From an uncultured Rubrobacteraceae bacterium (GTDB taxonomy: Bacteria; Actinomycetota; Rubrobacteria; Rubrobacterales; Rubrobacteraceae): a DNA stretch of 47,210 nucleotides. Made by a program: the position numbers and the translations under genes. How positions within the stretch are numbered: the first letter of the stretch is position 1; each line of letters opens with the position of its first letter. A model generated the notes under the pieces. It worked only from the letters and a program-made list of their open reading frames with translations, was not told where the DNA came from and searched no databases. Below, in pieces: positions 1-47,210 of the stretch. The stretch lies in NCBI GenBank assembly GCA_902806075.1, contig CADCVG010000018.1:1-47210 (forward strand), in the 5' to 3' direction.

Positions 1-2
1 TG

Positions 3-179
3 CTCGAAGGCGAGGTTAAGCGGAGTGACGCCGTGGTCGTAAACCAGATTCTGAACACCCGCGCCCGTCTTATCGAGCTAGAGCGCAAAGTCCGCGAACA
101 GGACGAAGTCCTTGCACGTATCGAAGCGTTGGAGCAAGCACAAGGACAACAGAGAGGAGATAAGCGGTGGGGAGCATAG
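3..179 (+). CDS. C-terminal part of a coiled-coil-like hypothetical protein (truncated by window start)
   Basis: Open frame from base 3: LEGEVKRSDAVVVNQILNTRARLIELERKVREQDEVLARIEALEQAQGQQRGDKRWGA*; overlaps the next ORF start at 167. Confidence 0.55.
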   Translation, partial: LEGEVKRSDAVVVNQILNTRARLIELERKVREQDEVLARIEALEQAQGQQRGDKRWGA

Positions 180-406
180 GCCGCCGACTGGAGGCGCTCG
201 AAGGGGGCGATGAGAGCTGCGTGGTGTGCGGATGGGGGCCGGGTATGAAGCTAGAGATAGTTTGGGACCATGACGACCAGGAGCCCGAGGAGCCGGAATA
301 CTGCCCGGCGTGCGGCCGTCCCGACACACTCACGGTCACATGGCCGGATGTGGACGATCGCCCCGGTCCGCTAGGGTATGGACGCCCAGGACTAGGCCCC
401 CGCTAG
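167..406 (+). CDS. Small zinc-ribbon-like protein (CxxC...CxxC)
   Basis: GTG start overlapping the upstream stop; motifs CVVCGW and YCPACGRP. Confidence 0.5.
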   Translation: MGSIGRRLEALEGGDESCVVCGWGPGMKLEIVWDHDDQEPEEPEYCPACGRPDTLTVTWPDVDDRPGPLGYGRPGLGPR

Positions 407-462
407 CCTTCCACATAATACTGCGCGGACGTCTCCCCCGGCCCGGTACCCCTATCCCTGTT

Positions 463-610
463 GGACCGGGTGCGAGCGGCTTCCCTTGCCAACTGGCGCA
501 TATGATGGATATGCTAAATGGATTACGGAGCCGGATACCTCTGCTAATTGTCTTTCCCATCCGGCCCCGCTTGAGGCCGGCCATGTTCTCTCTAACACCC
601 GGCCTCTTTT
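463..610 (+). ncRNA. Intergenic module copy 1: conserved GACCGGGTGCGAGCGGCTTCCCTTGC block ending in a terminator-like hairpin (candidate ncRNA or leader)
   Basis: Block at 463-488; GAGGCCGG (573-580)/CCGGCCTC (599-606) followed by TTTT. Same arrangement recurs at about 704-814. Confidence 0.35.
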
Positions 611-703
611 CTTGCTCTCAAGAGCCGTGAGGATTGCCGGAGACGGGCGCTGAGACGGTCGGTAGTTAGAGAGAGGCACCACTCCGGTATCCCCTCACCT
701 CCT

Positions 704-814
704 CGACCGGGTGCGAGCGGCTTCTCTTGCAGGTTTCGTAACATAACGCGCGGGTAAGCTGACAGTGTGCCCGCTGCACAGGGCCGGAGATCCCTCATCA
801 TCTCCGGCCCGTTT
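704..814 (+). ncRNA. Intergenic module copy 2: GACCGGGTGCGAGCGGCTTCTCTTGC block ending in a terminator hairpin
   Basis: 25/26 match to copy 1; perfect 11-bp hairpin GGGCCGGAGAT (781-791)/ATCTCCGGCCC (800-810) followed by GTTTTC. Confidence 0.4.
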
Positions 815-861
815 TCGTGCTCTCAGAGATGCATCTCAGGGTTCTGGTAGCCCTCGTCTAT

Positions 862-1095
862 CTAGCTGGTCGGCCTGGTGGCCCCTCTGATCAGTTTTCT
901 AACGGAGCGCACCTCCTCACTCTCGCGGTCGGCCAAGATGAGATTCTTCCCGCACGCGCATGTGAAGTCTGTACGCTCCGAAACCCAGTCCTCCTCTAGC
1001 CCGAGGAGGATCGTGTTCTCCTCGCACTTCTTGCACACGAGGACGATACGCCCCGAGCAAGCCACCGTGTGCTCTTCCTCCAGATCACGCCGCAT
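862..1095 (-). CDS. Small zinc-ribbon protein
   Basis: MRRDLEEEHTVACSGRIVLVCKKCEENTILLG...FTCACGKNLILADRESEEVRSVRKLIRGATRPTS; CxxC pair plus CxC; AGGGGG-type RBS before the internal ATG. Confidence 0.5.
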   Translation of the reverse strand: MRRDLEEEHTVACSGRIVLVCKKCEENTILLGLEEDWVSERTDFTCACGKNLILADRESEEVRSVRKLIRGATRPTS

Positions 1096-1378
1096 GTTGC
1101 TCCCCCTGTCTCTCCCTGACGGTAGTGAAGGTTTCCGCGAGAGTAGAATGGTCTTTGGGTGGGCCATCGCTCCTCCGGGGGCCCTCCATTTACCCGGAGG
1201 CAGCATTCCGGGCCCACCCCGGAGCTAATTTACACGTGGTCTCTACAGTCACAAGGTCTACCGTGGTCATTTTGTGGTCAACCTACCTAAACCTGAACCT
1301 GCGCGTAATGGTTCTTATTGAGGTCCGTGTCGCGGCTTTCGGAGCAGAGAGCCCCTGGTTAAGGGTAAGATAAACACC

Positions 1379-2019
1379 GTGGAAAAAGATCCTAAACAGC
1401 CGCATCCCGGAAACCACGCGGATGGCCGCTACAGAACACCCGCGGGTGTTCCAAGCAGTTCGGGATGGGTGACTACTAAAGTTGCCGCGGAAGCCCTTGG
1501 AGTAAACTCGCGTACTGTCCGCGGTTACATAGAGCGTGGAGAACTCGTTGCTAAATCCGAGGGAGAGGGCATACAAAAGGCCTATTTAGTCTCTATAGAT
1601 TCGCTCTACACTCTCAGACACAGTCGCGGCATTTCCCGGAAAACCCGTAAGAACACCCGCGAAGATTCCGCGAGGACTACTACGGGGGAATGCACGCGGC
1701 AGATCTCAGCGGAATGATCCGCGACCTAACCGCGGAGCTGATGAAGAAGTCCGCGGATGCTGCAGAGTTTCGCACCCGCCTGGAGCTAACTGCCCAGGCC
1801 GAAAGCACATTGCGCGAGGCCCTAGAGCGTGAACGCCAAAGAGCGGACTGGCTGAAGACAGAGTTACAGGAGGCTAGGAAATCGCTGCTAGCCCCACGAG
1901 ACGCCTCGGAGGCGACCACCGCGGAGACGGAGAGTAGAGAGACCCCGGACCAGCGCGAAGGCTCTCAGGAGGGCGGAGAGCGCCGGTCCTGGTGGCGTCG
2001 ATTCTTCGGCTTCGAGTAG
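1379..2019 (+). pseudogene. HTH (MerR/excisionase-like) DNA-binding protein with coiled-coil C-terminus, split by a frameshift
   Basis: 1379-1717 encodes GWVTTKVAAEALGVNSRTVRGYIERGELVAKSEGEG...; 1690-2019, in another frame, encodes the coiled coil LRTRLELTAQAESTLREALERERQR..RRSWWRRFFGFE. Confidence 0.55.
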
Positions 2020-2109
2020 GCGTAGGCTCTTCCCGACCCTTGCCACATGCTCGATCCGTCCGGCGTATCAACAGAAAAAGACACCTCGTTGTTGTGTAAA
2101 ATGTAGCTA

Positions 2110-2178
2110 GACGGACCGATGGTCTCAACCAGACTGCTTCTCACCTTGCACACCAAACGAGGGGAGCATCGGTCCGTC
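2110..2178. repeat. Perfect 12-bp inverted repeat with about 45-nt spacer
   Basis: GACGGACCGATG (2110-2121) / CATCGGTCCGTC (2167-2178). Confidence 0.7.
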
Positions 2179-2231
2179 CTCTTGTTCGCACTACCTTCCA
2201 GCCACAAACAATACATACGTTTTTTCGGTTG

Positions 2232-2259
2232 ACATTGGGTTGTCGGATGTTAGGGTAGG
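2232..2259 (+). promoter_or_regulatory. Sigma70-like promoter for the secreted Q/N-rich gene
   Basis: TTGACA, 16-nt spacer, TAGGGT; followed by AGGAGG RBS (2283-2288) and ATG at 2296. Coordinates approximate. Confidence 0.45.
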
Positions 2260-2295
2260 CTACGGTGTAAGCTACCCCTTTTAGGAGGTAGAAAC

Positions 2296-2658
2296 ATGAG
2301 AAGCATGAAGAATCGCCTGGCTGTGGGCGTAACCACCGTGGCTCTGGCACTCAGTGTCACTGCGGTTCCGGCCTTCGCGCAGGAACAGACCGCCACGGGC
2401 GGCGACGCTGTTATTGAGGGTCCCTCTGTTGAAGGCGACAACAACGTCGTGGCGTAGTCCCAGAACCTGTTCAACGTGAGCGGTAACGTTGTGCAGCAGA
2501 ATCAGACGGCGAGCAATACCGCCATCGCTACCGTTGTGGACTCTGAAGGAAGCAGCGCTGAGCCGAACGCCATCGCTGTGCAGTCCGCTGAGCAGAGCGG
2601 TATAGAGATCGGTGACGTGGAGCAGAACTCTAGCATTGCTCTGGCCAACGCCAGGTAA
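2296..2658 (+). pseudogene. Secreted Q/N-rich repeat protein interrupted by an in-frame TAG (2455-2457)
   Basis: Signal peptide MRSMKNRLAVGVTTVALALSVTAVPAFAQEQ; sequence continues in the same frame past TAG: SQNLFNVSGNVVQQNQTASNTAIATVV...NAIAVQSAEQSGIEIGDVEQNSSIALANAR*. Confidence 0.65.
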
Positions 2659-2676
2659 TAGGACGTTGCACTAGAA

Positions 2677-2712
2677 GAAGAGGGCCGGGGGCTACTAAAC
2701 CCGGCCCTCTTC
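2677..2712 (+). terminator. Rho-independent-like terminator hairpin
   Basis: Perfect 13-bp stem GAAGAGGGCCGGG (2677-2689)/CCCGGCCCTCTTC (2700-2712). Confidence 0.7.
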
Positions 2713-2813
2713 ATGCCCTCGAGAACCCTAGAGGTGGCCTCAGAGTAGCCCAACTAGTACCTCACCACCGCCGCCGGAGGCGGAGGCGCCATCCTCGCAC
2801 CGCTTCAGTTGAT

Positions 2814-2843
2814 GGCGTCGGTTCTTCGGTATCGAGTAAGAGA
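2814..2843 (+). pseudogene. Remnant of a second HTH-gene C-terminus
   Basis: TGGCGTCGGTTCTTCGGTATCGAGTAA reads WRRFFGIE*, matching the end WRRFFGFE* of the gene ending at 2019. Confidence 0.45.
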
Positions 2844-3077
2844 CTGAAACTTCTTTGACACCCGTGGGTGTCATATCTAATATAACAACAGGCTAAGCGT
2901 AATACTCGCCGGACTTCCCCTTTCCCCCAACCCTATAGGTCTATGTGACCGGGGTGGAGCTACCTCTATTCACCCAGCTGCCTAGAAGACCTCTTTCTCG
3001 GAAACCGGGGAGAGATAGCCCCGGTCGCATGAGGTCTATAGGACTGGGTCCCTCGCAAGGTGTCCCGACGTTGCGCG

Positions 3078-3737
3078 CTATGTGACTAGTTGCTCCTCAA
3101 GCAGTATGAGATCCCTCGCACGAGTGTAGCGTCTCACCTCCGCATCATCACTCAAGGCATCTGGCGAGAGCATGAGGATGTCTGTGCCGGCGCACATACT
3201 CTTCAGAGCAGCCCAGTTCTTCCGGGCCAGCTCACCGTAGGGGGGACGCATTCTACGCGGGTCCGGCGCGAACACGGCGAGAATCTTGGCCGCACCGCAC
3301 TTGAATCCCCTCTCGTGCAATTCTAGCTTCCCCCATCCCGCCACTACGCCTCCGACCATGTGAACCGTGCTCTCGCTGTTGGACGCATCCCCGCGGCCGT
3401 GGGCGTAGAAGCCACATGAGCAGCCCGCCTTGGGCACCTCGCCGTGTGCCTCGGAGAAGGAGGCGTTCGAATGAAACTTGAGGGGCAGGCACTCGGCGTA
3501 ATTAGGACCCTTCAAGTCCCAGCGGTAGCGGGGTTGATAGAAGTCATGCTTATGCAAGCCTTCCAAGAAGGGAGACGTGTTCTCTCCGGATTTCAGGCTG
3601 AAATACCACTGTCTGTAACCCAGCGTGGCATTCGCGTAGAACTCCGAGTCGCTCACGCTGGTACCCTTTCTTTGCGCTTTGTTGGTTTGTCCTTCGGGGC
3701 GGGCTTTCTGCGCACCGGCTCGCGAGACGGCTCCCAA
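3078..3737 (-). CDS. Hypothetical protein, cysteine-containing, resembling a phage-associated family
   Basis: Single long ORF with AGCSCGFYAHG...VVAGWGKLELHERGFKCGAAKILAVFAPDP. Confidence 0.5.
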   Translation of the reverse strand: MGAVSRAGAQKARPEGQTNKAQRKGTSVSDSEFYANATLGYRQWYFSLKSGENTSPFLEGLHKHDFYQPRYRWDLKGPNYAECLPLKFHSNASFSEAHGEVPKAGCSCGFYAHGRGDASNSESTVHMVGGVVAGWGKLELHERGFKCGAAKILAVFAPDPRRMRPPYGELARKNWAALKSMCAGTDILMLSPDALSDDAEVRRYTRARDLILLEEQLVT

Positions 3738-3813
3738 AGAGGCTCCTGCACCGTTCTCTTTCTTCTAGGACCTATCTCAGCCATAATCTTAGGTCCTCCT
3801 TTGATACTTCCTA

Positions 3814-4173
3814 TTACCTCGGGTACATCTGCGAGGTAAACGTCTGCATCAGGATCTTCCCATCGCGAACCATAAAGGTCTCGGTGGCAAACGGGGTATC
3901 CAGATGCTCCGATCTACCCGACCAGACGATGTAGGCCATCGTCCTCTCGACGATGCGCTGTGATACCTCGAAGGTCGAACCGGGGGGGAAGCTAGCCAGG
4001 TACTCCTCGAAGAACGTTTCGATCTCCCCACTCCCTCGAAGAATGCCGTCCAGCGTGATGAGCACCGCGTCCTCACAGTAGTCGGACATATGGGCATCCA
4101 GGTCGCCTTTAGCGAAGGCTTCCACGTGATGGAACAACGTCTCCTCAATCCGTGTGCTCGTTGTTAACACCAC
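3814..4173 (-). CDS. SnoaL-like / NTF2-like family protein
   Basis: Complete ORF; EAFAKGDLDAHMSDYCEDAVLITLDGILRGSGEIETFFEEYL...FMVRDGKILMQTF. Confidence 0.75.
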   Translation of the reverse strand: MVLTTSTRIEETLFHHVEAFAKGDLDAHMSDYCEDAVLITLDGILRGSGEIETFFEEYLASFPPGSTFEVSQRIVERTMAYIVWSGRSEHLDTPFATETFMVRDGKILMQTFTSQMYPR

Positions 4174-4347
4174 AAGCTTCTCCTTTAGCTCACCTGCTCG
4201 TCATACAGTACGCTTCTCGGGGCGAGGGCATGAGCGACTCCCGCACCCGTCTGTTTGTAACACTAAGAACGTACCTGGTATTTGGGGAGAAGGCAATAGT
4301 AGGAGGGGGCGAGAATACCTCTATTCACTGAACTGCCGGTAAGAGAC

Positions 4348-4495
4348 CAGGCTGTAGAAAAACTCCCCGTTACTGCTTCCGGTCCTCGATTCGGGTTCAA
4401 AACGCCTGTTTGAGGCCTCTAAAGCCCGATCTGGAGCCTTTAGAGCCGGTTTATGCGGCCATGAATGTGCCTGGATCGAGTTTTTCAACAGCCTG
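4348..4495. mobile_element. 148-bp MITE-like element with IS1182-like terminal inverted repeats
   Basis: CAGGCTGTAGAAAAACTC (4348-4365) and GAGTTTTTCAACAGCCTG (4478-4495) are inverted repeats with one mismatch; internal hairpin CTCTAAAG/CTTTAGAG; no ORF. Confidence 0.65.
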
Positions 4496-4554
4496 ACTTC
4501 TTATCGGAAATCTTTCGGTAAGCTCCCGATTCGCCCCCGCCACCCGGGAGGGCT

Positions 4555-5466
4555 CTATCCGGCTTCCTGCGCGACCATCACGCCGGCCTCGCGCAGCACG
4601 GCTTCGACCTCCCCACGCATCTGCTCCGGGAGGGTGAGGGCGGGACCGCGGACGGTCGGGGAAACGGGGACGCCGAGCACGTTCATCGCGAGCTTGACGG
4701 CGCCTAAAGGGGTGTCGCCCAGCGAGGCGAGGGCCATGAGCGAGAGGACGCGCCGGTGCAGCTCCGCCGCCTCTCCGAGGTCGCTATTCTGCACGGAGCG
4801 CACCAGGCCGACGAAGAGGTCGGGGGCGACGTTGGCGAGACCGCAGATAGAGCCGTCGCCGCCAGCGAGCATGGAAGGCAGGATCAAATCTTCGAACCCC
4901 GCCAGAACCGAGAAGTCGGGTCTTACAGGCCTGACCTCGCGCAGCACGTTCACGGTGTGAGAGTACTCGGTTACCGTGTCCTTGAGCCCGGTGACGTTCG
5001 GGCACTCGCGGGCTACCCTGGCGACGAGCGAGGGCGAGAGGTCCACGCCGGTCAGGAGGGGGAGGTTGTAGATCGGGGCAGGGATCGAGACCGCTTCGGC
5101 CACGGCCGCGAAGTGCCTGAAGAGGGCCTCCTCCCCGACCTTCCAGTAGAACGGCGCCACCACGAGGACGCCGTCCGCCCCCGCCTCTTCGGCGTGACGA
5201 GCGAGCTCGACGCTCTCCCTGGTACCGGGAGAGCCCACCCCGACTATGAGTGGTACGCGACCGGCGGCGATCCTCGCCGTCTCCCCAGCGAAGCTCTTGC
5301 GTTCGTCCAGGGTGAGGTGCGAGAACTCCCCGGTGCTGCCCAGGACCGAGATACCGTCCACGCCGGCCACTATGAAGCGTTCGATCACGGCCTCTGTCGC
5401 CGCGAGGTCTACCTCCCCACGCTCGTCGAACGGAGTCACCATCGCCGGTGTCAGTCCCGTGAACAT
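4555..5466 (-). CDS. Dihydrodipicolinate synthase family protein
   Basis: MFTGLTPAMVTPFDERGEVDLAATEAVIERFI..GVDGISVLGSTGEFSHLTLDERK; LPLLTGVDLS; GLKDT. Confidence 0.9.
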   Translation of the reverse strand: MFTGLTPAMVTPFDERGEVDLAATEAVIERFIVAGVDGISVLGSTGEFSHLTLDERKSFAGETARIAAGRVPLIVGVGSPGTRESVELARHAEEAGADGVLVVAPFYWKVGEEALFRHFAAVAEAVSIPAPIYNLPLLTGVDLSPSLVARVARECPNVTGLKDTVTEYSHTVNVLREVRPVRPDFSVLAGFEDLILPSMLAGGDGSICGLANVAPDLFVGLVRSVQNSDLGEAAELHRRVLSLMALASLGDTPLGAVKLAMNVLGVPVSPTVRGPALTLPEQMRGEVEAVLREAGVMVAQEAG

Positions 5467-5610
5467 AAGGTTCGCGCCTCCTATCTTCTTCGTCCCGACC
5501 TGCGTACATCCTACACCGCCGCCGGCCGGTGAGCAGGACGGTCGTATCAGTGCCGGATATGCTGTCGGAAGCTAACCGCGTTTCCGGTCTCTCCCGGAGA
5601 CGCAGGCATA

Positions 5611-6735
5611 TCAGCCGATCTCCGATGCCCGGCCAGCGGCCTCCTCCAGCGCCTGTAGGGCCGAGGCCTGGTCCATGCCGGTGCTTCTAAGCAGGTCCAC
5701 AGCCGCCGAGCGGATCTGGCCGACGAGGACGCTCGTGGCCAGGTCGTGCCTCTCCTCGAGTATCCCGGTGGCGCGGCGGGCGGCCTCTAGCGCGTGCCGG
5801 CGGGCGTTGTCGGGAGGGCCGGGACGTTCGAGGAACGCCGCGAGCGCCTTCACCGCCTGCGAGAGGTCGAGAACGGCCTCCGGTAGCGACGAGGGTACGG
5901 AGTCCCCGCGTCTGACCGCGTTGGCGGCGCCACGGGCCAGCACGCGCGTGTTGATGACGGCGAGCTCCACCCTGAGGCCCGCGTTCGAGTAGAGCTCGAG
6001 GTGCCTCAAGGACCTGCGGCGAGTAGGGGAGAGACGGGCGGTCTCGTAGCCGGCGGTAAGGGCCTCGTTGAACGCCTTTACCATCCCGTCGATCTGCCGG
6101 GCCCTCCTGAGCGTGCGTTCGGCTCTCTCTAGGCCGCCCCCTCCAAGCGAGGCGGATACCTCTTCCAGCACGGAGGCCAGCTCGTCGAAGATCGGGCGGG
6201 CGCTACGCTCGACCCGGCGTTCGGGGTTTACCGGGAAGAGGTGGTTGATCGCCAGGGCCACCACACCCCCTATGAGCGCGCTCACGAAGCGGTCGGGTGA
6301 GAAGCCCGAGGTCGGTGGCTGCAACACGATCACCAGTATCGCCGAGATCGCCGCCTGGTTGACGAACAGGCTTCTCTCCGAAAAGAACACAGCCGCCGCC
6401 ATCGCAAGCGCCACCACGAGCCCGATCTGTACCGTGCCGATGCCTATAAAGAGAACCAACAGGTCCGCTACCAGCAGCCCGATGGCGACCCCCAGGACCA
6501 CCTCGACCGTACGTCTACCGCGCTCCCCGAGCGTCAGGCCCAGAGAGATCACCGCCGCTATCGGGGCGAAGAACGGCTGCTCTTGCCCGAGCACGACGGC
6601 CGCCAGGAAGTACGCGAGGCTCGCGCCGACCGACGTCTGGACCAACGGCCAGCCGTTGGTCCGCAGGCGCCCGGTCCCCACGACGAAGCGGCGCCGAACC
6701 CTGGAGAAGAGGCTTGTCTCTCTAGCGGTACTCAT
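5611..6735 (-). CDS. FUSC family / aromatic acid exporter-like membrane protein
   Basis: Multiple TM segments; GASLAYFLAAVVLGQEQPFFAPIAAVISLGLTLGERGRRTVEVVLGVAIG. Confidence 0.85.
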   Translation of the reverse strand: MSTARETSLFSRVRRRFVVGTGRLRTNGWPLVQTSVGASLAYFLAAVVLGQEQPFFAPIAAVISLGLTLGERGRRTVEVVLGVAIGLLVADLLVLFIGIGTVQIGLVVALAMAAAVFFSERSLFVNQAAISAILVIVLQPPTSGFSPDRFVSALIGGVVALAINHLFPVNPERRVERSARPIFDELASVLEEVSASLGGGGLERAERTLRRARQIDGMVKAFNEALTAGYETARLSPTRRRSLRHLELYSNAGLRVELAVINTRVLARGAANAVRRGDSVPSSLPEAVLDLSQAVKALAAFLERPGPPDNARRHALEAARRATGILEERHDLATSVLVGQIRSAAVDLLRSTGMDQASALQALEEAAGRASEIG

Positions 6736-6892
6736 GCTCGTTGAATTTGGTTCCGTTCCAGTTGCTACCCGGAACACTACCGTTCACTCGCCTTACGCGC
6801 CAGCGCGGACCGGGACCGGACGGAGTGTGTCCGCGGCGGCGCGCTACCGCAAGATGTTGCACGAGAGCTAGAAGCTCTTCTAAGGGCCATAA

Positions 6893-8335
6893 GTGTCGGG
6901 TAGACTTGTGAGGTTGACGCGTGGAGGGTGGCGTTTGGGCCTCAAAAATCCGAGAGACGAGCTTGAGACCGGGCGCGGGCTCGATGTCCGGGACGTGCTC
7001 GGCGGCTTCTCGGACTATACTCGGCGTGGCTCGCCGAAGCGTCGGGGAGGATGGCGGAGGGCCCTAGCCTTCGTGCTCGCCGTCGTCTGCGCGTTTGTGG
7101 CCTTGCTTCTCGTGGCGGATTACTCGATGAGCTATGGCAGGATCCACCGGGGCGTAGAGGTCGGTAGCGTGGATGTTGGCGGCAAGACGCCCGAGGAGGC
7201 CCGCCGGGTGGTCGAGGAGCGGGCCGCGGGCGTGCCCGAGAAGGTCCGGTTCTTCAGGGGCTCCGGGGAGTTCACCTACGACACCGCGGACGAGATGGGC
7301 GTGGACTTCGATATAGAGACGAGCGTAGACCGGGCCTACGCCGTCGGGCGCGAGGGCAGTGCCTTCGAGCGGCTCGGAGACCGGGTCGGGGCGGTCCGGG
7401 ACGGTACGCGCATCCAGCCGGTGCTTGGGTTGGATCGGGAGCAACTGCGGGGCGTACTCTCGGACATGATCTCCACGTTCACGGTAAAGTCCGTGGAGGC
7501 GGGCTACGAGGTCGAGAACGGCAGGGTCTTCGTCACCGAGAGCCGGAGTGGCAAGAGGGTTGACGAGGAGACCCTCCTGAACGACGTCGAGGCCGGCCTC
7601 TTCGAGGGGAAGGCCGGGTACGAGGTGCCGGTCGAGATCTATGAACCCCTCCTCACCACCGGGGAGGCGCAGAGGCTAAAGCCGACGAAGCTCCTTGGCA
7701 GCTACCGGACCAACTACACCCTGAGCACCGACACGAGCCCCGAACGGGTGGAGAACCTGGAGATCGCCTCGGACGCGGTGGAGGGCACCCTCCTGCCCCC
7801 GGGTGAGGTCTTCTCGTTCAACGAGTTGGCCGCCCCCTTGAGCTACAACTCGACGAAGGTCATCATTGAGGGCAGGGAGGAGTTCGCCAGTGGCGGTGGG
7901 CTGTGCCAGGTCTCCTCCACGCTGTACGTCGCCGCCAACTACGCGGGGCTGGAGATCGTGGAGCGCAACCCGCACAACGCGATGTTGCCCTACATCCGGC
8001 CCGGCTTCGACGCGACGGTCTGGTTCGGCCTGCTGGACATGCAGTTCCGGAACACGACAGACGGCTACGTACTACTCAAGGAGCGTGTAGACAAGGACGG
8101 CTACATCTACGCCGAGGTTTGGGGCAAGCCCACCGGCAAGAAGGTGACGATAAGCTCCGAGCCCACCTACACGGGCTCCGACTCGGCCACCTGGGTCACC
8201 TACCAGCAGGTAGAGGAGGACGGGGAGACAACCTTCGACGGACCCGTCCACACCGATACCTACTACGCCCTCCAGACCCAGGATGGATACCTCGTCTCGC
8301 CGGCGTCCCTGCAACCCGCGCCCGCCAACCCCTAG
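6893..8335 (+). CDS. VanW family protein with N-terminal TM and peptidoglycan-binding-like domain
   Basis: [37 protein letters not shown]...[43 protein letters not shown]. Confidence 0.9.
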
Positions 8336-8441
8336 ACGAAAGGCCCGACTGGCGCGGCGGTTCGTGGACCGGGGGTGGTCCGTCGCGCCCGGAGGGACCA
8401 TAATCCCCGAACAAGGCGACTTCCAGGACGAGGAGGCAAGG

Positions 8442-9218
8442 GTGGCGGTACGGGTAGGGGCGCAGATTCAGCCGCAGCACGCGGAGTACGGGCAGATGCG
8501 CGACGCGTGGCTGCGGGTGGAGGAGATGGGGGCGGATACGCTCTTCACCTGGGACCACTTTTATCCTCTGTACGGGGAGCCGGAGGGGAAGCACTTCGAG
8601 TGCTGGACGATGCTTGCGGCGATGGCCGAGGTCACCGAGAGGGTAGAGTTCGGGGCGCTGGTCACGTGCAACTCGTACCGCAACGCGAACCTCGTCGCGG
8701 ACATGGCCCGGACTGTGGACCATATCTCGGACGGACGGTTGATCCTCGGCATGGGGAGCGGATGGTTCAGGAAGGACTACGACGAGTACGGATATCCTTT
8801 CGGGACGGCGGGGGAGAGGCTTAGGGCGCTTGACCGGGCGATGCCGGTGATCGAGGAACGGTTCCAGAGGCTCAACCCGCCCCCGACGCGCGAGGTCCCG
8901 ATCCTCATCGGGGGCGGCGGCGAGAAGGTCACTCTACGCATAGTGGCGGAGCACGCCCACATCTGGAACGGCTTCGGCGACCCTCAGAGAGCGGGTCGTA
9001 AGAGCGGTATCCTCGACGGCTGGTGCGAGAAGGTCGGGCGCGACCCGAAGGAGATAGAGCGCTCTATCCTTATCCGGCCGAACCAGATGGGGGACCTGGA
9101 TGCCTACGTCGAGAACGGCATAACCCACCTGATGCTCGGCTTCTCCGGCCCCGACTACGACCTCTCGCCCCTACAAGAACTCATCTCCTGGCGCGACTCG
9201 CGCGACGGAGGCTGCTAG
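8442..9218 (+). CDS. LLM class F420-dependent oxidoreductase
   Basis: [16 protein letters not shown]...[10 protein letters not shown]-type core, [32 protein letters not shown] start with GAGGAGG RBS. Confidence 0.85.
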
Positions 9219-9697
9219 GACGTGTCTGGCGATGCCACCTTCGGTTGGCCGGCCCCTTCCGCCTCCCAGTCGTGCATCCACTTTCGCCGCCTCTCTCGGA
9301 AGTTCGTGATCTCTAGCCTGATCCCATCCGGGTCCGAGAAGAACGTCGCGTAGTAGTCTAGGTCGTACTCAGGGTAGTAGCGGGGTTCGGTGGTCTCCAC
9401 GCCCGCAGTCCGGAGTTCTCTCGCGGCGCGGTCCACTATGGTCTCGTCGATCACCCGAAAGCAAAAGTGGTGGAGGCCCGGCGCGTAAGAGTCATGATCG
9501 GGGGTGCCCCGCCTCGCCGGTCTGAGCGAGTATCCGAACTGGCGGTTGTGGTATTTGATGTGGTGATCGCCACCGTGGAGTGCTTCCCGCTTGCGAAAGC
9601 CGAGAATGCTCATTACGCGGTCGTAGAATTCCTCCGAACGCCGGAGATCCCGTACCGCCACGTAGACGTGGTCTATGCCTATTACTTCGATACCCAT
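9215..9697 (-). CDS. VOC family (glyoxalase/dioxygenase-like) protein
   Basis: [27 protein letters not shown]...[10 protein letters not shown]...[14 protein letters not shown]. Confidence 0.9.
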
Positions 9698-9898
9698 TAG
9701 ATTTCCCCCTTCGTGCCGCTAGCAGCTTCCCCAGGTTGGTCAGCGCATCTTAACGGAACCATGTCTACCGCACTACTAGCCGCTGAGCCGCAGGGTGGTC
9801 AACCTGGGACGCCACCCACAGCGCACTAGCAAAAGCCGCCTCTTGAGTTGTCAACAGCGGAGGCAGGCAAAAGCCGGTCGTTTTAAAGGGCGATCTTC

Positions 9899-11323
9899 TC
9901 AAGTGGTGGCCATCTCCTCCTCGATCTCCTCAAGCTCTTTGCCAGATGTCTCTGGCCCGAGCAGGTAACCGATGATGGTCAGCACCCAAAGGCCCGCGCT
10001 GGCCAGTAAGGGCACGGTTGGCCCAAAGGCAGCGATACCAGAGCCAACCAAGAACGGCGCGGAGATTGATACGAGTCTTCCGCCTCCAACCGAGATACCG
10101 AAGCAAGAGCCTCGTACCCGCGTCGGGAACATCTCGCTGACATAGGTGTCGCCGATAGCCCACAGCCACCCGAGCATCGCGATCATGATTGCGCCAAAGA
10201 TCAAGAATACGGGCAGCGAGCTAGCCGTGGCAGCGAGAATCGTCACGGTTATCATGATCAAGGCACCGATGATCCCGGCGGGCCGGCGGCCGATCCAATC
10301 AGACAAGCCTGCGCCAAGGTACGAGAAAAAGAACTGTACTACGTAGAACATAATCGCATATCCGATGGCCTCGGTGAGTGAGGCGCCAAACTTCTCGACC
10401 ATAAATGTCGTCAGGAACACCGTCAACGCCCAATAGCCGAAGGTGTTGGCGGTAAACAGAAGCCAACCGATGCCGATTCGTTTCTTCACACCGGGAATAT
10501 GCCAGAGTCTCTCACGGCGGCCGTCGTCCCGACTACGGTTTTCTTGCGACTCCGCGTTCTCAATCGCCCGCACCGCCCTGGCCCTGTCGCGAGTGCTCCC
10601 CTCCTCTTGAGCCGCCCGCAGCGCCCGCGCCGCCTCAAACTTGTGCTCCGTCTTCGCGATTACGTAACGCACTGACTCCTGGGCTATTAGCCGGAGGGCG
10701 AAGATGGCGACCGCGGGGACGATGGCAATAATAAAAGCCCACTCCCAGCCATAGCGTGGCACGATGTACAGGGCCGCAAGGCCGGTAAGGATATATCCCG
10801 CAGAATAAAAAGAGAACATAATCCCGCCCACGCCGAGCGCACGGACCTTGGCCGGCCACATCTCGGCGGTGTACGGGGCGCCAACGGCAAGCTCTCCGGC
10901 ACCACCCACTCCGGTAAGGAAGCGCATGGCCGCGAAGAACGGAATGTTGTGCGTTAGGCCACCGAGGGTAGTAGTGGCCCCGTAGAGGAGGATGGATACA
11001 CCCAAAGTGTCCTTGCGACCAAACTTGTCAGCCGCGAACCCGAAGCCAAGAGTCCCAATCGTATAGCCAACGAGTAGAGCTGAGCCGATCAGACCCGTGA
11101 CAACCGAGTCAGCGCCCAAGCTAACGGCGATCAGTGGCAGGACCAGGCCGTAGATATTGACCGCGTAAGCGTCGAAGCCATAGCCGAGACCCGTAACCAG
11201 GGAAACCGTCAGGGAGTCCTTGAACGGGATTTGATGGCTGAGATTCTCCGTCGCAGCACGCTCGGTCGCAGCGGAACCGGAGCTGGTCTTAGATGCGTCC
11301 GCTGCCGCCTTAGATTCCTCCAC
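9899..11323 (-). CDS. MFS transporter (metabolite/aromatic acid:H+ symporter-like)
   Basis: About 12 TM; GFAADKFGRKDTLG; GVGGAGELAVGAPYTAEMWPAKVRA; GLSDWIGRRPAG. Confidence 0.9.
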   Translation of the reverse strand: MEESKAAADASKTSSGSAATERAATENLSHQIPFKDSLTVSLVTGLGYGFDAYAVNIYGLVLPLIAVSLGADSVVTGLIGSALLVGYTIGTLGFGFAADKFGRKDTLGVSILLYGATTTLGGLTHNIPFFAAMRFLTGVGGAGELAVGAPYTAEMWPAKVRALGVGGIMFSFYSAGYILTGLAALYIVPRYGWEWAFIIAIVPAVAIFALRLIAQESVRYVIAKTEHKFEAARALRAAQEEGSTRDRARAVRAIENAESQENRSRDDGRRERLWHIPGVKKRIGIGWLLFTANTFGYWALTVFLTTFMVEKFGASLTEAIGYAIMFYVVQFFFSYLGAGLSDWIGRRPAGIIGALIMITVTILAATASSLPVFLIFGAIMIAMLGWLWAIGDTYVSEMFPTRVRGSCFGISVGGGRLVSISAPFLVGSGIAAFGPTVPLLASAGLWVLTIIGYLLGPETSGKELEEIEEEMATT

Positions 11324-11589
11324 AGCTGCCTCCCTCTTTCGTGTTGCGTCCTAGAGATTTGTCTGGGGAACAGGAATCGGTCGAAGGATGCGCAAGCTTG
11401 GTTAGTTCCTACCAGCGTGCAAAGTATCAGAAGAGAGTTATGGGGTCAATAAGATGCGCTTATATTTAAGACTACCTTAATTTGTTAGAGGCCCCGTCAA
11501 TCCGGGTAGCGCCACATCGAACCGTGGTCAGGTCGCAAGCTCCGCCTCTGCCAGCCATCTCGGCTTTCTCCCACGCTATCGGGGTAGCT

Positions 11590-11712
11590 CGACGGTCGGT
11601 ACTGGAAGGGCTAACAGAGACGATCTGCGGACGCTACCGCAAGTGGCAAGAAGGTCTTTGGCAGCGCGTACTGGAGGCGCTCCGTCCCAGCAACACGAGA
11701 GTGTCACTATAG
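11590..11712 (+). pseudogene. Degraded N-terminal fragment of an IS5-like transposase
   Basis: TICGRYRKWQEGLWQRVLEALR resembles the (R/Y)..W...GLW.RI.EAL segment of IS5-family transposases; no DDE domain follows. Confidence 0.4.
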
Positions 11713-11740
11713 GACTAGTGTCGGAGGTTAGCGCCAGAGG

Positions 11741-12493
11741 CTAGCGTCTGCGGCGGCCCAACCTGCGGAGCAAGAAGAGGAGCGTCCCGAGGGCGAGCGC
11801 CCCGAGTGCGTAAGGTAGCCGATCGGACTCGGCGGAGTCGGGTACCTCCTCCCGAACAGGTTCTTCGGAGACCGAGCAGGCGAAGAGGAAGGCGGGGGGT
11901 ATGTTGAGCGGCGAGAGGCGGCGTTCTATCGGGGCGAAGAGACGTTGCAGGTACGGAAGGACGGTGGTGGAGTACTGGAGCACGAGCATCTTCCCATCCG
12001 GCTTTAGCGCCGCTCGCGCCGCCCCGAGGATACTCTGCCGCGGTCCCGCCGGGAGCGAGGTGAAGGGGATGCTGCTCACGATGTAGTCGGCCTTCGCGCC
12101 GTCGAGGTATTCCTCGACGTTCTCGGCGGAGTCGTTGATGACGCGCAGTCTCGGGTCGTTTCCCAGGCGTTCGGCGACGGTGGAGGCGAGGTCCGGTTCG
12201 ATCTCGAAGGCCAGGAAGCTCGCGTCCGGGTGGAGGCGTTCGAGGATCTCGCCAGTGTAGACGCCGGTCCCGACCCCGAACTCGACGACCGTACGCGCCC
12301 GGGGCAGATCTCCCATGTCCAGAAGGTCCCGCACCGCCCACCGGGAGGTCGGCCAGACGGCGCCCACCCTGCGAGGGTGCGAGATCATCGACCGCAAAAA
12401 GATCATGCGCCGCCGCAGGTCGTCCCCAAGATTTCCTCGTCCGTTGCCGTCCAGAGTGATCCCCCCTTGTCTATTGGTCGCCCGGACGCACAT
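11741..12493 (-). CDS. Class I SAM-dependent methyltransferase (phospholipid N-methyltransferase-like)
   Basis: VVEFGVGTGVYTGEILERLHPDASFLAFEIEPDLA; C-terminal TM segment. The true start may be internal. Confidence 0.75.
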   Translation of the reverse strand: MCVRATNRQGGITLDGNGRGNLGDDLRRRMIFLRSMISHPRRVGAVWPTSRWAVRDLLDMGDLPRARTVVEFGVGTGVYTGEILERLHPDASFLAFEIEPDLASTVAERLGNDPRLRVINDSAENVEEYLDGAKADYIVSSIPFTSLPAGPRQSILGAARAALKPDGKMLVLQYSTTVLPYLQRLFAPIERRLSPLNIPPAFLFACSVSEEPVREEVPDSAESDRLPYALGALALGTLLFLLRRLGRRRR

Positions 12494-12623
12494 ACTTTAC
12501 GCGGACGGCCCTGTACGAGCGCCAAACTCTACCCTTCCCGTCACCCCGGTTCAAGTGCTGCCGAGAACCATCATGCGCTCTGCTTCACTGCACGCCGCCA
12601 TCCCGGCGGCTAGGATCAAGGGT

Positions 12624-14096
12624 ATGCAAGTTGCACATATATACGAATCTGGACGTGGAGGGGAGTGGCGGCACGCGGTCGTCGTCGGCGCGGGGATGGG
12701 AGGTCTGATCTCCGGACGAGTCCTGGCGGGTTACTTCGACCGGGTGACGATCCTGGAGCGCGACGTCTTCTCTCCGGGGGCGCACAAGCAGCTCGGACGC
12801 AAGGGTGTACCCCAGGGGCGTCACCTGCACAGCCTGGCGGCGCGGGGGAGCAGAATACTCGAACGGTACTTCCCCGGTCTGGACGATGAGCTAGCCGCCG
12901 CCGGGTGTCCGTTGTTCGATCAGGCACAGGACTTTATCACCGATACGCCCGCGGGCCGCCTGCCCCGGTTTCGGTCCGGGATCACGATGCGCGCCGCGAG
13001 TCGGGCACTCCTCGAAGAACGTCTTCGCCATCGCCTGGAGGAGGAGCCGAACGTCCGCCTCCTCGCCGGCTCCGAGGTTCTGGGCCTCACCCCCGGCGGC
13101 AACGGGAGGATAGCAGGGGTGCGGATACGACAGGCCGGTGGCTCTCCGAAGCCGGAGGAGGTTCTGTACGCGGATCTGGTGGTGGACGCGAGCGGGCAGG
13201 GCTCCCGAGCGCCGCGCTGGTTGGAGGAGATCGGCTACCATGCCCCCACAGAAGAGGTCGTGGACGCCCGGCTCGGGTACGCGACCCGGTGGTTCGAGGT
13301 CCCCGAAGGTTTTTCGGAGGACTGGGAGAGCATCTCGGTGCTGCCGGGCTGGCCGGACAACCCCCGGGGCGGTACGCTCCGCCGGGTGGAGGGCGGCGTA
13401 TGGACTGCCGTCCTGATCGGGCTCGGCGGCGACTATCCTCCGACGGACGGCGAAGCCTTCCTCGAGTTCGCCCGGAGCCTCCCGAGCCCCGCCATCCACG
13501 ACGCTATAAAAAGCGCCGAGCCCGTCTCGCCCGTCTACGGCTACCGCCGCACGGCCAACCGCCGCCGCCTCTACGAAAAAGTGCGCCTCCCCGAGGGCTT
13601 CCTCGTTACCGGCGACGCGGCCTGTTCCTTCAACCCCTCCTACGGGAGCGGTATGACCGCGGTCGCCCTCTCCGCCGAGGTCCTGGACGAATGCCTTCGC
13701 GAGCAACGCCGTCGCGCCCCCGACGATCACGCCGGTCTCGGACGCCGCTTCCACGAGCGCCAGGCGACGGCCGTCGCCCCATGCTGGACCCTGACGGCCA
13801 ACAGCGACCGGCAGTGGTCGGTGGGGCGCGTGGAGGAGCTCGGCCCGACCCGCCGTCTATTTCACGGTGTCTCCGGGGAGGTGATGGCACTCGCCGTCGA
13901 ACGGGAGGACGTCGCCAGGACCCTGCTGGAGGTGAAGAACCTCCTCGAACCACCATCAGCACTCCTGCGCCCCGGCATCCTCCTCCCGGCGCTCCGGCGG
14001 ACGGCCCTCTCCCACATCAAGCCGCGCCCCACCAGCAGCAAAGAGCCTGGAGAAAACCCGCGGCCTTCAGAAGAACGTGCCTTCCTCCGCACATAG
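12624..14096 (+). CDS. FAD-dependent monooxygenase/oxidoreductase
   Basis: HAVVVGAGMGGLISGRVLAGYFDRVTILERD; GFLVTGDAACSFNPSYGSGMTAVALSA. Confidence 0.85.
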   Translation: MQVAHIYESGRGGEWRHAVVVGAGMGGLISGRVLAGYFDRVTILERDVFSPGAHKQLGRKGVPQGRHLHSLAARGSRILERYFPGLDDELAAAGCPLFDQAQDFITDTPAGRLPRFRSGITMRAASRALLEERLRHRLEEEPNVRLLAGSEVLGLTPGGNGRIAGVRIRQAGGSPKPEEVLYADLVVDASGQGSRAPRWLEEIGYHAPTEEVVDARLGYATRWFEVPEGFSEDWESISVLPGWPDNPRGGTLRRVEGGVWTAVLIGLGGDYPPTDGEAFLEFARSLPSPAIHDAIKSAEPVSPVYGYRRTANRRRLYEKVRLPEGFLVTGDAACSFNPSYGSGMTAVALSAEVLDECLREQRRRAPDDHAGLGRRFHERQATAVAPCWTLTANSDRQWSVGRVEELGPTRRLFHGVSGEVMALAVEREDVARTLLEVKNLLEPPSALLRPGILLPALRRTALSHIKPRPTSSKEPGENPRPSEERAFLRT

Positions 14097-14097
14097 G

Positions 14098-14375
14098 ATC
14101 TGGAACTCGACGTGCACAGATACGAGCACCAGCTGTTCCTCGTCTCCGGAACCAGAACTGTCGGTAGCGAGCAGACGCTGTCCGGGAAGGCATGGCGGCG
14201 TGGGAGCGGTTCGGGGGTCGAGGCCGGGTGTTTCGCGGCGGTGCTCGTCGGCAAGGACAGCACGGTCAGGTACCGCCGCACAGACCTGTAGAGCCCGAAG
14301 AGCTCTACGCCCTTATAGGCGCATGCTCATACGAAGGAGGGAGATGCGCGAGAGAGGCGATCGGGGTCGGTCCCG
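14098..14375 (+). pseudogene. DUF4174-like protein remnant spread over three frames
   Basis: Successive frames: LELDVHRYEHQLFLVSG..., CFAAVLVGKDSTVRYRRTDL*, PVEPEELYALIG, MLIRRREMRERGDR. Confidence 0.45.
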
Positions 14376-14402
14376 TGGTCGCGCGCAACTCTTTCGGGGC
14401 TC

Positions 14403-15080
14403 GTGCGTATACTCAATTTCGGTTGGGTAACTAGCTGCGGAGCCCCGACGCGGGAGCCGCCAGAAGGGTGTTTCTTGCTAGACGGCATCGACCAGTGGGT
14501 TATGGACGTCATCTCAGCGCTTGGCTACCTGGGCCTGGCGCTGCTCCTCGTCGCCGAGAACCTGTTCCCCCCGATTCCGTCCGAGATCGTCCTGCCGCTC
14601 GCCGGCTTCCTCGTTGGCCGGGGCGACCTAAACTTCTGGGGGGCTCTCGTCGCGGCTACCTTGGGGAGCGTACTCGGCGCCCTTATCCTCTACGCGCTAG
14701 GGCGCTGGGGGGGACGCCGGCTCGTCCTCCGCTACGGCTCCTGGCTGCGCGTGGACAAGAAGAGGCTAGATCGGGCCGAGGGATGGTTCAGGAGCTATGG
14801 CGATTGGGTGGTGCTCTTCGCGCGAGTCGTACCGGTCGCCCGGAGCATCATCTCCATACCTGCCGGAACAGCCAGGATGCCCCTCGCCCGGTTCGTCGTG
14901 CTCACGACCATCGGTTCCGCGCTCTGGAACGCCGTTCTTATCGGGGCCGGCGTGTTCCTCGGCGCCAACTGGGCGCTCGTACAAGACTGGATCGGCTCCT
15001 ACTCGAATACCGTCCTCGTAGTGGCGACCGTCGCCGTTGCCGTATTTCTGGTCCTTTACTACTTCCGGCGCGAACGCTGA
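14403..15080 (+). CDS. DedA family membrane protein
   Basis: YLGLALLLVAENLFPPIPSEIVLPLAGFLVGRG; FARVVPVARSIISIPAGTARMPLARF. Start may be about 14475 (TTG). Confidence 0.9.
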   Translation: MRILNFGWVTSCGAPTREPPEGCFLLDGIDQWVMDVISALGYLGLALLLVAENLFPPIPSEIVLPLAGFLVGRGDLNFWGALVAATLGSVLGALILYALGRWGGRRLVLRYGSWLRVDKKRLDRAEGWFRSYGDWVVLFARVVPVARSIISIPAGTARMPLARFVVLTTIGSALWNAVLIGAGVFLGANWALVQDWIGSYSNTVLVVATVAVAVFLVLYYFRRER

Positions 15081-15304
15081 CCGCTCGAGCTACGCGAGAG
15101 TAGCTCCGGGTTCGGCAGATGCTGTTGAGGAGAGCCCGTCGAGAGCCACGCAGCAACCTCAGGCGACCTCGTCGCCGGCCGCCCCCTCCACCGCCGTGAG
15201 GGGAAGGGTGAGAACGATTACGAAGAGTGACATGCGGAATATTATTGGCGGATAGAATTACTAGCAGTGGCAAGATGTTAGTTAAGAGGGTGGGAGGAGT
15301 AAGG

Positions 15305-15487
15305 ATGTATTCGGAGTTGTTGCAGTTCGGGGCGATGTTGGTCTTCTTCGCGGTCGCGCTATGTTTGTGGTTGAAGATCGTGTACCTGCCGGGGCGCACT
15401 CTGGAGCGTTGGGAAGACCAGAGGGTCAAGGCTGAAGGGGAGCGTACCCGGCAAGTACCTCCGGCGGAGGAACGTCGTCGTCTCTAG
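15305..15487 (+). CDS. Small single-TM protein
   Basis: MYSELLQFGAMLVFFAVALCLWLKIVYLPGRTLERWEDQ...; preceded by GGGAGGAGTAAGG. Confidence 0.55.
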   Translation: MYSELLQFGAMLVFFAVALCLWLKIVYLPGRTLERWEDQRVKAEGERTRQVPPAEERRRL

Positions 15488-15942
15488 CCGCTGCTAAAGT
15501 GACGGGACCAGGCGGCGCGGTCCTGACGAGCTTCGATAGCAGCTTTGAAGCATTCGTTTAGAGGCTTTTCGGAGTCTTCGGCTGACTCTTCCAGAACCTC
15601 GTTTAATTCGAGGACGTAGTCTCTGGTGTTGATGTCGCTCAAGAAAGCTCCCGCGGAGGCGAGGTCCATACCTTCACGTTCGGCGAACTCCCGTATGACG
15701 GCGTTCATCAGGGCCATGAGGAAGCGCTGGAAGTCCTTCTCTTCGTTGCTCTCGGGGGGATTCTCGCTCATCCGCTCGTCGAACTGCCGACCGAAGATCA
15801 GGGCCGCCGCGACGATGCGCCGCCTGTCCTCCGGCGTCTTGCCCGGCCCCCACGCCCGGGTCACGGTCTCCTCGTCGAGCCTCTGTAGATAGGCGAGGGC
15901 CGGGTCCGTCTCGTGCCTGTTTCGTAACTCTCCGTCACTCAC
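15484..15942 (-). CDS. Hypothetical protein, acidic, helical
   Basis: Complete 152-aa ORF; stop overlaps the convergent gene at CTAG. Confidence 0.6.
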   Translation of the reverse strand: MSDGELRNRHETDPALAYLQRLDEETVTRAWGPGKTPEDRRRIVAAALIFGRQFDERMSENPPESNEEKDFQRFLMALMNAVIREFAEREGMDLASAGAFLSDINTRDYVLELNEVLEESAEDSEKPLNECFKAAIEARQDRAAWSRHFSSG

Positions 15943-16330
15943 AAAAAGATCGTACCATCCCTCCCACTACAGGGCGTCGCTAAAGGTATCGCGCCTTGTA
16001 TCCTGAAGGAGTGTGCAAGGGGCGCGCTTTCCGGTAGGGCTCTCCGGCGCGGTTAGAGGTACCGTGGGGCGGAGGGGCTGTGGTAGCTATAGTGGGGACT
16101 GTGACTGCTTTCCTCGCGTGCCGCTTTCCGGGTGGCGTCCGGGCGGTGCGAGTGCGGGGAGGTGCTCAGGTGGGGCTACCAACCCTCGAGACCGCTCCCC
16201 GCCGGCGAAGCCTGGCTCCCGCTCCAGGCTGCCACGACCGATGTACCTCCGGCGTAGACCCCTTCACCTCTTGGTGTATCGCCGGGGTGTATAACCGTTA
16301 CAGACGATGGCGAGAAGAGGAGCACTGGGT

Positions 16331-17332
16331 ATGGACGTGGCGATGTGGGGCAGGGCGCTCAGGTTGATACCGCGCCCCACCAAGGAGGAGTGGCGCGGGC
16401 TGGACTTCGTCTCGCGCTGGCTCATCGCGACCCGCGCCGCGGTACTGATCATCACCCTGATCTCCTCCGGCATAGCCGGCCTGCTCTCCGCTAAAGAGGG
16501 CAGGTTCGACCTTCTCCTCTGGTCCCTCGTCACGCTCGGCCTCCTCGCGGCCCACGCGACCAACAACTTGCTCAACGACCTGACGGACCACTTCAAGGGT
16601 GCGGACTCCGGTGACTCGTTCCGTACACAGTACGGCGTACAGCCCGTGGAGGCGGGGCTTATGACGGTGCGCGACGTGCTCCTCTACGCCGCCGGTACGG
16701 GCCTCGTGGCGCTCGCGGCCGGGGCGTACCTCGTCTACCTGCGCGGGCTGCCAGTGCTCGTCCTGCTCGGGCTCGGGGCGTTCTTCGTGCTCTTCTACAC
16801 CTGGCCTTTGAAGTATGTGGGTCTCGGGGAGCTCGCGGTCCTCGTAGTGTGGGGACCGCTCATGATCGGGGGCGGCTACTACACCATCGCTGGAGAATGG
16901 AGCTGGCAGGTCGTGCTCGCGGGACTGCCATACGCTTTGGGGACCACCGCCATTATCTTCGGCAAGCACATAGACAAGCTCGACGCCGACAAGAGTAAGG
17001 GCATCCGCACCCTGCCCGTGCTGCTGGGGGAGCGTCCCTCCCGCTACACCGTCCTCGGCATGATGGTCCTCCAATATCTCCTCGTCCTCTATCTCGTCCT
17101 CATTGGTTTCTTCACCCCGTTGATGCTCGTCGTGCTCCTCTCGCTCTACGGGTTCTTCAAGCTCATCGTCCCGGCATACAAGAGCTCCAGGCCCGCGACG
17201 ATGCCACGAGAGTACCGCGCCGACGTGTGGCCCCTGTGGTACGTCGCCTTCGCCTTCCTCCACAACCGCCGCTTCGGTACTCTCTTCGCGCTGGGCCTCC
17301 TGGCAGAGGTCGTTGTGAAGCTAACCGGCTAG
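16331..17332 (+). CDS. UbiA-family prenyltransferase
   Basis: AAHATNNLLNDLTDHFKGADSGDS (NDxxD); GKHIDKLDADKSKGIRTLPVLLG (second Asp motif); multiple TM. Confidence 0.85.
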   Translation: MDVAMWGRALRLIPRPTKEEWRGLDFVSRWLIATRAAVLIITLISSGIAGLLSAKEGRFDLLLWSLVTLGLLAAHATNNLLNDLTDHFKGADSGDSFRTQYGVQPVEAGLMTVRDVLLYAAGTGLVALAAGAYLVYLRGLPVLVLLGLGAFFVLFYTWPLKYVGLGELAVLVVWGPLMIGGGYYTIAGEWSWQVVLAGLPYALGTTAIIFGKHIDKLDADKSKGIRTLPVLLGERPSRYTVLGMMVLQYLLVLYLVLIGFFTPLMLVVLLSLYGFFKLIVPAYKSSRPATMPREYRADVWPLWYVAFAFLHNRRFGTLFALGLLAEVVVKLTG

Positions 17333-17355
17333 AGCCGCGACACTAGGGAGGCAAC

Positions 17356-17964
17356 GTGCGGAACCTGGAGCTGAAGGTGCGCTGCTCCGACAGCGCAAAC
17401 CTCGACGCGCTGGCGAAGCAGGCGCTGGCCGGCGTTGCGGTCTACGTCCAGACTATGTGGCAGCGCGATACTTACTTCGTGGTACCGTGTGACCGCCTGA
17501 AGCTGCGCGAGTGGTGGCGTCAGGAAGATGGGGGAGACGGCAGCGAGGCCGGATCTTACGAGCACGGCGAGGCTGGGGCGGCTTTGATCTTCTACGCACG
17601 CCCCGACCATTCCGGCCCGCGGTTTAGCGACTACCGGATCGCCCCAATAGATGATCCCCAAGCCCTCATCCCGGTGCTGGCCGAAGCTTTAGGCGTGAGG
17701 GTCGTGGTCGAGAAGCGGCGCGTCCTCTACCGCTACGGCGATACCCGGATACACCTGGACCTCGTGACGGGCCTCGGTGCGTTCGTCGAGCTCGAAACGG
17801 TGCTGCCGAGCGGCGAACAAGCCGCCGCCAGACGCGCAGCGAGCGAGCCCACCGTGATTGCTGAACACCGGACGGTTATCGAGTTGTTGGGGCTAGACAG
17901 CCTTCCGGCCGTAGCGGGCTCCTACTGCGACCTGCTCGCGCAGAAGGGGAGCCCGGAGCGGTAG
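17356..17964 (+). CDS. Class IV adenylate cyclase-like / CYTH domain protein
   Basis: RNLELKVR (ExExK-like); VVVEKRRVLYRYGDTRIHLDLVTGLGAFVELET. Confidence 0.85.
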   Translation: MRNLELKVRCSDSANLDALAKQALAGVAVYVQTMWQRDTYFVVPCDRLKLREWWRQEDGGDGSEAGSYEHGEAGAALIFYARPDHSGPRFSDYRIAPIDDPQALIPVLAEALGVRVVVEKRRVLYRYGDTRIHLDLVTGLGAFVELETVLPSGEQAAARRAASEPTVIAEHRTVIELLGLDSLPAVAGSYCDLLAQKGSPER

Positions 17965-17971
17965 CCGCCGG

Positions 17972-19141
17972 CTAGTACCTCAACAGCCCGGCGAGTCCCT
18001 CGAACTCCTCACGCAGGACGGCGGAGGCGTCCTCGCGGTCGTGCTCCCTCTCGACGTCCTCGTTTGGTGTCTCGCCAAAGTCGTCGCGGGAGCGCACATA
18101 CTCCAGGCGGGCGCCCCGGGCGGTGGCCAGGTCTATGAGGACGTCCATGAGGGGTCGCACCCTCGTCTCCTGGCGGCAGAAGGGGCATTCCTTCTGGCTC
18201 ATGTCCGTGATGGCCAGCTCGTCGTTGTCGCACCACCGGGTCTCGCCTTGCAGGTCGTAGAGGGCGACGACGTGGTAGACCCGTCCCTCCTGGAGGGCCT
18301 CGATCGTGTCCTTGACGCCGCGCACCCCGTTCTCGCGGGCCTTTGCAATGAGGTCGTCCTCGCGTTCCCTCTCGGCCTGCTGCTGGATGGCCTCGAACTG
18401 TTGCGCGATCTCGGCCTCCGGCGCGTTGGCGGAGACGGATTCCTCGGCGACCACCTTCTCCTGTATCTCCTGCGGGAGCGTCTCCCGGAAGTCCGAGGTC
18501 CTCTCCTTTGGGCCGGCGATTATGAGGTTCTTGACGTTGTCCTGAAAGACTAGCTTCCGCGTGAGCTCGCCAGCGTCCTTATAGAATTTGTGTATGTTTG
18601 CCTCGGTTCGGCGGCTGAGGTCTTCCTGGTCCATCCCACTCCTCGGGCCCGGGCTCCCCGGCGAGACATCCACCTCCCGGAAGTATCCGCTGCTCGCCCC
18701 GCCGCTGCCCTCGGAAGGATCTCCCATGGGCGCCGAGACGAAGAAGCGGAACTCCTCCGCGTCCACGAGCGCTACCCCGTAGGACTCGTGCTCATCCAGC
18801 GCCAGAACGAGCGGCGCGAGGTACGGCTCCCCGAAGCGGTACGCCTCCGGTAGGTCCAACTGTAGGTCGTACCGCTCGAAGAGCCCGTCCTCTGCCACGA
18901 AAAAGACCACGGTACGCGCGTGCTGGCGCACCTCGCCCTCGACAGACTCCCGGACCTGCTGGTCCAACTCCTCCGGCAGGTCCTCTATCTCCCTCAGGGC
19001 GTCCTTCAGGCGCACCTTGTACGCCTGGCCCTGGTTCTCCGGGTAGTGCGCGTTCACGCTCAGATACACCGAGAGCACCGGTCCCGGACGCCCTTCGAGG
19101 CGTTCCTTGAGCCTCTTTATGTCTTCAGACTGCGCCGCCAT
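17972..19141 (-). CDS. baeRF/VLRF1 (archaeo-eukaryotic release factor-like) protein with CPFC zinc motif
   Basis: GPVLSVYLSVNAHYPENQ; VKNLIIAGPKERTSDFRETLP; CPFCRQETRVRPLMDVLIDLA. Confidence 0.7.
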   Translation of the reverse strand: MAAQSEDIKRLKERLEGRPGPVLSVYLSVNAHYPENQGQAYKVRLKDALREIEDLPEELDQQVRESVEGEVRQHARTVVFFVAEDGLFERYDLQLDLPEAYRFGEPYLAPLVLALDEHESYGVALVDAEEFRFFVSAPMGDPSEGSGGASSGYFREVDVSPGSPGPRSGMDQEDLSRRTEANIHKFYKDAGELTRKLVFQDNVKNLIIAGPKERTSDFRETLPQEIQEKVVAEESVSANAPEAEIAQQFEAIQQQAEREREDDLIAKARENGVRGVKDTIEALQEGRVYHVVALYDLQGETRWCDNDELAITDMSQKECPFCRQETRVRPLMDVLIDLATARGARLEYVRSRDDFGETPNEDVEREHDREDASAVLREEFEGLAGLLRY

Positions 19142-19568
19142 GCTCCACCTCTCTGGTCTATAACACTAGTCTTGCAAACATCTCTCGAACAATGTTGCCC
19201 GAAAGAGCATCGATCTAATATACCAGCCGGTACAGCAAAATCAGGATGTTGCTAGAGAGAGCCCGGCGACGAACGACAGTACGGGCCGGGCACGGATCGC
19301 ACCAGGATAAGGTCGCGTCTTCGACGAGGCAGCCGAAACTGTTCCACCATGACCCCAGCGGTCTCGACTTCGAAGATGATACGAACGACTACGAGCCGGT
19401 AAGTAAGTACCGCCGCGCCTCGAAGCAGTCTACGCAGAGTTCGTCGGATGGTTCTGGGCTGGCATGGTGAGCCCAAGCCGAAGTACAGGACGCTAACCGC
19501 CTAGACCTGTTCAGCATGGCGGCACGCTCATCCGCTGCCCCCGCCCGATAAGCGGTAAACTCCCTTAG

Positions 19569-20468
19569 ATGCGTGTCTTGATCTCCGGCTGCGGCTACGT
19601 CGGCTCGGCCCTCGGCCTCCTCCTCGCCTCCGAAGGCCACACCGTCTTCGGCCTGCGCCGCGACACCTCCGCTCTCCCACCCGGGATCCATCCTATAAAC
19701 GCCGACCTCTCCGCGCCCCTGCCACCCGGCGTCCTGCCCGAAGACCTCGACGCCGTCGTCCACACAGTCTCCCCCGGAGGCTCCACCGACGAGTCTTACA
19801 AGACTGCCTACGTGGACGGCCCGCGCAACCTCCTCTCGGCTCTGGCACCCCGAAACGCTCTCCGGCGCTTCGTCCTAGTCTCCAGCACCGGCGTCTATGG
19901 CCAGAGAAACGGCGAGTGGGTGGACGAAGACTCCCCAACCGGGTCCGTAAGCGCGAGCGGCCTTCGCCTCCTCGAAGGGGAACGCCTCGTCCTGGGCGGC
20001 GCCGTCCCCGCCGTCGTGCTGAGGCTCGGCGGCATCTACGGCCCCGGCAGGAGCGGCATGATCAAACGGGCGTTCCACGAACCGCCCCGCGACGAAGACC
20101 CGCCCCGCTACACCAACCGTATCCACCGCGACGACTGCGCCGGCGCGCTACGGCACCTCCTGCTCCTGCAAGACCCCGACCCCATCTACCTCGGTGTGGA
20201 CCACGAGCCCGCCACCCGCCGCACCATCGCCGGATGGCTCGCCTCGCAACCCGGCGGCCCCCTCCTGGAGGCTGTATCTCCCTCACCACCCGCCGTACGA
20301 GTGGATGCCAACGAGACCCCCCGCGGCGCTTCGCGCGCTCGCACCAACAAACGCTGCTCCAACGCCCGGCTCGTCGCCTCCGGTTACCGCTTCCGCTATC
20401 CCACCTTCCGCGAAGGCTTCACGGCGCTCCTGCACCAGACGAAAGACGGCGATAGCACGAGCAAATAG
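19569..20468 (+). CDS. NAD-dependent epimerase/dehydratase (extended SDR)
   Basis: MRVLISGCGYVGSALGLLLASEGHTVFGLRR; VLVSSTGVYGQRNGEWVDEDSP; VLRLGGIYGPGRSG. Confidence 0.85.
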   Translation: MRVLISGCGYVGSALGLLLASEGHTVFGLRRDTSALPPGIHPINADLSAPLPPGVLPEDLDAVVHTVSPGGSTDESYKTAYVDGPRNLLSALAPRNALRRFVLVSSTGVYGQRNGEWVDEDSPTGSVSASGLRLLEGERLVLGGAVPAVVLRLGGIYGPGRSGMIKRAFHEPPRDEDPPRYTNRIHRDDCAGALRHLLLLQDPDPIYLGVDHEPATRRTIAGWLASQPGGPLLEAVSPSPPAVRVDANETPRGASRARTNKRCSNARLVASGYRFRYPTFREGFTALLHQTKDGDSTSK

Positions 20469-20470
20469 GG

Positions 20471-20658
20471 ATGCGGGGCCTTTGAACCTCCTCTTCTGGG
20501 GCAGCATAATAGTGTTTGGTCCTGGCGATAGCGTTCGTCGCCGCCTTCCAGGTCAACCGCTACCTCCTCGCGCGGGGCACGCTGTCGTCCATGAGCACCC
20601 AAGGGACCGGAGCTTTTTCAGGACTCTGGCCCCGCTCGGTGCCCGGCTTCTTCGAGTA
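20471..20658 (+). pseudogene. DUF4396-like membrane C-terminal fragment, frameshifted
   Basis: DAGPLNLLFWGSIIVFG in one frame continues after a shift as LVLAIAFVAAFQVNRYLLARGTLSSM...VPGFFE*. Confidence 0.35.
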
Positions 20659-21286
20659 GGCGTATGACCTCTTCGTCAGGAACCTGTTCGAAGCTCTCGT
20701 ACCAGAGGCCGATAGCTTTGAGGTCGGTCGGGGCGATCAGACAGAGCAGGTCGTCTGCCTCCGGGCGGATCAGGGCGGCGGTCTGCGGCGCGCAGACGGG
20801 GACGGCCAAGACGAGCCTCTCCGGCTCCATGCGGCGCAGAGTACGAAGCGCCGCACGGGCCGTCACGCCGGTGGCGAGACCGTCGTCTACGAGGATCGCT
20901 GTCCGCCCTTCCAGGTCGGGGTAGGGCCGGTCTCCGCGGAAGAGCCGCAGACGCCGCTCGACCTCGGCCGACTCCCGTTCGGTGACCCATTCCAGGTAGT
21001 CCTCCGGGATGCCGAGAACCCTTACGGCGTGCTCGTTGAGCACACGCACGTCGCCGGGGGCCACGGCGCCGATGCCGAATTCCGGTTGATCCGGGGCGCC
21101 GAGCTTCCTGGAGACGACGACCTCGAGCGGCGCTCCCAGAGAGCGCGCAACCTCCGCCCCCACAGGGACCCCGCCCCGCGGCAGGGCGAACACCACGGGG
21201 CGCTCGTCCTTGTAGGGCGCCAGCCTCTCGGCCAGCCGCCTCCCGGCGTCACCGCGATCCACGAAAGGCGCGTCCGGTATACCCAT
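20618..21286 (-). CDS. Phosphoribosyltransferase family protein
   Basis: FALPRGGVPVGAEVARSLGAPLEVVVSRKLGAP; RTAILVDDGLATGVTARAALRTLRR. Confidence 0.9.
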   Translation of the reverse strand: MGIPDAPFVDRGDAGRRLAERLAPYKDERPVVFALPRGGVPVGAEVARSLGAPLEVVVSRKLGAPDQPEFGIGAVAPGDVRVLNEHAVRVLGIPEDYLEWVTERESAEVERRLRLFRGDRPYPDLEGRTAILVDDGLATGVTARAALRTLRRMEPERLVLAVPVCAPQTAALIRPEADDLLCLIAPTDLKAIGLWYESFEQVPDEEVIRLLEEAGHRAGPES

Positions 21287-21389
21287 GCCAGATCCTCTCC
21301 TCTCTCCCACCATCCATTATCCAACACTACCCCCGGTCGCTGCATGGCCTCGGGTTTGACGCCGCTCTACGAGGGTAAAGCTCTGCCTT

Positions 21390-21767
21390 ATGAGTGAAGA
21401 CGCGGGGTTCCGGGAGTATGTTGGTACCGAGTTATCTGGTACGGAGGAAGGGCGCGCCATCGTGAGCTTGCAGGTCGAGGATCACCACCTCAACCCCAGC
21501 GGCACCGCTCACGGAGGAGCTGTCTACACCCTGGTGGACGTCTCGATGGCCGAGGCCATAAAGACGACCGCCGGGGAGGACGAGAGCGCCGTTACCATCG
21601 AGATCAAGATAAACTACCTGGAGCCCGGCAAGCCGGGGACGCTCATCTCGACCGCTCGTGTACGCAAGGGCGGTGGGCGGATAACCATTACCGAGGCGGA
21701 GGTTACCCAGGAGGAGAGCGGCGAGGTCGTGGCGCTCGCCACCGGCACCTACACCCTCATCGGTTGA
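21390..21767 (+). CDS. PaaI-like hotdog thioesterase
   Basis: HHLNPSGTAHGGAVYTLVDVSMAEAIK...TIEIKINYLEPGKPGTLISTARVRKGGGRITITEAEV. Confidence 0.9.
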   Translation: MSEDAGFREYVGTELSGTEEGRAIVSLQVEDHHLNPSGTAHGGAVYTLVDVSMAEAIKTTAGEDESAVTIEIKINYLEPGKPGTLISTARVRKGGGRITITEAEVTQEESGEVVALATGTYTLIG

Positions 21768-21813
21768 GCCAGCTCTCCATCGCTCGTAACCCTCAAACCG
21801 CGGAGGCCCGCTT

Positions 21814-22068
21814 CTACGACGGGTACACCTTCTCGTAGTGTCTCTCGAAACCTTCCCTGGGGAAGACGCCGCCCGGAGCGGGATGCTCGCCCTCCGAAGT
21901 GGGCACGCTGCGTAGCTCGTAGTCTCCCTCTTCGTTACGGCGGGCCCAGTAGAGGCCGCGCCAGCTCTTCGTCTTTATCTGAGCGGCGTTCTTGTGCCGG
22001 TAGAGCTCGTAGCCTCCCTCCGGCGGGGTGAGGTCGAGGTCTTCCAGGTCGTCGTGCGGGATGCCCAT
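21814..22068 (-). CDS. Small hypothetical protein
   Basis: Complete 84-aa ORF between annotated genes. Confidence 0.5.
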   Translation of the reverse strand: MGIPHDDLEDLDLTPPEGGYELYRHKNAAQIKTKSWRGLYWARRNEEGDYELRSVPTSEGEHPAPGGVFPREGFERHYEKVYPS

Positions 22069-22099
22069 GTGCTGGCTCCTTTCGGGTTCGGCCTCCGGG

Positions 22100-22984
22100 T
22101 CACCGGCGTCGTGCCAGGTAGACGCCGAGGAGGATGACGGCGCCCCCGATAAGCTGGTCGGGTCCGAGATCCTCGCTGAAGAAGACTATGCCTGAAGCGA
22201 CGCCGGTGAGGGTGATGAGGTACTGGTAGACGAGCACGCGGTTTGCTCCTATGCGCGAGATGCCGCGCTGCCAGGCGGCGAAGGCGAAGGCGGTGGCGAA
22301 GACGGCCGCGTAGCCTATGGCGGCCCAGACCCCGAGACCGAGGCTCCCCCAGGCCACGCCCGGGAGGAACGGGGAGGAGAGGATCAGGGTGACCGGGGCC
22401 GCGAAGAGCGTTGGGTAGGTAGCCACCGCGAGCGGCGAGTAACGTTCGAGCATGGACATGGAGAAGACCGTGTACACCCCGACGAATACGGCGGCGAGCA
22501 GGATCAGGAAATCACCCAAGAGGCTCGTATCTCCGGCCCCCAACCCCTCGCGCATTACGATACCGACCCCTAGCAGGGAGAGCCCCACCCCTAAAACGCC
22601 CCCGGAGCTTGGACGCTCCAGTCCGAACACGTAACCGAGGAGCATCCCCCAGATAGGAGCGGTAGCGAAGATCAAACCGGTGTTCGAGGCGCTCGTCATG
22701 CTCACCCCGAACGTGAAGGAAGTCTGTGCCGCGACCACCCCGAAGCACCCGAGACCGAGCATGGGGAGGAAGTCCGCGCGCTTTAGCCTGCTCGCGGGTT
22801 CGAGGAGGCGGAGGACTCCGAGGAGCAGGAGGCCGCCGAGGGCGAACCGGAACGTCACGAGCAGGGGGGGCGGAACGAAATCGGCGGCGTACTTGGTCGC
22901 CGCGTAGTTCAGGCCCCAGAAGACGGCGGCCAGGATCAGGGAGACCTCCGCCAGCACGGCCGCTCTGCCCTTCTCGTCGCTCAC
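22100..22984 (-). CDS. DMT superfamily (EamA) transporter
   Basis: About 10 TM; FWGLNYAATKYAADFVPPPLLVTFRFALGGLLLL; second EamA repeat. Confidence 0.9.
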   Translation of the reverse strand: MSDEKGRAAVLAEVSLILAAVFWGLNYAATKYAADFVPPPLLVTFRFALGGLLLLGVLRLLEPASRLKRADFLPMLGLGCFGVVAAQTSFTFGVSMTSASNTGLIFATAPIWGMLLGYVFGLERPSSGGVLGVGLSLLGVGIVMREGLGAGDTSLLGDFLILLAAVFVGVYTVFSMSMLERYSPLAVATYPTLFAAPVTLILSSPFLPGVAWGSLGLGVWAAIGYAAVFATAFAFAAWQRGISRIGANRVLVYQYLITLTGVASGIVFFSEDLGPDQLIGGAVILLGVYLARRR

Positions 22985-23017
22985 CCCCCGATTCTACGCC
23001 CGCAACGCGGCGGACGC

Positions 23018-23983
23018 TCAGGAGAAGTTGGGGATTACTTCCTTGGCGAACTTCTCGATGGGGGCGGGGTCATAGGCGACGCGGGGCATGTAGACGATGA
23101 AGTAGTTCACGCCGGCGTCGACCAGCGGCTGGAGCCGCTCGGAGAGCTGCTCGGCCGTCCCGACCATGAACTCGCGGCTGTACTCCTCGTAGCTCTTGGA
23201 GCCGCGGGCCTCTTTCGTCACGGCCTCGGGGTCCTCGCCCTCCTCCAGGAGGTAGACGTTGATAGAGGTGGAGCGTGTGATCTCCTCGTAGTCCCGCCCG
23301 ATGTCGTCGCAGTGCCCCTTCAAGACACCGAACTTGTGCTTGAGCCTCTCGACGCCGCCGCCGACGTTGCAGGCGTCACCGTACTTCGCGACGAGCTTCA
23401 GGGTGACCTTCTCGCCACTACCCCCGATCCAGAACGAGGGATGCGGATCTCTCACACCCTTCGGCTCGTTGATCGGTTTGTCCACCTTGTAGTACTCGCC
23501 GTCAAAGACGACCTCGTCCTCGGTCCACATGCGGTGGATGATCTCGCACGCCTCCCTGAAGGCGCGCATCCGGTCCCGAAGCTCGGGGAAGCCGTAGCCG
23601 TAGGCCCTCCACTCGTGCTCGTACCAGCCCGCGCCGAGCCCGAAGAGCAGACGCCCATTGCTCATCACATCCACGGTCGAGGCGACCTTGGCGAGCAGCG
23701 CCGGGTTACGATACCCATTGCAGGTGACCATCTGCCCGATCTTGATGCTGGAGGTGTCGCGGCTCAGGCCCGCGGTTGCGGTCCAGCACTCGAAGACGGT
23801 GTTCATCGTCGGTTCCGGGACGGTGTGGAAGTGGTCGTAGAGCCAGATCGAGTCGTACCCCCCCGACTCTTCGGCGACCTGCCCCACCCGGGTCATCGCC
23901 TCGTACTGTTCGACCGGGTCCTCTATCTCGACCAGGTCCATCCTCCAACCCTGCGGAACGAACACCCCGAACTTGGCCACCAC
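23018..23983 (-). CDS. LLM class F420-dependent oxidoreductase
   Basis: YDSIWLYDHFHTVPEP...GQMVTCNGYRNPALLAKVASTVDVMSNGRLLFGLGAGWYEHEWRAYGY. Confidence 0.9.
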   Translation of the reverse strand: MVAKFGVFVPQGWRMDLVEIEDPVEQYEAMTRVGQVAEESGGYDSIWLYDHFHTVPEPTMNTVFECWTATAGLSRDTSSIKIGQMVTCNGYRNPALLAKVASTVDVMSNGRLLFGLGAGWYEHEWRAYGYGFPELRDRMRAFREACEIIHRMWTEDEVVFDGEYYKVDKPINEPKGVRDPHPSFWIGGSGEKVTLKLVAKYGDACNVGGGVERLKHKFGVLKGHCDDIGRDYEEITRSTSINVYLLEEGEDPEAVTKEARGSKSYEEYSREFMVGTAEQLSERLQPLVDAGVNYFIVYMPRVAYDPAPIEKFAKEVIPNFS

Positions 23984-24050
23984 GCACTACCTCCTACTAG
24001 CTTCTCCCGTCGCTCCACATCATACCCCTGGCGCGGAACCTGCCACCGGG

Positions 24051-24578
24051 CTACCCTCTCGAGAGGGAGTTTCTGCCGTCGGCGTTGCGGGCGACGACAA
24101 AGAGGAGATCCGAGAGGCGGTTTACGGCCTTTAGAGCGCAGGGATGTTCTTCAGCGTATCCGGCGGCGACGAGGCTCCGCTCCGCGCGTCGCATCACCGA
24201 GCGGGCGACGTCGAGCAGCGCCCCCAGACGACTCTCCCCGGGGATGACGAACTCTTTGGGGATCTCCGTCCGGTCTCGCCACTCTTCGAGCGCCGCGTCC
24301 AGGTACTCGACGACGTCCTCGTTCACCGCGTTCTTCTCCTCGGGCATGGCGACGTCGCCCATGACGCGGTAGAGAAGTCTCTGCAGTCCGATCAGGAGCT
24401 CTGCTATGTCTCCCTCCGCCTCCGCGCGGGCGAGCCCTATAAACGAGCTCGCCTCGTCCACATCACCCAAAACAATGATGCGACCGTCGCTCTTTGACAT
24501 CCTTCCCGAGCCGAAGAGCGTCGTGGTACCGTCGTCGCCGCGGCGGGTCGAGACGGGCGGGTTCTTTCTGTCGGCCAT
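24051..24578 (-). CDS. Cob(I)alamin adenosyltransferase (PduO type)
   Basis: TRRGDDGTTTLFGSGRMSKSDGRIIVLGDVDEASSFIGLARA; RRAERSL; NRLSDLLFVVAR. Confidence 0.9.
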   Translation of the reverse strand: MADRKNPPVSTRRGDDGTTTLFGSGRMSKSDGRIIVLGDVDEASSFIGLARAEAEGDIAELLIGLQRLLYRVMGDVAMPEEKNAVNEDVVEYLDAALEEWRDRTEIPKEFVIPGESRLGALLDVARSVMRRAERSLVAAGYAEEHPCALKAVNRLSDLLFVVARNADGRNSLSRG

Positions 24579-24645
24579 TCGCCATCCTCCTTGCGCGGTC
24601 CGGTTCGCTCGCGCGGTGATAGAATCGTTTTTCGTGAGGGTCAGC

Positions 24646-26196
24646 ATGAGATTTCCCTTTGCCTCCGAGGGCGCTCTAGAGAGGGCGGCCTCCGTCGCGG
24701 CCCGTCATCCATCTTACCGGATAGAGGGTTCTAACGGCGCGGTGGGGGTTATCCCGAAGGTCGCGGTCGAGCTGGAGTTGCCGGACGAGTGGCGTCCTCT
24801 GGACGATCTTCGTGTTCTCTTGCGGGGTGAGAGAGATGCCGAGTATGCGGCGGACGGCGTTGCGCTTTCGGGCGAGGAGCTCTTCGCGGGCCTGGGCTGC
24901 TTCCTGCGCAAGCAGCGCCGCGACAGGACGGCGCTCGAATGGTGTACGCCGAAGAAGCTCGCCGGCAAGCAGCTCTTCTCGTGCAAGCAGATCCGGGTCT
25001 ACGACAACGAGCACGCCACCCCGAACTCCTGGTACGCCTTCGGCGAGACGGGCGAGGACGGGGTCTACAGGGTGGACAAGGAGCGCCTGACAGAGCGCGT
25101 CCTCTCCGACCTCGGCCCCTGCGTGCGGTGCCCGATCCTGGACCTCGACGGTACGGCCGAGGTCCTGGCGCGCCTGCCCGAGGAGATCGACCCGAACCGC
25201 GACGAGACCTGGCGCTACAAGGGCAGCGGCCCCGTCACCGACTGGACTGTCACGAAGAACAGGGACGCCCGCCCCGAGGAGAGCGCGCCGCTCGAACCGA
25301 GGGAGGGCCTCCTGGAGCGACTCGCGAGGAGCGTGCGCCAGGGTGGTGCCGGGGTCGTGGCCGTGAGCGGGGCCGCTCCGGGGAGCCGAAACGTGCCGGA
25401 GACGCGCTACGAGGACGTCGGCGGGATGCGCGAGACCATAGCCCTCGTGCGCGAGGCCGTCGAGCTCCCGATAACCCACCCGGAGATCTTCGAGAGGTTG
25501 GGCATCCGGCCGCACAGGGGAATACTATTCTACGGGCCGCCGGGGACCGGGAAGACCCTGCTCGCCCGGGCGGTCGCCAACGAGAGTGAGGCGCACTTCA
25601 TCGCGGTAGCGGGGCCGGAGATACTCAACAAGTACTGGGGCCAGAGCGAGCAGCGCCTGCGAAGCATCTTCTCCGAGGCCCGCGCCAAGGCCCCCGCGAT
25701 CATCCTCTTCGACGAGATAGACTCCTTCGCCGCCGCGCGCGACACGATGAGCGAGAGCTTCGAGGCGACCCTCGTCTCCCAGCTACTCTCGCTCATGGAC
25801 GGCATGAACGACCTCGGACGCGTCTGCGTCATCGCCACGACCAACCGACCCTCGGCCCTGGACCCCGCGCTGCGGCGGCCGGGCCGGTTCGACCACGAGA
25901 TAGAGGTTGGACTCCCCGACGCGGAGGCCCGGCTGCACATCCTGAAGATACACGCGCAAGACATGCCCACCGCCCACGACCTGGACCTCAAGCAACTCGC
26001 CGCCGTGACGCGCGACTACTCGGGGGCGGACCTCGAAGCGCTGTGCCGCGAGGCGGCGATGGTGTGTATGCGTCGTTCGATCAACTTGCGCGACTTCGAG
26101 AAGAGGATCACACCACACAAGCTAGGCAGCCTATCCATCACCACCTACGACTTCCGTACCGCCATGAAAAGAGTAGGTCCTTCTGTAAGACGCTAA
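24646..26196 (+). CDS. AAA-family (Cdc48-like) ATPase; 3' end supplied by an inserted element
   Basis: Walker A GPPGTGKTLLARAVA, Walker B IILFDEID, second region of homology; last codons duplicated at about 27104-27203. Confidence 0.85.
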   Translation: MRFPFASEGALERAASVAARHPSYRIEGSNGAVGVIPKVAVELELPDEWRPLDDLRVLLRGERDAEYAADGVALSGEELFAGLGCFLRKQRRDRTALEWCTPKKLAGKQLFSCKQIRVYDNEHATPNSWYAFGETGEDGVYRVDKERLTERVLSDLGPCVRCPILDLDGTAEVLARLPEEIDPNRDETWRYKGSGPVTDWTVTKNRDARPEESAPLEPREGLLERLARSVRQGGAGVVAVSGAAPGSRNVPETRYEDVGGMRETIALVREAVELPITHPEIFERLGIRPHRGILFYGPPGTGKTLLARAVANESEAHFIAVAGPEILNKYWGQSEQRLRSIFSEARAKAPAIILFDEIDSFAAARDTMSESFEATLVSQLLSLMDGMNDLGRVCVIATTNRPSALDPALRRPGRFDHEIEVGLPDAEARLHILKIHAQDMPTAHDLDLKQLAAVTRDYSGADLEALCREAAMVCMRRSINLRDFEKRITPHKLGSLSITTYDFRTAMKRVGPSVRR

Positions 26197-26559
26197 TTTT
26201 ATAATATTACCTACAAATCGCTATTTTTCATCAGATGGCCATAATGGTAACTCCCCTCGTGTATGCCGTTAGTGGGAAGCGAGTGGCATACAGAATGGCA
26301 CACAACGCAACCTAATCTTTCCAGCTTTTTAAGCACTCCAGTTAGGCTATGGTTAGTCCTCCTCTCTGTATGCTCTAGTAAGAAGTGGTTATCGGCCCAA
26401 ACATTTAAAATACAAAACCCTAGAATCCTCTCTCCAACACCTCTGCTAACTTACCCTTCAGAAGGGACAGAAGGCTCTTACAAAGACTCCTAGAGCCTCT
26501 AAGAACACGTCAGGTAGGTGTTTCAAAGGTTCTCAACTTGAATCGTCTTCATGCTCATT

Positions 26560-26659
26560 AAAAAAAGAAGCTGGTGCCCGTCCAAGGTGGGGAAAAGGGG
26601 AAAGGGAGTTAGGACACCAGTTAATGACTAGATTCTAAACGCACATAGGTTCTTGTCAA
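26560..26659 (-). ncRNA. Candidate small RNA gene copy 1 (promoter, C-rich-loop hairpin, U-tract)
   Basis: Minus strand: TTGACA (26654-26659), TAGAAT (26632-26637), CTGGTGTCC...GGACGGGCACCAG, CTTCTTTTTT. Confidence 0.55.
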
Positions 26660-26684
26660 GTACAAATGAGGGGTTTGAGAATTT

Positions 26685-26732
26685 TTACATCTTTGTATGT
26701 AGTTTTGGTTACATCTTTTTATGCAGTTTAGT
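26685..26732. repeat. Imperfect 24-bp tandem repeat
   Basis: TTACATCTTTGTATGTAGTTTTGG / TTACATCTTTTTATGCAGTTTAGT. Confidence 0.65.
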
Positions 26733-27027
26733 TAAGGGAACATTAGATCTTATTTAGAGTATTGATCTTGTCGTTGACCTCCACGAGTGTCAATGACATC
26801 ATTCTGCCAGGGACCTTTGGGAAAGGGTTTGGAGGATGAGAAGGTGTTACTGGGTGAAGGATCACTCAGTAACTCTTTCTTAAGAGAAGCTACTTGGGCA
26901 CTCTTCGATCAGGCTCACTCTAGACCTGTACTCTCATTGGATGCCTTCTATGGGCAGCCACACAGCTGATGGAATAGATGAGGCTTTGGGTTGACTTACT
27001 TGTAGATGAGTTTGAGTGGCATACAGT

Positions 27028-27060
27028 AGCCCCGACACCATCATCGGGGCTTCCTTTATT
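27028..27060 (+). terminator. Rho-independent terminator near the right end of the element
   Basis: AGCCCCGA (27028-27035)/TCGGGGCT (27044-27051) followed by TCCTTTATT. Confidence 0.65.
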
Positions 27061-27103
27061 CTATATTTCTGACTACAAAATCTTACGATTTACAGCATAA
27101 AAG

Positions 27104-27203
27104 CGAGAAGAGGATCACACCACACAAGCTAGGCAGCCTCTCGATCACCACCTACGACTTCCGCACCGCCACGAAACGCGTCGGCCCGAGCGTCCGGCGC
27201 TAG
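27104..27203 (+). pseudogene. Displaced original 3' end of the AAA-ATPase gene
   Basis: Reads EKRITPHKLGSLSITTYDFRTATKRVGPSVRR*, differing by one residue from the ATPase C-terminus at 26196. Confidence 0.8.
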
Positions 27204-27277
27204 AAGACCACTCCGCAATGGAAAAGGGACCGAACCACGTGGTCCGGCCTCCGGGAGGGGTAATGCTGGGACTGCTG

Positions 27278-27472
27278 CTACTTGAACAGGTCCTTGAGGT
27301 GACCTTTTTTCTCCTTTATGGTGCCGCTACGCTGGTCGTCGCGGCCCTCGGCCTTCTTGTTCTCGTCGCCGGTCAGGGCTCCGGCGGCCTCCTTGAGACG
27401 GCCCTTGGCCTTATCCATCGCGCCTTCTCTTTTGTCACCGCCGCTCGTCTTGGACTCGCGCCTGTCGCCCAT
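27278..27472 (-). CDS. CsbD family stress protein
   Basis: MDKAKGRLKEAAGALTGDENKKAEGRDDQRSGTIKEKKGHLKDLFK. Confidence 0.85.
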   Translation of the reverse strand: MGDRRESKTSGGDKREGAMDKAKGRLKEAAGALTGDENKKAEGRDDQRSGTIKEKKGHLKDLFK

Positions 27473-27581
27473 GAACTGTGCTCCTTTCCTCTTGCGCTCG
27501 CTTCCGGGTAACTGCTTGCTACTTACCGCCGGGCGGGGATCCTAAACCGCTCTTCGGGAAACTTCGGCGAGCCCTGCCGGG

Positions 27582-28331
27582 CTAGGTGCGTCTCTCCTCC
27601 CCTCCTTCGGCCCTCCTGGTGGCAAGTGCCTCACCGAGCATAGCCTTGAGCTCCGCCACCTCCTGGCGCAGGTCCCGGATCTCCTCGCCGGTGACGCCCG
27701 CGACGTCCCCACCGGCCGCGTCCTGACCGACGAAGTACGAGGCCACCGCGCCCGTCAGGAAGCCGAACACGCCCAGCCCCCACACGACGAGCAGCGTGGC
27801 GACGATGCGCCCCTCCACGGTGCCCGGCTGGAAGTCGCTTCCGAGGGTCGTGACGAACGCGGTCGCCCACCACAGCGCCTCGCCGTACCCCGTCCCGAGC
27901 TGGCCTCCTCCCGTCTCGAAGTAGGCAAGCACGGCGGCGCCGACGGCGATGACGGCGACCGTCAGGCCGAGGACCCTCCCGAACTGGTGGCCGCGCAGCA
28001 TGTAGTTGAGCGAGCGGGTGCCCCTGTTCGTGGCGGTCAGCACACGCACCAGCCGCAGGCTCCGTGCCGCCGCCCGTACCGCCCTCAGAACCCGCAACGC
28101 CCTGAGGGCGGGCAGCAGCACAGAGATGGCCGCTAACCAGTTGCGCCTGAGATACCGCCCCTTAAAAGGGGCGAGCGCGAACTGCACCAGAAAATTGAGG
28201 GCAAACGCCACGTAGATGAACCAGTTCACCGCACCCAGCGCCGACTCCCACCCTGGGGATAGGTCTGCCGAAAACTCCACGATCACGACCACTATAAGGG
28301 CGATTCCAAGCAGGTCGAGCGGCACCTTCAT
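27582..28331 (-). CDS. Potassium/ion channel family protein
   Basis: TM segments; basic S4-like RALRVLRAVRAAARSLRLVRVL; pore-like WWATAFVTTLGSDFQPGT. Confidence 0.8.
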   Translation of the reverse strand: MKVPLDLLGIALIVVVIVEFSADLSPGWESALGAVNWFIYVAFALNFLVQFALAPFKGRYLRRNWLAAISVLLPALRALRVLRAVRAAARSLRLVRVLTATNRGTRSLNYMLRGHQFGRVLGLTVAVIAVGAAVLAYFETGGGQLGTGYGEALWWATAFVTTLGSDFQPGTVEGRIVATLLVVWGLGVFGFLTGAVASYFVGQDAAGGDVAGVTGEEIRDLRQEVAELKAMLGEALATRRAEGGEERRT

Positions 28332-28394
28332 TCATCCATCGATCCGCTCGCGTAGCTCCTCACGCTCTTCTTGCACCTCCGGCTCCCGGCCCAT
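28332..28394 (-). CDS. 20-codon ORF abutting the channel start (leader, or N-terminus cut off by a TGA)
   Basis: MGREPEVQEEREELRERIDG* then ATGAAGGTG in the same frame; RBS GGAGGCACGGG upstream. Confidence 0.4.
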   Translation of the reverse strand: MGREPEVQEEREELRERIDG

Positions 28395-28930
28395 CCCGTG
28401 CCTCCTTCCGATCCATCCGCCTCCGCGCATCCTGCTCTAGCAACCTTTCCGCCGATACGGCAACACCTCGCCAAAGCTGCCTTCCAGGAGAACCCCTTGC
28501 CCGCCTGGCCTCCGTCTACGCATCCACCAGAGTCCTGCTACCGACGTTGGAAGGGTTCGGCGGACTTTCCCCCGCTGCTAACGTTAGAGCGTGTTATGGA
28601 CCTCCGACGAGGAGGGCGACGGCTCAGTGGAGCATGAGGCATGCCAGGGTGACGAAGTGAAGCCACGGTCTCCGGCAGCCGCTCTGTTAGAGGCTTCATC
28701 GCAAGGTGGGCGAACACTTCGAGCACCCAGGGGGGCTCGGTGAGAAGGAACGCGAAATTCTCGCCGAGGACACGCCAGAGCAACAGGCATGGGATGCCGG
28801 AATGATGTACTGTTGCTGAGAGCCTCGCCCCCTCGGCAAGGAGGAGGTCCCCTGGTACGCCGCAAGGATCAAGGCAAAGCTACTGAGCATGTGCTGGCCG
28901 TCCGGCGACAAGGATGAAAAACCCATGCCC

Positions 28931-29028
28931 TTGACAATTGTATATACGTGCGTTTAGAATATAGATATTAACCTGGTGTCCTACTCCTCCTTTCCCTTTC
29001 CCCACTTATGGACGGGCACCAGGCTTTT
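28931..29028 (+). ncRNA. Candidate small RNA gene copy 2
   Basis: TTGACA (28931-28936), TAGAAT (28955-28960), CCTGGTGTCC (28972-28981)...GGACGGGCACCAGG (29010-29023) then CTTTTC. Confidence 0.55.
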
Positions 29029-29153
29029 CTTGTACTTTATGGTACTCGTCTACCCAGCGGAGCTCGTCGCAAGCCCAACCCCAATGAAAGAGCGGGCTGG
29101 ACTTTCAGGAGGAGGGTAATGGTTGCCAGCCCGGTCTGAGAAGACTCTACAAG

Positions 29154-29876
29154 GTGAGATGGGGAGGGCACATCCTCCGGATGGGGGATCTTCCGCGCCC
29201 TTTGGTAGGAGAAGGTCCGAAGCTTCGGAGAATCTTGTCACGTGCGCAAGGCGGGGCGAGGCGTGAAGCGCGATACAATCCGGTTGGAAGGTTTGTCCGC
29301 GAGCGAACGGGACGGCGAGGGTTGGGTATAGGTTGGCGCGAGGTTCTGGGGCTCCTGATCGGGGTGGCGGTATGCTACGGGGTGATCAGCTACGCTGCGC
29401 TATTGACCTCCCAGAGCCAAGATTCTGGGACGGCTCTGGAGCTGACCCGGGAGGACACGCGGGCTGGCGGGATCGAGCCGCGGACCGATCCGGCGGCCTC
29501 GTACGGGGACGCCTCGGAGGGGGAGACGGTTACGGTCAAGGTCACGGGTGCCGAGGGTGTGCCGTTCGGCGCCATCTACGGCAACCTTCGCGCGAGTCGC
29601 TCGGTCGAGGGAGTCGTCCCCGCGGAATACGAGGTTCGGGTCCAAACCGATCCCGATTCCGCAGACTACGCCTGGGCCGAGGCGTGGAAGACCGCCGGTG
29701 ACAGCAAGGAGTTGAGGGTGCAGATCCTCGACGACGGTGGCAGGGCGATCAGACAATTCTCCACCACTGAGGATTACGGGAGCGCGTACGTCAGGTGGAA
29801 CCCCAACGAACAAGAACCGCCCTCGGGCGAAACGACGGCGGCGAGCGAAGGAACCCGGTTGAGACCCCAGCCTTAG
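29154..29876 (+). CDS. Hypothetical single-TM protein with extracytoplasmic domain
   Basis: WREVLGLLIGVAVCYGVISYAALLTS followed by a 150-aa soluble region. True start may be internal. Confidence 0.65.
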   Translation: MRWGGHILRMGDLPRPLVGEGPKLRRILSRAQGGARREARYNPVGRFVRERTGRRGLGIGWREVLGLLIGVAVCYGVISYAALLTSQSQDSGTALELTREDTRAGGIEPRTDPAASYGDASEGETVTVKVTGAEGVPFGAIYGNLRASRSVEGVVPAEYEVRVQTDPDSADYAWAEAWKTAGDSKELRVQILDDGGRAIRQFSTTEDYGSAYVRWNPNEQEPPSGETTAASEGTRLRPQP

Positions 29877-29918
29877 GAACCCTTCGGCTACCGTAGAGGG
29901 TGCCAGCCGAAGGGTTCC
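29876..29918. terminator. 14-bp perfect inverted repeat after the stop codon
   Basis: GGAACCCTTCGGCT (29876-29889)/AGCCGAAGGGTTCC (29905-29918). Confidence 0.65.
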
Positions 29919-29967
29919 GCTGTTGGAGGTCCGCGTTAGGGAAAGATCGAGCGGTATAATCGGAAGA

Positions 29968-30375
29968 ATGAGAGACGATTGGCGACGGTTCGAGGCGAGC
30001 AAGCCGGGCCAGCGGTTTCGAGATCGTTACCATCGTCGCCGGCGAAGCGGCCAGGGTAGGTTCGCTCTTCGGAAGGTTCTCTTAATCGTCGGCGGGATCG
30101 TGATCGCGGTCGCGAGCCTCTTGTTGGCGCCCTTGCCGGGCCCCGGCTGGGGCACCTTCCTGGTGGGGCTGGTGATTCTCGCAGGCGAGCTCCGGATGGT
30201 CGCCCGCCTCCTGGATCGGGCCGAGTTGAAACTCAGAGGACCGGCGCGACGGGCCAAAGTCGTCTGGGTGAGCTTGCCTACCGCTATAAGGCTTCCGCTC
30301 GTCGTAATAGTTCCGATTTGTGGGACCGCACTGGGGCTGTGGGTCCTGTTATCCGGCTTCCGCTTGCTCATGTAG
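29968..30375 (+). CDS. PGPGW-motif TM protein (TIGR02611-like)
   Basis: LLLAPLPGPGWGTFLVGLVILAGELR. Confidence 0.8.
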   Translation: MRDDWRRFEASKPGQRFRDRYHRRRRSGQGRFALRKVLLIVGGIVIAVASLLLAPLPGPGWGTFLVGLVILAGELRMVARLLDRAELKLRGPARRAKVVWVSLPTAIRLPLVVIVPICGTALGLWVLLSGFRLLM

Positions 30376-30787
30376 GTGAGCAACCCCTTTGATGCGAGAG
30401 GCCGGAGCACCAAAGGCCCCGACGGTCGGCGCAAGGCTGGCAATCCTGCGAACCAGGAAACTGCCCGAAGGACGATTATGCTTACCCTGCAGACACGGTG
30501 AAGTAGCATAGGCGTCGCCCGGTCCTCATACTGTGATCCACCTGCGCCGGGGCCTCCCCGCGTCCCCATCTCCAGTGCCGTCGAGAGTTCGTTGGAAGGC
30601 CTTTGGGGGAACAGCTTGGGCAGCAGGGCAAAGGGGCTGCCGGATGGACGAGTAGCGGCAAAAGAGGAGACACGGGACGGCGTTGGAACTATTTCAGATT
30701 CGATGTAGCACGGCGAGCAGCCCGAACAAGTCGACTCGTCGAGGTGTTGGAATTATGGCGACAAAGGGTTGATCGAGAAAGGGAAGC

Positions 30788-31164
30788 ATGTATATAGAGG
30801 AGGTAATGAACACGGACATGCTCACCGTCGACTCCGAAGCCACGCTTCGAGAAGCGGCTCAGCGGATGTCCGAGCGGAACACGGGTGCGGCGCTCGTCGT
30901 CGGTCTGACTGGTGGGACGCAACCGGGGGTCTCACGGAGAGGGACGTGCTCAACTCCGTCGCGGCGGGCCAGGATCCGGACGGACAGCGCGTGGCCGACA
31001 GCTCAACGGCGGACGTAGTTACCGTGACGGTGGACGCGTCACTCGAGCAGGCCGTGTAGAAGATGACAGAAGGCGACTTCCGTCACCTCTTGGTGGTCCA
31101 TGGAGACGAAGCCGTGGGTATTGTCTCCATGCGCGACCTCGTGCGCGGCTTGACAGGTCAGTAG
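30788..31164 (+). pseudogene. CBS-domain protein with a frameshift and an in-frame TAG
   Basis: MYIEEVMNTDMLTVDSEATLREAAQRMSERNTGAALVV, shift, GLTERDVLNSVAAGQDPDGQRVADSSTADVVTVTVDASLEQAV*KMTEGDFRHLLVVHGDEAVGIVSMRDLVRGLTGQ*. Confidence 0.75.
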
Positions 31165-31235
31165 GTCGGCGAGCCCGTCGGGCACTACGCCTCGGTTCCA
31201 CAGAGCCACGGCAAAGCCGAAGGCATCGCCTAGCC

Positions 31236-31742
31236 TTATTCAGGGGAGGGAACGGCTGGCTCGTTCTCGCCCCGCCTCAGGCGACGCCGGGCGGTCTCCA
31301 GGCGACCCTTTGCCGGTACGTGCTCGGTGGCCTTCGCCAACCCGAAGACCGGCATGTTCGAGTAGATCGCCTCGTGGCGGCCCGCCTCGACCACGTAGGT
31401 CTCGTGGAAGATGCCGACCGAACCGTCCGAGCCCACGGTCTTATTGAAACGCCGCCAGGCTGGGAGGTGCGGGTCATCCGGGTTGCGGGCGAACCTCTCC
31501 AGGTCCTCGTAGGACCGCCAGTACTGGAGGATCGCGACGCCCGGCCAGTAGAAGAAGAACTCCGCCCCGAGGAAGCCCTTCTCGGGATGCTTGTAGAGCT
31601 CGCGGAGCATCGGCCCCATTGCGCGCGTTGTCGGGAGCCATTTCCTGATGGCGAGGAGGCGATTGATTCTCATCCCGATCATGAACACGACGAACGGCTC
31701 GTCCATGCTCGCCGTATACCTTCCATTGATCACCCCGGTCAT
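31236..31742 (-). CDS. DUF4188-like protein
   Basis: VFMIGMRINRLLAIRKWLPTTRAMGPMLRELYKHPEKGFLGAEFFFYWPGVAILQYWRSYEDLERFAR. Confidence 0.85.
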   Translation of the reverse strand: MTGVINGRYTASMDEPFVVFMIGMRINRLLAIRKWLPTTRAMGPMLRELYKHPEKGFLGAEFFFYWPGVAILQYWRSYEDLERFARNPDDPHLPAWRRFNKTVGSDGSVGIFHETYVVEAGRHEAIYSNMPVFGLAKATEHVPAKGRLETARRRLRRGENEPAVPSPE

Positions 31743-32256
31743 AGGTTGTCTCCTTACTTTCCGTTTGCGTTGCTCGAAAGGCTTGCCTGACGGCGCCTGG
31801 TCTCTGTTCAGCGAGGTTCGCCACGCGGCGTATCGCGTAGGGAAGCCCGTTGGCGAACTTCGTGCCTATCGCGCGGACGTAGAGTGATGCTAAGGGATCG
31901 GAGATCATCATGCGGGGGGTAATGCGTATCCTGACGGCCTCGGTCTCCGCCAACTCGTGACGGTTGCGTCTCCTGCCAAACGGTATCCGCTGCGAGAGCG
32001 TGAACGACTCGCCGGGCAGGACCTCCTCCAAAGCGAACCGGGGCGCGACCCTGGCGTGCAGGGCACCGATAGAACCACGTAGCTTGAGCCCGCCTCTCGC
32101 CCCGTCCTCGAACGGCCTGTCCAGGCGAGCCCGCTTCCGCTCCATCCAACCGGGGACGTCCTCCCAGATCCTCCAGACTGCCTCGCGCAGCGCCTTCGTC
32201 TCTATTATGTGCTCGGACTTCCACATGCCGGCCTCCTCGCTCCACCCGTCGCTCAT
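31474..32256 (-). CDS. SRPBCC-like protein whose frame runs into the downstream gene
   Basis: N-terminal WKSEHIIETKALREAVWRIWEDVPGW..; the last 268 nt overlap DUF4188 out of frame. Confidence 0.5.
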   Translation of the reverse strand: MSDGWSEEAGMWKSEHIIETKALREAVWRIWEDVPGWMERKRARLDRPFEDGARGGLKLRGSIGALHARVAPRFALEEVLPGESFTLSQRIPFGRRRNRHELAETEAVRIRITPRMMISDPLASLYVRAIGTKFANGLPYAIRRVANLAEQRPGAVRQAFRATQTESKETTYDRGDQWKVYGEHGRAVRRVHDRDENQSPPRHQEMAPDNARNGADAPRALQASREGLPRGGVLLLLAGRRDPPVLAVLRGPGEVRPQPG

Positions 32257-32714
32257 GAGTGTGCTCGGAGCGCCTTGAGGGCAAAGACCGCCAACAGTGC
32301 CACGCTGGTTACCAGGCCAGCCAGGATCACGAGGGCGAGGAACCCGACCAAAGGGCTACCGTAGGCCGCGTAGATGTCGTCCATCGGCGCCTCATAGTCT
32401 CCTACCGGTACGAAGTGGACGAAGCCGAGGAGCACCAGACCCGCAATGGCGACGAACAGATGGTAACCGGCGATAGAGTGTCCCCTGGCCGTCAGGTAGA
32501 TCCCCGGCAGGATGAACGCGTAGATGAGCAGGCTGAACGTGAACGGCGTGACGGCTTCCTCAAACGGCCAGCCCGAGTGGTTGCCCCGGATGACGTGATC
32601 GGCGTGGTGCAGGACGCTGAAGACCGTCGCAGCGACCGCTAAACTCAACAATGCCCGCCGCGACTGCTCTCTGGCCGCGACCGGCCCTAGCAAGCGGTCC
32701 ACACCGGCGCTCAC
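32253..32714 (-). CDS. Integral membrane protein
   Basis: Four TM-like segments; 4-nt overlaps with neighbours. Confidence 0.65.
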   Translation of the reverse strand: MSAGVDRLLGPVAAREQSRRALLSLAVAATVFSVLHHADHVIRGNHSGWPFEEAVTPFTFSLLIYAFILPGIYLTARGHSIAGYHLFVAIAGLVLLGFVHFVPVGDYEAPMDDIYAAYGSPLVGFLALVILAGLVTSVALLAVFALKALRAHS

Positions 32715-33199
32715 CGTACACTCGCGATCCGGCCCTCAGCCTCCCACAGCGCGTAGAAGATCGCGCCTCCCCGAACCCGGACCTCTAGCTGCCCGCCCTC
32801 GGCTAACTCTCTGAGCCTCCGGTCGGCCTCGGCCACCGTCAACGAGGTTGCGGCGGCGACCCCGGCGGGCGTGACCTCGCCGTGATCCCTGAGCGCCTCT
32901 AATAACTCCCGTTCCCCGGCCTCCTCGGAGACCCGGTCCGCCTCACCCTCCCTCAAACCCGCGATACCGCTCCCCAACAACCCCAGGGCCGGGAACGCGA
33001 CCCAGAAGTACGTCGTAAAGATCCACCAGACCGGGGTCAGCGCAAGGAAGATCCCCGAGAGCGCGACCGGCCCCAACACCGAGAGCGCCACCACGACCCT
33101 CGCCCCCGGACTCATCTTCTCCGCGTCGAGCCCGAAAGGCCCGCGTACCCGTCGTGTGCTGAATCCCGTCTCGCGTCCCACATACCACCTACCGCACAT
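32711..33199 (-). CDS. Membrane protein with C-terminal winged-helix-like segment
   Basis: Two TM segments then ELLEALRDHGEVTPAGVAAATSLTVAEADRRLRELAEGGQLEVRVRGGAIFYAL. Confidence 0.65.
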   Translation of the reverse strand: MCGRWYVGRETGFSTRRVRGPFGLDAEKMSPGARVVVALSVLGPVALSGIFLALTPVWWIFTTYFWVAFPALGLLGSGIAGLREGEADRVSEEAGERELLEALRDHGEVTPAGVAAATSLTVAEADRRLRELAEGGQLEVRVRGGAIFYALWEAEGRIASVR

Positions 33200-33229
33200 C
33201 TTCTCCTCCTTCCACTCCGCTAGCGCTAT

Positions 33230-33288
33230 ATGTAAATACTGACATATACTACCCTACAAGCTGTAGAGATATATGTCAAGAGTGACAT
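33230..33288. promoter_or_regulatory. Two PadR-type operators (ATGT-N8-ACAT)
   Basis: ATGTaaatactgACAT (33230-33245) and ATGTcaagagtgACAT (33273-33288) between divergent genes. Confidence 0.75.
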
Positions 33289-33309
33289 AACAAAAAATCG
33301 GGAGGTTTT

Positions 33310-33870
33310 ATGAAGACGCTCGGGTATGCGATCCTGGGGTTGCTGGCGCAGGAGTCTTTGAGCGGGTACGACCTGACGCAGTTGATGAAGGGGCGGGTGG
33401 GGAACTTCTGGAGTGCGCGGCACAGTCAGATCTACCCGGAGCTCGCCCGTCTCGAAGATGGCGGGTACGTAACGCATCGGGTGGTCGAGCAGCGAGAGCG
33501 GCCGGACAAGAAGGTCTATGAGATCACGGCAGAGGGCCTGAGTGCGCTAAGGGAGTGGGTGACGCAACCGCCGCCGCCGAACGTCCCTCGCGACGAGCTC
33601 GTCCTCAAGGCGTACTCCGTCTGGCTCGCCGATCCGGAGAAGGCCGCGCGGCTCTTTCGAGAGGAGGCGCTGCGGCACAAGGAGCAACTAGCGCACTACG
33701 AAGAGATGCGAACCTGGATGGAGCGCGAGCGAGGCGAGGACGTGAGACGCGCGGACTCGCCCTGGTTCGCCGGCTACGCGGCGCTCCGGCGCGGCATCAT
33801 CTACGAGCGCGGGTATGAGGAGTGGTGCAACTGGGTCGCCGACCAGTTGGAGAAGTATATGCACCCCTAA
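33310..33870 (+). CDS. PadR family transcriptional regulator
   Basis: YAILGLLAQESLSGYDLTQLMKGRVGNFWSARHSQIYPELARLEDGGYVTHR. Confidence 0.95.
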   Translation: MKTLGYAILGLLAQESLSGYDLTQLMKGRVGNFWSARHSQIYPELARLEDGGYVTHRVVEQRERPDKKVYEITAEGLSALREWVTQPPPPNVPRDELVLKAYSVWLADPEKAARLFREEALRHKEQLAHYEEMRTWMERERGEDVRRADSPWFAGYAALRRGIIYERGYEEWCNWVADQLEKYMHP

Positions 33871-34007
33871 AGCGAAGAAGCGGACAGGAGACGCGGTGTC
33901 AGCCGGGACCAGCGGGCCTCTTCCCCGTAAGCCCCGTTCCGCGTCCGCCGTTTTGGTCCTGTAGCCGGTGGGCAGAACTTGAGGGTTGGCCGGACCGGAG
34001 GAGAGGT

Positions 34008-35177
34008 TTGAGGCTACGCGGTTATCGCGAAGAGGACGGGAAGGCGGTCGCGGGTCTGGCGTCTGGCTCTTTGGGCGGGAGCGTCGAGCGGTGGGAGGAG
34101 TACTACACGCCGGAGAGGAACCCGCGCCTCGATCCCGGACAGGTCTACGTAGTCGAGGAGGACGGAGATATACGGGCTACGGCGGCGGTGCTGCCGCTCG
34201 AAGTCTTCGTGGACGGGAGACCGGCGGCGATGGGCGGTGTGGCGGCCGTGGCGGCCCACCCGGCCTACCGGCGGCGTGGCTACGCGGGCCGGCTCATGCG
34301 CGCCGCGCTCGGCGGGATGCGGGAGCAGGGCATCCACCTCTCGATGCTTCATCCCTTCGCCCACGTCTTCTACCGGAGGTTCGGTTGGGAGCTCGCCACC
34401 GAGGCCGTAAGCTATCGCCTGAAGCCCACCGACCTGCCGACCAGTCCCGAGCAGGAGCGCCTCCGGGTCTACCGCGACGAAGACCTTCCCCGGATGATGG
34501 CGCTGCTGGAGGAGGAGGCGTCGAGGCATCCCCTCTGCGTGCGCCGCGGAGAAAGCTGTTGGAGGAGGGCGTTAGAGCGAGAAGACACGGAGGTAACTGT
34601 ATACGAGGCGGAAGGAAGCGTGGAGGGGTACGTGCTCTACGGGTATGGAGAGGGCCGGAACATGCCGCGGTCGCTCAACGTCTCGGAGATCGTCGCGGCT
34701 ACGCCCGCTGCGCGGGGTGCCCTGATCTCCTTTATGGTCGCCTTCGATCCCCTGATGTTCGAGGTCCGGTACTCCACCCCGCGCGGAGAGCCCCTGCACC
34801 CCTACCTCCCGAGCTCCTACGTCGAGGCCCGTGTCTCTCCCGAGTTCATGCTCCGTCTCGTAGACGTGGAGGGAGCCTTGAAGCTCCTGCGCCGCGACAC
34901 CGGGGCACCGCTCGTCCTGGAGGTCGAAGACGATGAGATCCCGGAGAACGCCGGAGAGTATACCGTTGGGCACGGTAGAGTTATCCGCGGCGCGGAGGCG
35001 GGAGATAGGGTCTCGCTCGACGTGCGCCAGCTCGCCCAACTCTATGCCGGATACCTGCCGGCCCGCTCGCTCCTCCGGCACGGTCTCGTCCGACCGGGAT
35101 CGAAGAGGGCTATGGAGTTGCTGGAAGCATTCTTCCCGCCCGGCGACCCGTGGATCTTCCCGCCGGATGACTTCTAG
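34008..35177 (+). CDS. GNAT acetyltransferase (Eis-like)
   Basis: GVAAVAAHPAYRRRGYAGRLMRAALGGMREQGIHLSMLHPFAHVFYRRFGWE; C-terminal SCP2-like segment. Confidence 0.85.
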   Translation: MRLRGYREEDGKAVAGLASGSLGGSVERWEEYYTPERNPRLDPGQVYVVEEDGDIRATAAVLPLEVFVDGRPAAMGGVAAVAAHPAYRRRGYAGRLMRAALGGMREQGIHLSMLHPFAHVFYRRFGWELATEAVSYRLKPTDLPTSPEQERLRVYRDEDLPRMMALLEEEASRHPLCVRRGESCWRRALEREDTEVTVYEAEGSVEGYVLYGYGEGRNMPRSLNVSEIVAATPAARGALISFMVAFDPLMFEVRYSTPRGEPLHPYLPSSYVEARVSPEFMLRLVDVEGALKLLRRDTGAPLVLEVEDDEIPENAGEYTVGHGRVIRGAEAGDRVSLDVRQLAQLYAGYLPARSLLRHGLVRPGSKRAMELLEAFFPPGDPWIFPPDDF

Positions 35178-35734
35178 CGTTCGTCCGGGTGCTCCATCTC
35201 ACGTTCGGCTCTCAACCCCGCCTGCCTCAGCTCCCGAAGCAGCCGCGCCGGCATTGGGCGTCTCTCGCGCAGCAAGCGCTTCAGCTCTCGCGGGCGCGCG
35301 TTGATCTTGAACACGAAGTAATGCAAGAACTCGCCCACCCCGAACAGGTAGCAGCCGAGACCGATCAGCGCGTCGTAGAGAGCGAGGACCGGCGCTCCCG
35401 TCGCGACCGCCGCCAGGATGCTCGCCGGGAACACCAGCAGGAGCAGGACGTTTAGAACGTAGAGCCCGCGCAGGAGACGCAAGATGCGAGGCGCCGGGGA
35501 AGCCTCGAAGAACCGCGACCGCTTGAGCAGCCAGTAGAGCCCGCCCTGCACGAGCAGAGCGTTCAGGGTCGCGAGCCCGGCGAGGGAGAAGTAGCCGACG
35601 AGGCCAGGGTTCGAGTAGGCGAGGTACCACATCAGTAACGTAAACAGAGCGGCGTTGCCTATCTCCATAACGCCCGTCCAGAGTAGCCAGCGATCCATGC
35701 TCTGGTTCGCGGCCGGACCGGTCTGCATCTGCAC
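35174..35734 (-). CDS. Conserved membrane protein
   Basis: Multiple TM segments in a complete 186-aa ORF. Confidence 0.65.
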   Translation of the reverse strand: MQMQTGPAANQSMDRWLLWTGVMEIGNAALFTLLMWYLAYSNPGLVGYFSLAGLATLNALLVQGGLYWLLKRSRFFEASPAPRILRLLRGLYVLNVLLLLVFPASILAAVATGAPVLALYDALIGLGCYLFGVGEFLHYFVFKINARPRELKRLLRERRPMPARLLRELRQAGLRAEREMEHPDER

Positions 35735-35875
35735 CGTGGACCACCTCCTCAGGAGCGCGAACCCCTAAAAACATTCTACGGTGTAACAGCAGCTCGCTCA
35801 ATCCTGCCGGGCGCGCAAGAAGACGTTCCCCGGCTCGCCAATATAATGGTCGTAGAATTCGATATAGGAGGCGGT

Positions 35876-36877
35876 ATGGAGACCACCGGCACGGTAGGGT
35901 ATGCGGCGATGTTCGAGCAGTTTCACCCGACGGACCTGCTCGGGTGGTGTAAACGGGCCGAAGAGTCGGGCTTTACCTCCGTGATGGCCTCGGACCACTT
36001 CCATCCCTGGACCCCGGAACAGGGCCAGAGCGCCTTCGTGTGGTCCTGGCTCGGCGCTCTGGGGGCAACGACGAACCTCCGCTTCGGGACCGGCGTGACG
36101 CCGCCTGGTTTTCGCTATCATCCGGCGATCATCGCTCAGGCCGCCACCACCCTGGAGGCGATGTACCCGGGGCGGTTCTGGCTGGGGCTCGGGGCCGGGG
36201 AGGCTCTAAACGAGCACGTCGTCGGCGAGTACTGGCCCGAGGCCCCGACGCGCCTGCGTATCCTCATGGAGTCGATCGAGGTAATTCGCAGGCTGTTTAC
36301 CGGCAAGGTGGTCAAGTATCAGGGCGAGCACGTAAGGCTGGAAAGCGCGAGGCTGTACACGATGCCCGAGACGCCGCCCCCGATCTACGTGGCGACGGCC
36401 GGTCCGATCATGAGCAAGCGCACGGGGCGCTTCTGCGACGGGATCATCACGGTCGGCGCCGCGGACGAGAAGATCAAGATGCTCATGCAGAAGTTCGAGG
36501 AAGGCGCGCGTCAGGAGGACAAGGACCCCTCCGGGATGCCGCGCATGGTTCAGTTGCACGTCTCCTGGGCCGACTCGCAGCAGGAGGCCGAGGATCAGGC
36601 CGTCAAGGAGTGGCCAAACGGCGGGATGCCCTTCCCAAAGGCCGATATCCGCAACCCCGAGGACTTCGCCGCGATGGCCAAGCTAGTCCACATAGACAAC
36701 TTCAAGAACCGCGTCCTGACCTCCGCCGACCTTGACCAGCACCTGGAGCACATCCAGCACTACGTGGATCTCGGCTTCGACGAGATCTACGTACACAACG
36801 TCGGGCGTAACCAGGAGGAGTTCATAAGGGCCTACGGCGAGCGTGTCATCCCGAAGCTTCGCTGGCCGGAGGGGTAG
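35876..36877 (+). CDS. LLM class F420-dependent oxidoreductase (TIGR03557/G6PDH-like)
   Basis: METTGTVGYAAMFEQFHPTDLLGWCKRAEESGFTSVMASDHFHPWTPEQGQSAFVWSWLGALG; TAGGAGG RBS. Confidence 0.9.
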   Translation: METTGTVGYAAMFEQFHPTDLLGWCKRAEESGFTSVMASDHFHPWTPEQGQSAFVWSWLGALGATTNLRFGTGVTPPGFRYHPAIIAQAATTLEAMYPGRFWLGLGAGEALNEHVVGEYWPEAPTRLRILMESIEVIRRLFTGKVVKYQGEHVRLESARLYTMPETPPPIYVATAGPIMSKRTGRFCDGIITVGAADEKIKMLMQKFEEGARQEDKDPSGMPRMVQLHVSWADSQQEAEDQAVKEWPNGGMPFPKADIRNPEDFAAMAKLVHIDNFKNRVLTSADLDQHLEHIQHYVDLGFDEIYVHNVGRNQEEFIRAYGERVIPKLRWPEG

Positions 36878-36882
36878 CAGAA

Positions 36883-36900
36883 GGGGTGTTCGAAGACCCC
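36883..36900. promoter_or_regulatory. Near-palindrome upstream of hsdM
   Basis: GGGGTGTTCGAAGACCCC; 16 of 18 positions symmetric. Confidence 0.4.
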
Positions 36901-36963
36901 AGATTTTCCTTCGGCTTCCAGGTAATCTAGAACACCTTCGGGATAGGATGAGGGGGCACCAGA

Positions 36964-39510
36964 TTGGCCGTCAAGAAATCGGAACTCTATCGTTCGCTCT
37001 GGAGTAGCTGCGACGAGCTGCGGGGCGGCATGGACGCCAGCCAATACAAGGACTACGTACTGACGCTGCTGTTCGTCAAGTACGTCTCCGACAAGTACGC
37101 CGGGAAGCCGAACGCCCTGATCGAGGTTCCCGACGGCGGTAGCTTCGACGACATGGTTCGGCTCAGAGGCGACAAGAATATCGGTGAGGAGATGATGAAG
37201 ATCGTCAGCCGTCTGGCTGAAGCCAACGATCTTCAGGGCGTCATAGACGTCGCCGACTTCAACGACGACGACAAGCTCGGCTCGGGCCGGGAGATGGTGG
37301 AGCGTCTCTCGCGTCTGATCGGCATCTTCGCCAACCTGAACCTCTCGGCGAACCGGGCCGAGGGCGATGACCTGTTGGGCGACGCTTACGAGTACCTGAT
37401 GCGGCACTTCGCCACCGAGTCCGGCAAGAGCAAGGGCCAGTTCTACACTCCGGCGGAGGTCTCCCGCGTCATGGCGCGGGTGCTCGGCGTCGGTCCCGAC
37501 ACGTACCAGCACCACTCGGTTTATGACCCGACCGCAGGGTCGGGGTCGCTGTTGCTGAAGGTGGCTGACGAGGCCCCGCGTGGCCTTACAATCTACGGTC
37601 AGGAGATGGACAATGCCACCTGGGCGCTGGCCCGAATGAACATGTTCTTGCACGGTGTCGAGACCGCTGACATCCGCAAGGGCAACACGCTCGCCAGCCC
37701 CCGCTTTATAGAGGCTAACGGCGGCCTCAAGACCTTCGATTTCGCGGCCGCCAACCCGCCATTCTCCGCGAAGAGCTGGAGCAACGGGCTCGACCCGGCG
37801 CACGACGAGTTCGGGCGCTTCGAACCGGGCGTGCCGCCGACGAAGAACGGCGATTACGCCTTTCTGCTGCACGTCATCAAGTCGCTCAAGAGCACCGGGA
37901 AGGGAGCGGTGATCCTGCCGCACGGCGTGCTGTTCCGCGGCCACGCCGAGGCGAACATCCGCCGCAACCTGGTTCGGCAGGGCTACATCAAGGGGATCAT
38001 CGGGTTGCCGCCGAACCTGTTCTATGGTACGGGCATCCCGGCCTGCATCGTCGTGGTGGACAAGGAGCACCATTATGCCCGGAAGGGCATCTTCATGATC
38101 GATGCGAGCCGCGGATTCATGAAGGACGGCCCCAAGAACCGCCTCCGCAGCCAGGACATCCACAAAATCGTGGACGTGTTCAACCGACAGACGGAGCTGC
38201 CGCGCTACTCGCGCATAGTCACCATCACGGAGATAGAGGCGAACGGCTTCAACCTGAACATCCCGCGCTACATAGACTCCGGCGAGCCGGAGGACCTGCA
38301 TGACCTGGGCGCGCATCTGAACGGCGGCATCCCCGAGCGCGACATAGACGCCCTCTCGGACTACTGGGAGGTCTTCCCGACCCTGCGGTGGACCCTGGTC
38401 GCCCCCGGCGACCGTCCGGGTTACGGTCGCCCCCGCGTCCCGGTCCCCGAGGTGCGGGCCACCGTCCTCGGGCATCAGGAATTCGACGCCTTCGCAGAGC
38501 GCGTGCTGGCCGTGTTCGACTGGTGGCGCATCGCCCACGAGCCCGCACTGGAGGGGCTGGACCGGGGCAGCGACCCGAAGGCCCTGATCCACGAGATCTC
38601 CGAGGACCTGCTGGCCCGGTTCGCGGACGTGAAGCTGGTGAGCCGCTACGATGTTTACCAGCACCTCATGGATTACTGGGCCGGGGTGATGCAGGACGAC
38701 GTGTACGCTCTCGCCCAGGACGGGTGGGCCATCGGGCGCGTCTTGCGGCCCGCCCACGAAGGGGAGACGCCTGACCTCGTCGTGAAGCATGGCGGCAAGA
38801 ACGTCAGATATGTGGGGGAGTTGATCCCGCCCCGGCTCGTTGTCGCACGCTTCTTCGCCGAAGAGCAGGCGGAGGTGGACCGTCTCGCCGCGGAGGCGGA
38901 CGCGGCGGCGCAGTCGAGGGCGGAGTTCGAGGAGGAGCACGGGGGAGAGGACGGAGGACTGTCCAACGTAGATAGCGGCAAGAGCGGCATCCCCAAAGGC
39001 AACGTGCTCAACCGCGTGATGGAGCTGAGGGACCTGGCGCTGGAGGAGGTCCCCATGTACACGCCCGAGTATGAGCAGGTCAAGGAGATCAAACGCACCA
39101 GCTTCGGGAGCGCACCGTGGAACAAGGGCGTGCGGGACGACGGGGAGCTGTTCGCCGAGCTGGACGTGATCCGCGACTACCTGCGGCTTGTGGACGCGGA
39201 GGCGCAGGCCAAGAAGGTCCACAAAGATGCCGCCGACGCCCTGGACCGGGCCGTGATCTCCAAGTACCCTGACCTCACCGAAGACGAGATCAAGATCCTC
39301 GTGGTGGACGACAAGTGGTTAGCCGCCATAGAGGAGGACGTGCGGGCCGAGGTCGAGCGCGTCGCACAGACCATCGCCGGACGGGTTAAAGCTCTGGAGG
39401 AACGCTACGCCGAACCGCTACCGGCCCTCGCCGCCGAGGTGGAGAGCCTGACGGAGAGGGTGGAAGGGCACCTGAGAGAGATGGGCCTCTCCTGGCCCGC
39501 GCGCGCATGA
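36964..39510 (+). CDS. hsdM: Type I restriction-modification DNA methyltransferase subunit
   Basis: GQFYTPAEVSRVMARVL, DPTAGSGSLLLKVADEAP, FAAANPPFSAKSW (NPPF). Confidence 0.95.
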   Translation: MAVKKSELYRSLWSSCDELRGGMDASQYKDYVLTLLFVKYVSDKYAGKPNALIEVPDGGSFDDMVRLRGDKNIGEEMMKIVSRLAEANDLQGVIDVADFNDDDKLGSGREMVERLSRLIGIFANLNLSANRAEGDDLLGDAYEYLMRHFATESGKSKGQFYTPAEVSRVMARVLGVGPDTYQHHSVYDPTAGSGSLLLKVADEAPRGLTIYGQEMDNATWALARMNMFLHGVETADIRKGNTLASPRFIEANGGLKTFDFAAANPPFSAKSWSNGLDPAHDEFGRFEPGVPPTKNGDYAFLLHVIKSLKSTGKGAVILPHGVLFRGHAEANIRRNLVRQGYIKGIIGLPPNLFYGTGIPACIVVVDKEHHYARKGIFMIDASRGFMKDGPKNRLRSQDIHKIVDVFNRQTELPRYSRIVTITEIEANGFNLNIPRYIDSGEPEDLHDLGAHLNGGIPERDIDALSDYWEVFPTLRWTLVAPGDRPGYGRPRVPVPEVRATVLGHQEFDAFAERVLAVFDWWRIAHEPALEGLDRGSDPKALIHEISEDLLARFADVKLVSRYDVYQHLMDYWAGVMQDDVYALAQDGWAIGRVLRPAHEGETPDLVVKHGGKNVRYVGELIPPRLVVARFFAEEQAEVDRLAAEADAAAQSRAEFEEEHGGEDGGLSNVDSGKSGIPKGNVLNRVMELRDLALEEVPMYTPEYEQVKEIKRTSFGSAPWNKGVRDDGELFAELDVIRDYLRLVDAEAQAKKVHKDAADALDRAVISKYPDLTEDEIKILVVDDKWLAAIEEDVRAEVERVAQTIAGRVKALEERYAEPLPALAAEVESLTERVEGHLREMGLSWPARA

Positions 39511-40754
39511 GCGGAGAGACTCCGGCGGTTCGGGAAGCCCTGCCCGTCTACGTGCCCGAAGCCCCCGAAACCGAGCGCGTGCCGCCGGGGTACAGGCGGA
39601 CTGAAGTAGGTGTGATCCCAGAGGACTGGGAAGTTGTTCGCCTCTCGGATCTTGTAACAGTGGGACCCCAAAATGGCTACTCAGGCCGGAGCGGGAAAGA
39701 TGCACCGGGCACGCCGACCTTGAGTCTGGCTGCCACTACTTCTGGACATTTGACGCTCAACGAAGACACGGTGAAGCGACTGTACGAAGTTATCGAGCCA
39801 GGGTCGAGCCTGTTCTTGAAGTCAGGCGACCTGCTCGTTCAACGCTCGAACACGTTGGATCTTGTCGGTACGACGGCCGTATTCGACGGTCCGCCAGACG
39901 TTTACGTGTATCCAGACTTGATGATGCGCTTGCGTTTCAGGAACGACGCAACCGCCCACTGGTTTTGGCGGTATGCGAACAGCGCCGAAGGTAGACGATA
40001 CTTCGTCAGTATCGCTGCTGGATCTACCGGTAGTATGCCGAAGATAAGCGGTGAAAGGCTGCGACAGATGCCATTGCCTGCACCGCCTCTCCCCGAACAA
40101 CGCGCCATCGCCGCCGCGCTCTCGGATGTGGACGCCCTGCTCTCCGCGCTGGACAGGCTGATTGCTAAGAAACGCGCTGTCAAGACTGCCGCCATGCAGC
40201 AACTCCTCACCGGCAAGCAACGCCTGCCGGGGTTTACCGGGGAGTGGGAGGTAAAGCGGTTGGGAGATGTTTCGGTCATCAAGACAGGCAACAAGAACAA
40301 TGAGGACAAAGTTGAAGACGGAAGATACCCATTCTTCGTTCGTTCTCAGACTATTGAGAGGATAAACACCTATTCGTTTGACGGCGAAGCAATCTTGGTC
40401 CCGGGCGAAGGAGGAATTGGCAGCATTTTTCATTACGTGAATGGAAAGTTCGACTATCATCAGCGTGTTTACAAGATTAGCGACTTTAGCGCGGATACAT
40501 GCGGGAAATTTATCTACTATTCGATGATCCAGACGTTCAACAAGCAAGCAATGCGTAATTCAGTCAAAGCGACGGTCGATTCACTTCGATTGCCAACTTT
40601 TCTCGGGTTTGAGTTTCTCGCTCCCGCTTTTGCTGCCGTGCTCTCGGACATGGACGCGGAGATCGAGGCGTTGGAGGCTCGCCGGGAGAAGACGCGGCAG
40701 GTCAAGCAGGGCATGATGCAGGAGCTTCTTACCGGGAGGACGCGGCTGGTATGA
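39507..40754 (+). CDS. hsdS: Type I restriction-modification specificity subunit, two TRDs
   Basis: Two half-repeats ending ALSDVDALLSALDRLIAKKRAVKTAAMQQLLTGKQRLPGF and VLSDMDAEIEALEARREKTRQVKQGMMQELLTGRTRLV. Confidence 0.95.
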   Translation: MSGETPAVREALPVYVPEAPETERVPPGYRRTEVGVIPEDWEVVRLSDLVTVGPQNGYSGRSGKDAPGTPTLSLAATTSGHLTLNEDTVKRLYEVIEPGSSLFLKSGDLLVQRSNTLDLVGTTAVFDGPPDVYVYPDLMMRLRFRNDATAHWFWRYANSAEGRRYFVSIAAGSTGSMPKISGERLRQMPLPAPPLPEQRAIAAALSDVDALLSALDRLIAKKRAVKTAAMQQLLTGKQRLPGFTGEWEVKRLGDVSVIKTGNKNNEDKVEDGRYPFFVRSQTIERINTYSFDGEAILVPGEGGIGSIFHYVNGKFDYHQRVYKISDFSADTCGKFIYYSMIQTFNKQAMRNSVKATVDSLRLPTFLGFEFLAPAFAAVLSDMDAEIEALEARREKTRQVKQGMMQELLTGRTRLV

Positions 40755-40875
40755 GCGGACCTTCCACGCGGCTATTCATGTCGGGTTGCCGGATGTGGCA
40801 GGAAGTGCTCGTGGGGGTGGGCCAACGCTGATGTAAACTCACGGGGCGAGACCTGGCGAAAGACGGAACGGGGAG

Positions 40876-41550
40876 GTGCTCGTGGCGGAAGTCCTGAAGA
40901 GCCCGCCGGAGGGGAGGGTGACGCTGCGCAACGTGGGCTGGGAGACTTACGAACGGCTCGTGGAAGAAGACCCCGACCGCTCTGCGCCGCGCTTCTTCTA
41001 CGACCGGGGGGAGTTGGAGATCGTGAGCCCGTCCTTCGAGCACGAGCAGATCGCGGACATCATCGCGTCGCTGATCACGGAATTGGCGGTGGAGCTGGAT
41101 GTTGACGTGGCGAGCGCCCGCTCGACTACCTTCAAGCGCGAGGACCTTTTGCGCGGCTTCGAGCCCGACGCGAGCTTCTACTTCCCCGAGAAGATCCCGC
41201 AGGTCCGCGGGAAGCGCAGGATCTCCCTTGATGCCGGTGACCCGCCGCCGGACCTCGTCGTGGAGGTGGACATCACGAGCCCATCGGCGAGCAAGCTCCC
41301 CATCTACGCTCGACTGGGAGTAGCGGAGGTGTGGCGCCACGACGGTGAACGGCTGGTGATACTTGGCCTACGACGGCAGGACGCTGAAGAAGAACGCTAC
41401 GCCGAGATCCCCGAGAGCGCCTTGCTGGCGCCGATCAGAGTACCCGCTGAGTCGCTCACGCGCTTCGTCGAAGAAGGATTGGCTTCGGAACGACCGGCCT
41501 GGACGCGCAGGGTGCGGGAGTGGGCGCGTGAGCTGCCTCGAATCTCCTAG
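40876..41550 (+). CDS. Uma2 family endonuclease
   Basis: GELEIVSPSFEHEQIADIIASLITELA; EPDASFYFPE; DPPPDLVVEVDITSPS. Confidence 0.9.
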   Translation: MLVAEVLKSPPEGRVTLRNVGWETYERLVEEDPDRSAPRFFYDRGELEIVSPSFEHEQIADIIASLITELAVELDVDVASARSTTFKREDLLRGFEPDASFYFPEKIPQVRGKRRISLDAGDPPPDLVVEVDITSPSASKLPIYARLGVAEVWRHDGERLVILGLRRQDAEEERYAEIPESALLAPIRVPAESLTRFVEEGLASERPAWTRRVREWARELPRIS

Positions 41551-41559
41551 AGACGGCGG

Positions 41560-44500
41560 ATGAGCGATGTCGGCCAGGTCGAGCGTCTGACCCAGAGGCG
41601 GGTGTTGCGTCTGCTGGAGCGCCGGCTCGGCTACCGCTACCTCGGCGACTGGCACTACCGCCCCGGCAACAGCAACGTCGAGGAGCAGTTCCTGCGGGAG
41701 TGGCTGCGAAAGCGCGGCACGAGCGAGGCCCTCATCACCCGCGCCCTGCGGCAACTCAAGCAGGCCGCTGCTCTTGGCGGAGGCAAGAGCCTCTACGACG
41801 CCAACCGAGAGGTCTACGACCTGCTCCGCTACGGCGTGAAGGTCAGGGAGGCGGCGGGCGAGCCGAAAGAGACCGTCCGGCTCATAGACTGGGAGACGCC
41901 GGAGAACAACGACTTCGCCGTCGCGGAGGAGGTGACCGTAGCCGGGCCGTCGGACAAGCGCCCGGACGTGGTGCTGTACGTCAACGGCATCGCGCTCGCG
42001 GTGCTGGAGCTCAAGCGTTCCACCGTCTCCGTCGGCGAAGGTATCCGCCAGAACCTCGGCAACCAGAAAGGGACGTTCATCCGGCCCTTCTTCACCACCG
42101 TGCAACTGGTGATGGCCGGCAACGATACCGAAGGGCTGCGCTACGGCACCATCGAGACGCGGGAGAAGTACTACCTGCAGTGGAGGGAGGAGGGCGACGA
42201 GCCCGCAAACCTGCTGGACCAGCACCTGGTGCAGCTCTGCGACCCGGTGCGGCTGCTGGAGATAATCCACGATTTCGTCGTCTTCGACGCGGGCACAAAG
42301 AAGATCTGCCGCCACAACCAGTACTTCGGCGTCCGGGCGGCGCAGGAGCGGGTGCGGCGCCGGGAGGGCGGCATCATCTGGCACACGCAGGGGTCGGGCA
42401 AGAGCCTCACGATGGTGTGGCTGGCGAAGTGGATCCGGGAGAACGTCGAGGGCGCGCGGGTGCTCATCGTCACCGACCGCACCGAGCTGGACGAGCAGAT
42501 CGAGCAGGTCTTCAAGGGCGTAAACGAAGACATCTACCGCACCAGGAACGGGGCGGACCTGATCTCCCGCCTCGACGCCCCGGAGCCCTGGCTCCTCTGT
42601 TCTCTCGTCCACAAGTTCGGTCGTAGCGAGGCCACGGCGCAGCGGGAGTTCGTCCGGGAGTTGGAGGAGAGCCTGCCGCGAGGCTTCCGCGCCAAAGGCG
42701 AGCTGTTCGTGTTCGTGGACGAGTGCCACCGCACGCAGGCCGGCAAGCTGCACGAAGCCATGACGGCCATCCTGCCCGGCGCCATGTTTGTTGGCTTCAC
42801 CGGCACGCCGCTCCTCAAGACCGACAAGCGGAAGAGCGTCGAGATCTTCGGTCCCTACATCCACACCTACAAGTACGACGAGGCCGTGCGCGACGGCGCG
42901 GTGCTGGACCTGCGCTACGAGGCGCGCGACATAGACCAGGACCTTGCCTCGCAACAGAAGGTAGACCGGTGGTTCGAGGCCAAGACCGGCGGACTCACGG
43001 ATGCGGCCAAACGCCAGCTAAAAAAGAAGTGGGGCACGATGCGGAAGGTACTCTCCAGCCGCGACCGGTTGGAGAAGATCGTCGCCGACATCCTCTTCGA
43101 GATGGAGATTCGCGACCGCCTGATGAGCCGCCGCGGCAACGCGATGCTGGTGACCGGCAGCATCTACGAGGCATGCAAGATCTATGAGATGTTCTCCGAC
43201 ACGGACCTCGCCGGCCGGTACGCCATCATCACGAGCTACAGCCCGGCGCCCGGCGATATCAGCCTCGAAGAGTCCGGAGAGGGCCTCACCGAGAAGCTGC
43301 ACCAGTACGACGTGTACCGGAAGATGCTCGCGGACTTCTTCGACGTCCCGGAAGACGATGCCATGTACCGGACGGCCGAGTTCGAGCGCAAGGTCAAAGA
43401 CAAGTTCGTTCACGAGCCGGGCCAGATGCGGCTCCTAATCGTGGTGGACAAGCTGCTCACCGGCTTCGATGCCCCGCCCGCCACCTACCTCTACATCGAC
43501 AAGCGGATGCGCGACCACGGCCTGTTCCAGGCCATCTGCCGCGTAAACCGCCTGGACGGCGAAGACAAAGAGTATGGCTACATCATCGACTACAAGGACC
43601 TCTTCAACAGCCTCGAAACCGCCGTCGCCGATTATACTGGCGAAGCCTTCGAAGACTACGACCGGGAAGACGTCGAAGGCTTGCTAAAGAACCGTCTGGA
43701 GAAAGGTCGCGAGCGGCTGGAAGAGACCCGCGAGACCGTGCGCGCCCTGTGCGAGTCGGTGTCCCTGCCGCGGAACACCATCGACTACATACGCTACTTC
43801 TGCGCCGAAGACACCGCGGATAAAGATGCGGTAAAAGCCAACGAGCGTAAGCGCGTGGCCCTGTACAAAGCCGTGGCGTCTTTTGTGCGAGCCTACGCCA
43901 ACCTCGCCAACGAGATGACCGGGGCCGGCTACACGCCCGAAGAAGCCGAGGAAACCCGCAAAGAAGCGGCCTACTACGAGAAAGTCCGCCAGGAGGTGAA
44001 GATCGCCAGCGGCGACTACCTGGACATGAAGAGTCTGGAGCCGGCAATGCGGCACCTGCTGGACACCTACATCCGCGCGGAGGAGAGCGAGAAAGTCTCG
44101 GCCTTCGACGAGCTGGGGCTGGTGGACCTGCTGGTCACGGAGGGCAGGGGCGCATTGGAAAATCTCCCCGAGGGCATCCGCGAAGACGCCGAGGCGATGT
44201 CCGAGACCATCGAGAACAATCTCCGCAAGGTCATTCGACGAGCAGCCGGTCAACCCCAAGTATTACGACAAGATGTCCGAGTTGCTGGACGCCCTGATCC
44301 GGCAGCGCAAAGAAGAGGCGCTGGACTACAAAGAGTACCTTGAGAACCTCGTAGATTTCGCAGGCAAAGTACGGAGACCCTCCGGGACCGGCGAGTATCC
44401 GGAATCGCTGAACACTTCGGCGAAGCGGGCGCTGTACGACAACCTGTACAACGACGAGGAGCTGGCTATCCGCGTCGACACCGCTGTGCGCTACACCCGG

Positions 44501-44629
44501 AAAGACGACTGGCGGGGTAACAGGTTCAAGGAGAGGGAAGTACTCAACGCGGTCCGCGAGGAGTTGGGAGAGTACAAAACGCGGGCGGATGAGGTCTTCG
44601 AGATCGTAAAGAACCAGCGTGAGTACTAA
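41560..44629 (+). pseudogene. hsdR: Type I restriction endonuclease subunit with C-terminal frameshift
   Basis: 41560-44343 has GGIIWHTQGSGKSLTMVWLAKWI, VDECHRTQ, GFTGTPL; the C-terminal piece continues in another frame at 44273-44629 (DEQPVNPKYYDKMSELLDALIRQRKEEALDYKEYLENLVDFAGKV). Confidence 0.9.
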
Positions 44630-45347
44630 CCGTAAAACTATAGAAGTTGGCGGCATCCGGGTGGAGGTAATACGCAAGCCCATAAAGAACCTGCACCTGA
44701 GCGTACATCCACCGGAGGGCCGGGTGCGCGTGTCGGCGCCGCAGCGCATAGACGACGAGGCCGTGCGCCTCGCGGTGGTTTCGAGGCTGGCCTGGATCCG
44801 TCGCCACCAGCGGAGCTTCGCCGACCAGCTACGCCAGTCGAAGCGGGAGATGGTTAGCGGCGAAAGCCACTACTTCCGGGGACGCCGCTACCGCCTGCGC
44901 GTCGCGGAGCACAACGGCCCGAACCGGATAAGCGTCAACGGCACTTCGGAGCTGAAAATGCGGGTCCGGCCCGGTACAGACCGAAACAGACGCGAGCAAC
45001 TGCTAAACGACTGGTACCGCCGGTACATGAAGTCGCTCGTGCCGGACCTGATCTCCAAATGGCAGCCAGTCGTCGGCGTGCAGGTCGAAGACTGGGGCGT
45101 CAAAAAGATGAAGACCCGGTGGGGCAGTTGCAACACACGGGATCGCCGCGTCTGGCTCAACCTCGAGCTCGCCAAGAAATCCCCTCATTGTCTGGAGTAC
45201 GTCCTCGTCCACGAGATGGTGCATCTCCTGGAACGCCACCACAACAACCGCTTCAAAGCGTTGATGGAAAGGTTCATGCCACAATGGCGCTTGTACCAGG
45301 ACGAGCTGAACCAGGCGCCCCTCGCCCATGAGGAGTGGGCGTACTGA
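44619..45347 (+). CDS. YgjP-like M48-family metallopeptidase
   Basis: RWGSCNTRDRRVWLNLELAKKSPHCLEYVLVHEMVHLLERHHNNRF (HExxH). Confidence 0.95.
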   Translation: MSTNRKTIEVGGIRVEVIRKPIKNLHLSVHPPEGRVRVSAPQRIDDEAVRLAVVSRLAWIRRHQRSFADQLRQSKREMVSGESHYFRGRRYRLRVAEHNGPNRISVNGTSELKMRVRPGTDRNRREQLLNDWYRRYMKSLVPDLISKWQPVVGVQVEDWGVKKMKTRWGSCNTRDRRVWLNLELAKKSPHCLEYVLVHEMVHLLERHHNNRFKALMERFMPQWRLYQDELNQAPLAHEEWAY

Positions 45348-45412
45348 GACGAGATGGCGTTTGAAGATACGCACTATTTGCTTGGCTTGCGACGGATATA
45401 ATGCGGGAGGCT

Positions 45413-45643
45413 ATGGACTGGCGAGAGCACATATACTCGGACCTGGAGATCCTATCCGGAAAGCCGATCATAAAAGGAACGCGGCTCTCCGTGGATTTCT
45501 TGCTGGAGCTACTCGCCAACGGCTGGAGTGAGGAGCAGCTTTTCGACAGCTATCCCAACCTTACTCGTGACTCTCTGAGAGCTGTCTTCGCCTTCGCCGC
45601 CGAATCCACCCGCGACGAGCGTGCTTTCGAGTTGCGCCGCTGA
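45413..45643 (+). CDS. DUF433 antitoxin-like protein
   Basis: HIYSDLEILSGKPIIKGTRLSVDFLLELLANGWSEEQLFDSYPNLTRDSLRAVFAFAAE; GGGAGG RBS. Confidence 0.9.
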   Translation: MDWREHIYSDLEILSGKPIIKGTRLSVDFLLELLANGWSEEQLFDSYPNLTRDSLRAVFAFAAESTRDERAFELRR

Positions 45644-45656
45644 AACACCTGTTTAG

Positions 45657-46028
45657 GTGCGATTCATCGCTGACGAGAACTTTCCCCTGCCGAGCATCCG
45701 GTTGCTCACCACGGCGGGACACGACATCGGATTTGTGGCGCTGGAGACGCCGGGAGTCCCGGACGAAGCGGTCGTGGATCGCGCCGTTCGAGAGGTACGT
45801 ATTCTGCTCACCTTCGACAGGGACTACGGAAGCCTGCTCTACGAGCGAGGCTCGCAACCTCCCGAAGGGATCGTTTACTTCCGCTTCACGCCATCCTCAC
45901 CCGAGGAGCCGGCCGAGTATCTTCTCACCCTCCTCGAACGACTCGGAACCTTCTTGCCCGGCATGTTTACCGTAGCCGAGCGCGACCGTGTTAGACAGCG
46001 ACCGCTACCCGGCTCCAACCTCCCGTAA
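45657..46028 (+). CDS. DUF5615 PIN-like toxin protein
   Basis: MRFIADENFPLPSIRLLTTAGHDIGFVALETPGVPDEAVVDRAVREVRILLTFDRDYGSLLY. Confidence 0.9.
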   Translation: MRFIADENFPLPSIRLLTTAGHDIGFVALETPGVPDEAVVDRAVREVRILLTFDRDYGSLLYERGSQPPEGIVYFRFTPSSPEEPAEYLLTLLERLGTFLPGMFTVAERDRVRQRPLPGSNLP

Positions 46029-46056
46029 TCCAAGCCTCTCGGTAGAAGCTCCAGAC

Positions 46057-46129
46057 GTGACCAGGAGGAGTTCATAAGAGCCTATGGGGAGCGTGTGATC
46101 CCGAAGCTCTGCTGGCCTGAAAAGGACTA
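46057..46129 (+). pseudogene. Displaced 3' end of the LLM oxidoreductase gene
   Basis: Reads RDQEEFIRAYGERVIPKLCWPEKD*, against RNQEEFIRAYGERVIPKLRWPEG* at 36877. Confidence 0.75.
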
Positions 46130-46348
46130 ACGTGCTCTCGTCGGGATAGCGGCGGGCGCGGCCCGGTGCTCGAAAATTAGCCGGAGGGCCAAAGCGCGCC
46201 GGAGATTCCTAGTATACCCTCGTGCGACCCGCCGGTTGACCGGGATGCGAGCGTTGTACACACTGTAGCAACAACGGGAGAGGCAGCAGAGCGCCGGGAC
46301 TGAAGCCGTTCTGCCGACGAGATTTCGGCGAGAAGGAGGACTGGACGG

Positions 46349-47210
46349 ATGGGAAGGTTACTCTTCACTGGGGGGACGGTCGTTGCCGCCGAGGGCAGTT
46401 ACCGGGCGGACGTGCTCGTCGAGGACGAGAGGATCGTCGCGGTCGGCATGGACCTCTCCGGGGATGGGGCCGAGAACGTGGATGCCTCCGGAAAGCTGGT
46501 CATGCCCGGTTTTATAGATGCGCACACTCATATGGACATGCCCTTTGGCGGGACGGTGACGGCCGACGACTGGGCTACGGGGACGGCAGCGGCGGCGGCG
46601 GGCGGGACGACGATGATCATAGACTTCGCGCTCCAGGAGGAGGGCGGGACGCTCGCGGGGGCCATCGAGGCGTGGACGGAGAAGGCGAGAGGTAAGGCCC
46701 TGATCGACTACGGGTTCCACGTGGCGATCACGGACCTGCGCGACGACGTGAAGACGGAGCTGCCGAGCCTCGCCGCGAAGGGCATTGCATCGGTCAAGAT
46801 CTTCATGGCCTACAAGGGCACCCCGCTCTACAGCGAGGACGAAGACCTCTTCGAGGTCCTGCAGCTCTCTAAAGAGGCTGGTGTCCTCGTGCTCGTCCAC
46901 GCCGAGAACGGGGACGTGATAGCGAAGCTCCAGGAGCAGGCCCTCGCCAGGGGCGACATCGCTCCCCGCTTCCACGCCCTCACCCGGCCGCCGCAGGTCG
47001 AGGCCGAGGCGACGAACCGGGCGATACGGCTCGCAGGGGTAGCCGGGGCGCCGATACTCGTCGTACACGTCTCCTGCGCCCCCGCGCTGGAGGAGATCCA
47101 CCGCGCCCACGAGAGGGGCCAGACGGTCTACGCCGAGACCTGCCCCCAGTACTTCGCCTTCTCCTACTCCGACCTCGCGCGGCCGGGCTTCGAGGGGGCG
47201 AAGTACGTCT
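46349..47210 (+). CDS. Dihydropyrimidinase/hydantoinase (truncated by window end; absent from the supplied ORF list)
   Basis: MGRLLFTGGTVVAAEGSYRADVLVEDERIVAVG..LVMPGFIDAHTHMDMPFGGTVTADDW..GGTTMIIDF..VHVSCAPALEEI; GGAGGACTGG RBS. Confidence 0.9.
   Translation, partial: MGRLLFTGGTVVAAEGSYRADVLVEDERIVAVGMDLSGDGAENVDASGKLVMPGFIDAHTHMDMPFGGTVTADDWATGTAAAAAGGTTMIIDFALQEEGGTLAGAIEAWTEKARGKALIDYGFHVAITDLRDDVKTELPSLAAKGIASVKIFMAYKGTPLYSEDEDLFEVLQLSKEAGVLVLVHAENGDVIAKLQEQALARGDIAPRFHALTRPPQVEAEATNRAIRLAGVAGAPILVVHVSCAPALEEIHRAHERGQTVYAETCPQYFAFSYSDLARPGFEGAKYV

Follow-up and report, generated by a model that had tools for sequence, protein, structure and literature searches.

Gene setting and architecture of the module

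The window, meaning the whole 47,210-nucleotide stretch of DNA analysed here, is one entire contig (G000:C18) of a draft genome of 116 contigs that is 75% complete, and the style of its proteins suggests a Rubrobacter-like actinobacterium. Between two genes, the upstream one at 167-406, lies an intergenic module of two related units arranged head to tail, with a terminator closing each unit and a promoter-like element between them (Table 1). The first gene 3′ of the pair is encoded on the opposite strand, and the nearest plus-strand gene lies about 570 nt downstream of unit 2. Elsewhere in the window, a predicted secreted protein (2296-2658) carries a single in-frame TAG in mid-gene, with the frame open on either side.

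Table 1. Positions of the module's parts and of its neighbouring genes in the window
Feature	Position	Strand	Description
Candidate promoter, unit 1	384-419	+	GCCCAGGAC, also present in the post-terminator element, followed by CATAAT (414-419); spacer 20; weak, read from sequence
5′ repeat block, unit 1	443-489	+	CCGGT...ACCGG hairpin (C-rich loop) followed by a GCGAG-CGGCTTCC-CTTGC hairpin
Hairpin 1, unit 1	526-569	+	GCCGGAT/ATCCGGC, CU-rich loop; equivalents in L011 and L012
Hairpin 2 (intrinsic terminator), unit 1	573-610	+	Hairpin 573-606 plus TTTTC; 18-nt loop; CM R1 93.4 bits
Post-terminator, promoter-like element	629-668	+	GAGGATTGCC; GAGACG (640-645), 17-nt spacer, TAGTTA (663-668)
5′ repeat block, unit 2	684-730	+	C-rich loop containing TCACCTCCT
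Internal hairpin, unit 2	748-777	+	GCGCGGGTA...TGCCCGCTGC
Intrinsic terminator, unit 2	781-815	+	Hairpin 781-810 plus GTTTTC; 11-bp stem, CU-rich loop; CM R1 44 bits
Zinc-ribbon-like gene	862-1206	-	Convergent with the module; neighbour kept in G008 (68% amino acid identity)
HTH_17/MerR-like gene	1379-2019	+	Coiled coil, WWRRFFGF end, broken frame; family also near module copies in other species

An earlier note on this DNA had described tandem duplicated blocks, each ending in a GC-rich hairpin with TTTTC, and both parts of that description are borne out. The two 5′ blocks form a gapless 47-nt repeat, 81% identical at a spacing of 241 nt, with a core in which 25 of 26 positions agree. The 20-mer GACCGGGTGCGAGCGGCTTC occurs exactly in each block (464-483 and 705-724); with up to three mismatches allowed, 0.08 matches to it would be expected, and no shuffle contained two. 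The stretch from the 5′ block to the terminator hairpin differs between the units, while each has its own GC-rich hairpin and T-tract. Folding, which the earlier note had proposed as a check, places both units below dinucleotide shuffles in energy (z about -2.4 each). Hairpin 1 and the post-terminator element, the latter recurring in other genomes, are additional to what had been described.

The same note held that similarity extends past the hairpins into a shared tail. The tails are indeed alike (TTGCTCTCAAGAG and GTGCTCTCAGAG), but their TTTTC-N-TGCYC portion also follows ordinary terminators in the family and is therefore not specific to the pair. For example, TTTTC-N-TGCCC stands behind many family terminators (L048, L049, L077, L080, L127 and window 2700-2720), and the terminator-tail pattern yields 16 matches in the genus compared with 2 for a reversed control. 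As a universal terminator signal it was rejected, since it is present on about one in ten strong terminators across 400 kb of G002. That GGCCGG terminators and the TTTTC-N-TGC tail are found elsewhere in the family could suggest that the two units are merely GC-rich terminators resembling each other by chance. We regard this as highly improbable: the 47-nt block and the post-terminator element lie outside the hairpins and are shared far above chance, and the copies in other species described below contradict it.

The post-terminator element as a putative promoter

Similarity among copies runs beyond the terminator into GAGGAT-N2-CC..GGACGGGCGCGGAGCCGGTC at W1, L010, L044, L011a and L012b. In eight of nine element sites, those with diverged spacers included, a GGACG-type hexamer is followed by TA at 17-18 nt, and this constant distance despite spacer drift argues for reading the element as a promoter, from which unit 2 would start near position 675. 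A sigma-70 scan called no promoter at 629-668. The element also occurs without the hairpins, directly 5′ of an HTH gene (G003:C95) and of a GTG-start gene (G000:C91), as well as elsewhere, and it lies directly 5′ of genes at G003:C63 and C89. Ahead of the GTG-start gene, which may resemble DUF5808, it spans G000:C91:15294-15322 (L084), where a TATAGT box occurs at a spacing of 17. Part of the element forms a GCCC-N5-GGGC dyad, a possible operator. A GACCGGG at G004:C310 falls within a gene and was discarded.

As to a promoter for each unit, unit 2 has this conserved element and unit 1 has weak candidates only. The 5′ block of unit 1 could instead be read as untranscribed DNA ahead of a promoter at 486-515 (TTGCCA-18-TATGCT).

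Distribution of copies and linkage to an HTH gene

When 61 genomes were searched at the DNA level, relatives of the module came to light in the same genus only, in two other species (G003 and G008). Pairs occur at G008:C245 (L011) and at G003:C28 (L012), the members of the latter lying 0.6 kb apart, and single copies at G003:C89 and G003:C63. The position of the G008 pair matches that of the window pair, both having the convergent zinc-ribbon gene and the HTH gene as neighbours. That a tandem pair has survived while its neighbour diverged to 68% amino acid identity is the best evidence for what would be selection on the arrangement itself.

The earlier note had suggested searching the genome and its relatives for the repeat, and had named a lack of other copies and of conserved structure as grounds for abandoning the idea. 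No such lack is seen where the hairpins and the post-terminator element are concerned, as both other species contain them. The 26-mer, on the other hand, has no copy in its own genome besides the window pair, and its sole counterpart outside is a diverged one at G003:C28 (L012 1370-1398). The exact 20-mer, searched in 84,980 genomes, gave a single match in Pseudomonas that was taken as chance. A covariance model built from eight seed copies and searched in 40 genomes of the family returned those eight as its only strong matches, the next match having E = 1e-4; marginal matches in other genera were not accepted, those inspected proving to be gene terminators of an ordinary kind or parts of coding sequences. 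Within its own genome the window pair gave the sole strong matches to the model, and no Rfam family scored above its gathering cut-off for the module.

Comparison of the copies by eye reveals substitutions that keep pairing: A-T to G-C in hairpin 2 from unit 1 to unit 2, G-C to A-T in hairpin 1 of L012b, and GCGAG/CTTGC to GCACA/TGTGC in the 5′ block. Such apparent covariation touches few positions in three species and is thin, because there are only eight copies, two of them duplicates.

The single copies at G003:C63 and C89 lack the 5′ half, where a dispersed repeat stands instead, and retain only the terminator and the post-terminator element. This reduction is what would be predicted if the module were a duplicated transcription boundary, in which hairpin 2 stops an upstream RNA, transcription resumes from the element at 629-668 and punctuation rather than RNA is selected. 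At both sites the retained pair of features lies 5′ of a small gene, and in copies that combine hairpin 2 with the post-terminator element, conservation is highest in these two. Such a boundary would leave unexplained the conserved 47-nt block far 5′ of each terminator, the long CU-rich loop and its extra hairpin, and the presence of two terminators 200 nt apart in an interval with no gene; we consider it unlikely, though it is the main competitor.

In G003:C63 (L151 4474-8932) the dispersed repeat, which is about 45 nt long (GGGTTTCCGAGAAGACCTCTTAGCGGCAATTGGGTGAATA), returns at intervals of 0.2-1.6 kb, and two diverged copies lie on the minus strand of the window (2956-3010 and 4311-4370). 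It is perhaps REP-like or a cassette boundary. Flanking repeats at module copies are found for the G003 copies only.

At five sites (the window, G008:C245 and G003:C95, C89 and C63), the module or the post-terminator element has an HTH gene or a remnant of one no more than about 1.2 kb away, despite only 0-5 matches to the HTH family per genome in the genus. No HTH gene lies near the G003:C28 pair, and the element is absent from most HTH genes. In the window the HTH_17 gene is split over two frames, compared with an intact homologue in G003:C95, through a frameshift or an assembly error. It is conceivable, if improbable, that the CU-loop RNA pair and the MerR-like HTH protein form a regulatory locus, with the HTH protein controlling the shared post-terminator promoter element and one regulator thus setting protein genes as well as sibling sRNAs across the genus.

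The linkage to an HTH gene, together with its broken frame in the window, also bears on the suggestion of the earlier note that the repeat belongs to a mobile element. If the module were regulatory DNA left behind by a mobile or duplicating element carrying the HTH gene, its repeats would be passengers. This idea is supported in part by an 846-bp segment, 93% identical between G003:C63 (L151 5674-6515) and G003:C89 (L152 11246-12082), that contains two of the G003 copies; its cargo is a terminator, the promoter-like element, a small gene and an HTH remnant. Against it, the module region has no match in phage collections, plasmid collections or viral contigs, and neither terminal inverted repeats nor target duplications are seen at the window copy; the combination of terminal inverted repeats with dispersed copies in one genome that marks a mobile element or MITE was not found. 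The HTH protein likewise has no match among plasmid records, and a 16-mer search of viral contigs gave matches scattered over 24 contigs. We judge a mobile origin to be improbable.

Proposed sibling small RNAs and known counterparts

Taken as a whole, the module is real and lineage-restricted, and it most likely consists of tandem sibling sRNA genes. Two homologous units stand in tandem, and from a tandem order of putative promoter, hairpins and terminator, independent short RNAs would be the simplest product. We infer, at a probability of roughly 0.45, that the locus holds two tandem sibling sRNA genes that are transcribed and act by pairing with ribosome-binding sites. Unit 1 would extend from about 443, or somewhat further upstream, to about 612; unit 2, driven by the element at 629-668, would end near 815. 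Each would give a structured RNA of about 140-180 nt that ends in its intrinsic terminator and exposes CU-rich, G-poor loops, and these loops may pair with the ribosome-binding sites of mRNAs and repress translation in the manner of NmsR or LhrC.

Of the three options raised by the earlier note, paralogous sRNAs fit best. A leader or attenuator of a downstream gene would find some support in the alternative stems 5′ of the terminators, but the next gene faces the opposite way in both the window and G008, and the gap before any plus-strand gene makes this function unlikely; no ligand domain was matched in Rfam either, and we consider a leader very unlikely.

The pairing proposed for the sibling sRNAs was compared between predicted start regions and coding windows: the loops favoured the former, but composition-matched shuffled loops showed a preference just as strong (1 of 13 loops at 0.03). 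Neither UCCC motifs in the loops, which show no excess over composition, nor the G content of unpaired bases, which is no lower than in shuffles, pointed to pairing. Loop-to-ribosome-binding-site pairing thus stands as an analogy rather than a finding. The motif TTTCCCA is found in three copies and was given no weight because it was picked after looking. The anti-Shine-Dalgarno match TCACCTCCT of unit 2 was dismissed as decisive evidence, the window holding it three times; the 16S 3′ end for comparison with it was not found in this assembly.

Our literature search found no dedicated study of sRNAs in Rubrobacter. If transcribed, the pair would represent a new family of sRNAs that have a promoter-like element in common and a regulator gene linked to them.

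Three characterized systems come closest to the module. NmsRA and NmsRB of Neisseria meningitidis are tandem sRNAs, about 70% identical, that lie in one intergenic region under their own promoters, and they form several stem-loops in which UC-rich unpaired stretches pair with Shine-Dalgarno regions (PMC5362039). The window module resembles them in its two related tandem units and CU-rich loops, a likeness that implies no claim of sequence relationship; it differs in consisting of predicted units in a different, GC-rich host lineage. The multicopy LhrC1-5 RNAs of Listeria carry CU-rich motifs in their loops and terminator loop, with nearly identical copies and fixed UCCC motifs (PMC4132741). 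The module similarly exists in several copies with CU-rich loops, that of the terminator included, whereas its copies have diverged and its UCCC content is at the level of composition.

In the CcsR sRNAs the loops are C-rich. These members of the cuckoo RNA family of alphaproteobacteria are tandem sRNAs located beside a conserved small protein gene, a DUF1127 gene with which they are co-transcribed, and are processed with RNase E (PMC10253847). Although each window unit ends in a terminator of its own and the surroundings showed no DUF1127 gene, the module is like CcsR in its tandem units, its C-rich loops and the conserved small protein gene that adjoins it.
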